DNA of 64,000 bases, taken from contig JARDYH010000002.1 of assembly GCA_029215795.1 (NCBI GenBank), positions 16,423,001 to 16,487,000 on the forward strand, read 5' to 3'. The notes below the pieces were generated by a model. It ran no database searches and was not told the origin of the DNA. It saw only the letters and a list, made by a program, of their open reading frames with translations. The translations under genes and the position numbers were made by a program. Shown in pieces: positions 1 through 64,000 of the stretch; position 1 is the stretch's first letter, and the number at the start of each line of letters is the position of its first letter. Source of the stretch: Anniella stebbinsi (Eukaryota; Chordata; Lepidosauria; Squamata; Anniellidae).

Positions 1-1
1 C

Positions 2-634
2 CTTCATTGGTAAATGTAATAAGGTGCTAAGATGTTTCAAAGCACAGGTCATCGTGTTCCATGAGAAAGTACATTCTTCATAGGGATAAACAGTTAGAGC
101 AACCTTATTAACCTGAAGAAGTAGATTTGGGTCCATTGAGAAACTCTTCTTAACTGTGGGAGGTTGGAGGGATATATCAGCTTTCTTCCTATTTGGTATT
201 TTAATACCATCCCACTTCACAGTAGTTAGCTTAAGAAGGGAAGCAGAGCTTTCCCTTTTCATAACAGATATAAGGGTATCTACGTTATTTGAAATTCTTT
301 TGAGCTCTTTATAAATATCTTTAACTGTTTTGGCCACCAAATTAGATTGCTCTGCTAGAAGTGCACTGTCACTAAGAGAAGTAATAGACTTATTAATATT
401 CTCATGTCTGTTTCCACTTGCATAGTTATTAGTAGTAGTATTTCCGGTATGTGGTTGCTGAAGCTCTAAACTTTCAATTTCTAAAACATCAAATCTATTA
501 AAAGTGGGAATCATAGGTTTACTATCATCTATTACCGACCTATCAGATCTAAAAAACTCATCAATTTTAAGCTGTTTGGTATGAGGGGGAGAAGACTGAT
601 TAGAATTACTTCAGGAACGCTTTCTGGAACCCAT
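2..634 (-). CDS. Partial retrotransposon ORF1-like reading frame, runs off left edge
   Basis: Reading the minus strand from an ATG at 634, one TGA interrupts codon 8 (611-613, a possible CGA-to-TGA change). The frame is then open for about 203 codons to the window edge; the next in-frame Met is at 514. The N-terminal part contains QLKIDEFF, which fits the PCNA-binding PIP-box pattern Q-x-x-I-x-x-F-F. A mid part rich in Leu, Lys, Asn and Ser (about residues 90-130) looks helical or coiled-coil. Codon use is AT-rich like the flank. I do not recognise the family. The layout (short charged N-terminus, coiled-coil-like middle, AT-rich 5' flank) resembles LINE ORF1 proteins, but no zinc knuckle or RRM motif can be read before the edge. 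A host exon is less likely because of the stop codon and setting. Confidence 0.45.
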
Positions 635-639
635 TTCAT

Positions 640-1860
640 TTAACATTCAAACAATTAAAATACTCTGACCTAAATATATATATGAGTACATATAATCAAA
701 CACTAAACCTCCCGGAATTAAATTTTAGAACAATCAAACGAAAATACTTTAGCAAATATATTAACTTAAAGTCTATTAGTTTGTCTGGAGCCTGCCCATC
801 CCAAGTGAAATAATAAACTAACAGGAGCAAAAAAGACAGAAGTACATACCCCCATTAATGAGTCAAAGGTCCTAAAGAAAATATCAAACTGAGGCTCAAT
901 ACTAAGATGAGTAAAGGTTCTTTGTATTTCTCTCCAAACTCTTCAAGGCCTCTTCAGGATCACATTCCTTTCACTCCACCAACTTAAATTTGTCAAAAGG
1001 GTATTACAGCTTTCCAAGGACACCCTGCCTGACCTGTAAATCAGCCAGGCATGTCCTCTTCTTGATCAAGGTGTAAACTCTTTAGGGCAGCAAACCACAC
1101 TCGTCAAGCCGCAATTCCAAAGCGTCAACCAGATGACCTGCTTCCAGGGAGTGACGAATAGCTCTAATATGTCCTCCTTTGGAGCCTGGAGATTCACGAT
1201 CCTTGACTCCACGTAGGGTCCTTCCTCTTCAACTGATTAATAAGTTAGGGTATCAACATGGAATTCTGAACCTCTGTTCATCATCTCTTCTATAAGTCCC
1301 AGCAGAAAAATTTATCAATGGTTGTAAGCCAGGAGTAGGAATGTGTGTGTAACTTTACACGGCTTAAGTTGTAAGTAAACCAGGAAACAGTTCCTTCTCC
1401 AGGTCTTTTAGATTCCTTAACCTCTCTATTGTTCAAGTTTTATCATTGTTATTTTTACTCTCCTGATGTGGTTAGCAGGAACCAGCAGAAAAAGTTTACA
1501 AATAAAATTAAATTATGCTAAAATAAACAATGACAACAGCAGGACTCAAATAGCTCCGCAGCTTGGAAATAAAACATAGGCAACTAAAAGAATATAAGAA
1601 TGCCAAAGCAAAAGGTGACTCCCAGTATGGGCTCACAGCAGCTAAAATAGATAAGGCCCCAGCCTGCTGATTGAATCCTCGAAAAGGAGTAAAACAAAAC
1701 TTACTGATTAAACGCAACTGCTTGCAGCAAGTTCTTACAACAGTTCAGCAGAATGTGAGTATTTGGGGCAATTAAAACACCTCAAACAAGTCTTTAAAAT
1801 TCAGGGATAAGATACTCATTCCTTTGTATTTTGTGTGTGTGTTGGGTTTTCTAAATATCT
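640..1860. other. AT-rich non-coding flank of the left-edge ORF
   Basis: No repeat family that I recognise and no convincing reading frame. On the minus strand this would be the 5' leader of the ORF that starts at 634, so it may be the 5' UTR of the same retroelement. The strand-neutral AT-rich composition supports nothing stronger. Confidence 0.3.
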
Positions 1861-1862
1861 TG

Positions 1863-2215
1863 CAGTCTGATACTTCTGGAGGGCACCAGGGGCGGATCAA
1901 CACTGCTGTTTTAAAGCCCTTTAAAGCGCTTTATAACAGTAGTGACAACTGTTTTGGAGTGTGTCCTGGGCCCCAACAGTTGTCACTACTGTTATAAAGC
2001 GCTTTAAAGCGCTTTAAAACAGCAGTGTTGATCCTGCCCAGGTTGGGGAAGCCTTGGCTAAATTCAAGAAACAGCATGACACTTTCCATGTTCCTAAGGG
2101 AGTTGTGGACTTGAGTTTTCTGAGCAGCAATCCCACCCCATGCCCTGAGGGTCTTTTGGGTCTGAGAGACATTCCAAAAGAAATGTGTTGAACCAATTGC
2201 CATATATTCTGGAAA
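1863..2215. repeat. Paralogous segment, copy 1 (holds a B element)
   Basis: After removing the element at 1890-2038, this segment aligns with 2535-2770 over roughly 200 bp with only about nine differences in 155 compared bases (counted by eye). Shared landmarks are CAGTCTGATACTTCTGGAGG and TTCTGAGCAGCAATCCCA. This copy lacks the small insertion seen at 2682-2733 in copy 2. Confidence 0.8.
1890..2038. mobile_element. Family B foldback MITE, 149 bp, TSD CAG
   Basis: Near-perfect inverted repeat with ends GGGCGGATCAACAC and (reverse complement) GGCAGGATCAACAC. The arms contain the AAAGCGCTTTATAACAG motif and the centre reads TGTCCTGGGCCC. The 3-bp flank CAG is duplicated (1887-1889 and 2039-2041). 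The insertion is proven by the unoccupied paralogue at about 2557. It is non-autonomous with no coding capacity. The 3-bp TSD and GG-rich ends suggest PIF/Harbinger or another 3-bp-TSD superfamily. Confidence 0.85.
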
Positions 2216-2375
2216 CATTTCTGTAGAGACTTTGAAACAAACTCAATTCAGGTAGTTGTTATGTTATGGCCTTCCTTCAAAAACAAATAAAAGCCACTTC
2301 ATAGGCTATATATTTCTACTAGGTTTCTGTCAAAGGCTGCATTCAAACGGATGGATTTATTTATGTGGGTTAGAT

Positions 2376-2575
2376 CAGGGGTGGGCAGAAGGTAGATCTC
2401 CAGATGGTCAGGAATGCTGGGAGTTGAAGTATGAAACATCTGAAGATCTATTCCAGATGAATTGGACTATAATTTCCATCATTCCCAAACAGCTTGGTGA
2501 ATGATTATGCTGGCTAGGAATGATGGGGATTGTAGTCTGATACTTCTGGAGGGCACCAGGTTGGGGAAGGCTTGG
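2376..2575. mobile_element. Family P foldback repeat (CAGGGGTGGGC ends)
   Basis: Starts CAGGGGTGGGCAGAAGG and ends with the complement ...CACCAGGTTGGGGAAGG. The middle carries both orientations of the 'GGGAGTTGAAGT / ACTATAATTTCCATCATTCC' core, so it is an old imperfect palindrome of the hAT-like type common in reptiles. Its right part grades into the duplicated segment starting at 2535. Confidence 0.6.
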
Positions 2576-2770
2576 CTAAATTCAAGAAACAGCATGGCCC
2601 TTTCCATGTTCCTAAGGGAGTTATGGACTTGAGTTTTCTGAGCAGCAATCCCATCCCATGCCATGAGGGTCTTTTGGGTCTGCTTATCTACACTACTGTT
2701 ATAAACCATTTTAAAGCAATAGTGTAGATAGGCTCTGAGAGACATTCCAGAAGAAATTTGTTGAATGGCT
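2535..2770. repeat. Paralogous segment, copy 2 (holds a 52-bp B-type MITE)
   Basis: Partner of 1863-2215. It is empty at the CAG site used by the 149-bp element in copy 1, but carries its own 52-bp insertion at 2682-2733. Confidence 0.8.
2682..2733. mobile_element. 52-bp miniature B-type element, TSD TCT
   Basis: Ends GCTTATCTACAC and GTGTAGATAGGC, with an almost complete palindrome between. TCT is duplicated (2679-2681, 2734-2736). The empty site in copy 1 reads GGGTCTGAGAGAC. One of the smallest mobile units in the window. Confidence 0.8.
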
Positions 2771-3200
2771 TGAGTGTTTCCTGATGAAACAAAAAAGAAA
2801 AACTTACACTGGGCCTGCTCATACTCTTGGGCATGCCTAAAGTTAGCTCTTTGGTTCCCAGCTGTATCCAGTTAGTTAGTTATTAGAGGTATTAATAACC
2901 CTTCCATTAAAAAAGAAAGAAAAGAGATCCAAAGCAATGCACTGCCAATAAAAATGGTTCATACAATAAAATAAAATCAGCTTAAAAGCAAACACAAACA
3001 CTGAGATTATAAACTATTTTAAAAAGCAAAAGAGAATAAACAACATTTTTATACGGTGTCTTCCCAAATTCTAATAATGACATAAGCAAACAGGGAAGTT
3101 TTTTTTCTGGATGAGTTCTTCAGGAGAAGAGCTGTCACTTTTTTCAATCGGCCCCTGGGGTGGTGTTTGTAAGAGGAGCTTGATTTGCAGAACTCAGCAG
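2770..3200. other. No recognised feature
   Basis: AT-rich sequence without a coding frame, recognisable repeat ends or palindrome. Confidence 0.3.
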
Positions 3201-3640
3201 GTATTTATTTATTATTTATTTATATACTGCATTTTTATGCTGCCCAATAGCCAAAGCTCTCTGGGCAGTTTACAAAAATTAAAACCCTAAAAACCATTCA
3301 AAATATAAAAAGACAGTACAAAAGCATAATTTAAAACACAGTATAAAACACAACCAGGATAAAAACCGAGCAGCCATGCAGAAATTTATAGGGATTTAAA
3401 ATACAAATTTAAACAGCAGGTTAAAAATCAAAATAAAGAACTGTTAAAACACTGTGAAAATAAAAAGGTCTTCACCTGGCGTCTAAAGGAGTATAATGTA
3501 GATGCCAGGCGAACCTCTCTAGGGAGCTCATTCCACAGCCGTGGTGCTACAGCAGAGAAGACCTTCCTCCTAGTAGCCACCTGTCTCACTTCCTTTGGCA
3601 GGGGCTCTTCATGACTTGGATGTAAACGTTTTATCACCTA
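3201..3640 (-). mobile_element. L2 LINE, 3' end with RT C-terminus
   Basis: On the minus strand the frame 3637-3428 encodes a typical L2 C-terminal tail with APRLWNELPREVR and FRRQVKTFLF. It is followed by the A-rich 3' UTR with CTCTGGGCAGTTTACAAAAA (plus-strand view) and an (ATAAATA)-type tail at 3201. 5'-truncated, ordinary LINE remnant. Confidence 0.85.
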
Positions 3641-3750
3641 CCAGTTGCTGCATCAAGATACTGCTAAAGGTATAGCAACAGAGGCCAATTGAAAAGCTGG
3701 CAACTCTATGAGGAGGACTTTTCTATCCAGGGCTGGCCCTAGGATTAATA

Positions 3751-3985
3751 TAGGGTGACCAGATTTTGAAAACCAAACTCCCTCCCCCCCGCCAACCCCC
3801 ACCCAAAACAACCCCCCCACAAAGCCACCCCCCCAAAAAACACCAGCCTGGACCTACCGGGTTCTCTTCCGCCACCCGTGCCAGGTCCTCCACTGCCACC
3901 CCCGCTGGGTCAGCCACCGCCCCCAGGTCCCCTGCCGCCGCCGGGTCTTCCTCCACCACCTCCAGGTCCTTCGCCGCCGCTGCCG
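3751..3985. repeat. C-rich tract and ~40-bp GC-rich minisatellite
   Basis: Begins GGGTGACCAGATTTTG, like a hAT terminus, then a strongly C-biased tract (3776-3845). Three or four degenerate units of about 40 bp follow, with CAGGTCC at 3882, 3924 and 3963 (spacing 42 and 39). Units are rich in CCACC and CCGCCG. No matching right terminus was found, so this is either a broken element or a local minisatellite. Confidence 0.6.
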
Positions 3986-4049
3986 GGTTTGTAAGGCCAG
4001 AGGCCGATTACATCACTTCCGGATCCGGCCCTCTCCCGTCATACAAAAA

Positions 4050-4281
4050 TATGGCAAAGAAAAACATGAACCCATAGGCTAAAGGATGAAAATGCACATT
4101 TTGGAGGGATTTGCACATTTTCAGAAGTGTACATTCATGCGAGTGTGTACTTTCCAGCAAATGCAAGTTCAAGAAATTTAGAAAAATCTGATTCCATCAA
4201 TGAACGAACAGTGGAATGAAAGATGCCTGATAATCCACGAATCATAGATGAAACAGATTTAACAAAATCTGTACATCCCTA
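4050..4281. mobile_element. Degenerate hAT-like fragment (right end TACATCCCTA)
   Basis: Ends AAATCTGTACATCCCTAAC, the complement of a TAGGGATGTACAG start. The left end could not be found. Similar material with the same end type (TCCATCCCTAG) occurs near 49135, and a TAGGGATGGAC start at 21124. Confidence 0.35.
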
Positions 4282-4506
4282 ACATTAACTCATACCTCCC
4301 TTTCTACTCTCTTCTGTCTTGGGTTGCCAGCCTATTTACAGGGACTTGCCTCCTTTTTTTAATACGGTGTAAAGTGCTTAGTATATTTTAAGTATAGTAG
4401 TAGTAATGTAAACAACAGAGTGGAAGACCAAAAGACATCACAAACACTATTGTTGTGCTAGGGACAAGTAGAGGGACTGGAGTGTGAATGCAAGATTTTA
4501 CATAAT

Positions 4507-4589
4507 GGGTTGTATTCAATGTAGTCCGACTTAGAGTAGACCCATTAAAATAATAGGGATTTAAGTTAGACTGACGTTGAATACAATCC
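4507..4589. mobile_element. 83-bp foldback MITE, TSD AAT
   Basis: Ends GGGTTGTATTCAA and TTGAATACAATCC form an inverted repeat. AAT is duplicated at 4504-4506 and 4590-4592. The core is of the 'CTTAGAGTAGACCCATT' type seen in other short foldbacks of the window. Confidence 0.7.
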
Positions 4590-5297
4590 AATATTTTAAA
4601 GTTGCAAAGTTCTAGTATCTTTACTGTGTTTCACAGCATACTTGTATGGTATTCCCAGTGGTACCCTCTTGGAACTGAGGCTGAGAGTAGGTAAAGTTAG
4701 TTTAGTTATGTGCCTTAACTATAAGTCGATTTCAGCTTATGGCGACCCCATGAATCAGTAAACTCCAGTCGCGTCTGTTGTAAACCACCCTATCCAGATC
4801 TTGTAACTTCATGTCTGTATCTTCCTTTAAGGAGTCAATCCATCTCTTATTTGGTCTCCTTCTTTTCCTTCTACCTTGTGTTTTTCCTAACATTGAGGAG
4901 CCACATAGAAATTCTATAACAGAGGCAGCACTTGAATCCATGATTCTAAGGCCATGTCTACACCATGCAGTTATCCTGGGATCATCTCTAGGTCGTCCCT
5001 GTGCTTCCAAATAATGCACAGGGGATCCCGGGGTCAACCGGGGTTGACCTAGAGACGATCCCGGGATAACTGCAACCGCGGATATCCTGGTTTTTCTGCA
5101 GTCTCGAGAAAACCCCGAAGACCGCAGTCGGTATGGTGCGGGCTCCCGGGTCCTCAAACACTCACAGAGCTGCATGCCCATGAGGTGGGGAAGGCAGCAA
5201 TTTCGCCATCCCTGGGATGGTGCGGGGGTTTGGGCAAGTTTTTTTTAAAAAAAACATTTTCCCCCAGAACAGAGCCACACAACCAGCTCCTCTTAAA

Positions 5298-5300
<3 letters not shown>

Positions 5301-5334
<34 letters not shown>
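5301..5334. repeat. (TA)n microsatellite inside family C copy
   Basis: Uninterrupted alternating TA run, absent from the other family C copies, so it expanded after insertion. Confidence 0.9.
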
Positions 5335-5335
<1 letters not shown>

Positions 5336-5370
5336 CGCCTTAAAATCGCTTCCAGGACATCGCGCAGCTG

Positions 5371-5407
5371 TATAAAAGCCAGGGGAGGATTGCGGAAGCA
5401 GGTAAGT
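5371..5407 (+). promoter_or_regulatory. TATA-like box and splice-donor consensus in family C
   Basis: TATAAAAG (5371-5378) stands about 30 bp upstream of GAAGCAGGTAAGTCC, with GTAAGT at 5402-5407. The donor consensus is kept at the same relative place in the copies at 14491 (GTAAGT), 25996 (GTAAGT, minus) and 31246 (GTAAAT, minus), and lost in 57.5 kb. Function is inference; only the motifs are seen. Confidence 0.4.
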
Positions 5408-5447
5408 CCGTGATCTTCCCGCTACACCCTTAGGTGTAGATGAGCCC

Positions 5448-6369
5448 TAAATCCACTTGCTATGACCAAATGGTGGTGAGCCATAGATCTACCCTTTTAA
5501 AGGTTGTCAGTTTTTCACTGGTCCCTGCTCCTGACCTGTGCCTTAAAGAACAGCTTGTAGACATTGGCAGGTAATCATGTTTAAAGGAGAATATATTCTG
5601 CAGGAGGATTATGCTGGAAGCCATTTGATGTGACAGTATCCCAGAGTTCTTGTTGGATTTTCTTCCTACAGTACAAATAACCACACTCTCCCTTCGGCTG
5701 ATGATGACATCCTGAGAAGAAAAAGAGTGGGCTTTACTCCTGTAATCGTCTCATAATGAAGACTTAGGGTTTTATCTAACTCTTTTTTTTTTTAAAGAGG
5801 TGTTTGCATTTCTGGTTGTTTTTTCCTCACTCTTCTTCCAGTATGAACAGTATCTGGGCCTGACAATAGTATGAACAATTGCACACCTGCCCTTGATCTT
5901 CAAGTCCTCCTTTAATTATGCAGCACAGAACCAGTGAATCAATTAATAATATATCACCCACGTGTTGCTCAAATCTACACCCAACTCCTGCACACAGTCT
6001 GACATCAGTTAATTTTGTGCATGCTACCCCCAAATTAGTTTTGGCAGCGATGGTCGCTAATGGTATTACTAAGTAGCACAAGGAGTTTTCCAGCAGACTT
6101 GAGAGGGGAAACGAAATACCTTTAACCCTGTAATGTAGGCCTCTGTCTGCTTCAAATGCTGCAAAAACAACAACAACCACCTACGTCTGTGTGACACATT
6201 GCCAAAAGGTACACTGTGCATGATTCGTTCAGAAAATGACATTAGCAGCTGTTGTTCTTTGACTGCAATTACCCATTGAAGAGATCCACAAAAAGTTTAA
6301 CTCATATTTCCCAAGACTTTTTATGGGAGTGACGTGGTTTGTGGCTATTAGGAGGCTGTGCAGTTCCCA
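5448..6369. other. No recognised feature
   Basis: The longest frame (6180-5827, minus, 117 aa) has no recognisable domain and begins in a GTT-rich stretch. I see no repeat ends here. Confidence 0.3.
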
Positions 6370-6690
6370 AGCAGGGCCAGCCCTACCATTAGGCAGAGTA
6401 GGGGGAGACACTTCAGGCAGCTGATTTGGGGATGTCATGAATGGGCAGCAAATTGTGAGTTCCAAGGAGAGATGTTTGGAGGATTTAATGCCTCAGGTGC
6501 CAACATAACTTGGCCCAGCCTTAGGTACTAAGGCATTGAGCAGGGGCTTGGACTTGATGGCCTTATAGGCTCCTTCCAACTCTACTATTCTATGATTCTA
6601 TTATGCACCATGATTTTGGAGGGGGGGGCATCTTTGGGTTTTTCTGCCTCAGGCTGCATAGTATCTTGGATCAGCCCTGGATTACAGGAA
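6370..6690. mobile_element. Family R foldback (GGGCCAGCCCTACC ends) with CR1 tail inside
   Basis: Starts GCAGGGCCAGCCCTACCATT and ends with the complementary-type TTGGATCAGCCCTGG. Both flanks have CTTCAGGCAGC / GCCTCAGGCTGC. The CR1 tail at 6530-6602 interrupts it. A second fragment of the same left end lies at 44479-44520. Boundaries approximate. Confidence 0.5.
6530..6602 (+). mobile_element. CR1 LINE 3' tail
   Basis: Contains the CR1 3' UTR signature GAGCAGGGGCTTGGACTTGA followed by TTCCAACTCTACTATTCTAT and a final ATGATTCT repeat. Very short 5'-truncated copy. Confidence 0.85.
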
Positions 6691-7589
6691 AGTAGGGAGT
6701 TAGCATCTTCATCCAGAAGATGTGGCTCTTGTCACTAAGTCCTGCAGTGTGGTAGTCAGCAGAAAGTGAAGAATAATCCACGCATCTAATTTCCAAGATG
6801 GAGTTCTCCCTATTCTGCTGCCATCTCACCACTATTAGGAGCTTCTCTGCATGAGTGATTTATTGCACACTCATAAATGGCCACTCGTGGATATTTGTGA
6901 AGCCTTTACATGATGCCATCAATCTCCAGGCCATCTCCCATGCTTTCCCCTGGTAATCTCGCTTTTAGAAAAAATGGAGATCATGCAGCATTTAAAATAA
7001 TCACGGGATGTCCCCAGCATGTAATGCCAGTGTAGTGCTTTAATTCTACCACTAGATGTTGCTGTTTCATTGAACTTAATAGCATTTCCAAGAGGGGAGG
7101 TTTTCAATTCAAAATCATGTGGTCGCCATCTGAAGGAGCCTGTAGTAAACAGGGAAAGACTCCGGAAAAAAGAAACTCTGATAAGGGTGTGAGTTTTTTT
7201 CTTTAATGTTGAGACACCTTGTATATCATGTCCTCCCCTCCCCACTCTTTTAGGCAGCAGCTCTTTACACACTCATCTGGGAATAAATCCCATTGCATTT
7301 GTGGGGTTTATTTCTGATTAGCATGCATAGGATTGGGCTGTTTGTTTCCCTTCTGTATTGTCTGTTCCTTTTTGTCCTTCATGTTCTTACTACTTCTTAC
7401 TAGCTGGCCTTTGCTCATTCCCTCACTAGTCCTTTTCCACCTCTTCTGCCAGCAGTAACCTTATTCTCATCCTTCTGTTGCCACCTGCCTGGCCTTGTGA
7501 TTTCTTCTTCTGCTGGTTAAGTATTTCTTATTTGTTCCATGGCAGAAATCCCTTTCCCAGTCTTTTCACCTTTCTACCTCATGTTTGCT
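6690..7589. other. Mostly unrecognised; short foldback near 7267-7342
   Basis: Only the 75-bp piece ending TGCATAGGATTGGGCTG (7267-7342) is recognised: an old copy of a ~85-bp foldback ('GCAATCCTATGCATG' family Q). The rest shows nothing. Confidence 0.4.
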
Positions 7590-7976
7590 GTTTTACAGAG
7601 GACAATCCTCTATTTGAAGGGCTGTCAGAGGACCACCCTATCCTTGAAGATGTCCTCTGTTTGAAGGACAGTCCTGTCCAATTCTGTTTTAGAGATAAAA
7701 GAACCGTAAGAACTATTGCCTGTCCATGGTTAGCATCAGGACAGCAGACTAAACAGGCACACAGGTCACCTTGTCACAATATCCTCCAATATGATGAGAT
7801 GCACTATATTTCCATTTAAATTATACTCGTTATTTCTAAATAAATTATAATGATTTCTAAATTTGCATCTATGCATATACGTATATTAGCATATGCAAAC
7901 TGGTGTCCTGTTCATTTTTTGGGCAATGCATTTCCTCTTTTTTTGGGGGGGGGGGAGATTCCTAAGTGGCTACCCT
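7590..7976 (+). mobile_element. Family F element (ACAGAGGACAATCCTC type)
   Basis: Begins TTTTACAGAGGACAATCCTC, followed by repeated CTATTTGAAGG / CTGTTTGAAGG motifs. A middle part has AGAGATAAAAGAACCG, then an AT-rich part, and it ends GTGGCTACCCT. Seven other copies or fragments share this order. A G-run at about 7945-7955 is internal. It has no coding capacity; the AGGGTGGCC-type ends suggest hAT. Confidence 0.75.
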
Positions 7977-7979
7977 ACC

Positions 7980-8420
7980 TCAGACATTTCCTCCTCCATC
8001 CAGTCCTGCACCTTCACTTTCCTGGCTGATGTTTCTTCTTGAATGTCTCATCGGCAGCTCAGACTCAATATGCCAGAGACTGAACTGCTCATCCTTTCTC
8101 CCAAGCCTCCCTCTTAGTTTCTGTCAACAACATCATCATGCACACTGTGACAGGCACAAATCTTTGGCTTTATGTTTGTTTCATCCCTCTTCTTTGTCTA
8201 CATATTTAGTTTGTTGCCAAGGCATGGTATGGATGGTGTTATACTCCCACTTAATGTTCAGTTTCACAACTTGCGGATGCTTTTAGATATAACTTTGCTG
8301 AAGAGTGCACAATGCGTATCTGTAGATCATAGTACCTTTCACCAACTTTGGCAGGTGCAGCAGCTGCAGCCCTTCTTGAAGTCCTGGTCACAGTTATCCA
8401 TGCTCTAGTTACATCCAGGC
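7980..8420 (+). mobile_element. Degraded LINE reverse-transcriptase remnants
   Basis: The stretch around 8070-8160 reads like the vertebrate LINE segment encoding 'KTELLIF-PKPP', and 8260-8400 like the following 'LGVxLD...LxxxL' region. Frames are broken many times. The family is uncertain (L2 or CR1-like). Confidence 0.4.
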
Positions 8421-8521
8421 AAGGTTCCTAAAATAAGTTGTGGTGCAGACCACGAAAACCAGGTTGTTAACTGGTGCTGAAACACATTACCCCAATGTTC
8501 AAATATCTTTACTTTCTCTCA

Positions 8522-8982
8522 GCTTGTTTTGGACTGGATTGAAGTGCCCCTGAAAGTACACAGTTTGAGGGTTCTCCTGGACTTAGTGCTATTTATGGAG
8601 CCACAGGTGGCATTAGTGGCTAGGAGTACCTGTTCCCAGCTAGGCTGGTTTACCAGCTGCAATCCTTTCTTCAGAAAGCAGACCTCTCCTCTGCTGTGAT
8701 TACATCCAGATTAGATTACTGCAATGTGCTCTACATGGGATTGCCATGAAAGTTGGTTTGTAGACTCCAACTGGTACATATGCAGCTCTAGAAGATTTGC
8801 CAGGGGAGGAGATCAGAACACATTTCACTAATACTGTACCAGATACATTCAGGTCCAGGTTATTTGAAGGAAAGCCTGAACTCATACAAACCTACTTGGG
8901 TGTTAAGATTGACCTCAGAGATCTTGCTTGCAGGCTCACAATTAAGGCTCACAATCGAGGCCCATAAGACTATAGGAACTAG
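8522..8982 (+). mobile_element. L2 LINE RT C-terminal fragment
   Basis: Plus-strand frames give VHSLRVLLDL, then a YCNVLYMGL-like segment (8716-8750) matching the conserved L2 'DYCNALY-GLP' region. The L2 tail resumes at 9408 after the hairpin insertion. Confidence 0.7.
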
Positions 8983-9407
8983 CCTATCCACATTGCCCTT
9001 AAAACGACTTATATTCTGTTTTAAAATGTGTTTTTTTAAGTCGTTTCATTACGTGGTAGGACACACTGAACAGTACTTATGTTTCATAGTGACTGCTTCC
9101 TCCGTCCTCAAAGTGTTCAATGGTGTATTACAAGATTAATTCCTTGAGTCTTCTTGTTTTGTTTTTGTTTTGCAGGCTGCTTGACCCGCCCACTTCTGTC
9201 TCCAACTCAAGCAGCCTGCAAAACAGAAACTAAAGAAGAAGAGTCAAGGAATTAACCCTGTAATACACCATTGAACACTTTGAGGACAGAGGAAGCAGTC
9301 ACTATGAAACGTAAGTACTGCTCAGTGTGTCCTACCACGTAATGAAATGACTTAAAAAACCACATTTTTAAACAGAATATAAGTCGTTTTAGGAGAATGT
9401 GGATAGG
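8983..9407. mobile_element. Large hairpin: ~200-bp inverted arms, 22-nt loop
   Basis: Left arm 8983-9184 and right arm 9207-9407 are inverted copies with few differences. The loop is 9185-9206. Arm ends are CCTATCCACATT and AATGTGGATAGG. It sits inside an L2 copy. No clear TSD was found. Two look-alike frames, one in each arm on opposite strands, arise only because the arms are inverted copies. Confidence 0.75.
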
Positions 9408-9640
9408 TGCCTTTTCAGTAGAGGACCTATATCTCTGGAACACTATTCCACAGGAAGTCCATATACCTCCATCTAAGTTAGCTTTCAAACGGACCCTATT
9501 ATTTTTCTCTCAGTCTGCCTTTTACTAAAAGTGTTGTGCTGGGGTTTTGAACTGCTGCTGTTTCTAGTTTTGCAATTTACTTGTTTTGTATGTACCTTAA
9601 AAATGCTTTATATTGCTTTAATTATCTTTAGTTTACTTTA
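9408..9640 (+). mobile_element. L2 LINE C-terminus and 3' UTR (continuation)
   Basis: Resumes with a 'FSVEDLYLWNTIPQEVH'-like reading (WNxLP motif of L2), then a T-rich 3' UTR. Separated from 8522-8982 by the hairpin. Confidence 0.6.
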
Positions 9641-9757
9641 CTCTGAAATTTACTCTGGCATAGAAATTTCTTAAATAGATAACAGGGCTAGTTTTGACCT
9701 TTACAGGGTTAAACAGCCTGGGGCTAGATATCTGAAAGACCTCCTTCAGCCACATAA

Positions 9758-9935
9758 AGGCGTCATCACACACAGGGTTTGATGCACACCAGCCACGACT
9801 TTGATCCACTTTTTCAGCGCTGGACTTGCATGACGTCCCCATCCTGCTGTTCTCGCACCATGAGCAAGTCCAGTGCTGAAAAAGTGGATGAAAGTCGCGG
9901 CAGAGGTGCATCAAACCCCTCGTGTGATGATGCCC
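9758..9935. mobile_element. Family H foldback MITE, 178 bp, TSD TAA
   Basis: Ends AGGCGTCATCACAC and GTGTGATGATGCCC. TAA is duplicated at 9755-9757 and 9936-9938. Inner arms 'CACTTTTTCAGCGCTGGACT' and its complement form a long stem around CATGACGTCCCC. Confidence 0.8.
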
Positions 9936-10137
9936 TAAATCTGCCTATGAGTTAAAATGGTATTTGGAGGCCTGTCTTTATGCACCTCTGCCATGTGAGG
10001 TCAGGTAGGTGGCAACTGGAGAGAGCGAACCTGCCCAAACTATGAACACCACGTTCACTTGGTGCCATCTCTGTTATCTTCTAGTTTCTAAGCAAAGTCA
10101 AATCTGATTCTTTGTTTCAGATTTCTAATGCTATTAA

Positions 10138-10232
10138 AACTGCAATCTTATCCCCAATTATTAGGGGCTAAACCCCACTGAACTCAGTGGGAGTTACTAC
10201 TGAGTAAACATGTGTAGGATTGTGCTGTAATG
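10138..10232. mobile_element. Family Q short foldback
   Basis: ACTGCAATCTTATCCC at left and AGGATTGTGCTGTAA at right, with CCACTGAACTCAGTGGGAG in the centre. Old ~90-bp palindromic repeat; relatives lie at about 15070-15165, 34026-34118, 40146-40242 and 41160-41400. Confidence 0.6.
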
Positions 10233-10274
10233 TCTTCGGATTTTGCTACTTCAATGATTTTAACAGTGTTCATT

Positions 10275-10371
10275 TTTGACATTATATTTTACTGTCTTTA
10301 TACATGATACCATTAGACCATACTAGATAAAAGTGTGGTACAAATAAAATGAAATAAATAAATAAATAAAT
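10275..10371 (+). mobile_element. LINE 3' tail with (AAAT)n
   Basis: TAAAAGTGTGGTACAAATAA followed by AAATAAATAAATAAATAAAT is the usual L2-type 3' end. Confidence 0.6.
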
Positions 10372-10379
10372 GCTGAAAA

Positions 10380-10530
10380 AAATCTACCCCTTCCCCTCTG
10401 CACTTTGTCAAAAGCTTTAGTCATCTCCAGCCTTGGCTACTGCAACCTTCGTCTTCTTGACCTTCCATTATCACACCTCTCACCTCTATCCTAACCTCCA
10501 GTGCCAAAATCACCTATTTCATCATTCGGA
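10380..10530 (+). mobile_element. Degraded LINE RT remnant
   Basis: Reads like the 'ALVISSLGYCNLRLLDLP' segment of the same LINE type as 7980-8420. Too broken for a firm family. Confidence 0.35.
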
Positions 10531-11652
10531 GCATATGATTATGTATATCACAGGGAAGGGCTTTAAGAATAGCTTGTAGCTGACGTTGCAGGAGCTACGT
10601 AGATGAATTTGACTCGAATGACTGGGGGAAATATTCTTTGTCAGTTTTCCACAGAGGAACATTTTGTAAGGGAATAAAGCTTCTCTCTGTGACTCTCCCA
10701 TCCCTCCCTAATATATATCAAAACTGGCTCACTCTCCTGCTCCCTGATGGAACTGACTGTTTGATTTCAAATTAAAAATGAAAAGTCAGCATTTTAGGAT
10801 CCACTGTGCAGCCTTAATGGATGCATGCTCCTCCAACACATTGGGGGGGGGGGGGGACACTCTGTTTGGAAAATACCCAATAGGGATAGAGTAGAATTTT
10901 GCTTCATCCCATCAGTGGAAATACATATCTGGAGGGATTCTGTCAAAGTGCCGCTTTTAGAAGATGCAACTATTAGTTTATTTTCAAGGTAAATACAATA
11001 TATTACAGCTTCATCACCAACGGCACTGTCATTTTAACCAGTCAGGGCTATCCCTGTGCAACGTTTTTCATCTTGTAGTTTGCTCATCTGCTGCCGAGTG
11101 AGGAGGGAAGTTGAAATGGCAAGTGAGGGAGATGGGGGAGTGGGTGCAATTACCATACCTTCTGCGGGCAGATCCCTGAGCTCTGGTACTGACTAAATGT
11201 TATCTTTCCCTTAAAATCACCATTCTGTATCATGTTTCTTCTTTCAAGATGGTGTTTCCATGCGTTCTGAATTTCAGCTGCTGCAGTTTGTCAGATTTTT
11301 TTTAAAAACCACCTCAGAAAAATTCTGATCTGAGTGAAACTGGAGCCAAGATAACATCATCCATTTTTTCCCTCCTACATATATGGGCATGTGTAGGTCG
11401 TTATAGAAAACTATAGGTGGTGATGACAGCTTGACTAGGAGTGCAAAACGTACAATAAAGCAATCACTTCTAAAAATTTCATCAGGAGACCTTTAATATT
11501 TCCTGAAGTACCAGCATCTGGAAATGGGGAAAATAATAAGAAGGTGGTTTGGTGATTTAGGTTTTGCAACAATAAAATGGCCAGAGCCAGCCTATGGGGA
11601 AGAGAGATGGAGAAATTGAGGAGGAGGGATCACATTTTCCTATGCCTTGCCA
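10531..11652. other. No recognised feature except a G-run
   Basis: A 13-base G homopolymer lies near 10845. No coding frame or repeat ends seen elsewhere. Confidence 0.3.
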
Positions 11653-11660
11653 GTTCGTAC

Positions 11661-12116
11661 TAGGGGTGTGCACAGACCCCCCGGATCGGATCGGGACCCG
11701 GATCGGGACCTCCAATTTTGTCATGGATTGGTTCGGACAAAATTGGAGGCCCCCCGGACCGGATCGAGTCCGATCCCGATCCAAAAATCGTAAATTTTTG
11801 GATCGACCGCCATTTTTTTCCCCATAGACTTGCATTGCAATGCAAGTCTATGAGGAAAAAATGGCGGCGGGTGGGTGAGGGGGGGCCTAACTCCCTCCCC
11901 CCTGGGGCCGTCCGCTGTGGACGGCCCCGGCAGGTAAGCCCCCTCCCCCGCTTGTTGGGCGCCCGCCGATCCGCCGAACCGGTTCGGAGCCTTTTCGGAT
12001 TGGTTTGGACTGGATCAGCGGAGCCAGCTGTTGGATCGGAAATCGGATAATTTATCCGATTTCCCACTGGACCGGACTCGGATCGTGGATCGGGTCTGAT
12101 CCAGTGCACATCCCTA
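11661..12116. mobile_element. Family O hAT-type foldback, 456 bp, perfect 8-bp TSD
   Basis: Ends TAGGGGTGTGCAC and GTGCACATCCCTA. GTTCGTAC is duplicated exactly (11653-11660, 12117-12124), which is diagnostic of hAT-class transposition. Long arms are built of GGATCGGATC-type repeats, with an inner palindrome around TTGCATTGCAATGCAA and a GC-rich core holding CAGGTAAG (11931-11938). Frames of 110-183 aa on both strands are by-products of GC-rich palindromic sequence. Confidence 0.9.
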
Positions 12117-12324
12117 GTTCGTACTATACCCTTTTGGCTTCTTTTAAAAAACTGTTCCCTGCCATTGATCTTAGTGGGAGGAACATAAACCCCTAGTTTC
12201 GTGGCTGGCATAGTTCCCTTGCCCCTTTGTAAAGGTGTATCTGGGGAACAGCAGGGTTTTGGTGTGTCCTCTTTTACAAAGGGCAGTCCTCTATTTGAAA
12301 TGCTGCCCGAGGACAGATCTCTAC

Positions 12325-13215
12325 GAGCGCCATCACACCAGCAATTTATTGCACACTCGCCATGCCTGGTATGTGGTTTTGCAGTGTGATACTCACATGA
12401 TGTCGTCCCAATCCTGCACTCATCTCACCTCTTCTCCCCCTTGTTGCATTTTATTTTGGTGTGGGGAAAGTCTGGGTTATTTTCCCCTCTCATTTTTTCC
12501 TTTGTTGGGGAAAATGGATGAGTCGGTTCTCCTCCTCCAGCACATTATCGTACAGACTTGTGCTAAGTCGGTTGAATGGACTTTTTACTGCTCCAACACC
12601 ACCTCCTCTAGGCTGACCATATGAAAAGGAGGACAGGGCTCCTGTAACTTTAACAGTTGTAGAGAAAAGGGAATTTCAGCCAGTGTCATTTGTATGCAAT
12701 TAGTTCCTGGTGAAATTCCTTCTTCATCACAACTGTTAAAGTTGCAGGGGCCCTGCCTTCTTTTGTATATGGTCACTCTAGTATAGTGCCTGCAACTTTA
12801 ACGGTTGTGATGAAGAGGGAATATCACCAGGAACTAATTGCATACAAATGACACTGGCTGAAATTCCCTTTTCTCTACAACTGTTAAAGTTACAGGAGCC
12901 CTGCCCTCCTTTTCAGATGGTCAGCCTAACCCCATCATTACTTGCAGAAACGGAGCCCAGATGAAACCTTAAATCAATAAATCACTAGTCAACAAAGCCA
13001 GAGCGATGGGGGGAGAGGGCCCACACCCATCAGAGTATCACAACCAATAAAATGGAGGAGGAAGGAGAAGGGGCGGGTTGGAGTGGAGTGGAAGAGCAAA
13101 CAAGCGAAAACCCATATGAAAGGGACCATGTGTGATGGAGCCCTTGATGAGCTTATGAAATGGAGGTAAAAAAAGTGGAGGCAAACCGGGGGGGGGAATA
13201 GGTGTGGTGGAGCCC
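12325..13215 (-). mobile_element. Family G element, TSD TAC, carrying a nested A element
   Basis: Ends GAGCGCCATCACACC and GGTGTGGTGGAGCCC. TAC flanks both sides (12322-12324, 13216-13218). Reversed relative to the copies at 18187 and 35688: its right part is the complement of their CTGGTTTGCCTCC ... CTTCCACTCC region. Without the nested A copy it is about 563 bp. No coding capacity. Confidence 0.75.
12609..12928. mobile_element. Family A palindromic hAT element, 320 bp
   Basis: TAGGCTGACC ... GGTCAGCCTA. Flanks ACCTCCTC and ACCCCATC match 6 of 8. Double-palindrome layout: each half also begins and ends with a TAGNGTGACC-like motif (internal GGTCACTCTA at about 12770). Non-coding, strong hairpin. 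Confidence 0.85.
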
Positions 13216-13520
13216 TACTTTGCAGGGATCCTCTTCTTGAAGGGCTGCCCTGTCCAAGTCCAGATTAAAGATAAAGAACCATCACATGGAGGAGCTGGGC
13301 CTTGAATTTGCCCATCAACAGCTCATGGGCTGCAGACTCATCAAGGCATTCAGTTTACCTGGCTACAGTCTTCCACTATTGCGAGATGTACCATATTTCT
13401 TTTTAAATGACAATAATTATTTCTAAATGTGCATCTCTCTATATAAATTAGCATATGCAATTTTTCATGCAAATTAGTGTCCCCTCTTTTGGTGATACAT
13501 TTCCTCTCCAATGGAGTTCT

Positions 13521-14012
13521 GACATCAGATGAGCTCCCATTGTGGTTCTTCCCACAGCCTCATGGAGAAGTTTTAGGATGTTGAATTACCTTTGAGGGTG
13601 AATTCCTCTCCCAGGGACCATAGGATTGTGGACTATTACAACATTGGTTGCATTGTCAGGATTTGTATATTCTAATCAATGACTCATTAACAACCAAGCA
13701 GTGTTCTGAAACTAGGAAACAGAAATTATGCAATCATACATCCATTTCACTTTTCATAATTTTGCTCCTTTCATTTTTTAAAAATAATTTGAAAGTGTTT
13801 GAAAGGTGATTTCTATTGTTTTCTGCAGGCTAAGCTAGATGAGAAGCCAGAGATCTATTACTTGTTCTCCTAAGATTCCTTTATGGGGCAGGGTGAATAA
13901 TCTGCCGGAAAAATAGTTTAGTGCTAAGGCGTGAGGGAGGGTGATTTACTACTTTTTCCCCAATGCAATTTTTATAATCTAAATGTATGCTGTTTGCCCT
14001 TCAGAATCAAAC
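13521..14012. other. No recognised feature
   Basis: No repeat ends, palindromes or coding frames that I can support. Confidence 0.3.
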
Positions 14013-14015
14013 ACA

Positions 14016-14547
14016 GGTCATGTCTACACCAAGCAGTTATCCCGGGATCAGCTCAGAGGCACCCCTGTGCATCCATATGATGTACAGGGGATCCCAGGGG
14101 CAACCAGGAACAGGCAAAGAGTTTCTCCGGGATAACCGAGACCTTGGTTATCCCAATTTTTCTCATGGTCTCGGGAAGTTCCTGAGCTTCATGGGGGTGT
14201 GGACGCCCATCCCAGCTTCTTCTAGCCTCCTCCGGCTTTCAAAACAGGCATGGAGCTGTTCAGGGGAGCTCCATGCCCTTTGGGGGTGGGGGCAGCAATT
14301 TCACCATCCCTGGGATGGGGGGGTTGGGGTGCAGAAGTTTTGTTTGTTTTAACTTATTTTTTCCCCAGATTGGGGCCATGCTACAGGCTCCTCTTCAAAA
14401 AATATTTTTAAAATGGCGCCCGCAACATCCCTCTTCCCTTCCGGGATGTCACGCAGCTGTATAGAAGCTGGGGGAGGATCACGGAAGCAGGTAAGTCCAC
14501 GATCCTCTCTCCTCCCTCTCGCTATACCGTTAGGTGTAGATGAGCCC
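14016..14547 (+). mobile_element. Family C element, 532 bp, TSD ACA
   Basis: Ends GGTCATGTCTACACC and GGTGTAGATGAGCCC, with ACA duplicated (14013-14015, 14548-14550). Carries GTATAGAAG (degenerate TATA) and CAG|GTAAGT with GT at 14491. Confidence 0.85.
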
Positions 14548-15297
14548 ACAGAGTAAATAGGGCAAATAGTATTGGGAGGAGGTCAGTTAGAGCAGGAAAA
14601 TAATATGGGGAGAAGAAGTTAGCTGCCCCTCCTTCACTGCTGCTGTTCTGATCTAATTACTCCTGAGGCTGCTTGAATGTTTTAAGGAACCACTGAGAGA
14701 TCCAATCACATATTCCCAAATGGCACATAGTTTGGTGCTGTAAGTATTAGAAAGTTGTTTTGTTTTTTATGAAAATGAAAATTCCAAATGGGCTGAATCA
14801 TATTCATTGCACATCGTTTAATCAAGTCCCGAGGCTTTTTGTATATTTTCCTTTATGTTTTTTTTCTTTTTTAAAAAATGTTTTATATATTATTAAACAT
14901 TTTTTTCACATTATATTTTACAGCTCTCTCATGCAACATTTCTCTGTAGTGTATGGATTCAATCCAGTTTATAAGACATGTAAAATACACAGCAAGAAAG
15001 CCCTCTACAAACAGCTTTGCAATGAAGTTCACAATTTTGAGCCAAAAACAAGATTAGAATGAATAAATAAAAGCACAGTTCTAAGCGTGTTTACTCAGAA
15101 GTAACTCTGAGTTCATTGGGACTTAGTTTTTAGTAAGTGGGATTACAATCGCAACCTAAAGCTCTGTGCTTTGATACAGAAAAATTTAACTCTTCTGCTG
15201 TTCAAATTAGTTTTAATAAAGTTCCACACATTGTGCTAAAATTGTATTAATAACTATAGTTTATTAATAACATTACTTTTCAACTCCAGGTAATGTA
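14548..15297. other. AT-rich sequence with one short foldback
   Basis: AT-rich; the frame at 14760-15062 is lysine- and phenylalanine-rich by composition only. A family Q foldback lies at about 15070-15165 (GTTTACTCAGAAGTAACTC). Nothing else recognised. Confidence 0.35.
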
Positions 15298-15825
15298 CAA
15301 CGATGCAGATTTTTTTGATTCGTTCTAATCTGGTTTCAAGTCTGGATTTGGGATGGCAATGGCCTTGGTCACGAGGGTGGATGGCCTACACTGAGGAATA
15401 GATAGAAAGAGTGCAATCCCATTGGTTTTCCTGGACTTCTCAGCAACTTTCAATACCATCAACCTTCCGATTTGTTTAACTGTTTTCAGCTTTGGAGGTA
15501 CAGTGTTCTGGAGATCCCAGTCTTTTCTGGATGAACAGTGTCAGAATGTAGCAAGACTTCTTATGAAATGAAATGGAGTGCCCTAAAGTTCCATCTTCCC
15601 CCCACCATGCTTTTCAACATCTACCTGAAACCACTGGGGGAAATTATCTGGAGGTCTGGGCTGATGTGCCCTCTGTATACAGATAATACATGACTACCTC
15701 TCATTTCCTTCTACTAATCCACGGGAGGCTGTGGAACTCTTGAACTAATGTCTAGAAGCAGTTTTGGAGTGGATGAGGGAGAACAAGCTGAAACGTAATC
15801 CAGGCAAGGTAGTCTGTGTAGTCAA
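15298..15825 (+). mobile_element. L2 LINE, degraded RT core
   Basis: Plus-strand pieces read FLDFSATFNTIN (the L2 'D-SAAFDTI' catalytic region with Asp-to-Thr change), then 'LFNIYLKPLGEI' and 'LYTDNT' (decayed YADD motif). Many stops and frame changes. Confidence 0.7.
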
Positions 15826-16955
15826 AATTTGGCCAGGTCACACAAGCACTGCAGGAATCTCAAGAAAGAGACAAACATGAAATACATTTTAGTGAGATAG
15901 TTCAACATTTTTGTTTGATTGTGTCTTCCATTGAGCATTCTTGTTCTCAAGGCAACACTTTCTCAACATCAGATATGAATAATAAATGACCCACCATAAT
16001 CCAAGGATACGCATTTTCTAAAAGCAACATCTAGTTTTCGTATTTAACCAGACTTTCCTTTTCACGTGGTATCCTTAAATTTTTCAGGATGCTGGAGTAG
16101 ACAGCCCCCCCTGTCTATGTTGATACTCGTGAAGAATCTTTACACCCCTAGCAACCCACACGAGTGACTCACTTTGAGGGCCAGACTAGACGTGACATTA
16201 TTCACATTGTTTGGCTTTGTGAAGCTAATTTTTAAAAAAAACGAAGGAAAAAAAAACACAAATAGCCAGTTTTGAGGGATGGATGGGATGGGATTGGAAC
16301 TGGGGAGCAGAGGAAGTGGGGCTTTAACCCTCTGCATGTTATTTTCTTTTCTTTTTTTTTGGCACCAACTGAATAGCAGGCACGAGGGAGGCATTTTCTT
16401 TGGTGAGGCACAAAAAGTTAAAGCTTCCATTCCCTGCACAATGCTCCTAAACTGTTTTGTTAATCCATGTTTGCTATTAGTTTTGTTTCATTTTTAAAAA
16501 AATGGTTACAAAAGCACAGTAAGTAATGTCACATCTTTTTTTATCCCTTGGAACGATGGGCAGAATCCAAAGAGCTGTTCTCAGTGTGAGGAAGAACTTG
16601 CATGTGGGCATTGTTATTTCTGACATTAAGAAATAAAATGCAATAAATATTTTGGATAAAGTTCTATCACAACAGTGTAAACATTGGCTGAACATAGTCT
16701 TGATGATTGTCATTCCCATAAATTACATGCATAGTCCATTGTTCAGTTAAACTCCTACCATCTTGTTCTCCCACAAGATCGGTTAGCTCTGTCATAGAAG
16801 TGTGTTGTTGTGGCATTCTTAGATTAATGGAGCTGCGGGTTTTCCCAAATACATATTTTTGTCAGAGTTAACTAAAATTACTATTGATTCAAGATATATT
16901 TCATGTCTATTTTTAATTGAGGGTTTTTCAAAATCCATACAGTTATAAACACAAA
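15826..16955. other. Mostly unrecognised; possible element end at 16168
   Basis: GGGCCAGACTAGACGTGACA at 16171 looks like a 3-bp-TSD-type terminus, but no matching right end was found. The rest is AT-rich with no supportable feature. Confidence 0.3.
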
Positions 16956-16967
16956 GCAACAAATGAG

Positions 16968-17330
16968 TACAACAGTCCTGGGGAGTGTCTTCATGGCAAC
17001 TCTTCGGCCCGTGTTCTCCTGCGGCATCACAGCTGCGGGCTTTCTGGCAGCCATCCAGCTCATCTGGCCCGCCCTCTGCCCAGCCTTCCTGTTCTTGTGG
17101 TGACCAATCACTGGTCGCGATCTGCCCCCAGAATGCCCCAGGCTCGAAGCTGAAGCAAGGTGGCCACCAAAAGATGGTGTGTAGACAGCGGTGATCTTGC
17201 AGTAAAGCAAAAAAGTTGCAGTAAATCCACAGCTTCTGGGAAAAGCCCCTTGGTGGCTGCAGGTTGGCGGCTGCATCATATAACCAATGCAGCCGCCACC
17301 GCACAGCCACCATGGGGTAAATAGGACATA
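16968..17330. mobile_element. Possible GC-rich DNA transposon
   Basis: A GC-rich block between AT-rich flanks, from GGGGAGTGTCTTCATGGC to GCACAGCCACCATGGGG. The right part resembles 43232-43330 (CACAGCCACCATGG ... TATAGACAG). The 154- and 164-aa minus frames overlap in different phases and have no domain. Confidence 0.35.
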
Positions 17331-17956
17331 TAGACAGTATGTCAATATAAAGAACTCAGAAAATGCTGTATATTATAGAAAGCCATTTTCCAAAATGATG
17401 GCTTTATAGAAATGACTGTGGAAAAGAGGGATTTTAGGAAATAAATGGAAGCCACACACTAACACTCCCCCCTACTGTTTCATTTAACTGCTGGTCTCCA
17501 TCCCATATCACAAACTGTTTTTGAAACTTCTCACAGCTTCAGAAATGGTATATTCATTGGTACCTGGCCTAGGACATTGCTTTAGGTGATTCACATCTCT
17601 TTAGATCAAAGTCACATTGCATTTAATTCTTTAATATAAAAAATATGGCAGATTTGGCCACTATTACTTATCCATGCTATACTTGTGAATAATACTACAA
17701 AAATGGGGATGCTATTCATACACATAACTGCTTCTAACAGGAAAATCAAACAGCTGCTGAATGACTGAGTGATTTAAAAACAACAATACAAAATCCCAGT
17801 ATGCTAAGTAATTGAAAATGACATGGTTACAACCAAGGGCCAGTATCTTTTTTGAAAATAGTTAGCTTCTGTTTATAACTATGTGAGAAAAGCCACCCAG
17901 TGATGTCAGAAGGATCTTCTCTTTTCTTTTGCCCAGTTGAAATCATTATAGACTAT
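17331..17956. other. No recognised feature
   Basis: AT-rich, no frames or repeat ends. Confidence 0.3.
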
Positions 17957-17958
17957 GA

Positions 17959-18095
17959 GCCTATCTACACACGCCGGATAAAAACACTTTGAAAACATTT
18001 TGAAAACTGTATATGGAGTGTGTCCTGGGCCCCAACGCTTCTCAAAACTGTTATAAACCGTTTTAAACTGTTTTAAAGTGGTAGTGTAGATAGGC
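17959..18095. mobile_element. Family B foldback MITE, 137 bp
   Basis: Ends GCCTATCTACAC and GTGTAGATAGGC; centre GTGTGTCCTGGGCCCCAAC. Flanks TGA / TGT match 2 of 3. Links the 149-bp and 52-bp versions at 2 kb. Confidence 0.75.
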
Positions 18096-18186
18096 TGTAT
18101 ATCAAAAAGAAAAATGAGGAACAAGACATTATCCCAGTAGTCATAAGGGCCAACCTCACAGATGTTACAAGACAAATGGTTTCAAA

Positions 18187-18803
18187 GACCTCCATCACAT
18201 CTAATTTCCCCCCTCTGGTTTGCCTCTGCGTTTTTTTAACCTCTGATGCAGAAGCGCGTCAAGTTTATGATCCCTTTCGCTCCTTCGCTCCTTTGCTCTT
18301 CCAATCCAATCCAATCCACTCCACCCCTCCGCTTCTCTTTCTCCCTCCAGTCAGGTCCTGGCAGATGAGCATTTCAACCAGACCGCCTTTCTGCTGGGCA
18401 AAAATAGAATGACCCTTTAGTCTAGCTCTTTGGGGGCATCGAGGGAGTACAATCCTGTCTGCAGAGATTCAGGCGTTGTATGATTTAAAAAAACACTTTT
18501 GAGGCTGAGATGCAAGGTTTGGGTTTTATATTGAGGCTTGGAGCTGGCTGCTGGGAGAGATCACTTTTCCCTGCCAGGAACTGATGCAATCCATTCAAGC
18601 CCCCAGTTCCTTTAAAACTACACGGAGACTTAGGGCGCATTAAATGAGCTTCGGGAAAATAATCCATACCTTTAGCATTTTAGAAAAGCTAGGGAAGAGG
18701 CGGGGTGTCAGCAGGACAGGCACAGCATCATGTGAGTACCATGCTGCAAATCCACACACCAGGCATGGTGAGGGTGCACTAAATTGCTGGTGTGATGGAG
18801 CTC
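18187..18803 (+). mobile_element. Family G element, 617 bp, TSD AAA
   Basis: Ends GACCTCCATCACATC and GGTGTGATGGAGCTC, with AAA duplicated (18184-18186, 18804-18806). Pyrimidine-rich left half (GCTCTTCCAATCCAATCC), right half with GCTGCTGGGAGAGATC. Matches 35688-36283 along its length. Non-coding. Confidence 0.85.
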
Positions 18804-19195
18804 AAAGTGTTGAAGGCCAAGAGAGAAGTCTGGCTTAGCAAGCACCAAGATAGATGGTAGGTTTTTGGCCCTATGCATTATTTGCAAGAATTCTTTTAGA
18901 AAGCATGTAAGATGTAGTGGTGCATCCTTTCTGACTGTGCCACTTAATTATTTAATAGCTGCAGTGAATGTTACTTCAGGTTCATTTGTAGGTAGCTACA
19001 AATTATACAATTGCTAGTGAAATGCCCATCTATGGGGAAGGAGCCAATATATTCCAGAGACTTTTGGAGGTAGAAGTACAGTATGTTTCTTGCACTCTGT
19101 ACACAGTGTTGGCATCAAATATCCTATCCATTGTCAACAGCAATTGATTTGCTCCTGTTACAACTTGGTTGCCTGCTTCAGTGTTTTATGTATAT

Positions 19196-19480
19196 GTAAC
19201 TTTAACAGTTGTAGAGAAAAGGGAATTTCAGCCAGTGTCATTCGTATGCAATTAGATCCTGGTGATATTTCCTCTTCATCACAACAGTTAAAGTTGCAGG
19301 GGCCCTGCCTTCTTTTGTATATGGTCACTCTAGTATAGTGCCTGCAACTTTAACTGTTGTGATGAAGAGGCAATTTCACCAGGAACTAATTGCATACAAA
19401 TGACACTGTCTGAAATTCCCTTTTCTCTACAACTGTTAAAGTTACAGGAGCCCTGTCCTCCTTTTCGTATGGTCAGCCTA
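19196..19480. mobile_element. Family A palindrome, left terminus missing
   Basis: Starts abruptly at GTAACTTTAACAG and ends GGTCAGCCTA. Otherwise co-linear with the 320-bp copies. Confidence 0.8.
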
Positions 19481-19758
19481 GGCATGTCACACAGACTGAT
19501 GTCCATGATATTAATGATTTCTCAATGAAAAATCTCCAGATCAAAGTTCTAATTCTGTCCAGGCTTCATAATAGCTCTCATGCAGCCCTACCACATGAGG
19601 AATCAAGCAGATTGGTTGCTGAATGCTCCCTCACAGCTTTGCTTACTCACACGTACTGCCTTCATAGCAGCTGTCCAATGAGTCATGGTTAACTCACACA
19701 TCAGGCTTAGCGCCAGGACCTGTTTTCAGTGCTAGAACTCATACCTGGAACACGCCCC

Positions 19759-19930
19759 TTCTCATAAGAACATAAGAGTAGCTTTATTGGATTGGACAAA
19801 CATGTGTATCCAATCCTCCATTCTGTTTGCAACACTGACCCACCAGATGATCCTAGAAAACATCCAAGCACACCATGAAATTTAGCCTTCCCCATATTTG
19901 TTCCCTACACCTAATATTCAGAGGCACATT
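19759..19930 (-). mobile_element. CR1-type LINE 3' end
   Basis: CATAAGAACATAAGAGTAGC at the left is the CR1-type terminal repeat in reverse, followed by a degenerate '...GGATTGGACAAA' stretch. Probably the same insertion continues at 20580-21118 beyond an L2-like insert and an A element. Confidence 0.55.
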
Positions 19931-20237
19931 TTATTTATGTATTTACTTCACTTTACAGTCCCAAGTCAGAGTATATACATATCAATAAGACAATACAACC
20001 AATTTAAAACCACCATCAAAAGCTCCATTCAAATCAAAATCCAGAAGTTTCATCCACTTCCAATGCTTGGATAAAGAGGTGTGTCTTGACTTGCTGATGA
20101 TAGGCATACAATGAAGGCAGCAGATGCATCTCATAGTGTAGGGAATCCCACAACCTTGGGGCCTCCATAAAGAAGGCCCTTTCATGCATCACTGGCTCCG
20201 TGGACCTCCATTGAGGGCCTCTCATGTTGATCTTAAC
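19931..20237 (-). mobile_element. L2-like LINE 3' end
   Basis: Minus-strand frame reads APRLWDSLHYEMHLLPSL (L2 'APRLWNxLP' motif) with a HLFIQAL tail, and an AT-rich 3' UTR at 19931-20040. Divergent copy. Confidence 0.55.
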
Positions 20238-20245
20238 ACTCAGGC

Positions 20246-20565
20246 TAGGGTGACCAGATAAAATCCAGGTCACAGCTCATGTAACTTTAACAGTTGTAGA
20301 GAAAAGAGAATTTCGGCCAGAGTCATTTGTATGCAATTAGTTCCTGGTGAAATTCCCTCTTCATCACAACAGTTAAAGGTGTATGCACTATACTAGAGCG
20401 ACCATATACAAAAGAAGGCAGGGCCCCTGCAACTTTAACTGTTGTGACGAAGAAGGAATTTCACCAGGAACTAATTGCATACAAATGACACTGGCTGAAA
20501 TTCCCTTTTCTCTACAACTGTTAAAGTTACATGAGCCCTGACCTGGATTTTATCTGGTCACCCTA
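20246..20565. mobile_element. Family A palindromic hAT element, 320 bp, TSD 7/8
   Basis: TAGGGTGACCAGATAAAATC ... GGTCACCCTA. Flanks ACTCAGGC and ACCCAGGC differ at one base. Belongs to the 'AAAATCCAGGTC' subfamily with 21307 and 36774. Confidence 0.9.
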
Positions 20566-20579
20566 ACCCAGGCTATAGG

Positions 20580-21118
20580 AGACCTCTGAACAAGAATTTA
20601 CCATTTAGCTATCCAGGCAAATACCTGTTGGTAGCTCTATTCTCTATCAACTCATTTAATTCTTTCCCTCTCTGCTTTTTTGTGTTTTATCATAACTTTT
20701 TATTTTGTTCACTAAACCTTTTAAAAAGCCATCTTAAACAAGTAGCCATCACTGCCACGTCTTCTGGTAGCGAATTCCGTAGGATACTGCTTTTCTGGTT
20801 TTTTTAATATATAAGAATCCAACAGATCAGTCTCCAAATCCTTCAGATTGGTCTCCAAACATCCTGGAGTATACATCTAGATCACTTCTGCAGGTAGTAA
20901 AAATAAGAAAACCCATTTATGTGCTTATTTTCAGATGAGGCTAACAGTAACCCAGCATCAGGATCTGTTTCAGAAAACAGCTTTCAGGCCCTAAAAATTA
21001 TGTCACCCATATTACAGATTTCCAAAGTTGTACTGTAGGTGAAATAATCAATTTGAAGTGGTATCCAATTAATTCCTCTTGCTGATACATAATTTTGTAC
21101 ATCTCTGTTATGCCTCTC
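20580..21118 (-). mobile_element. CR1-type LINE fragment, interrupted
   Basis: CAAGTAGCCATCACTGCCAC (20740) and ATTTTGTACATCTCTGTTAT (21090) are CR1 3' UTR and RT-end motifs in reverse; the last encodes 'ITEMYKIMYQ'. Ends where a plus-strand CR1 begins, giving a head-to-head pair. Confidence 0.5.
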
Positions 21119-22532
21119 CTTAGTAGGGATGGACGGACGCATCCATGTGGACAGAAGTCATGGATGTGTTCTCCATGCAATGAGCTCCTGGCTCTCAGGG
21201 AAGAGGTTCGTTCCCTTGAGGCCAAGGTTGCTGACCTGGAGAAGCTAAGGGAGGCAGAGAAGTTGGTGGATCTCCCCAAACTGGGAGAATGGGCATTCAA
21301 ATAGCATAGGGTGACCAGATAAAATCCAGGTCAGGGCTCATGTAACTTTAACAGTTGTAGAGAAAAGGAAATTTCAGACAGTGTCATTTGTATGCAATTA
21401 GCTCCTGGTGAAATTCCTTCTTCATCACAACAGTTAAAGGTGCAGGCACTGTACTAGAGTGACCCTATACAAAAGAAGGCAGGGCCCCTGCAACTTTAAC
21501 TGTTGTGATGAAGAGGGAATTTCACCAGGAACTAATTGCATACAAATGACACTGGCTGAAATCCCCTTTTCTCTACAACTGTTAAAGTTACATGAGCCCT
21601 GACCTGGATTTTATCTGGTCACCCTAAAATAGCAAATGCAGTTCAATGTAAGCAAAAGTAAAGTGATGCATATCGGGGTAAAAAAATCCCAACTTCAAAT
21701 ATAACCTGATGGGATCTGAACTAGCTGTGACCAAACAGGAAAGAAAACTTGGGGGTTTGGTGGACAACTTGATGAAAATGTCAACCCAGTGTGTGGCTGC
21801 TATATAAAAAAAGGGGAAACTCTATGTTAGGCACAATTAGAAAAGGAATTGAGAATAGAACTGCCAATATCATACGGCCTTGATACAAATCTATGGTGTG
21901 ACCACAGTTAGAATACTGTGTACAGTTCTAGTCACCACACCGAAAAAAAGATATCGTACAGCTGGAAAAAATGCAGAGAGGGCAACTAAATGATTGAAGG
22001 GTTTACCACAATAGGGATTGTTTAGCTTGAAAAAAGGTAAGGTAAGGGAGACATCATAGAGATGTACAAAATTATGAACATGTGGAGAATGTGGTTAGGT
22101 AGACATTTTTCTCCATCTCCCATAATACTTGAACCCAGGGTCATCCCATGAAGCTGATTGGTGAAAGATCCAGGACAAAGAAAAGTAGGTACTTCTTCAC
22201 ACAACACATAGTTAAACTATGGAATTCACTTCAACAAGACACAATGATGGCCACCAATTCGGATAGCTTTAAAAGGGGGTTAGACAAATTCCTGTAGGAG
22301 AAGGCTATCAATGGCTACTAGTCCTGATGGCTATGTGCTACCTTCAGTATCAGAGGCAGTAAGCCTATATACTAGTTGCTGGGGAACATGGGCAGGAGGG
22401 TGTTGTTGCATTCCTGTCTTGCTTGTGAGTTTTTGGTTGACAGCTGGTTGGCCACTGAGTGAACAGGATGCTGGTCTAGATGGATCCTTGGTCTGATCCA
22501 GCATGGCTCTTCTTACATTCTTATGCTGTGAC
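21119..22532 (+). mobile_element. CR1 LINE with internal deletion, split by a family A element
   Basis: The 5' part (21140-21306) encodes a CR1 ORF1-like start: a CSPCNELLALREEVRSLEAK coiled coil. It then passes in frame into KLGEWAFK. After the A element (21307-21626) the frame continues as (stop in place of W) QMQFNVSKSKVMHIG, which is the reverse-transcriptase C-terminal region. So ORF1 and late ORF2 are joined, with most of ORF2 missing. The 3' end has LINE UTR sequence and ACATTCTTATG. Confidence 0.65.
21307..21626. mobile_element. Family A palindromic hAT element, 320 bp, perfect 8-bp TSD
   Basis: TAGGGTGACC ... GGTCACCCTA with AAATAGCA duplicated exactly (21299-21306, 21627-21634). 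It lies inside CR1, so A moved after that CR1 copy. Confidence 0.95.
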
Positions 22533-23650
22533 TCCACACTCATAAAACAGAGTGTGGAGATGGGAGAAGGGGTCATTCCCAGGGTAGGGGTGGGGAGGCA
22601 ACCAGGGCGGCACTACTATTATCTTTCCTAAGGGTGCACAAGCTTCTTTCATTCTCCCTCCATGAGACCTCTGCTAGGTGGGCAAAATCACCCATCTAGC
22701 TAAAATCCAGAGGGGAAGGTGGAAGGCACCTCCCTATCTGCATAGGATACTCATAAGCCTCCAGGTTCAGGGGCTTATATGTACCCAGGGTGCAACCCAC
22801 AGGACTGTGCACTAAGTGACTATTTTGAACTCCTTTTCATAAAGCAGCAGTAAGCATGTCATCTATGAAAAATAGTTCAACTTAAAGTTTACTGCTTCCC
22901 ATGACAACATCTATGAAAAAAAAATAGTTCAACTTGTAGTTTACTGCCCATCGTTATTCATCATGATATGGATGATTGCAGCATCAACTGCTCAAGTTAA
23001 TTTTAACTTATAGTTGAAATGCAAAAGCTTCCCTAAAATTGATTAAACTTTTTCCTGAACTATTTTTTAATTACATTTGAAAATGCAGTACATTTTCTAT
23101 CCTTTGTCCCATAATATTTATCCAAAGTATTTTGATTACTGGACAGTATTTTTTAATTAGGAGGAAAGAAAGTATACACACAGTGCCCTATAGACGCAGT
23201 TCAGTACCCCAAGTAGGTTTTATGATTGAGTGCTGGGAATAAAATGTCTGAGGATAAGAGGATCCGTTTTGTGGAAGAATTTCAAGGCCATCCAGTTGTT
23301 GAGCCACAAGATGCAATGAGATAGAGCTTTTATACCAGTCAGGGTGCAGAGATCAGTATTCCATTTGGTAACCTTGTCAGACTGAGAATATGGGAGGTTG
23401 GCTCCTTTTATTAATCATAGTCTTTAAAGTAATTGTATTGCTTGCTCTACATTGTAGGATTTATTGTACGATCCTGATATTGTGCCTTATGACATTTTCC
23501 CACATTGGTTTTGGAACCTCATCCACCCCTATGATGGCCCAGTAGGTAGCCTTTGTACTGCACCCAAGGACTGGTGCCTAACTATATTACCTTATCTTCA
23601 GGAAGTTCAAAGCAACATCCGCATTCAGTGCCTGCTGTTAACCAGATATT
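22533..23650. other. No recognised feature
   Basis: A short duplicated phrase (AAAAATAGTTCAACTT at 22868 and 22922) is the only structure seen. No coding frame. Confidence 0.3.
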
Positions 23651-23894
23651 GACCTGGTTCCCACAGTCAAAACAGCCCACCTTGGTGGGCTGCAGCACAT
23701 GACAACAACAAAATATTGGTTATGCAAGGGTTGTTTAACTCTCACATAGCCCATGGTCCCTGGTTTCGCACAACACAACAAACTGTAGCCGGGCATTGAA
23801 TATTTAAAATGGCTACCCACCCATACCGGCATATGCTGCAGCCCAACATGGCTTAAATAAGCCATGGTGGGCTGTTCAGTCATGCAAACTGGCC
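23651..23894. mobile_element. Family S/E-like foldback, ~244 bp
   Basis: GACCTGGTTCCCACAGTC ... CAGCCCACC at left and the complementary-type GGTGGGCTGTTCAGTCATGC ... GGCC at right. Related in style to 55637-56085. TSD not clear (ATT/CAT). Confidence 0.55.
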
Positions 23895-24177
23895 CATTTT
23901 CTTCTCTTGCTGGAGAGAACAGGTTTGCCAATCCTGACATAGCTCAAATCTATTAGAAATTGACAGTGAATGACAATGCAGCTGATGCCCAACAATTAAC
24001 ACACATCAGAGATCTTTCTGTGTCAAGTGCCTCCAATTTGGAATCTATGTAGCATCACCAGACATTCTCCAGCAGTTTACAGAAACATTGCTAGGAGGAA
24101 TCACTGGGGTTGTTCCATTCTGTGTTAATGTATTAAGCATGGGTCCTTCCAAATAATAGCCCACAGAGCCAGTCAGA

Positions 24178-24406
24178 GGCTGAATTCGGACAACATGATA
24201 GTCAATGGTGAGGTAATAATCAACTTTACAGTTGTTCATCTAGGGGGTACTCCCCACACAACATGGTAATAAATAATCAACCGTGGTGTGGATTAGGATC
24301 AGCACTGAGTTGACTATGGCAGCATTCGGACGACACGATAGTCAATACAACTGACGATTGTTCCTCCCTCCCCCCAAGTTGCTTATTGTGTCGTCCGAAT
24401 TCAGCC
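24178..24406. mobile_element. Family J foldback MITE, 229 bp, TSD AGA
   Basis: Ends GGCTGAATTCGGAC and GTCCGAATTCAGCC. AGA is duplicated (24175-24177, 24407-24409). A second GCATTCGGACGACACGATAG motif inside suggests a built-in tandem of termini. Confidence 0.85.
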
Positions 24407-24488
24407 AGATAATTTTTCCACAGAATTGATCAATTTGAACAATCTCATATTGTTCTGAGTTCCCACAGCTAAATATTCCAGTGATTCT

Positions 24489-24513
24489 ATCTATCATCTA
24501 TCATCTATCTATC

Positions 24514-24552
<39 letters not shown>
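24489..24552. repeat. (TATC)n microsatellite
   Basis: Tetranucleotide run, mildly interrupted at its left, directly abutting the 3' end of the minus-strand L2. Likely grown from the LINE tail. Confidence 0.9.
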
Positions 24553-24554
<2 letters not shown>

Positions 24555-25500
24555 ATAATAATTATTGTTATTTACACTTGTATACCGCCCCATAGCCGAA
24601 GCTCTCTGGGCGGTTTACAAAAATTAAAAAGATTGAGCATTAAAAAGACAATATACAAAATTTAAAACCATAAAGATAAAACAGCTGTCATTAAAACGCT
24701 TTAAAACATTTTAACTGTTAAGCCTGGCCACAATGTCAATCAAACCTCAACTTGAGCTGTTAAAATGCCTGGGAGAAAAGAAAAGTTTTGACCTGGCGCC
24801 GAAAAGATAACAGTGTTGGCGCCAGGCAGGCCTCATTGGGGAGATCATTCCATAATTGAGGGGCCACCACAGAGAAGGCCCTCTCCCTTGTTGCCATCCT
24901 CCGAGCTTCCCTCGGAGTAGGCACCCGGAGGAGGACCTTTGATGTTGAGCGTAGTGTACGGGTAGGTTCATGTCGGGAAAGACGTTCCATCAGGTATTGT
25001 GGTCTCAAACCGTGTAAGGCTTTATAGGTTAAAACCAGCACCTTGAATCGGGCTCAGAAACATACAGGCAGCCAATGCAAGTGGGCCAGAATCGGTCTTA
25101 TATGTTCAAACTTTCTGGTCCCTGTTACCAATCTGGCTGCTGCATTCTGCACAAGCTGCAGCTTCCGAACCGTCTTCAAAAGCAGCCCCATGTAGAGCGC
25201 ATTGCAGTAATCTAACTTGGAGGTTACCAGAGCATAGACAACTGAAGCCAAGTTATCCCTGTCCAGATAGGGGCGTAGCTGGGCCACCAGCTGAAGTTGG
25301 TAGAAGGCACTCCGTGCCACCGAGGCTACATGAGCCTCAAGTGACAAAGATTGTTCTAGGAGAACCCCCAAGCTACGAACCTGCTCTTTCAGGTGGAATG
25401 CAACCCCATCCAGAACAGGTTGAACACCCTCCATCAGGTCAGAGGAACCCCCCACTAACAGCATCTCAGTCTTGTCTGGATTAAGTTTCAGTTTATTAAC
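24553..25500 (-). mobile_element. L2 LINE, RT C-terminal half and 3' UTR
   Basis: Best-preserved L2 here. Minus frame 25464-25054 has VRSLGVLLEQSLSLEAHV, LVTSKLDYCNALY and LQLVQNAAARLVTG. After a short break, frame 25041-24760 has LTYKALHGLRPQYL, APQLWNDLPNE and FRRQVKTFLFSQAF. The 3' UTR carries CTCTGGGCGGTTTACAAAAA (plus view). 5'-truncated before the catalytic YADD. Confidence 0.9.
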
Positions 25501-25544
25501 TCTCTTGTTCTTGAAAAATCACCCTGCTAAATTTACATCTGCAA

Positions 25545-25760
25545 CAAAGTGTGCTTTCAGACAGAGGACTCCTGGTACTACAACTCAAAAGGCATTGCAC
25601 AGCTCTTTCACGTACTTTTTCTGGTAAGAAAAAACGATGGAAGAAGAGGTGGGAAAGCACAGTGGGCTTATGAATAGAAGAAGATTCACACCTGGACCCA
25701 CCGCAAATTTCCATGAGCGAGCCAGGGTGATTGCAGGATAAAAACTTCATCTGGCCATTC
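25545..25760. mobile_element. Unclassified repeat T
   Basis: Shares TTCTGGTAAGAAAAAACGAT, CACCTGGACCC and ATAAAAACTTCATCTGGCC-type words with 43690-43823, in the same order and orientation. Ends not defined. Confidence 0.4.
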
Positions 25761-25761
25761 A

Positions 25762-26620
25762 TGAATCACCAACGAAGAGGACATGCATCACCAAAAAACA
25801 GGACAAAACAGGACACCAATTTGCTTAGCATTTGCACGTGCTAGATGACATGTACAGACTTCAGAAATAATTGTTACATTTTTAATAGAAATACGATACA
25901 TCTGATCATAGTGGGGAAGACCAGGTGAGCTATATGTCTTCTCAGGGTTCATCTACACCTAAAGGTGTAGAAGGAGGGAGGGGGGATGATCACGGACTTA
26001 CCTGCTTCTGTGATCCTCTCCCAGCATCTAGACGGCTGCGCTATGTCCTGGAAGGCAAGAGGGACGTTGCGGGCACCAATGTCTTTTAAGAAGAATGGAG
26101 CTGGTCGTGCAATTGCACTCCAATGTCGGTAAGTAAAAAACAAAAACAAAATGACCTTTTCAACTGCCACCCACCCCCAATGGGGCACAGACTGCCCCCG
26201 TGAAGCTCCGTCCCCATTTTAAGAGCCCTGCTACTTGCGGGGAGGAAGGGACTACCCGGGAGTGGCAGCCACACTGCCTGCGGTCCTCAGTATGGTCCCA
26301 GGACTGCAGGAAAACTGGGATATCCCCAGTTCCAGTTATCCCAGGGTCATCTCTAGGTCATCCCCAGTTGATCCCAGAATCCCCTGTGCATCATACAGAT
26401 GATCTAGAGATGACCCCGGGATAAATGGCTGGTGTAGACATGGCCTCAGTCAGCTGATGTCCAATAGCTAACTATTGATGGGCAACTTCAGGCCCCTGTG
26501 CTCCCTGTCTTTTTATGGCTCTTTATCGTTAAACAAGTTTTGTACTGGACAGCCTTTCAAAAAGAGTACACCTTCAAATAGAGGACTATCCTCTGTAAAA
26601 TAGGACCCATGGCCACCCTA
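25762..26620 (-). mobile_element. Family F element split by a nested C element
   Basis: TGAATCACCAACGAAGAGG at the left end and AGGACTATCCTCTGTAAAAT ... GGCCACCCTA at the right end, with the family C element 25945-26445 inserted between. Co-linear with 46363-46745. Confidence 0.7.
25945..26445 (-). mobile_element. Family C element, 501 bp, TSD TCA
   Basis: Ends GGGTTCATCTACACC and GGTGTAGACATGGCC, TCA duplicated (25942-25944, 26446-26448). Minus-strand donor motif CAG|GTAAGT (25996-26004). The TATA-like position is lost (CATAGCGCAG). Confidence 0.85.
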
Positions 26621-26647
26621 CATCTGGAAGAACCCTAACTTTCTTTC

Positions 26648-26651
26648 AGAC

Positions 26652-26686
<35 letters not shown>

Positions 26687-27166
26687 TGCATTTATATACC
26701 GTCCCATAGCCAAAGTTCTCTGGGTGGTTTACAAAAATTAAAAACATTGAACATTAAAAAAGCGATATACAAAATTTAAAACCATAAAGAGTGTAAAAAC
26801 AGGTTATAAATACAATATCCATTTAAAAACAACTATTCTGGGTCAAACAACAACAATAACAACAAAACCCTCAACATTCGCTGTTAAATGCCTGGGAGAA
26901 GAGGAAAGTTTTGACTTTGACTGGCGCTGAAAAGATAAAAGCGTTGGCGCCAGGCAGGCCTCATCGGGGAGATCGTTCCATAATTGGGGGGCCACCACTC
27001 AAAAGGCCCTCTCCCTTGTTGCCACCCTCTGTGCTTCCCTCGGAGTAGGCAACCGGAGGAGGACCTTAGATGTGGATCGTAGTGTATGGGTAGGTTCATG
27101 TCGGGAGAGGCGTTCCATCAGGTATTGTGTTCCCAAACTGTGTAAGGCTTTATAGGTGAAAACCAG
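26648..27166 (-). mobile_element. L2 LINE 3' end with (ATT)n tail
   Basis: (ATT)n at 26651-26686, then GTCCCATAGCCAAAGTTCTC. Minus frame 27099-26884 gives an L2 C-terminus in shifted phase. About 500 bp, close to the 24.6-kb copy. Confidence 0.85.
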
Positions 27167-28621
27167 ACCTAAGCTTTACAAGGAGCAGATATGTATTAAA
27201 CCTGTATCTGGGCTGTACCGCTTATGACTGTAGATAAGACTTACGTGGTTGAATGCTCTTCCATACTCAAACATACCATGCACACAGAAAACTGGCATGC
27301 CAGGAAAAAGGCTGAGCAAGGAACTTTCTTTGTAACAATTTTCTACATGAAGGTATATTTTATTTATATGGTGTGAGCCATGTGAACTGTCTCACTTACA
27401 GTCAGAAGTGGTACAGGCAAGAAATAGGTTTATTACCTCATCTGCCATTTATGAATACTAGGCCAGGGTGAATGTGCATTTTATGGATTATATGCTTTAG
27501 ATATGCGTTTAGCAGATTTTATCTTGCAACAAGAAACAAATTTCTCTAATGGAAAGTGACGCAAATATACGGAAGCCTCCTACAACGACACAGGAAGTTA
27601 AGTGCTAAATCATACATGGCAAATACCATAGTTCATAGTTTTGGGTGGACTTAATGGAAATCTTCCATTACAATGGAAATGCCCCCAAGGAATTCTCTTT
27701 TACAGTGGAAAGATGGTTGGAGAGTACCTAGCAAAATTAATTCCTTATTCCAGGAAATATGTTTTGGCTACTTTCTGGATTCTTGATTCAAAATATCTGT
27801 TCTTGCTAATGACATAATGGGAAATGCTATATCAAATTTGGCAGGATGTATTCAAATGACCAATGAGGCAGTTCAAACAACGGCAAGGCAATCTGTTCAT
27901 CGGGCTTCGGCCACTGCTGTTTCTTCTACTTCTGGTTCTTCACCTGGAGATTTATGGATGTGTCTGGATTTCGTAAAATAAGAGCAGCATGAGCGTGCAG
28001 CCATTGCTGACCAAACAACAACAGACTAATCTATTGTAAATGCAGACCTGATTGAACCCACAATAAATCACAAGGCTGAGCCTCTTGACTATTCAAAGAC
28101 CAAGGCCAACCATCTGGCCCGCACTCACACGTTTGGCTAATGAGTAGCTTGGCTGCCCTCCCACTATTGTGCTATCTAGAGGAATATTAGAATAGGGGGG
28201 AAATGTATTCTTACCAGGCAGGCCAAATTTAAATTCCAAATTAGCTTAGCAGCTTTACTTTGTCAGTTTATTAGTGTTGCTTGATCATATTGATATCACA
28301 AGGTGCGGCTATGGGTGTGTGGATGTGTGTCTCTCTTAACCTAGTATTCCATTAGTGATCTTGCCTGAGTTCACGCATTCATCATCACTTCATGAGTACT
28401 GCATCAAATGATGATTTGCATGTGTGAAACACCCAACACAGGTCAAACACCACAAATAGCTTCCGTGCCTCTGCCTTCACAATAATTTTCATTGGAAGAA
28501 GCTTGTGCATTTGAGAATTATTATGTGATAAAGCTGCAGACGCCAGTAGTTTTTAAGAGAGTACAAAGTTGTTGAGAGGTACTTCAATTTCCATTGTGTA
28601 CACATGCAAGTTTCTTTTGGC
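27167..28621. other. Repeat-poor stretch
   Basis: 1.4 kb without recognisable transposon ends, the longest such run in this half. No ORF with a domain. The part about 27880-28180 has balanced composition with CTGACCAAACAACAACAGAC and CAATAAATCACAAGGCTGAG words. It could be conserved non-coding DNA, but conservation cannot be judged from one sequence. Confidence 0.3.
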
Positions 28622-28728
28622 CAACTGTTTTGGAGTGTGTCCTGGCCCCAGGACACACTCCAAAACAGTTGTCACTACTGTTATAAAGCGCTTTAAATCA
28701 CTTTAAAACAGCAGTGTAGATCCTGCCC
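28622..28728. mobile_element. Family B foldback, left arm shortened
   Basis: TGTCCTGGCCCCAGGACACA centre, right arm CTGTTATAAAGCGCTTTAAA ... GTGTAGATCCTGCCC. The left arm stops after about 16 bp. Confidence 0.75.
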
Positions 28729-29540
28729 AACTCTTGACACTGGTAAAATAGCATTTTTTAGATTTTTGAAGCAATAGAAGAACCTGCAAAACATATTCAC
28801 TGGAGTTGAAAGTGGGATGAGCATATTTTTCTTTCACTTCACTTTCAATTCTCGGGGGCGGGGAGACGGGAAACTAACAAGCATTGTCGATCTCCACCTG
28901 AATGACCTTGAAATCAGCCTTCACTGTATGCCCAGTGTCATTAAAAGAAAAGGCACAGGGATACTGAAGTCTAAGAGCCAAACAGCTTAATGTGTATGAC
29001 TACTAGCACATCTTCATTCCCCATTGTGAAGAGAAAAGTGCTCCGTGAACTCATGGAGCTTAGGTTGCTTTAATCGTCAATAGAAGCCCCATAAACACAC
29101 ATGTCTTTGGACTGTGGACTAATTCTGCTACATCCTCAACACAGGCTGCAGAAAGGGAAAATTCTGCATTCAGATTTTGGAGACTTGGATGCAAATCCTT
29201 GCTATCTTTGGCCAAGTTTCTTATCTCTTAACCTTAGTTCACATCTGCAAAATGGGAATGATAAGAATCAGCTTCATAGATGAGCAAGATCTTAAGATTG
29301 CATTCAGATTTTAACGAAAAGTGCCACACAAATTAATAAGGACAGCGAGGCTAGAATACACACAGAATTGAGGACATCTCACCTAGTCTCTAACTCTTTA
29401 ACCACCCGAAAAGCAACTTCACTGGCATAATCTTAAGCACTTTGAAGCAATTGGTTTTAATGGGATTTCAGCTAGCGATTTTTCATACCCAAAACTGCTT
29501 CCCTCGTTTGACTCGTATGGGATATATAATAATGACTCTA
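28729..29540. other. No recognised feature
   Basis: A short GC blip (CTCGGGGGCGGGGAGACGGG at 28852) in otherwise ordinary sequence. No frames or repeat ends. Confidence 0.3.
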
Positions 29541-29672
29541 GTGCAGCCTTCCCCAATCTGCTGCCCTTCTGATGTGTGGGATCTACAGCCATGCTGGTGA
29601 GCCATAATGGCTGGGGGTGATGGAAGTTGTAGTTCAGCACATCTGGAAGGCAGCAGGTTGGGGTAGTCTGCT
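29541..29672. mobile_element. Family P foldback repeat
   Basis: CAGCCTTCCCCAATCTGCTG left and CAGCAGGTTGGGGTAGTCTG right; centre has GTGATGGAAGTTGTAGTTCA. Old imperfect palindrome. Confidence 0.6.
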
Positions 29673-29939
29673 ATAGTGCAGACATGGGCTGCATTCGGGT
29701 GTTAATGATAGGTTAATAAGCTACTAACAATAGTTTATTTTGACAATAAAATACGGTGTGTATGGTGTGCACAATCTCAGTCATCTGCTGCAGGATAGGG
29801 ACCACACCAGCAGTGGCACTGTTTCGCTCCGGAACAACATCACAGCAGCCTGTTTTCACCTTCCAGAATATCCCAACGAGGGCGAGGTTAATTCAGCACT
29901 TCCATCATCACCCTGACAAGGGGGTGGTTGCTTTAAAGT

Positions 29940-30330
29940 GCTCGAAGTATGCAGGAATGGGACCAAACTTCATACACAGCCACCCCTGGTCAGGAAGCAC
30001 CAATGTACCCTCAGAATCCTGCGCAATTACACACAAAGGAGTCAAAATTTCAGATTCCCAGAAAAAGGGAGTGGTGCAGGTAAACACTTGAAATTTTGCA
30101 GGATCAGGACAAAACTTCATACACAGCCTCCCCTAGTCAGGAGGCACCTGATGCACCATCAAAACTCTATGTGATTACACACAAAGGAGCAAAAAAAGTG
30201 GGTGCACCAAAAAGGGGATGGAGCAAATAAAACCTGGATTGTTTTCAGGATCAGGACCAAACTTCATACTCAGCCTCCCCTAGCAGGGATACACACAAGG
30301 CCCACTGAAAAACCTTTGCATTGACAAAGC
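29940..30330. repeat. Three diverged 147-bp tandem units
   Basis: AAACTTCATAC begins at 29965, 30112 and 30259: spacing exactly 147 twice despite substantial base divergence. Each unit goes on with CAGCCNCCCCT and ACACACAAAGG. Confidence 0.85.
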
Positions 30331-30450
30331 CACACAAGCGAAAGCATCTTTTCGCCCAAAAGGGGATGGGCAGCTATAATTTCATGGATGATTGCAGTAG
30401 CGGGACAATAGCACCCCACGCATATCGCCACTTTAAAAAGCCACTGTGGC

Positions 30451-30762
30451 TAGGGTGACCGTATGGAAAGGAGGACAGGGCTCCTGTATCTTTAACAGTT
30501 GTATAGAAAGGGGAATTTCAGCCAGTGTTGTTTGCATGCAGGCAGCACCTGGTGAAATCCCCTCATCATCAAAACAGTTGAAGCTGCAGGAGCCCTGCCC
30601 TCATTTGTATCTGGTCACTCTAGTATAGCTCCAGCCTGTTGTGATGAAGAGGGAATTTCACCAGGTGCCGCATGCATACAAATAGCACCTGCTGAAATTC
30701 CCCTGTCGATACAAGTGTTAAAGATACGGTAACCCTGTCCTCCTTTTCATTTGGTCACCCTA
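30451..30762. mobile_element. Family A element (older subfamily), 312 bp, perfect 8-bp TSD
   Basis: TAGGGTGACCGTATGG ... GGTCACCCTA; ACTGTGGC duplicated exactly (30443-30450, 30763-30770). Carries the 'GTATCTTTAACAG' and 'GCATGCAGGCAGCACC' variants. Confidence 0.95.
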
Positions 30763-30848
30763 ACTGTGGCTTAAAGAAACAATGGTGGCTTGTTTTGATC
30801 ACGTGACCTGGCTCAGAGTTAATTTTAACAGTTCATGTGTATGTAGCC

Positions 30849-31195
30849 TTTGCTATAGTATAATCTTTGCCTTAACCGTGTTAGCAAAGTTTTGTTTCAC
30901 TGCTGCAACCATGTTGATTAAAAAAACGTCAATTTCTTGATTAGTGTTTTAATTTGGATTTTACAAGACATTTGCTGCTGGAATGAGAAGACTCATATCA
31001 TATAATTTCCTCTTGGGGACCAAAGACCATAGAAGAACAAAATTTCTAGTCTATTGAGGCAAATTTATCAGCAAGTGCATGGAGATAATTGTCAAGAAGT
31101 TAGTGAAGTGGTCTCAGCAAGGAAGAGCCAGATAGAAACTAGAAACAGGTAGGCAAGTAAGAAGAACACACAGGTAGAAGGAGGAGGTAGACGGA
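30849..31195. other. No recognised feature
   Basis: Nothing supportable seen. Confidence 0.3.
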
Positions 31196-31686
31196 GGGCT
31201 GATCTACACCTAAGGGGGTAGAGGGAGGGAGGGGGAGGATTGTGGATTTACCTGCTTCCGCGATCCTTCCCCAGCGTCTATACAGCCGTGCGACGTCCCG
31301 GGAAGAAAGAGGGACATCACGGGCGCCATTTTCATAAGAGGAGGAGCCATGCATGGCAAAAAAGGTAAGTACACCCTCCGCCAAACTCTGTGCCAGCCCC
31401 CCTGCCATCCCAGGGATGGTGAAATTGCTGCCCTCACCCCTATGGGCACAGAGCCACCTTGTGCAGCTCTGTGCCCATTTGAGAACCCGGGAGGCCGTGC
31501 CACACCAGCTGTGGTCTTCGGGATTGTCCTGGGACCACAGAAAAACTGGGATAACCCCAGTTTTAGTTATTCCAGGGTTGTCTCTAGGACATCCCTGGTT
31601 GATCCTGGGATCCCCTGTGCAACATATGGATGCATAGGGATGACCTAGAGATGACCCTGGGATATCTGGCAGGTGTAGACATGGCC
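31196..31686 (-). mobile_element. Family C element, 491 bp
   Basis: Ends GGGCTGATCTACACC and GGTGTAGACATGGCC; 3-bp flanks GGA/TAG do not match. Minus-strand motifs GTATAGACG and CAG|GTAAAT (31246-31254). A 186-aa minus frame spans it but has no domain and no counterpart on the same strand of other copies. Confidence 0.8.
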
Positions 31687-31711
31687 TAGAAAAATCCAAA
31701 CATTTCCCCTA

Positions 31712-31851
31712 GACCAGTAGTGGGGAACCTGTGGTCCTCTAGATGATGTTGGACCGCAACCCATCTTCCTTGCCTGTTGTCCCTGTTCATGGGGCTATTG
31801 GCAGTTGCAGTCCATCAATATCCAGCAGAAAACATATTCTCCACCCCTGCC
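31712..31851. mobile_element. Family P foldback repeat
   Basis: CCAGTAGTGGGGAACCTGTG left, ATTCTCCACCCCTGCC right; the centre has TTGGACCGCAACCCATC and its complement-like GGCAGTTGCAGTCCATC. Ends next to the 17-bp duplication of the following insertion. Confidence 0.6.
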
Positions 31852-32162
31852 TTACAATGAAGGACAATAATACAACACAGAAGGCAGCAGTTGAGATAGT
31901 TCAAATAGAACAATGCTAATCAGCACACAACTACTAAAACATTAAATAATATCCAATGAATGGGGGTAAGTAAATATTTTAGATAACATATTAATTATAT
32001 ATCAAGCATAAGATATTTAACAGAAACTAAACAAGTAGTTAACAGCAAGAAACTACACAATACATATAACAACCTAGCAAAAATGGTATACAGAAACAGA
32101 AAGCTAACTCAATGGTTGCAATAACTGAACAAGGGGCTACATGCCGCCGGCTTCTTATGCCT

Positions 32163-32183
32163 GTTTCGCAACTGCTTCGTCAG
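32163..32183 (-). ncRNA. Hammerhead-ribozyme-like core motif
   Basis: Minus strand reads CTGACGA, a 9-nt segment with GC/GC pairing around AGTT, then GAAAC. This fits the CUGANGA ... GAAA core with a very short helix II and one extra A. The helix I/III partners are not visible, partly because a MITE is inserted 15 bp away. The vertebrate 'CTGACGAAG...GAAAC' phrase is typical of Penelope-like elements. Confidence 0.35.
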
Positions 32184-32197
32184 ACTATTATAACAGT

Positions 32198-32423
32198 GGC
32201 TCAGTTCGGACGACACGATAGTCAACGGTGGGGTAATAATAAACTTTACAGTTGTTCAACTAGGGGGTACTCCCCACACAACATGGTAATAAATAATCAA
32301 CTGTGGTGTGGATTAGGATCAGCACTGAGTTGACTATGGCAGCATTCGGATAACACAATTGTCAAAACAACTGACGATTGTTTCCCCCACACCAGTTGTT
32401 TATTGTGTCTTCCGAATTGAGCC
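32198..32423. mobile_element. Family J foldback MITE, 226 bp
   Basis: Ends GGCTCAGTTCGGAC and TCCGAATTGAGCC; flanks AGT/ATT match 2 of 3. Close to the 24178-24406 copy throughout. Confidence 0.8.
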
Positions 32424-32789
32424 ATTATCTCAATGTTTATGGTTGGAGAAAAGGGAGGATTTGTAGAATACATTCCTCAGTTCAAAAATAATTATTAGTC
32501 CTCCAAAAAGGATTGACTTCAATCCCCAGCCAGAAAAATGCTGCCAGCTTTCAGTTTCTGTATACCATTTTTGCTAGGTTGTTATATCTATTGTGTAGTT
32601 TCTTGCTATTAACTACTTGTTTAGTTTCTGTTGAATATCTTATGCTTGATATACAATTAATATGTGATATAAAATGTTTACTTACCCCCATTCTTACAAT
32701 GAAGGACAACAGCAGACTTTGGGGTTTATACAGCAGGAAGCAGGATGTGATTGGTTCTTCATGATCACCTGATTCCCTGGCTAAAACGT

Positions 32790-33385
32790 TTCTGCTCTAA
32801 AGGTCCTTCTTAGCTCCCAGCTCATGTTGGTATATTAGGGAATGAAGTAGCGGATAGTACAGCAAAGGCCTTATCTAAGTCCTTTGCGGATGTTCAGTTG
32901 CCCTTGTCACACAGTGAAATTAAGAGCTCCCTGCAGAGGGAGTGTGTACTTAAATGGCAAAAACATTTAAATGGCAACTTGGTCAAGTTTGGCAAGTTTG
33001 TGTTTTTCGAGTATTAGCTGAGCATTGCGCAGCTTGAAGCCATCTGCTTGATATTGGGCGGGTGGAATTGGGCCTCTGTTCAGATTGTGGAGTAAGGGAG
33101 ACTGTTGATCACATTATATGGGATTGTATAAAATATTTGGGAGAACGGGAACCTTTTCTTCATTTGTTAAGGCAGAAAGGGGCTCCTATTGAGGACTTGT
33201 GTGTTCTCCTTAAGATTCCTGAGTTTGGATCCTGTGTGATCTCTGTCTTACGGCATTTTTTGCTAGCTGGTAATTTAGTCTGCAGTTTGTCAATTGTTTG
33301 ACTGAGCTAGTAGATGTCAGTAGGTGGTGGTAATAGGGCCTTCAGGTCTTGCTTCGCCATAAAACTGAAGAAGAAGAAGAAGAAG

Positions 33386-33416
<31 letters not shown>
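32790..33416 (+). mobile_element. LINE 3' end with RNase H and zinc-knuckle region
   Basis: The plus strand reads PAHVGILGNEVADSTAKAL from about 32820, the conserved RNase H end of I/R1/Jockey-type LINEs. After broken frames, 33062-33301 encodes a tail with C-x2-C-x7-H-x4-C (CSDCGVRETVDHIIWDC). The copy ends in (GAA)n at 33367-33416. 5'-truncated; clade not resolved. Confidence 0.65.
33367..33416. repeat. (GAA)n microsatellite at LINE 3' end
   Basis: About 16 GAA units following CATAAAACT; probably the LINE's own tail. Purine-only strand, so triplex-prone. Confidence 0.95.
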
Positions 33417-33417
<1 letters not shown>

Positions 33418-33835
33418 GTCCTTGCTAGCCATTAGTATAGTTTCTTCCTCTGCCCAGTTGCCTTGGTAGCACAGCAGGTAAGGAACTGGTGGCTGGATCC
33501 CTGGGCTCTTGGCTTAGCAGATCATTTCAAAGTATTAGTGAACCAATGAATTAGCTTCAGTCAATAATAGCTGAAGATATTGACAATTGCTCTATCATAT
33601 AAGCCCTTTACAGATGACATACAGGGATTAATGAACACACATGGTGGAGGATTAGAGGTGCAGTGACAGGCTCCATTCCTGACCTACATGTTTGTTCAAG
33701 GTCTGAACAGATCCTACAAATGTATGTGCATAGGAATCCTTGCATGCCATGGGGACCTTTGCTATTTCATATTTCTTAATCGGTTTGCATTTCATTACAT
33801 GTCTATACTGCCCAATAGCCAATTTGCTATAACAA
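33417..33835. other. No recognised feature
   Basis: No supportable frame or repeat. Confidence 0.3.
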
Positions 33836-33962
33836 CATATAGTTATGGCCACCAATTTGGATGGTTTTAAAAGGGAGTTAGATAAATTCCTGGAGGAGAA
33901 GGCTATCAATGGCTACTAGTCCTGATGGCTATGTGTTACCTCCAGTATCAGAGGCAGTTCTG
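33836..33962 (+). mobile_element. CR1 LINE 3' UTR fragment
   Basis: ATGGCCACCAATTTGGATGG, GGCTATCAATGGCTACTAGT and CAGTATCAGAGGCAG are the same CR1 3' words as at 22250-22370. Truncated at both ends. Confidence 0.75.
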
Positions 33963-34025
33963 CCCTTAAAGGCAATCTAAAAATAATTTTAAATTAAAAA
34001 AAACCCCAAGCCTTATAACAGCAAT

Positions 34026-34118
34026 TTACAATGCAATCCTATGCTTGTCTAGTCTGATGTAAGTCCTACTAAGTTCAATAGGACTTATGTCCAAGTAAGT
34101 TGTAGGATTGTAACCTTC
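34026..34118. mobile_element. Family Q short foldback
   Basis: GCAATCCTATGCTTGTC ... GTAGGATTGTAACC with inner AGTCCTACTAAGTTCAATAG. About 90 bp, palindromic. Confidence 0.65.
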
Positions 34119-34620
34119 GAAAGTTGCATGGATTTAAAGTGTATTTATTGAAATAAACCACCAAATAACTTGCAGATATAATAGCTGATGAACAATTATT
34201 TTCAATGTGCAGATTCAAGGTGCACTGGGGTCCAGGGATCAATATATTTCAGATTCCCATATGTGAACTTTAGAATTACATTGGTCCCATTCAGAGCTAG
34301 AGAAAAAACTGCCCTCAGTGCTTTGCATGATGGGTATAACTTGGCCATCATCCTATATCCCCCCCCACTTAGACCTAATTCTCACAAACAACAGATAAGG
34401 GGGTAATAAACCTGTTTCTACACTGTACCACTTCAGAGTGCACATGGTGAATGAAGAAATATTCATACAGATAGAAAACTAGTGTGTCAAGGAAAAGTGT
34501 AGGCTAGACTCCATAGTTTTTCTGCATGCAGAGAATTTCTTTTGTACGGAGAAGCATTCAGTCATGTATGACGTCCCAAACTGCCACTGGAAGTGGTACA
34601 GTCCTGATATGGGTTTATCG

Positions 34621-35168
34621 TGTTATTGTCAGGTCCCTCTTTCCCCTTGCGTTATTTGAAGTCAATAAAGAGGTCTGCTGTGAAATCAACAAAGCTTTAT
34701 TCAGGCAATAAACACCTTATCCCAGCTGAAGGGAGTCTAAAGGTTCTAAGAGACTTGTCCTGTAGGCAAGATTACGCAAAGCAAGCAAAACAGTTGTTCT
34801 TTCAAGGAAAGGGAAAGCCCATTTCTTTCAGTATGCCCTTAGGAAGACTGGTTCTGATCAAGCCGTTTCCAATCAATCAATCTGTCCGACCTCCCCTTCC
34901 CTTTCCTTGCCTCAGCCCGCCTTTCTCTCCTACGGAATCTCGCATCTACCAGGCTTTGCACGCCCTCCTCCTCGGAAGAAGCCTGATTCCCAGCTTGGGG
35001 TTTATTTACACCATCAGAGATAAGAGCTGGCAAAGGTTCAGTCGCAGCTGGGAAAGAGGCCATGGGAAGTAACTCTTCCACTCCTGGTATGGACAAGGAT
35101 GTTTCTAGTGCTGTCTCTTTGGCCTCAGAATCTGACTCTGCCCAAGGGGAGGGAGATTAGACACAACA
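34621..35168 (-). mobile_element. Solo LTR of a retrovirus-like or Gypsy-type element, 548 bp
   Basis: Minus-strand LTR: starts TGTTGTGTCT and ends GACAATAACA (TG...CA with short inverted ends). A polyadenylation signal AATAAA (34696-34701, plus-view TTTATT) lies about 75 bp before its 3' end. No matching TSD and no internal gene region on either side. The 150-aa plus-strand frame is antisense to the LTR and is not a gene. Confidence 0.65.
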
Positions 35169-35513
35169 GTCATAAGCTATTTGGGAGGCCTTTATCACTT
35201 AGCACAGGGATAGGGAAGCCTTTTTCAGCCTGAAAGCAAGCATACTGGAGGCTGTATGCCAGCAGTAGGCGTGGCCACTTCCAAAGTGGGTGTGTCCACC
35301 ATGATACTGGCATGTGATTCCTGGCATGATTGCCCAGACCCCTTGCAGATATTGGGACTTACTTCTGTGAGTAGACATCCATAGGATTGTACTGTATTTG
35401 TTATAGTGCCAGGGGGAAGTTTACAAAAAAGAAATTACCTGTGTTAGTGCTCCGTGCAGATGGAATCGTATTTAAAAAGTACTCACACTAACAATTTATA
35501 ATCCACACCTGCT
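35169..35513. other. No recognised feature except a Q-like remnant
   Basis: GTGAGTAGACATCCATAGGA near 35367 resembles half of a family Q foldback. Confidence 0.3.
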
Positions 35514-35622
35514 TTCTCCACCTGGTGCCCTCCAGAAGATTTGGACTTCAACTCCCTTCAGTCCCAGCTGGAATGACCAATGACCAAAACATTTGGAAGG
35601 CACCAGGTAAGGGAAGGCTGGT
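35514..35622. mobile_element. Family P foldback repeat
   Basis: CCACCTGGTGCCCTCCAGAA left and GGAAGGCACCAGGTAAGGGA right. About 110 bp. Confidence 0.6.
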
Positions 35623-35687
35623 CCAGGCAGTGCAGATGTTCCTCCTGCATGGGTTAGTACATTAACTAGAGACATTTCAGGCATTAT

Positions 35688-36283
35688 GAGCTCCTTCACA
35701 CCTAATTTCCCCCTGGTTTGCCTCCATGTTTTTTACCTCTGATGCATGTGCGCGTCAAGTTTATGAACGCTTTCACCTAAATAGCTGCTCTTTCGCTCGT
35801 TTGCTCTTCCACTCCGCTCCACTCTGCCCCTTCTCTTTTTCCCTCCAGTCAGGTCCTGTCAGATGAATACTTCAACCAGACCGCCTTTCTGCTGGGCAAC
35901 AATGGAACAAAGCTCTTTGGGGACATCAAGGGAGTACAATCTTGTCTCTGCAGAGATTTGGGTGTTGTATGATGTTAAAAAAGGCTTTCGAGCCTAGGAT
36001 GCAAGGTTTGGGTTTTATATTGAGGCTTGGAGCCGGCTGCTGGGAGAGATTGCTTTTCCCTGCCAGGACCTGATGCAATCCATTCAAGACCCCAGTTCCT
36101 TTAAAACTACATGGGCACATTAAATGCCTTAGGGAAAATAATCCAGACTTTTAACATTCTAGGAAAGGCTGGGGAAGAGGCAGGGTTTCAGCAGGACAGG
36201 CACAGCATCATGTGAGTACCATCCTGCAAATCCGCACACCAGGCATGGCGAGAGTGCACAAAATTGCTGGTGTGATGGAGCTC
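35688..36283 (+). mobile_element. Family G element, 596 bp, TSD TAT
   Basis: Ends GAGCTCCTTCACACC and GGTGTGATGGAGCTC; TAT duplicated (35685-35687, 36284-36286). Co-linear with 18187-18803. Non-coding. Confidence 0.9.
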
Positions 36284-36773
36284 TATATCACCACGAGAAA
36301 GAAGGCCGCAGTTGTACTGATAAGCAATGAAAAGTGCCAAAGCATACAACCGCATCAATCAGCCACATGGAGCACCAGATAGATAAGCATTTTTTTTTAC
36401 ATTTAAATCAACCTGCAGGCTGATAGTGCTGCCAACTTTCAATGATGCCCATCTAGAACCACTTTGGCGACTTCAGCCATCTAGACATTCCTGGAAAAGG
36501 AAATAAAAGGATGTTGTCTAAGTTTATTAACGGTCAAGAATTTTGCATAAACTTGAAGGCAGTACGATAGAGTTCTTATTACCCATGAGTATATCTGTTC
36601 ATTTGTTTGCCCTGGTATGGCTATTGGTCAAAGAGTTTTTGGTGCATTAGGAAAACATGCAAACTGTGTTTCACTGAGACCATAGTGGTGAATTGGGGGA
36701 GGAATTCACACAAGAGCTCTGTCATACCCTTAGAAAGTGGTGGTCCCTGAAAAGGCTTAGAAAGACCTTGCCT
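36284..36773. other. No recognised feature
   Basis: No frames or repeat ends seen. Confidence 0.3.
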
Positions 36774-37093
36774 TAGGCTGACCAGATAAAATCCAGGTCA
36801 GGGCTCATGTAACTTTAACAGTTGTAGAGAAAAGGGAATTTCAGCCAGTGTCATTTGTATGCAATTAGTTCCTGGTGATATTCCCTCTTCATCACAACAG
36901 TTAAAGGTGCAGGCACTATACTAGAGTGACCATATACAAAAGAAGGCAGGGCTCCTCCAGCCTTAACTGTTGTGATGAAGAGGGAATTTCACCAGGAACT
37001 AATTGCATGCAAATAACACTGGCTGAAATTCCCTTTTCTCTACAACTGTTAAAGTTACATGTGCCCTGACCTGGATTTTATCTGGTCACCCTA
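36774..37093. mobile_element. Family A palindromic hAT element, 320 bp, perfect 8-bp TSD
   Basis: TAGGCTGACC ... GGTCACCCTA; CCTTGCCT duplicated exactly (36766-36773, 37094-37101). Confidence 0.95.
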
Positions 37094-37539
37094 CCTTGCC
37101 TTCATCCTTTTTCTTTCTTCTTCCAGGATTTGCTAGAAGGCTAAAGCATAGAAATTGGTCCCAGCTGTGCCTCATTCCAAGTCAGAATTTCAGTTTTCTT
37201 TAAATACAAAAAGCACATACCTGTATGGATGCTCTATGCGGCTTGTGTAATAGCTCTTTCATACTACCTGAACAATGACAAAGGCTTGGTCTGGAACCCT
37301 ATTGAGCCTCACAGTGACCTCTGTGAACCTGTCTTGCCTGGCGGTCTGTAACTTTTATATCTGCTTTTTCTGCTCTCTTGGTGACCTTTTCTCTCAGCCT
37401 TCCTTGAATTCCTTCTTCGTGTTCCCAGTCTTATCTTGTTTGTCTTGAGCCCAGGAGGCACTGCAAAGGCTGTAGCAGTGCTTTAATGTACTCTTGATGG
37501 TCCAACTCCATCATAAAAGCAAGCTTCAAACTGAGAAAA

Positions 37540-37655
37540 ACAATTCGTCTATCTAATCCAGTGCTGCGTACTTTGACTAGCAGTTATCGCCAACATCTTG
37601 GGATCTGTTCATCTGGAGATGGGAGTGATTTGAATTTGCAGCCTTCTGCATAGTG
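37540..37655 (-). mobile_element. tRNA-derived SINE fragment, degraded
   Basis: Reverse of the SINE at 43829: ACTTTGACTAGCAGTTATC and TGCAGCCTTCTGCAT match the complement of its tail and its 'ATGCAGAAGGT' part. Heavily decayed. Confidence 0.5.
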
Positions 37656-37779
37656 ATGAGATAAAATGTTAATTTCAACTCAATTTTGATAAGGATTTAC
37701 CGACGTTTGCAAAATTCTGCATATTTGGGACGAAAAGAATTTGGGATTAAGCCATAATAATAATAATTGAAAGAAGAAT

Positions 37780-38863
37780 AATCAGCAGGGAAGAATGAGG
37801 AAGAGGTCTGCTGAACACTGACACAATTCATGCTAAACAGATAAAATCACTCAGAGAAGTCTTCCACACCAAAAACACCCCCATTCATAATGCCATAGCG
37901 ACAGCCGATAAAAATTACACTCCACTCAACCTAGCACTACAAAACGAAGACCAAACACAACCACTCACACTCACAGAGAAAAAAGAAAAATGGGCACAAA
38001 AAGCACTCCATGGGAAGCACTACAACATAATACAGAACCCACAAATAAACAAAGAACAATCAAACGAATGGCTCAGGAAGGGTGAGCTATTTCCAGAAAC
38101 AGAAGGATACCTAATAGCCATACAGGATCAAGTCATAGCAACCATGAACTACCAAAAATACATCATAAAAGATAACAGTGTAACAACAGATTTATGTAAG
38201 AAATGTAATCAATTCCAAGAAACAATAAACCATGTAACAGGAGGATGTAAAATTCTGGCAGGAATGGACCATATGGACAGAAAAAATACAGCTGCAAAAA
38301 CAATTCACCAACAACTAGCCATCAATTTCAACCTCATCAAACAATCTACACCATACTATACATACTCACCCGAAATAATCTTAGAAAATGCAGATCATAA
38401 AATATACTGGGACAGAACAATTCATACTGCCAGTACAATACCTTGCAACCAACCAGACAAAACTTACATAAAAAAGAAAAACACCTCATTGACATAGCAA
38501 TACCTAATGTCAAAAATGTTGTGGAAAAGGAAGAGGAAAAGAGAGAAATATATACACCACTGCCTGTGGAAGTTAAGGTACTATGGCAACAGGAAAAGGT
38601 CACAAGTATTCTGTTAGACACATCAGTCACTGGCATCACATCAAAAAATTATACAGAAAACCTTCAGAAACTGGGCCTACCAAACTACATCCACACCAAC
38701 ATCCACAAAGCAGTCATACTTAAAACATGCTCAGTTGTCAGGAAATTCCTGAATCAGTAAAAGACAGCATGACTTGGCAAAGCCTATCATGTCCATCTAG
38801 AACACCTGCCCAAGTGAGAAAAGATAATAATAATAATAATAATAATAATGATAATAATAATAG
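37780..38863 (+). mobile_element. R4-like LINE, C-terminus with RLE endonuclease
   Basis: The frame is open from about 37802 to 38494 without a nearby Met start, as expected for 5' truncation. It carries a conserved AQDQ-like IAIQDQV motif, a C-x2-C-x8-H-x4-C knuckle (LCKKCNQF...H...C) and then QPDKTYIKKK. After one frame change in an A-rich run near 38470-38480, the second frame gives LIDIAIP and runs to 38760. PD...K...IDIAIP is the restriction-like endonuclease core of R2/R4-clade LINEs. The tail is (AAT)n at 38825-38862. The coding strand is strikingly A-rich. Confidence 0.75.
38825..38862. repeat. (AAT)n microsatellite, LINE tail
   Basis: Triplet run with one ATG interruption, directly after the R4-like 3' UTR. 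Confidence 0.9.
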
Positions 38864-38948
38864 TCAGAGTAAACAAAACTGACATAACCAACCCTCCAGG
38901 CTCAGGACTTTGATTGCTTTGCTCTTAAAAGTCTGGGTTTGAGACTCT

Positions 38949-39075
38949 GGCAGGAACTACACTACTGCTTTAAAATGGTTCAAAACAGTTTATAACAGTA
39001 GTGACAACTGTTGGGGCCCAGGACACACTCCATAGACAGTTTTCAAAATGTTTTCAAAGTGTCGTATCTTGCTTG
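38949..39075. mobile_element. Family B foldback MITE, right end decayed
   Basis: GGCAGGAACTACACTACTGC left, centre TTGGGGCCCAGGACACACTC; the right end is degenerate (GTCGTATCTTGC). Confidence 0.7.
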
Positions 39076-40475
39076 GTATAGATCGGGTGTATTCAATTAT
39101 GGTAGTTCTCAGCTAGGGTTGTCACCTCTTTTTTATTTTACATTTAACAGTTATATGTCAGGCAGATACTCATGGTCTTCCCCATGCTAGGAATAGCTGT
39201 ACCTATTGAATTTGAGAATATAATTCATTTTTAGTAAGAATTCACAAAGCTTTTCATACTCAGGAGGGAAAGTACTGGAAAAATCATTTGCAAGAAAAGC
39301 AGAACAGAGAGATTCCTTCATCCCTACTTCTGCATATGAAATCCACGCTCTCCTGAACCAATGCCCCTTCTACATCCTGGGCTCCAAACCTGCAAATATT
39401 GCTCATATCCCTAACCGGCCCATGGTACCTTCTGTCACAAAGATTTTCTTGAGTTGATAGTGGAATAATAATACAAATGATTTTTCAAACTGGCATTCGT
39501 TCCGGATTTGAGAGGGTGCTGGAAGTTTTCTTTCTTTGCATAGTAGTGTTTTGGGAATAGATAAGAAGGTAAAGTGGATGGAACAGAATGCAGTGTGTCA
39601 GCACACTTTTCTTGGGCTGTTTTTAGTACAATAGGTGACGGTGAAATTAGGAACACTGTATTGTACTGTGCTACAAGGCTATAATATGAAAAGAGTCCTT
39701 TAAGCTCCATAGACTCCCTCCGTGTTGTACAAACTGCATCGAATGGAAGACCTCCACTGTCACTGTGTACCTCAACATATTTGCAAACTCAACATTTTTT
39801 TTTTTGTATTAAACCGAACAATCTTGGTGTGTGTGCAGGCGTGTGCATATTTTCCTTCCTTCCTGATACAAATGAAAGGTAAAGTGTAAGAGGTTTTAAA
39901 ATTGGCATGGAAAAAGTAATGCGTGAAATCGTTGCTGACATCCCTGTTTTCCCAGTGGAGGAAGAGCAGAGCCTTCCTGGATGAGACTGAAGGTGCTTTA
40001 ATTGAGTCCTATGAGAAGTCAGGAAGAGAGCTTAAAAGCTATGAAAGGAAGTGGTAGATTCCAAAACACACCAGAGGGAGGAAGCGTAAACTCATGTGTA
40101 TCGGTTTAACGTACAGCTCGTTTTTAGACATGTTACCTGGACTCTAAGACTGCAATCTTATGCATGTGGGGGTAAGCCCCACTGAACTCGATGGGATGAC
40201 TTCTGGCTAAACATATAGGATTGGGCTGCAGATCCTGATATGTCTAATGAGGCTAACCCCCCAAGAAGGGTTCACAAGACTGCAGCTTTACAAATCAATA
40301 AGTGCCAGTATATTATCATTAACACATAGCTAGAACAAAAAAACTTTCAATGAGGGTACCCATAACACAATGGTGTGGTTTATCCCAATCCCCTAACAGG
40401 AGTGCTCCTGTTCACAGACCCCACCAGGCTGAAACAAGAGCCTGGTAGCACTATTTGAACTTTACATAGACACGT
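39076..40475. other. Mostly unrecognised
   Basis: A family Q foldback at 40146-40242 (CTGCAATCTTATGCATG ... AGGATTGGGCTGCAG) and a T-run at about 39798 are the only features seen. The 91-aa minus frame at 39710-39435 has no recognised domain. Confidence 0.35.
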
Positions 40476-41042
40476 GTCATAGATCAATGGCACATCATAT
40501 GCTTTTCATGGAAAAAGGTCCCAGGTTCAATCCTCAGCAACTCCAGGTAGGGTTTGGAAGGGACCCCTGACAAAAACTCTGGAGAACCACAGTCCCAATT
40601 CTGAATTAGACAGACCGGTGGTCTTGTTACAGTAATTAATCGGAGACCAGTCCAAAGTTCAAGTTCCAAACAGATAGCCTTTATTTGCCAGCAAAGTCCA
40701 CAGTCTGGAATCGTTCCACAGACTGCAGCCCCTCCTAATGGGTGAAGCAGCCTGATATACATTTCAAGCAAACAGGAAATATGCGTGTCATACACAGGAT
40801 AATGCGCGCGCAACATGACGTTATGGTAGCCTAGGTGTTGCCTTATATGGTCTGGAACTGTTTCTCTAGGTCAGGTCACATAGTTTGCTGTTTGCATACA
40901 ACTGCATCGAAGCTACTTATGAGAGAAAACAAAGAGAACACAAAATGGGGGGGGCATTACTCAAAATGGAGTCACTTTGGTCAAGCTGACTGGGGCCAGT
41001 TCCCTCACAGTCTGACTTGGTATAAGGCAGTATCCTGTGCCC
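40476..41042 (+). mobile_element. tRNA-derived SINE split by a solo LTR
   Basis: The left part (40476-40624) has the B-box-like GGTTCAATCC, CTCCAGGTAGGG and GACAGACCGGTGGTCT. The right part (41010-41042) continues GTCTGACTTGGTATAAGGCA. Compared with the intact-order copy at 43829, the break falls inside 'GGTCTGA', where a 385-bp LTR has duplicated GTCT. Confidence 0.8.
40625..41009 (-). mobile_element. Solo LTR, 385 bp, TSD GTCT
   Basis: Minus-strand LTR beginning TGTGAGGGAACTGG and ending ATTACTGTAACA (TG...CA). AATAAA lies at 40680-40685 (plus-view TTTATT), about 55 bp before the end. GTCT is duplicated (40621-40624, 41010-41013), and it interrupts a SINE. LTR superfamily (ERV or Gypsy) undetermined. 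Confidence 0.8.
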
Positions 41043-41104
41043 CATTGTTCTTTCCCTCCCTCCTGAACCCTTTCACTACTCCGCTATATAATGGTAAAAG
41101 GATT

Positions 41105-41400
41105 AGGATCAGGGTGGGCAGTACTGGCATTCTCCAACCATTGGGACATTTAGGCATGATCCTATGCATGTTTAGATAGAAAAAAAGGTCTGGGGAATGC
41201 TGGGAATTGTAGAACTTTTTTTGTTGAAACTTGTATAGGATGGTGCTTTTAGGGTAGAACCCAACATAAGTCCTTCTTGGAGTAGGCCCATTGATATGAA
41301 CAGGACGTAAGATAGTCACGACTAAGCTAAGTTCCATTAATTTCAATGGATCTACTCTGTGTAGGATTTATCTTGGATTTTACCCTTAGATTACCAGGGA
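41105..41400. mobile_element. Overlapping short foldback remnants (P and Q types)
   Basis: CAGGGTGGGCAGTACTGGC (P-like start), GATCCTATGCATGTTTAGAT (Q-like) and a further pair GTAGAACCCAACATAAGTCC / GATCTACTCTGTGTAGGAT. Boundaries unclear. Confidence 0.35.
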
Positions 41401-41807
41401 TGATGCCCTGGTAATCCAGGGCATCGTTCCTGCTAATTACCAGCACTGCCACCTCTTTCAGACTTCCCTGTTCCTTCTGAGTTCTGCAATCCTCACAGTA
41501 GCTGGGGTGGGTGATGGATTTCCCCAGCAACAGTATATTGTTATGAATTATCCTCTGTTGCAATGCGAAGTATTTTTTGGTGGTTTGGTCTTGAATGGGC
41601 AATTAAAATCCACTACCTGTACAAATGACCTCTGCAAATGACCTGGTGGACATGTAAACTGCTAGAACTGGTTCATTGATATGGGTCAACATTGCTGCCT
41701 ACATCTTTGGAATGCCTTTGGGGGCATGGCTGTGGGAATTGTGATGAAAAGCATTTGGTCTTCAAAATTTACCACTGTACCACTGGCTTCTTCTAAGATA
41801 GTGGGCC

Positions 41808-42185
41808 TGTTCAGCCATCATGCTAACCCACCAAACATGGTGGGTTAGCATGTCATGTGGCAGGTGTCCCCTCCAACGATCAGAGTACCCACATCCTCTC
41901 CCAACCAGCTGCAGGAGGGTTAGCGGCTGCCTACATAGTTCCACATAGTTCCCATGTTGTTTGGCAGGAACTTGGTGGGTTTTTCTCATCATTTCAGGGA
42001 ATGGGGGAAATAAAAAATGGTGGTGCCCATAGAATCCACTGGCAAGACCGACTGCTGTTTCTGGTGACGCTCTTGCTGCGATGGACTTTCTCTATGGTTG
42101 GCAGCTATTTGTCTTTTTCTTTTTTTTAATGGAGCTGTGGAAAATGTTCTGGATTCAGACAACATGCTAACCCGTGGTTCAATAA
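41808..42185. mobile_element. Family E-like element, broken
   Basis: GGGCCTGTTCAGCCATCATG start, a tight palindrome with arms CATGCTAACCCACC / GGTGGGTTAGCATG (41819-41852), and a second CAGACAACATGCTAACCCGT near 42155. The right terminus is not resolved. Confidence 0.4.
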
Positions 42186-42599
42186 CAACCCACACTCAAC
42201 CACTGAGTGTGGGGTCCTGCCTTCACAGCGCCGTGTTGATGCCACTCTGCTGCCAAACCCCATGGTATCATTGCTGTGGGGTGGTGGCAAGTAATCTTCA
42301 CAAGAGGAGGCAGCATGGGCTTTCTGGTGGCGATTAAGGTCACAGGCCCACCCCCAGCCCCTCACCCAATCAGAGATCACCTTCTGCCAGGGAACACCCC
42401 CAGTGCGACGCCAGAATGAGGTCAGACAGCGGAAGAGCTGTATTGACCTCTCTGAGGTTATCTTCAACCACTTGCTGCTTCTGCCCTTGTCTCGTTTTTA
42501 CTATTTAGGCCCTACAGCACCACAGCCCAGCAACCTGGCCTCCAGATAACTTCTTTATACTGCTGCCACTAGTACTTTCTCAGGTACACCCACAGACCA

Positions 42600-43095
42600 C
42601 ACCAGGAGAGTGAATTAACAAGGATTTATTGATAAGAAATTGCGCGTCAACAAGCTCAATGGTTACTTCAGTTCAATTGTGTATCGGTTACAAGGTTTCA
42701 ATGCTTATTGGTTTCAGTCAGAACTCTTATACTTTAACAAACTGTTCTTTATTTAATCTATCCTCTAAAATTTTATCTCAGTCTCTCAATTCTCACAAAT
42801 CTCTTTCAACGTCTCTCTCAAAAATCCCCCTCAAATCTTCCCCCAATCAACTCTGTCAGCTCTCTCTGTCAGACACAGATATACACTCTACTCACTCTCT
42901 AGCTCCTCCCACTCTTACACAGCCAGCTAATCCAGGCACTTCAACCAACCTGCTAATCAACACTCACCTTCTATTGGGGCACACAGCCAGCCAATCCAGG
43001 AACTCCCCCACAGCTAGCTAATCACTCTATACTTACTAAGACTTATAACCACAAACAGTAAGTACATTTTGGTCTAGTTATTTACTTTACGTGTT
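42600..43095 (-). mobile_element. Possible LTR-like region
   Basis: Minus view has CAATAAATCCTTGTTAATTC near 42628, like an LTR polyadenylation region, followed by pyrimidine-rich plus-strand sequence with repeated CCAGCTAATCCAGG / CCAGCCAATCCAGG. No paired ends or TSD established. Confidence 0.3.
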
Positions 43096-43828
43096 ATTGT
43101 TCTTAACCATTTTTAAAGATATAAACAAATGCATATCACAAACAATAAACTTTGCAATATATGTACAACCACAAACAGTAGAACATCACAACCTCACTCC
43201 AGCAGGAAAAGTTGGGGTAAGTCCCTGACTTTTCCAGTGTGCAGCCTCGCAGGAAAGCCCCATGCCCAATGCAGAACCACCACACAGCCACCATGGAGCT
43301 TTTAAAGTGTATAGACAGCCCCTGGATTAGCATGTTGTGTAAACACCCCCACTGACCAGGTTCACACAACGGGGAGGCAGTTAACAAGCCACGGGGGCTT
43401 GTTAACTAGGCTGCATCCAGGGGGATTTGTAGAATTACCCTCAGCAGTGCAACTTGTCTTATGGTGTTAATCCAGCCAGGGTGGGTTGTTACCCATGGGA
43501 ACATGCCACCCTGGGCAGTTTTGTACAACATGAAAAGCTGCACTGGTGAAGGTAATTATGCAGATCACCCCGGCATGGAGTGTGTTTGCTCCACTCCCTC
43601 CACTATTTTGGCCATCCTTCTAGATGGATGGCTCCTGCTGCTTTTAGTCAAAAGATATTGTCTGTCTACTCTGTCTTTCCCTCCTTATTAAGTTTTCTTC
43701 GGTAAGAAAAAAGATTAAATGTGGTGGGAAAACATGGAAGGGTTACAAATGGAAGTTGGCATCTGGACCCTTGTTAATATCTGTGAATGAGGAAGGGCAA
43801 TTGCATAATAAAAGCCTCATCTGAAGCC

Positions 43829-44010
43829 AGAGCTCAGTGTTAGAGCACCTGCTTTGAATGCAGAAGGTCTCAGGTTCATCCCTGGCATCTCCAGGTAGAG
43901 CTGGAGAAACCCCTGCCTAAAACCCTGGAGAGCCTCTGCCAGTCAACAATACTAGGCGAGATGGACCAAAGGTCTGATTCAAGCAGCAACCTGTGTTCCT
44001 TCCTAAGCAC
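43829..44010 (+). mobile_element. tRNA-derived SINE (squamate type)
   Basis: A-box-like AGCTCAGTGTTAGAGC, then TTTGAATGCAGAAGGTC, B-box GGTTCATCC, then body words CATCTCCAGGTAGAGCTGG and CTGCCAGTCAACAATACT, ending AGCAACCTGTGTTCC. A retroposed tRNA-like promoter, not a tRNA gene: no anticodon arm of tRNA geometry. Confidence 0.85.
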
Positions 44011-44159
44011 TCCATTGGTGACACCTTGTGCAACACAGAATAGGTGAGGGAGGCGGATGGAAAGGGATAGGGAGTTAAGCTGTGGCTGCCTAATCTCTTT
44101 TTTTTCTATTGAGGATTTTGAAAGGCATCCGTCTGGATTGCAATCGGACTAAAACTGAG

Positions 44160-44322
44160 TTTGATGGTGGGTACACTTTAGTATTTTATTGTTATTTTGA
44201 ACTGCCTTTGTTTGCTGTTGATTTACAACTGTATCTAATGGAAACCGCCTTGTGCAAGATATCTACTATAAAAGGTGGTTTATACATATTTGGAATCAAA
44301 TCAATCAATAAACCTAATTGAG
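44160..44322 (+). mobile_element. LINE 3' UTR fragment
   Basis: GGAAACCGCCTTGTGCAAGA ... AAAAGGTGGTTTATACATAT followed by an AATCAATCAATAAA tail: usual 3' end of an L2/CR1-group LINE. Confidence 0.55.
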
Positions 44323-44579
44323 GCACTACTCCAAATGGAACAACTCATTTCTGCAGAATGACATTTGGTAAGTTTGGAATGTAAATCCCTAACCAGCAGC
44401 TTGATTTGAGCACATAGTCAAACTATGGAATTTGCTACCAGATCCACAAAACCAGACTGGTACCCAAGAGTGATATTACAGGCAGGGCCGGTCTTACCAT
44501 TAGGCAGAGTGACTCTGGATTTTAGCAATCCAGAATCTGGATTTTAGGAAAGCTTATTTTAATAAACTCAGAACTATGG

Positions 44580-46350
44580 TAAGTGCGGTCCCATGGCAAG
44601 TGACCCTAATGAGAAAAGGAGTCCAAGATGGGTGGGAGTTTTTTTTTAAAAAAAGGAAAATTTAAAGGCACAATTACAAACAATTCCAAAAAGGAAAGAA
44701 GATAGAAGACAACAGAAAAAAAAATGTGACTTCACAAAAAGCTTAGAGATGACCTGGAAATAAAAAGGACACATATAGGAAGTGGAAGGAAGGCCAGGCT
44801 ACAAAAGAAGAGTACAGACAAGTAGCACGGACAAGTAGCATAGCAGAGCAGGAATGACATCAGGAAGACTAAAGCTGAGAATGAGCTGAGGCTAGCGACG
44901 GATGCTAAAAGCAACCAAAAAATCTTTCTTCAGATACGTGCATAGTAAAAGAGAGAGGAAAGAAATGGTGGTTCAACTACTCAATGAGGATGGCAAATTG
45001 ATAACAGATGGCAAAGAAAAGGCCAAAATGCTCAATTCCTACTTTGGCTCAGTCTTCTCCCAAAAGCAAGTCTATGACCTCCACCACTGGCAAAAATGAA
45101 GTACAAGCTAAAAGGACAGGATTGAAACTTGGGACTGATAAACAAATGATCAAGGAACACCTCATTTCTTTGAATGAGTTCAAATCTCCAGGGCCCAATG
45201 AACTGCATCCTACAGTAATAAAGGAGCTGGCAGAAGAACTCCCAGAACCGCTATTATCTTTACAAAATCAAGGAAGACGGATGAAGGGCCTGATGACTGG
45301 AGGAGGGCTAATGTTGTCCCTGTCATCAAAAAGGGCAAAAAGGAGGAATCTGGGAACTCCAGACCAGTTAGTTTGACATCAATCTCTGGGAAAATGCAGT
45401 GATTACTAGAAGCCAGCATGGATTTATCAAGAACAAATTCTGCCAGACTAATTTGATCTCATTTTTTGATTGGGTAACCTCCCTTGTGGACTGTGGGAAT
45501 GCTGTGGACATAATATATCTTGAATTCAGCAAAGCTTTTGACAAAGTACCCCATGACATTCTGATTAGCAAACTAGCTAAAAGTGGGCTAGATGGAACAG
45601 CTATTAGGTGGATCCACAGTTGGCTACAGAATCGGACTCAAATCAGACTCAAAGAGTGCTTATCAGTGGTACCTTCTCAAACTGGGGGGAGATAATGAGC
45701 AGGGTACCACAGGGCTCAGTCCTGGGCCCAGTACTTTTCAACATTTTATTAATGATTTGGATGAGGAGGTGCAGGGTATGCTTATCAGATTTGCAGACGA
45801 CACAAAATTGGGTGAGATAGCTAATACCCAGGAAGGCAGAAACAAATTTCAAAGTGATCTTGATAGGCTGGAGTGCTGGGCTGAAAATGACAGAGTAGAA
45901 GTTCTACACCTAGGAAAAAGAGACCAAATGCACAGTTACAAGATGGGGGATACCTGGCTCAGCATTACTACAAGTGAGAAAGATCTTGGAATTGTTGTAG
46001 ATCACAAGCTGCAGCCTCATCACAGTGTGATGAGGCTGCAAAAAAAGCAAGTGCAATTTTGGGCTGCATTAATAGAAGTATAGCTTCTAAATTGTGCGAG
46101 GTACTGGTTCCCCTCTATTCGACACTGGTTAGGCCTCATCTTGAGTATTGCATCCAGTGCTGGGCACCACACTTCAAGAAGGATGCAGACAAGCTGGAGG
46201 GGGTTCAGAGGAGGGCAATGAGGATGATCAGGGGTCTGGAAACAAAGCCCTATGAGGAGAGGCTGAAAGAACTGGGCATGTTTAGCCTGGAGAAGAGAAG
46301 ACTGAGGGGAGACATGATAGCACTCCTCAAATGATTCTATGATTCTATGA
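44580..46350 (+). mobile_element. CR1 LINE, longest copy, most of the RT domain
   Basis: 5'-truncated after the endonuclease. In order: a pre-RT region (44902-45099, NEDGKLITDGKEKAKMLNSY); QHGFIKNKFCQTNL; the catalytic-Asp block YLEFSKAFDKVPH (about 45520); RVPQGSVLGPVLFNI; FADDTKLG, where FADD at 45790-45801 is the YADD-type motif; then [16 protein letters not shown] and RRLRGDMI near 46310. It ends ATGATTCTATGATTCTATGA, the CR1 octamer tail. At least three frame changes and stops: dead copy. Confidence 0.92.
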
Positions 46351-46362
46351 ACAGAGACAAGG

Positions 46363-46745
46363 AGGGTGATTCAACAAAACAGAGGAAATGCCTCGTCAAA
46401 AAACATGCCACACATTTGCATAAAATGTGCTTATGCTAATTTATATGTATAGATGCAAATTTAGAGATGATTATTATAATTTAAATATAAACATGGTACA
46501 CTCACCATAGGATGGATGACTGTGACCAGGTGACCTGATGGTTTGCTCAATCTGCTCTTTAGGTGCTGTTGATGGACAATTTCAAGGCCCAGCTTCCCTC
46601 AGATGGTTCTTTATTTGTATACCAGTCTTGGAATGGACAGCCTGTTCCAAGAACGGAGAGGATGGCTTCAAAATAGAGAACAGTCCTCTGGCAGCTTTAC
46701 AAATAGAGGATTGTCATCTGTAAAAGAGGACACATGGCCACCCTA
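46363..46745 (-). mobile_element. Family F element, nearly complete, 383 bp
   Basis: AGGGTGATTCAACAAAACAG left; AGAGGACACATGGCCACCCTA right. Ends share AGGGTG. The left edge is 13 bp from the CR1 tail. A possible imperfect flank duplication (GAGACAA/GAGACAG) is not firm. Confidence 0.75.
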
Positions 46746-46839
46746 GGAGACAGAAGTTGTTGAGTTGAGGCACTTTAATTGTAGTACTCCCTTTCCAGTT
46801 TGCTTGGTGCCATCTTTATTTTAATTCAGCTGAGAACAT

Positions 46840-47140
46840 GTATTTATTTATAATTTATTTTAAAATATTTCTTGGCTGCCTTTCAGGGTGGAAGCCCTCC
46901 CAAGGCGGCTTACAACAATACAGTGCTGTTTTGATTTTACTCAGGATTTATTTTTTTTAACATAAGAAAGTTTCAGATCACGGTTGTAATGCTGCTTTTT
47001 ACTGTGATTAACTGCTCTGTTTTTAGATCTTATTGATTGTTATGTTTTTTTATTGACTAAACTGGTTTCATGTAAGCCACTCCAGAAGCCTTGTTGACTG
47101 AAGAGCAGAGTAAAAAGTACTCAAAATAAAATTAAAAATG
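46840..47140. mobile_element. LINE 3' tail fragments
   Basis: 46840-46930 reads as a minus-strand LINE end (CCTTTCAGGGTGGAAGCCC ... GGCGGCTTACAAC). 46990-47140 reads as a plus-strand L2-like tail (TAAGCCACTCCAGAAGCC ... AAAATAAAATTAAAA). Confidence 0.45.
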
Positions 47141-47212
47141 TATATATTGCTCATCAGGGCTTAATTTATGCTGGGCCTCACCTGAGCTCAGTCCTGCCAA
47201 TTGCTTTCAGTA

Positions 47213-47345
47213 TTATTTATTTATTTATTTATTACATTTGTATACCGCCCCATAGCCGAAGCTCTCTGGGAGGTTTACATAGGATTAAAAACAATTAAAA
47301 ACAATATACAAAAATTAAAACAGCAAAAACATACAACATACACAC
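47213..47345 (-). mobile_element. L2 LINE 3' tail
   Basis: TTATTTATTTATTTATTTAT then TACCGCCCCATAGCCGAAGC and CTCTCTGGGAGGTTTACA, as at 24580. Confidence 0.8.
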
Positions 47346-47377
47346 AATCTGTACATTTAAAAACCACTTCAACACTT

Positions 47378-47490
47378 CAAAAAAACAAAAAAACAAAAAA
47401 AACAAAAAAAAAAAACAAAAAACAAAAAAAAAAACAAAAAAAAACAAAAAAAAAAAACCTACAAAAACAAAACAAAACAAAACAAAACAG
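47378..47490. repeat. A-rich (CAAAA)n-like low-complexity run
   Basis: Runs of A broken by single C; extends the L2 A-rich region. Lysine-rich or phenylalanine-rich frames here are artefacts. Confidence 0.9.
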
Positions 47491-47519
47491 ACTGTGTTCA
47501 ACCTTGGAAGACATTAAAT

Positions 47520-48495
47520 AATAGATGAAGGTACCCCTAAGCAAGTGCAGAGTTCATTTCCATGACCACTGCATAATTGCAGTCCCCCACACATGGGGAT
47601 TAGGGGAAAGGATTTGCAATCAAATGTTAGCCCTGTCATTTCATTTTTATTTATTTTTTTGGACAATGAAATGCAGGTGATAGGTTCCATGTGTATACCT
47701 ACTACCAAATATGAGTTGACATCCTAAGAGTGTGCAGTGCAATTCCATGCATAATAGCAGTGAAGCGGGTCACACTGAGTCCAAAAAGAGGCATTGTCCA
47801 TAGAAGTGAAGCATTGAGAGAAGCCGGGGAGAGATACAGAAGGAAAATAAGGAAATGCTGAAGTAGTCATTTCCCCCCCACCACCACCACCCCATGACTC
47901 TTTAATTAATCAATCCCTGTTATTGATGGATTTGTTGGACACACCACAATAAATAGTTACCAAGCTATCATTCAGATTCAAATGATGCGCACCCATCTAT
48001 AATCTTAGTTAGCTGCTCGCCTGGTATACCCCAGGAATGCCAGTGTGTCCTCCAGTGTAATTCTATATCAACGACTTTTCCCAAATACATCTAGTTGCTG
48101 GTTTATATTAATGAACTGTCACAGATCCCATTGTTTTCCCAGGGTCTTGCAGCTGCATTCTTTCACAGGTGCTTGGCAAATTAAAAAGATGGTGGTTTGG
48201 GGTTTCAGCCTGATATAAAATCACTCCTTCAGCAGATTGTTGGGAAGTTACTCATACAAGAGAACACATCCTTACTTCCACATTCTCTTTTCCTGCTTAG
48301 CCAGTTGCTGCTCCTTGACTTGACCTCTTTGAATTCTCTTTCCTCCACTCCTTGCTGACTGGAAGGAAAACACATCGTATTTTGTATTTTACTTTGAAAA
48401 TAGCTACTCTATCACCATAAACACAAAAGGTATGAGCAGCTGCATTCCTTTCTCCTTTTCACAAGTGTAAAGGAAGAGTAATTCAACAGAAGACC
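47520..48495. other. No recognised feature
   Basis: No frames or repeat ends that I can support. Confidence 0.3.
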
Positions 48496-48872
48496 AAATT
48501 ACAAAGCTTTAAAAGGAGATTGGACCAATTCATGAAAGATAAGGTGATCAGTGGCTATATGCTACCTCTAGTACCTCCACTATGTCTATGTACACCAATT
48601 TGGATGGCTTTAAAGGGGGATTGGACAAATTCCTGGAGGAGAAGGTTAACAATGGCTACTAGTCCTGATGTCTCTTGCATTACTTCCAGTATCAGAGGCA
48701 GTAAGACTATTTACACCAGTTGCTGTAAACAGGAGCAGAAGGTGCTATTGCACTCATGTCCTATTTGTAGTCCCCCCCGCCCCGGCAGCTGTTTGGCCAC
48801 TGTGTGAACAGAATGTGGACTAGATGGACCCTTAGTTTGATCCAGCTTGGCTCTTATGCTCTTGTGTCCTTA
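48496..48872 (+). mobile_element. CR1 LINE 3' UTR, partly duplicated
   Basis: AAGCTTTAAAAGGAGATTGG at 48503 and GGCTTTAAAGGGGGATTGGA at 48605 are the same UTR segment twice, so two CR1 tails overlap or a ~100-bp local duplication occurred. Ends TGGCTCTTATGCTCTTGTG. Confidence 0.75.
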
Positions 48873-48965
48873 AATGCTGACTTATTTATTATGGCATAAG
48901 CGTCCGTAGAGTTTTGTGGACTTATTCTCAGTTGGGAGGTATATGTACACATGATTGGAGGGGGT

Positions 48966-49010
48966 GATGGTAAGGGCGGACATGTGTCCTATTTTACAGA
49001 GCAGTCCTCT
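48966..49010 (+). mobile_element. Family F left-end fragment
   Basis: GGGCGGACATGTGTCCTATT then TTACAGAGCAGTCCTCTATG. Confidence 0.5.
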
Positions 49011-49321
49011 ATGAGAATTTGATTCTGTTCATTGTTTGATAAGAACTTACCATAGTGTGCAAAGACGGAAAGAATTTGAGATTAAAATAGCTCAAATGGC
49101 AGAAAATGAAAAAGACCGACTTGTCCATCCCTAGAAAGCCATTGGAAGTTCAGCAGGTAAATGAACCCTTGATGTTGTGGTTGGCATTATTAGGTCCTGT
49201 AATGGCATTGCCCGAGAAGGTATAGGAACAAAGTTAGCATCTGGGTTCTTGCAGGCTCTGGTCTGTCTGTTTGATTCTCTGTTATATATGCAGTTGGTAC
49301 GGTGGCTTTGCTTCCTCTTTT

Positions 49322-49938
49322 GCCTAGGACAGTCCTGTATTTGAAGGTTTGCTAGAGAACCTAAGACGAGCCCTTCTGGATCAGACCAAGGGTCCATCTA
49401 GTCCAGCATTCTGTTCACATAGTGACCAAAAAGCTGTTGACCAGGGGCCCACAACAGGACATGATGCAACAGCACCCTCCCACCCATGTTCCCCAGCAAT
49501 TAGTGTATACAAGCTTATTGCCTCTGATACTGGAAGTTGCACTTAGCCATCAGGACTAGTAGCCATTGATAGCCTTCTCCTCTAGGAGAATTATATATAG
49601 GATTATTCTCTATTTTGTAGGCATCTCTTGGAAGGGCTGTCCAGTTCAAGGCCAGTGTAAAGATAAAGACCCATCCAAAGGGAGAGCTGGGCCTTGAAGT
49701 TGCCCATCAACTGCAACTGGATAGCAAACTGAGCAAGGCACACTGATCACACACAGTCACAGTCTTCTGTGCAATAGTGAGATGTACAGTGTTTTGATTT
49801 AAACTATAACTTCTAAATTTGCATCTATGTAGATAGATTAACATGTACAAATCTTATGCAAATTGCTGTCCTTTTTGTCCTCTTTTTGGTGGTGCATTTG
49901 CTCTTTTTTGGTGATTCGTACATGCTCACCCTACTTGT
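49322..49938 (+). mobile_element. Family F element split by a CR1 tail
   Basis: 49322-49354 (GGACAGTCCTGTATTTGAAG) and 49592-49938 (GCATCTCTTGGAAGGGCTGT ... CATGCTCACCCTA) are co-linear with 7590-7976; CR1 (49355-49590) lies between. Confidence 0.7.
49355..49590 (-). mobile_element. CR1 LINE 3' end
   Basis: GCCCTTCTGGATCAGACCAA, GTTCCCCAGCAATTAGTGTA and CCATTGATAGCCTTCTCCTC are the reverse of the 22250-22530 tail. Confidence 0.85.
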
Positions 49939-50195
49939 TGTTGTTGGTAAGTAGTTAATTTGTGTTACTGGGCTATCCGTAGGGAAAGATTCAAGGCCAC
50001 TGAGACGGAAGTACCATTACTTGGCTACACTTTAAGGTCAGCAACAAAGGCCTCTACTCACCCTAACTCACCTGCCTACCTCTGAAGATAGTCAAGTGGG
50101 CAAGTATGTGGAAGAGGGCCCTTTCTGAAGTGACTTCACACTTCTACTCTAGATTGCCATCTGAGTTCCACTAGGCTCCATCCTCCAGGATCTAT

Positions 50196-50675
50196 TGTTT
50201 CACAGAATCATAGAATAGTAGAGTTGGAAGGGGCCTATAAAGCCATCGAGTCCAACCCCCTGCTCAATGCAGGAATCCTGTTAAAATTCAGTTTATTCAG
50301 TTAACGCATAACTGAAAGGTGACTGTCCAGCTGCATCTTGAATGCCTCTAGTTTGGGAGAGCCCACGACTTCCCTAGGTCTTTGTTTCCATTGCCATACT
50401 ACTCTAACAGTGTTTTTCCTGATGTCCAGCCGGAATCTGGCTTCCTGTAACTTGAGCCCATTATTCTGTGTCCTGCACTCTGGGATGATCATGAAGAGAT
50501 CCTGGTCCTCCTCTGTGTGACAACCTTTCAAGTACTTGAAGAGTGATATCATGTTTCCCCTCAGTCAACTCTTCTCCAGGCTAAACATGCCGAGTTCTTT
50601 CAGTCTCTCCTCATAAGGCTTTGTTTCCAGACCTCTGATCATCCTTGTTGCCCTCCTCTGAACATGCTCCGGCTA
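50196..50675 (-). mobile_element. CR1 LINE 3' end with RT C-terminus
   Basis: Begins with the classic CR1 tail in reverse: CACAGAATCATAGAATAGTA, GAGTTGGAAGGGGCCTATAA, CATCGAGTCCAACCCCCTGC. The far end (50560-50675) is the complement of the RT-end segment at 46220-46320. Flanked at 50678 by an L2 tail. Confidence 0.92.
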
Positions 50676-50677
50676 TA

Positions 50678-50851
50678 TTTTAAATTCTGCATTGCTGCTC
50701 AGTTTTATTCTGCTTGTATTTTTATATTGTGGTTTTAAACTTCCATATTTTAAATTTTATGCTGTATGTTATGGTTTTCATTTTTGTGAACTGCCCAGAG
50801 GGCTTTGGCTATTGGGTGGTATAGAAATGAAATAAATAGAAATAAATAAAT
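50678..50851 (+). mobile_element. L2 LINE 3' tail
   Basis: TGAACTGCCCAGAGGGCTTTGGCTATTGGG-type words, ending AAATAAATAGAAATAAATAA. Confidence 0.8.
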
Positions 50852-51415
50852 ACCCTGAACTCCACCTCTGTGATAAATGAAGGAGTGGGAAAGGCTGAGA
50901 GATGAGGGTTGCCTAAGGGTACCCAGTGGACTAAAGTCCGAAGTCAGATTTGAATCAAGGACTTCCCACATCATGCTCTTAAGTAATACACTATACCAGA
51001 TCCTATTGAATTGTTGATGGGTAAATCCTGTCATGTAGTATAGGTACTCATTATGACAGTCCTCATAGCCACTTCCCCAAAATTCAGGCAGCTGTGTTGA
51101 TCCATATCAACAAACCGGTTCTAGTAGTTTTCTTTCCCATCAGGAGCAGGTCTTTTGCAAAGCTAACGGTTCTTAATTGCCTATTCAAGACGAAGCCATA
51201 GCAAAAAAACTTTGCATTACAACAGGGAACAATACAGGGTTGTTGGGAAAATCTATCCCCTTGTCCCCAGCTACCATGAGAATTGCAGCTAAGCTCAGAG
51301 GGAATCCTGATGCGGGTGGCACTCCTGCTAATAAATAGTGCTGGTGTAGTGGAGCCAGGACTCCCTGCAAATCCTGGCACCACTACCCCACTGGTCCTGT
51401 AACATTAAGAGGCCA
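50852..51415. other. No recognised feature
   Basis: Nothing supportable seen. Confidence 0.3.
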
Positions 51416-51418
51416 TGG

Positions 51419-51517
51419 CCTAATCTACACCAAGCAAGAAACATCACTATGAAAGCGGTATATGGTATGTGTCAATGCCCCCCCCCCAACAATTGTCAGT
51501 GCTGGTTGCAGATTAGG
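51419..51517. mobile_element. B-like foldback MITE, decayed
   Basis: GGCCTAATCTACACC left and GGTTGCAGATTAGGCC right, with TATGTGTCAATGCCCCCCCC in the centre where B has TGTGTCCTGGGCCC. About 100 bp. Confidence 0.6.
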
Positions 51518-52206
51518 CCCAAGTGAGGGTAAGAGGGCGCAAAGGGACTTTAAAATTTGCCTGTACAGTCTGTAAAGTTTCTCAGATCGTGGAGGAGGAA
51601 GAGAAGGAGAATATGGTTGCTTGACTCTGCTGGCGAAATACAGGACGTCCAAATGGTAGGCCAACTCTCGGTTTTATACAGACAGGAGCTTGTAGCAGAC
51701 AGCTTTGATAACGTGTGTGTGTGTATACACAGTACCTCACCAGTGATTAACGTCTATGAGCTTACATCTCTTAGCGGCCCTTAATCTCTGCCATGTGAAT
51801 CGTTCTGCAATATCTTTTTACTCTCTGCAATTTGTAATAGTTGCATAGAGTGACAATTGCACTTAATCACACTGTTGGCTGAGGTTACATTGTATTCTCG
51901 TTAAATGGTAAGTGTGTTGAAAAGATATAGGCCTGGATTCAGCAAATGTCATTAACTGCCTGTGTTCTGTGACCCACATCTCCATGGGGACAAGCAGCTA
52001 GCCCATAGACCACAGAGGGGGCAGCCATTTTTCCCCAGAGCCATGAATGAATCAATGCTTCAGTAGGCTCCTGCTGGATAAAATGGATGGTGGTGGACCA
52101 GTCTTGCTATAGGCCAAAGCAAGAACTGAACAGAATTTGTAAATAGAAGTTTGAACTCAATTATTTTCACTAAGTGCTCACAGTGAAAACTGAGTTTTGA
52201 AACTTT
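51518..52206. other. No recognised feature
   Basis: A short (GT)n at about 51713 only. Confidence 0.3.
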
Positions 52207-52252
52207 GAGCCTACCTACACTACTCCTTTAAAAGAGTTTAAAACGGTTTATA
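52207..52252. mobile_element. Family B half-element
   Basis: GAGCCTACCTACACTACTCC ... AAAACGGTTTATA is the left arm of a B element, stopping at an A element. Confidence 0.6.
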
Positions 52253-52572
52253 TAGGCTGACCATATGAAAAGGAGGACAGGGCTCATGTAACTTTAACAG
52301 TGGTAGAGAAAAGGGAATTTCAGCCACTGTCATTTGTATGCAATTAGTTCCTGGTGAAATTGCCTCTTCATCACAACAGTTAAAGTTGCAGGGGCTCTGC
52401 CTTCTTTTGTATATGGTCACTCTAGTATAGCCTCTGCAACTTTAACTGTTGTGATGAAGAGGGAATTTCACCAGGAACTAATTGCATACAAATGACACTG
52501 GCTGAAATTCCCTTTTCTCTACCACTGTTAAAGTTACATGAGCCCTGTCCTCCTTTTCATATGGTCAGCCTA
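52253..52572. mobile_element. Family A palindromic hAT element, 320 bp, no TSD
   Basis: TAGGCTGACC ... GGTCAGCCTA; flanks GGTTTATA and ACTAGGGT do not match. The B half on the left has no partner on the right, so a deletion or recombination removed the other flank. Confidence 0.9.
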
Positions 52573-53157
52573 ACTAGGGTGCCATTTTGTTCTTTGCTTC
52601 AGACAGCAAAATGTCTTTGCCCAGCCCTGGTCTCTCCACGTAGTTCCATTCCTCATGATACAAAGTTTAGGGGCTCTTGCACTCCTCCTTCCCTGACTTT
52701 ACTTTTTGCAGTAAATCTTAGTTTACATTACATCCAAAGCAGGCAAACTATGTTTTGCACAAAACAAAAGTTTATCTGCAAACCAGAATTGGAAAGTGCA
52801 GTTTGATGTCTGTTTCTCATTTTGGCAAACCATGGTTTGCGCAAAGCATAGTCTGTATGGATCAGAAGAAGGGTAAGCAATGACTTCCCAAGAATCAGGC
52901 AGGAATCAGAAATGGGTAAGGGGACAAGAGAAGGGAATGGAGGGCGGGAATGATGGAGCCTGCAAGTCATTGTTGGTTGTTACATCTAAACTGCTAAAAT
53001 TGTCTTTGTGTCTGAGCATCTTCCATGTTTTCCTTGAATGCTTGCAAGATACATTACTACTATCCAGTTATGCTGACTGTCCCAAGTGTCTCTCTCCCTT
53101 AACCTCATAGTAGCTCTAAATTTATCATTTGACTATGCCCTTATGTAAGACTGAAGG
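52573..53157. other. Possible small foldback, otherwise nothing
   Basis: GCAAACTATGTTTTGCACAA (52741) and AAACCATGGTTTGCGCAAAG (52826) are related palindromic words, possibly an old MITE of about 150 bp. Confidence 0.3.
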
Positions 53158-53165
53158 GTTAAAAG

Positions 53166-53918
53166 TTGGGCTGTGCATCACTTTGGATCCGAATCCCGAA
53201 TCAGAAGTGAATCAGGGTGATTCGGACCTCCATAAAACAGATCCAAAGCAGATCGGGGAGGTCTGAATCAATCCAAACCAAATCGGTTTGGTCTGAATCG
53301 ATTCGGATCGATTCGGCTATTTGGATATCATTTTAAGTGTTTTTCCCCATAGGGCTGCATTGGGGGAAAGAAACGCCTATAACTTTTTTTATTTTTAGAG
53401 ATAGCAACATAAAGCATGTGCACATTGCAGATGGCCTGGAGCTACTTATGTGTGGCAAATGTCAGATACAGAGGTGCAGGCATTTTGTGGCTATGAATTT
53501 TTGAAAAATGACCATTTCACTATAACTTTTTTATTTTTAGAGAAAGAAACATGAAACTTGGGCACGTTGCAGTAGATTGCCTGGAAAATTGCATTTTAAA
53601 AAATTCCTTGCGAGTAAACACCTGCACCTATGTTTCTGACATTTGTCACACATGAGTAGCTCCAGGCCATCTGCAAGGTCCCCAACTTTCATGTTTTTAT
53701 CTTTAAAAATGAAAAAGCTATAGGCATTGATTTCTCCCAATGCAAGTCTGTGGGGAAAATGAGTAATCCGAATCTCGATTCGGAGGTCCGAATCTAGCTT
53801 CGGATTTGGATCCAAAGTGAACTGGGATTGGTCTGAATCGACCCGAAGCGAATCAGGCCCAATTCGGAAATGACAAATCAGGATCTGAAGTGAATCGGGT
53901 GGTCCGTGCACAACCCTA
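53166..53918. mobile_element. Family O hAT-type foldback, 753 bp, TSD 7/8
   Basis: Ends TTGGGCTGTGCA and GTGCACAACCCTA; GTTAAAAG / GTTAAAGG flank it (53158-53165, 53919-53926). Arms of GAATCGATTCGG-type repeats. Inside, CCTATAACTTTTTTATTTTT / CATGAAACTTGGGCACGTTG units occur in both orientations, the same unit that is amplified at 60.7-62.3 kb. Confidence 0.85.
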
Positions 53919-53926
53919 GTTAAAGG

Positions 53927-55011
53927 GTTGCTACTCTGTGTAGCTTTATCTTGTCTGATCTTATAAACAAACTTATTCCCTCCTCTGTTTGATTACCTCT
54001 TCCTGCCTCTGTTCTGCTCTTCCTCTCTCTTTGATGTTGTATCTTGCTATTTGGGGCCCGAGGGCACCTTTTCGCATTAGCTTACAGATGTTTGCTTAAT
54101 TCGCACACCTCCAAATGAACTGATGTTGTTTCCTTTTCATACGCAGTTTACCACTGTATCCAGCCTTTACCAGAGATCATTATAGAAACTTGATAGAAAG
54201 CTTTCCAGCCTCATCTCAATTAACATGCAGCACTTCATTCAGAGCAATCCTTTGAACCTGGCTATGTGTCTGGCAAATATGCCTCACCTTGTTGCATGCG
54301 GCTTCACTTAAGATATCCTTGTTAGATTAAACACGATTTGCATGTTGTTTGCCCCCTTCTGTTAGGCCTCTCCTTTACCTTCCAGGTGGGATGCTTGATT
54401 TCAAACACAGGCTTACCTTGATCATCACTTCATTTTATTTTCATTTTTCATCAGACAAGCTTGCATTTTCAAATGTTATCTCCATAGCCATGATGGCTAG
54501 AAACTTGGGTTTTAAAATAACGAAATCAGGAGTACAGATAAGCTTTTCACTTGGCTAACTAAGCAGGTAAGGATGGATTTGAGAAGAGACACTGCATGAT
54601 TTACAACTTCATCCTTATATGGCTAACTCTAGGATTTTCTGGATGTTGCACCCAGGGATCTATGCAGAGTTTTCACACCCAATGTTTTAAGAGTAGCGAG
54701 GTCACCCTTGAGGCCTCCTCACTATGTTCAGTGCAGATATACTTTACCTCAGCAAAGATGACCTCTGCAGTGGGTGGGCAGGTTCTGCAACTTTGAAGCA
54801 CTAAAGGTCCAACTACACAATACATAATGTGCAATTTACTACCTGTTTCTTACTCACAAAATGTGCAAAGCCCCAAACTGGATCAGGACCAGCACACGTG
54901 AGCTGGGGAAGTTTAAACCAGGGATGAGGAACCTAAATTCCATCTGCCAATTTGGCCCATGAGGATCAAGTATAGTTCCACTCCCCTGGTTTAAAGCCAT
55001 CATCCCCCCAG
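53927..55011. other. No recognised feature
   Basis: Repeat-poor 1.1 kb. No frame with a domain. Confidence 0.3.
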
Positions 55012-55078
55012 CTGCTTGTGAACTGTCCAGAGAGCTTCGACTACTGGGTGGTATAGAAATGTAATAAACGAATTATTG
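55012..55078 (+). mobile_element. L2 LINE 3' tail
   Basis: TGAACTGTCCAGAGAGCTTC ... GGTATAGAAATGTAATAAAC. Confidence 0.65.
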
Positions 55079-55636
55079 TCTGAGATTTGTCCCTCCTGTG
55101 CAGGGGCTAAAAAGTGGGCCAAAGCTTTCACTGGTGCCATTTTCTCCTATTTTTAGCCCCCGCTCACATGCAGGGGAAGGGATTTTTGGAAACAAGCAGC
55201 TGGGGAGCAGGGCAGGGTGGGGATGATGCAATAATATCTTTTTTTAAAAAATAATAATTAAATATACAAATAATCAGTAAGCGCAAACAAACTATGGCAC
55301 CATACATTTCACCTTGTTAAACTCTGGATAAGCTCCCACGAAACACAGTTTGAAAACCATTGCTATAGAATTTGGATTTCTTTGGCAAAAGCTTTAAAAG
55401 TGCGTCTGTTTCATCGCTCCATTTGCAAAATGTATCCTGTGTTTAATCTCGGCTTTCATCTTCATACGGACAAGCAAGATTTTACTTTAATGCCAAATGT
55501 ATTTTCCAAAGTCTAAACCGTTCCTTTAAAATTGGATACAATTAGAAAAAGAAACTAGTTAAAAGGCTGCAGGATGTCATCCCAACATGCATAACATGGC
55601 TTTTGTGTTCAGAAGAATCTGCATTTTATTTACTAT

Positions 55637-56085
55637 GGGCCTGTTCAGACAACATGCTAAGCCTTGGTTAAGCCACTAACCCTTTTGCAGCAAATGGTTA
55701 GTGAGTGTGGTTAAACTGTGGTTATGTAGGATGACCATATGGAAAGGAGGACAGGGCTCCTATATCTTTAAGTATTGTTAAAGATATAGGAGCCCTGTCC
55801 TCCTTTTCATATAGCTGCAGGAGCTATACTAGAGTGACCAGATACAAAAGAGGGCAGGGCTCCTGCAGCTTGAACTGTTGTGATGAAGAGGGAATTTCAC
55901 CAGGTGCTGTATGCATACAAAGGACACCTGCTGAAATTCCTTTTCTATACAACCGTTAAAGATACAGGAGCCCTATCCTCCTTTCCATAGGGTCACCCTA
56001 TTATGTAGCCACTATGGTTAGGACTGGCTCATGACATGCTAAGCGATAATGCTTAGTTCAAAATGCTTAACCACTGAACAGGGTC
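55637..56085. mobile_element. Family E element, TSD TAT, with nested A
   Basis: Ends GGGCCTGTTCAGAC and GAACAGGGTC; TAT duplicated (55634-55636, 56086-56088). TGCTAAGC / GCTTAACC words in the arms. An A element occupies the middle. Confidence 0.75.
55727..56000. mobile_element. Family A element (older subfamily), shortened to 274 bp
   Basis: TAGGATGACC ... GGTCACCCTA; TTATGTA-type flanks repeat on both sides (7 bp). The left half has lost about 45 bp by joining TCTTTAAGTATTGTTAAAGA. Confidence 0.85.
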
Positions 56086-56980
56086 TATATTTATTAGTTG
56101 CTTTTTAGCTAAACAAGCTGTCAAAATTACTTGCAAAAATTAATACAAAGTATTGTTAATTCACTCAATATTTTGGAACATATCTCATTTTCATGAGAAA
56201 ATTAGAGATAGGGCCATGGAGCAAGTACAGTGGGCTTATTTATTTCCCTCTCTTGTATTATTTTTCAGAAGTGGGGAAAGTTATGCTATGGTCCCTAGGA
56301 GAGCATCCCAGATGTTATAGGATGGATCATAAAACCCCTCAGAAATCAGAGATAATGCCCCAACCTCGGAAGGGAGACTCGAAGATCCAACCCCAGACCC
56401 TTCCCCTTGCAGCTGGCATGGAGAGGACCACTCTGGCTGCCTCTCTGAGGTTGGAAAAGTGGCCTTGGAGGCTCAGAAAAAGGGGCGTTCCAGTGGATGG
56501 AGAAGGAAGGAGATTGGAGAGGCCAGTAACTGAGTTATCCTGAGGCCCCTCCTTTCCACTCCCTCCAAAGCTCCCTCACTAGCTGGGTTGAAAAGCCCAT
56601 CTAACAAAAATGCAGGAGATCAGGGAACAGGGAGGCGAAGATCAATTGGATTGTGCCTTCATCCATCGCCACATTCCCCAATATTTTATTGTCTCAAGAC
56701 TAAAACAATGTTTTAATCTTTTGGATTTTCTTCATCATTTTAAATCCCCTGCCCATCTCTTTCACATTGTCAGCGTCAGTCTTGAACTGCATTTGGTATC
56801 TAGAATTTCGTTCGTCGGGTGTTCTCTCAACCGTGCTCAGTGAAGTAGTACAATTGATTGTTGGGCAGAAAACATTGGTTTTGGTACCGCTAACACACAA
56901 TGTTGCATGACGTTCAGTTTGTTATGCATTGCAAACCTGAAGTCTTTTTCTTACCCAGCAGCATCTCCTTCATCTGACTC
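56086..56980. other. No recognised feature
   Basis: The 116-aa frame at 56193-56543 has no domain. Confidence 0.3.
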
Positions 56981-56983
56981 TAG

Positions 56984-57338
56984 GGCCCCCTCCACAAGGA
57001 TGCGCTTTTGCGCCCGGTTCCGCGATTATGCGCATTATCGCGGAGGCGCTTTTACTCCTAATCCCTCTGCACCGGAGGCGGCGAGAGGCGGCGAAGCGCA
57101 TGAATTCATGTCCAAAAAGCGCTTTACAAGCAGTTAATGCGCGTAATCGCTTGTTCACACCGCGAAAATGCGCTTTAACGGCCGGAGCAAAATAAAAGTC
57201 GCTATTTAACGCGCGTTCGAAAATGCGCATTATCGGGGAGATAACGCGCCTGTACGCCCGTTTTGCGCTCCGTGCTTGTGGAGGTAAATTTTTTAATGAG
57301 CCTTCAAGGCTCATTAAATGTCTCGTGTGGAGGAGGCC
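56984..57338. mobile_element. Family I CpG-dense MITE, 355 bp, TSD TAG
   Basis: Ends GGCCCCCTCCACAAG and CGTGTGGAGGAGGCC; TAG duplicated (56981-56983, 57339-57341). The interior is dense in GCGC and CG words (GCGCATTATCGCG, AATGCGCTTTAACGG), many repeated in both orientations. No coding capacity. Confidence 0.85.
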
Positions 57339-57475
57339 TAGAAGAATGTTGCTAGGCATTTTGTGTATTTAATTATTGACAAGTACAATATGCAATAAAA
57401 CACAGCAGTATAAAGTGCTATTGATCTGACGTACAACCAGCCGGAGAGACAACCATGATCTTTTGAGGATACTCT

Positions 57476-57946
57476 GGCTATGTCTACACCAGCCATTTAT
57501 CCCAGGCTGGTCACGTGGTCGTCCCTGAGCAACTAAATGCTCAGGGATGACCACTCACTTTGCCCAGGATAACTTTTACTGAATTTTATCACGGTCCCGG
57601 GACAACCCTTCTTGCCCGCGAGTAGCGTGGCTCTGCCACCGGGCATGGAGCTCTGTGAGGGGGCTTCAAGCCCATTGGGGGGCGAAGGAGGAGTTGATTT
57701 GCTATCGCAGTGATGGGTCTCAGTGTTTTTTTAAAAAAAATAGCACTTATTTTGGTGCACGATTGCGCCTGTGTTGCTGCGTAAAAGTCTCCTTCAAAAA
57801 AAAAAAAAAGCACACCATGCCTGACGTCCCTCTTTCCTTCCGGGATGTCGCACTGGTGTTTGGATGCTGGGGGATTATCCCAGAAGTGGGAAAGCCTGGG
57901 ATCCTCCCCTTTCCTTCCCAGAAGGCTCGAAAGTGTAGATGAGCCC
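57476..57946 (+). mobile_element. Family C element, divergent, 471 bp, TSD TCT
   Basis: Ends GGCTATGTCTACACC and GTGTAGATGAGCCC; TCT duplicated (57473-57475, 57947-57949). The donor-like motif has decayed to GAAGTGGGAAAGCC. Confidence 0.8.
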
Positions 57947-57949
57947 TCT

Positions 57950-59099
57950 ATTTCATTCTCTCCCTAACAACAGACAAGCCACATTCTGTACGGACTGAAC
58001 ATGCTCAGTCTCCATCACACTGCTTTTGGGTTCCTCCTCCCTTATCGGTTTTCTCCCTTACATTTTCTTTTGTACTTACAGGGGACAAACTCTTGTGTGT
58101 GCCATTTTGGCTATGTAAGGTACAGTACTTGGAGAATCACTGATAGCACCACCCATAGAGATGGTGCTTTATGACAGCGGTTGGTGGGCACATTTGGAAT
58201 TCTGAGAGAGTGTCATGGGTGTTCTCTCAAAATAGCTACCATGGGAGGGGCTTTCCCACTTATGAAACAGCTGTCATGGTGGGCATGGCCAATCAAAAAA
58301 CACCCATTTCCCAGAATACAAACTGGTGATACTAAAATAAAAGTGACATAGCCAAGCACAAGGTTATGCTGGGGACTGAGCTTCAAAACACAAAGCCATC
58401 TTTTTGAACCCAAGTAAAGATGGCACTGGAAGGCAGCACATCATTTTGCATCATATCAGCCTCCCAAATGAAAAACACCTTAAGAAATAAAATCAGGACG
58501 GGCAAGGAGATTGGAGATGCCAAGAGAGATGTATGTGGGTACATTGGTGGCTGGAGAATCCAGCTTTAATTAACAACATAAGAAAAGGGTATGGATAGTG
58601 TGAGACTTTGGGCTCCTTCAAGTGAGGAGGAATCCTGTTCCCTTAGTGTGGCTCTGGTTCCTGATTCTCTTCTGCATTTGCAATAAGCTGAAATCAAGTG
58701 AGGAAGAGAGCATCAACCACATGGCTTGTACAGTTCAATGCAGTTCAATAATTCACTGCTCTCTAGTGGGCATTTTATAGCACAACTTCGCTTGCACATG
58801 GCAGGAAATCCTAACAAATACCGATATATCTCAGTAGAGTCGAGTTTTCTGAGGTTTAATTTTTATCACTAAAACCGAGAAATTGAGCAGGAGATGAGCA
58901 GGAGACTGACATTGTCATCAAAATGACCCGTGAACATCAGTGAATGGCCAGTCACAAGCATGTTATAAAACACTCATTTAAAGATGCTCTTTGACTGGGT
59001 GTTGCTCATAATGAGAACTCCTCCTGCTGCAAAAGTCTGGCTCCATTTTGTGTCAGGTCCAGCCACCTTCAAACTGAGTTCAGGCGACCACTTGTGAAA
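57950..59099. other. No recognised feature
   Basis: 1.15 kb of ordinary sequence with no supportable repeat or frame. Confidence 0.3.
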
Positions 59100-59440
59100 A
59101 AAAGGAGGGGGGGGGGACACTGATTTGCACATGCTAACTTAGATGTATAGAAAAGCAATGTCGAAGGAATTGTTATAATTTAAATAGAAATACAGTACAT
59201 CTCACCATGGTGTGGAAGACTGTGACCAGCTGACCTGTGTGCCTTGCTGCCAGGTGAGCCTGCTGTCCAGGTGCTGTTGGTGAGCAATTTCAAGGGCCAG
59301 CTCTTCCTTCATCCTTATAATGGACTTGGAATGGACAGCCCTTCAAACAGAGGATGCCTTCCAAACAGAGGACAGTCCTCTGTCAGCTCTTCAAATAGAG
59401 GACTGTTCTTCGTAAAAAAAGAAAAAAGGACACATGGACA
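59100..59440 (-). mobile_element. Family F element
   Basis: GGACACTGATTTGCACATGC left (after a G-run), CAGAGGACAGTCCTCTGTCA and GACACATGGACAC right. Co-linear with 46363-46745. Confidence 0.7.
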
Positions 59441-59633
59441 CTGGAAACAACTTGAAATACAATTTTCATTTGCCCCTACCACTATCCAGGCCTCCCTGCC
59501 ACTCCCTCCCTGTCCCCACAACACTGTCTTCCCCAAGCAAAAGGAATAACCTTGGGAAAGGGGGAGGGGATGACAGTGGCATAGAGGCCTCATAAAGCCT
59601 CCTGTTAGTTGCAAGTAGTGGTCAGAGGAACAC

Positions 59634-59824
59634 AGGGATGTAAGAAGAGCCATGCTGGATCAGGCCAAGGGTCCATCTAGTCCAGTATTCTCTTCACACA
59701 ATGGCCAACCAGCTGCCTACGGGAAATCCACAAGCAGGACATGAGCGCAACAACACCCTCCTGCCATGTTCCCCAGCAACTGGAGTACATAGGCATACCA
59801 CCTCTGATACTGAAGGTAGCATAT
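59634..59824 (-). mobile_element. CR1 LINE 3' end
   Basis: AAGAGCCATGCTGGATCAGG ... CCATGTTCCCCAGCAACTGG ... CCTCTGATACTGAAGGTAGC. Confidence 0.85.
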
Positions 59825-59826
59825 AG

Positions 59827-60110
59827 TAGGGCTGTGTACAGACACCCCTACTCACTTCGGAGGCTGATTCGGAGCTTCTGAATTGGCCCAATCTGCCTTG
59901 GCCCAAATCTGACCTTCTCTGGATCCAGAGCGAAATCCAGATGTCTGAATTAATCGGACATCCAATGGGCTGGCCAGCCGGATGGACAGTGGATGGCTTT
60001 CCTGGGTGCCCAATGAGTCCTCCCCCAGTGCACGAGCCCCCTGCCCCTTACCTGGACCCATCATGATCATCTGGAGACCTAACAAGCCTTTTCATGGGAG
60101 TTGCCATTTT
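59827..60110. mobile_element. Family O left end, incomplete
   Basis: TAGGGCTGTGTACAGAC followed by TTCGGAGGCTGATTCGGAGC-type arm sequence. No right terminus before the next O element at 60553. Confidence 0.55.
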
Positions 60111-60719
60111 TAAAATGCCAACTCCCTTGAAGAGGCATGGACCATGGCAGGATCTCATGCCAGGTCCACCTAAGGCCAAGCAAACAAGATAAAGGACCTG
60201 GGAATGATAACTGATGTCACTTCTTTGTACAAAATTTTTGATAACTATACAAATAGTAAATGATACAAATGATTAAAATTGGCAGACAATATTTTGAACA
60301 ATATGTGAGCCTAGCAATGAGCAAACAGGACCATGCTAATTAAGCTAATCCATTTAAAAAAACTGTGAGTGAGTATGAATTTCCAACAACATTGGCATTA
60401 TAAATAATTTACTGTGCAATTTAACAATGTTGCTATACAAATAAAGGTATATAATGTACATTAATGAACTGTATATCCATATTACCTCAACTGTACAGTA
60501 TATCCATATTCACTCAAAGAGACCTTCGATAACAACAATGGTGAATTTAAATTAGGGGTGTGCATCGGATCGGATCCGATCCACGATCCGAATCCGATCC
60601 GACCCAAAATCGGGAAAATCCGATCCGATCCAATCCGATCCGACCAACCTCCGATCCGATCCGATCCGACGAGGTCCGATCCGGATCGGACGCCATTTTG
60701 AATGCTTTTTCCCATAGCC

Positions 60720-62275
60720 AAATATTGTTTTACAAAAACGCCTATAACTTTTTCATTTTTAAAGATAAAAGGATGAAACTTGGGCACATTGTAGACTGGT
60801 TAGGGATAGTTATCAGTGAGAAATTTCAGAAAGTTTGGTGCATGCGTTTTGTGGCAATTAATTTTTTAATAAATACCCAGGAATGCTTATAACTTTGTCA
60901 TTTTTAAAGTTACAAACATGAAACTTTGCCACATTGTAGGAGGTACCTTGGGACCTATGTGTGTGAAATTTCAGAAACATAGGTGCTTGCCTTGTGTGGC
61001 AATTAATTTTAGAAAAATGGGTAGTAGTGGGGTAAATACAGTTACGCCTCCCATTTTTTTATTTTTAAAGATACAAACAGGAAACCTGGGCACATTACAG
61101 GTACCACTTGCCTTGATATGTGAGTGAAATTTCAGAAACATTGGAGCTTGCCTTGTGTGGCAATTAAGTTTTGAAACAATGAGGAAAGAAACACCTATAA
61201 CTTTGTCATTTTTAAAGTTACACACATGAAACTTTGCCACATTGTAGGTGGTACCTTGGGACCTATGTGTGTGAAATTTCAGAAACATAGGTGCTTGCCT
61301 TGTGTGGCAATTAATTTTAGAAAAATGGGTAGTAGTGGGGTAAATACAGTTATGCCTCCCATTTTTTTAGTTTTGAAGATACAAACAGGAAACTTGGGCA
61401 CATTACAGGGAACACTTCACTTGATATGTGTGTAAAATTTCAGAAACATTGGTGCTTGCCTGGTGTGGCAATTAATTTTTGAAACAATGAGGGATTCATT
61501 GGACAGCACTTACCCATAGGGATTCATTGGAGAGTACTTGTCCATAGGGAATCATTGGAAAGCACTTTTCCATAGGGAATCATTGCATTGCACTTTCCCA
61601 CTGAGAAATGCAGTTATGCCTCCCACATTTTTATTTTTGAAGATACAAACAGGAAACTTGGGCACATTGTAGACTGGTTAGGGATAGTTATCTGTGAGAA
61701 ATTTCAGAAAGATTGGTGCATGCATTTTGTGGCAATTAATTTTTTAATAAATACGCAGGAATGCCTATAACTTTGTCATTTTTAAAGTTACACACATGAA
61801 ACTTTGCCACATTGTAGGTGGTACCTTGGGACCTATGTGTGTGAAATTTCAAAAACGTAGGTGCTTGCCTTGTATGGCAATTAATTTTAGAAAAATGGGT
61901 AGTAGTGGGGTAAATACAGTTACGCCTCCCATTTTTTTATTTTTAAAGATACAAACAGGAAACCTGGGCACATTACAGGTACCACTTGCCTTGATATGTG
62001 AGTGAAATTTCAGAAACATTGGAGCTTGCCTTGTGTGGCAATTAAGTTTTGAAACAATGAGGAAAGAAACACCTATAACTTTGTCATTTTTAAAGTTACA
62101 CACATGAAACTTTGCCACATTGTAGGTGGTACCTTGGGACCTATGTGTGTGAAATTTCAGAAACGTAGGTGTTTGCCTTGTATGGCAATTAATTTTAGAA
62201 AAATGGGTAGTAGTGGGGTAAATACAGTTATGCCTCCCATTTTTTTTTATTTTTAAAGATACAAACAGGAAACCT
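60720..62275. repeat. Tandem array of ~145/160-bp alternating units
   Basis: GAAAC(T/C)T(T/G)GSC anchors lie at about 60774, 60918, 61078, 61225, 61386, 61649, 61794, 61955, 62104 and 62267. Spacings alternate 144-149 and 160-163, a ~307-bp dimeric higher-order repeat. One gap of 263 marks an inserted minisatellite. Confidence 0.85.
61487..61600. repeat. 28-bp minisatellite, four units
   Basis: CATTGG/CATTGC at 61497, 61525, 61553 and 61581: exact 28-bp period. The unit contains CCATAGGGAATCATTGG, the 'CCCATAG' word also found at O-element arm/core borders. Confidence 0.85.
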
Positions 62276-62317
62276 GGAAGCAGTATGTATTATTACTTTT
62301 TTAAAAAATGTAATTAG

Positions 62318-62520
62318 TAGGATGACCATATGAAAAGGAATACAGGGCTTTAACAGTGGAATAGAAAAGGGAATTTCAGCAGGTGTCATTTGTATCCATG
62401 CGGCACCTGGTGAAATTCCCTCTTCATCACAAAAGTTAAAATTGCAGGAGCTCTGCTCTCTTTTGTATCTGGTCACTCTAGTATAGCTCCTGCAGCTTTA
62501 ACTGTCATATGGTCACCCTT
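62318..62520. mobile_element. Family A element, internally deleted, ~203 bp
   Basis: TAGGATGACCATATGAAAAG ... CATATGGTCACCCTT; the second half is mostly missing. No matching 8-bp flank. GGAAGCAGTATGT (62276-62288) and ACATACTGCTTCC (about 62528-62540) flank it as an inverted pair. Confidence 0.75.
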
Positions 62521-62699
62521 GTTTCCCAACATACTGCTTCCAATACGGTAGGTAGAATATTTGCCTCTTTATGATCTCAAGCCTAAAAAAAATAAACATT
62601 TGTACACACCAGTCTCCTGGTACTGGTCATCCTACTATTAATTAATTGTAGCTGATAGGAAAGGGTTAAATCGTGGGAGCTGCAAGGAATTAAGAAAAA

Positions 62700-63430
62700 A
62701 GGAGAGGGGGTTTTGCCATTTTTTGAGCGCTCCTTAATTAGGGCTGCCCAAATGATAATGGACGGGTGGTGTGTGTGCGCGCGCGGGCGGCGGCGGCGGG
62801 CTTGGCAGCGTATCCTCCTGGCTGCCGAGGCCGGGTGTCTGGAGCGGAGCACGCGCTGTCAGTTGGTGAGCGGAGGGGCCATTGAACGCCCTCCCCATCA
62901 TCCTCTTCATCATCAACCTACCCCCGCGGCCCAGCGGAGCACAACAGCCTGCATTAGGCAAGCCCTTCAGGAGCCTCACAGCAGCCAGGCAGAGCCTCTG
63001 CTGCCCAGGAACCGGCCCGCACGCGAGGGCACCGGCGGGGCGCACACACAACGCCGGCGAGGGGGAGGAGAAGGGGAGGAACAAAGGATCAAAGAGATCG
63101 AGAGAGAGTGATCCTTCCTTGCACGCATGGCTGCAAAACTGAGCTAGGTTCAGCCGTTCTGCTTGAGTAAAAAGTGAAAGCAGACACGAGCCCTGTAATG
63201 GATACTAGCAACAGGATCAAAGGGATCGAGATGAGAGAGATCCTTCCTTGCACGCATGGCTGCAAAACTCAGCTAGGCTCAGCCGTTCTGCTTGAGTAAA
63301 AAGTGAAAGCAGACACGAGCCCTGTAATGGATACTAGCAACAGGATCAAAGGGATCGAGAAGAGAGAGTGTTTCCTTTTCTTCGCGGGAAGCGGGAGGGG
63401 GAAGAGGGGAAGACCGGGCCTCTGTGGAAA
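62700..63430 (+). promoter_or_regulatory. CpG-rich block resembling a promoter/5' UTR
   Basis: Sharp change to GC- and CpG-rich sequence (GCGCGCGGGCGGCGGCGGCG at 62778) in an AT-rich setting. A strong donor-like TTG|GTGAGC lies at 62866, and two full plus one partial 128-bp direct repeats follow. Frames of 86-132 aa across it overlap in several phases and show no domain. Either a captured or resident CpG island with a non-coding first exon, or an unusual transposon core; which host gene, if any, cannot be told. Confidence 0.4.
63085..63370 (+). repeat. 128/129-bp direct repeat, two units and a partial third
   Basis: AGGATCAAAG begins at 63085, 63213 and 63342. Units 1 and 2 differ at only a few bases over CCTTCCTTGCACGCATGGCT, GTTCTGCTTGAGTAAAAAGT and GAGCCCTGTAATGGATACTA; recent duplication. 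Confidence 0.9.
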
Positions 63431-64000
63431 ATTTTTTGAAACATTTTATCTAAAAATTCCATAGCCATCAAATGCCTGGACCTATCATTCTGAAATTTCT
63501 GACACATATCTACCCCTAACCCATCTACAAAGTGAGCAATGTTCAGACTTCTAACTTTTAAAATAAAAAGGTTATAGGCGTTTCTTTCCTCATTGTTTCA
63601 AAATTAATTGCCACACAAGGCAAGCTCCAATGTTTCTGAAATTTTACACACATATCAAGTGAAGTGTTCCCTGTAATGTGCCCAAGTTTCCTGTTTGTAT
63701 CTTCAAAACTAAAAAAATGGGAGGCATAACTGTATTTACCCCACTACTACCCATTTTTCTAAAATTAATTGCCACACAAGGCAAGCACCTATGTTTCTGA
63801 AATTTCACACGCATAGGTCCCAAGGTACCACCTACAATGTGGCAAAGTTTCATGTGTGTAACTTTAAAAATGACAAAGTTATAGGTGTTTCTTTCCTCAT
63901 TGTTTCAAAACTTAATTGCCACACAAGGCAAGCTCCAATGTTTCTGAAATTTCACTCACATATCAAGGCAAGTGGTCCCTGTAATGTGCCCAGGTTTCCT
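63430..64000. repeat. Inverted arm of the 60.7-kb array
   Basis: CCTCATTGTTTCAAAATTAA, TTTCTGAAATTTTACACACA and ATGTGGCAAAGTTTCATGTG are complements of array unit words at 61180-61480 and 60918-61020. Continues past the window. Confidence 0.9.

What the first reader, a model, noticed from the sequence alone, without database searches (positions are those of the whole stretch)
60553..64000. Foldback hAT-type structure whose two array arms enclose a CpG-rich, promoter-like core
A family O terminus with TAGGGGTGTGCA starts at 60553. A tandem array follows, then ~0.7 kb of CpG-rich DNA with a splice-donor-like site and fresh direct repeats, then the same array inverted. The 753-bp O copy at 53166 shows the same symmetric plan without the CpG core. 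This fits a non-autonomous element that captured a host CpG island/first exon (Pack-type capture), or arms assembled around a resident promoter. Either would be unusual in a vertebrate hAT family.
Basis: partly seen in the sequence, partly recalled or inferred. Interest (0 to 1): 0.75.

Follow-up and report, generated by a model that had tools for sequence, protein, structure and literature searches.

The report
Foldback DNA transposon with CpG-rich middle
A non-autonomous cut-and-paste transposon, probably from a vertebrate, has long mirror-image arms made of tandem repeats; between them lies a CpG-rich stretch that may be a captured piece of host promoter, but its right end is off the window, so the capture is not proven and would be an example of something already known in animals.

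Summary
The anatomy is real. A hAT-like end (TAGGGGTGTGCA, preceded by ATTTAAAT) starts at 60553. A left arm of alternating ~147/161-bp units runs to 62277; the same units return inverted from 63442 to the window edge, 98.8% identical to the left arm over 414 bp. 62641-63441 is CpG-rich (observed/expected 0.73; window 0.28), single-copy in the window, with a 129-bp tandem duplication. Both arms break off inside a repeat unit with no inner terminus, so one interrupted foldback fits better than two flanking elements. Best reading: a non-autonomous hAT foldback whose middle is foreign DNA, possibly a host CpG-island segment taken up by template-switching repair. Capture is not shown: the right terminus lies beyond the window, no parental copy could be sought, the "splice donor" matches 6 of 9 consensus positions, and the two other densest CpG stretches of the window lie in transposon-like elements. 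Such capture is not unusual: 208 of 370 published animal Pack-TIRs are hAT, including a frog 5'-UTR capture; tandem-repeat foldback arms are known from Drosophila Tetris. New member of a known kind; modest interest.

The parts
60545..60552 (.). ATTTAAAT, candidate left target-site duplication
   Evidence: one search finds 7 ATTTAAAT in the window, so the motif alone proves nothing; none of the 7 lies right of 60545, so its partner, if any, is beyond the window
60553..60564 (+). left hAT-like terminus TAGGGGTGTGCA
   Evidence: relatives at 11661 and 53166
60565..60700 (+). subterminal GATCCG/CGGATC repeats (12 motifs and 21 CpG in 60553-60700), putative transposase sites
   Evidence: role inferred
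60736..61489 (+). left arm, first block: units u1-u5, head type then alternating types B/A
61490..61600 (+). 28-bp x 4 tandem repeat between the two blocks
61614..62277 (+). left arm, second block: units u6-u10, a copy of the first block 878 bp downstream (25 differences in 653 aligned columns); u10 broken off at 62277
62278..62317 (.). 40-bp junction filler; 62275-62288 recurs inverted at 62529-62542
62318..62634 (+). damaged old MITE (left half 80-89% identical to 8 other window copies; right half not recognisable; no clean target-site duplication seen)
62641..63441 (.). core, CpG-rich from about 62.75 kb, single copy in the window
63104..63361 (+). 129-bp tandem duplication (63104-63232 and 63233-63361), 4 differences
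63442..63583 (-). right arm, innermost unit v6, older type (72% to u1, 70% to u6 and to the 53166 unit x1, 54-61% to A/B units except 63% to the truncated u10)
63584..64000 (-). right arm, units v5, v4, v3 (99% to u5, u4, u3), cut by the window edge

Best explanation
A non-autonomous hAT-type foldback transposon. A transposase supplied from elsewhere would act on the TAGGGGTGTGCA ends and the subterminal GATCCG repeats (inferred). The long inverted arms grew by unequal duplication (about 150-bp unit, then 308-bp dimer, then 878-bp block) and were kept alike by exchange or conversion (inferred from the identities). A break inside the arrays was filled by template switching with about 1.16 kb of other genomic DNA, carrying an old MITE and a CpG-island-like segment (inferred). 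Shown: both arms, both breaks inside units, the change in CpG content, the old MITE inside the insert. Not shown: the right terminus, the source of the core, mobility, transcription.
For: Arms 98.8% identical and inverted. Left break inside u10 after CCTGG and right break after v6, neither with an inner terminus. Two relatives with 8-bp-type duplications, 8/8 and 7/8, one of them with array-like units in a self-complementary plan. The enclosed MITE is 80-89% identical to its 8 relatives, while arm units of one type are up to 99-100% alike, so the insert looks older than the present arms. CpG observed/expected changes from 0.16 to 0.73 to 0.11 across MITE part, core and right arm. Two 14-bp exact inverted repeats at the left junction: one of 13 bp or more arose in 7 of 1000 simulated sequences.
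Against: No right terminus and no second ATTTAAAT right of 60545 in the window. No parental copy of the core known. In real DNA of this window 49 of 256 comparable stretches hold a 13-bp exact inverted repeat, so the junction repeats are weak evidence. Young-looking arms may be an effect of conversion, so arm identity does not date the insertion. CpG-rich DNA occurs inside other transposon-like elements here.
Confidence: 0.5

Rival explanations
1. The CpG-rich core is not host promoter DNA but the element's own variable middle domain, or another CpG-rich transposon nested in it.
For: The two other densest 400-bp CpG stretches of the window lie in the 11661-12116 relative (37 CpG, observed/expected 0.94) and in an inverted-repeat element near 56984-57338 that I take for a transposon. 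Foldback elements can have middles of variable composition (Tetris). No splice donor of 7/9 or better, no Rfam family at the gathering score, and no Pfam domain at E 0.01 in 12 of 12 core ORFs scanned.
Against: The core shares no sequence with either CpG-rich element or with any other place in the window at E 1e-4, has no terminal inverted repeats of its own that I could see, and lacks the subterminal motifs (0 in 801 bp).
Confidence: 0.27
2. A resident host promoter flanked by arms: the CpG island sits at its ancestral place and array DNA accumulated on both sides (two truncated insertions in opposite orientation).
For: A CpG-rich stretch with CpG-poor DNA and an old MITE upstream is what an ordinary unmethylated island looks like.
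Against: Neither inner end has a terminus, so two separate truncations are needed. The two arms are 98.8% identical in inverted order over 414 bp. No host coding exon was recognised with confidence by Pfam among 130 ORFs of 80 aa or more in the window and 135 of 48-79 aa from about 43.8 kb on; short exons would be missed.
Confidence: 0.13
3. A composite (macro) transposon: two neighbouring hAT elements whose outer ends act together on the DNA between. Such events are known for maize Ac/Ds (recalled, not looked up).
For: The arms are unequal inside: block duplicated on the left, extra old unit v6 on the right.
Against: Inner termini of the two elements would be expected; none found with up to 2 mismatches. 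The 53166 relative shows that one element alone can have a self-complementary plan.
Confidence: 0.08

Closest known systems
Animal Pack-TIRs, hAT class, e.g. Pack-hAT-N8_XT with CAPSL 5' UTR (Tan et al. 2021, PMC8277862)
   Same: Non-TE DNA between the two ends of a hAT element in a vertebrate; breaks internal to the element; possible microhomology at a junction
   Different: Parental copy and second terminus not established here; insert 1.16 kb against a published median of 224 bp; long tandem-array arms
Ssk-FB4, Drosophila foldback element carrying the gene Ssk (same paper)
   Same: Foldback element with long inverted arms enclosing captured DNA that includes a 5' upstream region
   Different: FB4 has 9-10-bp duplications and is assigned there to MULEs; Ssk-FB4 is multicopy and transcribed, neither of which is known here
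Tetris, Drosophila virilis (Dias et al. 2014, PMC4079207)
   Same: Apparently non-autonomous foldback; flanking domain, ~220-bp tandem repeats in the TIRs, inner domain, middle domain of variable composition; 8-10-bp duplications
   Different: No sequence comparison made; here ~150-bp units in A/B dimers, hAT-like ends, CpG-rich middle
Galileo, Drosophila, P superfamily (Marzo et al. 2013, PMC3688188, abstract only)
   Same: Long internally repetitive TIRs; the abstract proposes that multiple transposase sites in them give binding specificity
   Different: Different superfamily; no binding data here

Membership tests
hAT superfamily (non-autonomous) | 8-bp target-site duplication | tested here: inconclusive
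   Relatives: 8/8 at 11661, 7/8 at 53166. For the 60553 copy only the left side is in the window
hAT superfamily (non-autonomous) | Short terminal inverted repeat at both ends | tested here: inconclusive
   Left end present; right end not in window
hAT superfamily (non-autonomous) | Mobilised by a hAT transposase | not testable with these tools
   No transposase domain among the Pfam results for 265 ORFs and no assay
Foldback elements (Tetris-like plan) | Long inverted arms built of tandem repeats around a variable middle | tested here: met
   plan compared with PMC4079207 section 10
Pack-TIR | Both termini of one TIR element flank the insert | tested here: inconclusive
   Left only; criterion read in PMC8277862 methods
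Pack-TIR | Unique parental copy elsewhere, found at 90% identity or more and without TEs in its flanking 100 bp | tested here: inconclusive
   No second copy in the window. Host genome search not answered, 11 of 11 tries
Host CpG-island promoter / first exon | CpG island composition | tested here: met
   62641-63441 GC 0.56, observed/expected 0.73
Host CpG-island promoter / first exon | Good splice donor at exon end | tested here: not met
   0 sites of 7/9 or better in 62640-63440 on either strand
Host CpG-island promoter / first exon | Transcription start or orthologous gene | not testable with these tools
   No vertebrate genome or expression data searchable here

The most novel reading that the evidence does not exclude
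The element is a mobile, multicopy carrier of a working CpG-island promoter: foldback arms spread an unmethylated host start site through a vertebrate genome and seed new transcripts.
Probability: 0.07. Interest if true: 0.75.

Novelty: new member of a known kind. Interest (0 to 1): 0.3.

Why it matters
If the core is a captured promoter, this is a vertebrate parallel to Ssk-FB4: a foldback element able to move a regulatory start site. The parts put events at one locus in a relative order (old MITE, CpG-rich insert, recently homogenised arrays), so it would be a readable example of how array-bearing foldbacks take up DNA. As it stands it adds one unproven case to a class already counted in hundreds.

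Tried and rejected
Two intact flanking elements: rejected because no inner terminus was found. Core as a repeat of the window: no second copy. Core as coding exon: no Pfam family at E 0.01 in 12 of 12 core ORFs scanned. In the wider scans, reverse transcriptase matched 2 of 130 longer ORFs (best E 1e-07) and 1 of 135 shorter ones (E 0.0025); seven other families, one ORF each with E 0.0016 to 0.0074, were not traced to positions and I treat them as chance. Core as known RNA: nothing there at gathering score; the E-value scan of 62278-63445 gave 6 weak hits, four miRNA families on the MITE hairpin and two others at 62607-62690 and 62715-62841, all far below their cut-offs. Core pieces in print: six 16-17-base pieces, 0 papers. 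Terminus in print: 11 papers matched at least one of six sequence terms, none with a transposon title (listing only). Traces of the host in other collections: 0 matches in viral contigs for two array pieces and one core piece. One 18-base core piece hit 4 bacterial contigs, best match 19 bases in each, which I take as chance in that much sequence. Splice-donor support: dropped.

CpG richness as proof of a host island: dropped. Besides the two elements named above, two more stretches, 3751-4175 and 4951-5250, also passed the composition filter; I did not look into them.

Full report
What is there. The window carries a terminus TAGGGGTGTGCA at 60553 with ATTTAAAT directly before it. The first 148 bp hold 12 GATCCG/CGGATC motifs and 21 CpG, which look little decayed. 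From 60736 a tandem array follows. I cut it into 10 units. Units u2, u4, u7, u9 form type B (94-98% alike), u3, u5, u8 and the truncated u10 type A (91-100%), and u1 and u6 are head units (88%). The pair of types makes a 308-bp dimer. A block of 878 bp is repeated: 60747-61397 against 61625-62277, 25 differences in 653 columns. A 28-bp unit repeated four times lies between the blocks.

The inverted arm. From 63442 to the window edge the array runs on the other strand. Units v3, v4, v5 are 99% identical to u3, u4, u5; over 61079-61492 against 64000-63588 the identity is 98.8% (alignment). The innermost unit v6 is of an older type, nearer to u1 (72%), u6 (70%) and the 53166 unit x1 (70%) than to the A/B units (54-61%, 63% for truncated u10), and has no close counterpart in the left arm.

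What lies between. The left arm breaks off at 62277 inside u10, after CCTGG; the right arm ends about 63442 after v6. In fact 62278-62640 is CpG-poor (2 CpG in 363 bp) and holds a damaged MITE beginning at 62318, 80-89% identical to eight other copies in the window. The CpG-rich part lies in 62641-63441: 45 CpG, observed/expected 0.73, against 0.28 for the window. It is dense from about 62.75 to 63.15 kb and weaker after that. It has no second copy in the window. It contains a 129-bp tandem duplication with 4 differences.

Relatives in the window. The 11661-12116 element has the terminus at both ends (one mismatch on the right) and a perfect 8-bp duplication, but no array units recognisable by BLAST. 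The 53166-53918 element has 7 of 8 in its duplication, array-like units (73 and 76% to u1 for its two longer units) and one self-complementary match over 419 of its 753 bases; folded as RNA it is 20 standard deviations more stable than 20 shuffles. These support a hAT-like origin for the group and show that a self-complementary plan occurs in it. They are relatives rather than close copies.

Why one interrupted element. Neither inner end carries a terminus; the only match in 60601-64000 needs 3 mismatches and lies inside an array unit. Two separate insertions would need two truncations inside the arrays. A single foldback with a replaced middle needs none beyond the insert. The old MITE inside the insert, next to near-identical arms, suggests that the insert is older DNA than the present state of the arms. 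Arm identity may however reflect conversion rather than age.

How the insert could have arrived. At the left junction 62275-62288 recurs inverted at 62529-62542, and 62315-62328 recurs inverted at 62624-62637, both exact over 14 bases. This could be template switching during repair. In simulated sequences an exact inverted repeat of 13 or more arose in 7 of 1000, but 49 of 256 real stretches of the same window have one, and the second pair may simply be the MITE's own ends. I count it as weak support.

What speaks against a captured first exon. The splice-donor-like site matches 6 of 9 consensus positions, and no site of 7 or better occurs in the core on either strand, though the window averages 2.1 per kb per strand. 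CpG richness is not specific: the two other densest 400-bp CpG stretches are the 11661 relative and an inverted-repeat element near 57000 that I take for a transposon, without a clean duplication; two further stretches, 3751-4175 and 4951-5250, passed the filter and were not examined. No protein domain was found in 12 of 12 core ORFs and no RNA family reached its gathering score there.

Comparison with what is known. Tan et al. 2021 (PMC8277862; abstract, parts 1 and 2 of 4 of the Results, sections 10 and 14 and passages read) found 370 Pack-TIRs in 100 animal genomes, 208 of them hAT, 38 (all superfamilies) in the American alligator, and one frog hAT holding 291 bp of the CAPSL 5' UTR. They also describe Ssk-FB4, a fly foldback carrying a gene with its upstream region. 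Tetris (PMC4079207; abstract and section 10) has the same layered plan of flanking domain, tandem repeats, inner domain and variable middle. For Galileo only the abstract was read: repetitive TIRs may give transposase specificity. Seven paper searches by topic listed no vertebrate hAT foldback with this combination, as far as titles and abstract starts of the papers listed show; two of them held several hundred papers, of which 20 and 10 were listed. So the combination may be undescribed, but each part has a precedent.

Verdict. A real foldback element with hAT-like left end and a foreign-looking CpG-rich middle. Whether the middle is a captured promoter, a resident promoter or transposon DNA is open, because the window ends 417 bp into the matching part of the right arm and the host genome search did not complete (11 of 11 tries). 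Interest 0.3.

Noticed in passing
12609-12928, 19200-19480, 20285-20526, 21346-21587, 30451-30762, 36813-37054, 52253-52572, 55713-56003: Eight further copies of one foldback MITE family (end TAGGxTGACCATATG in several); the 30451 copy seems flanked by ACTGTGGC on both sides, which suggests 8-bp duplications and a hAT-type MITE.
   Followed up: partly
56984-57338: The CpG-densest 400-bp stretch of the window (38 CpG) overlaps a separate inverted-repeat element with ends GGCCCCCTCCACA / TGTGGAGGAGGCC; no clean duplication seen.
   Followed up: partly
11931: Strong donor-like site CAG|GTAAGC (8 of 9) inside the GC-rich middle of the 11661-12116 hAT relative.
   Followed up: no
43823-43890: tRNA-like match just above the Rfam gathering score (31 bits, cut-off 29) that ARAGORN does not call a tRNA; possibly a SINE head.
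   Followed up: no
29960-30287: 147-bp unit repeated 2.2 times, 78% matches.
   Followed up: no
62363-62427: Hairpin inside the MITE gives weak hits to four miRNA families, all well below their gathering scores.
   Followed up: no
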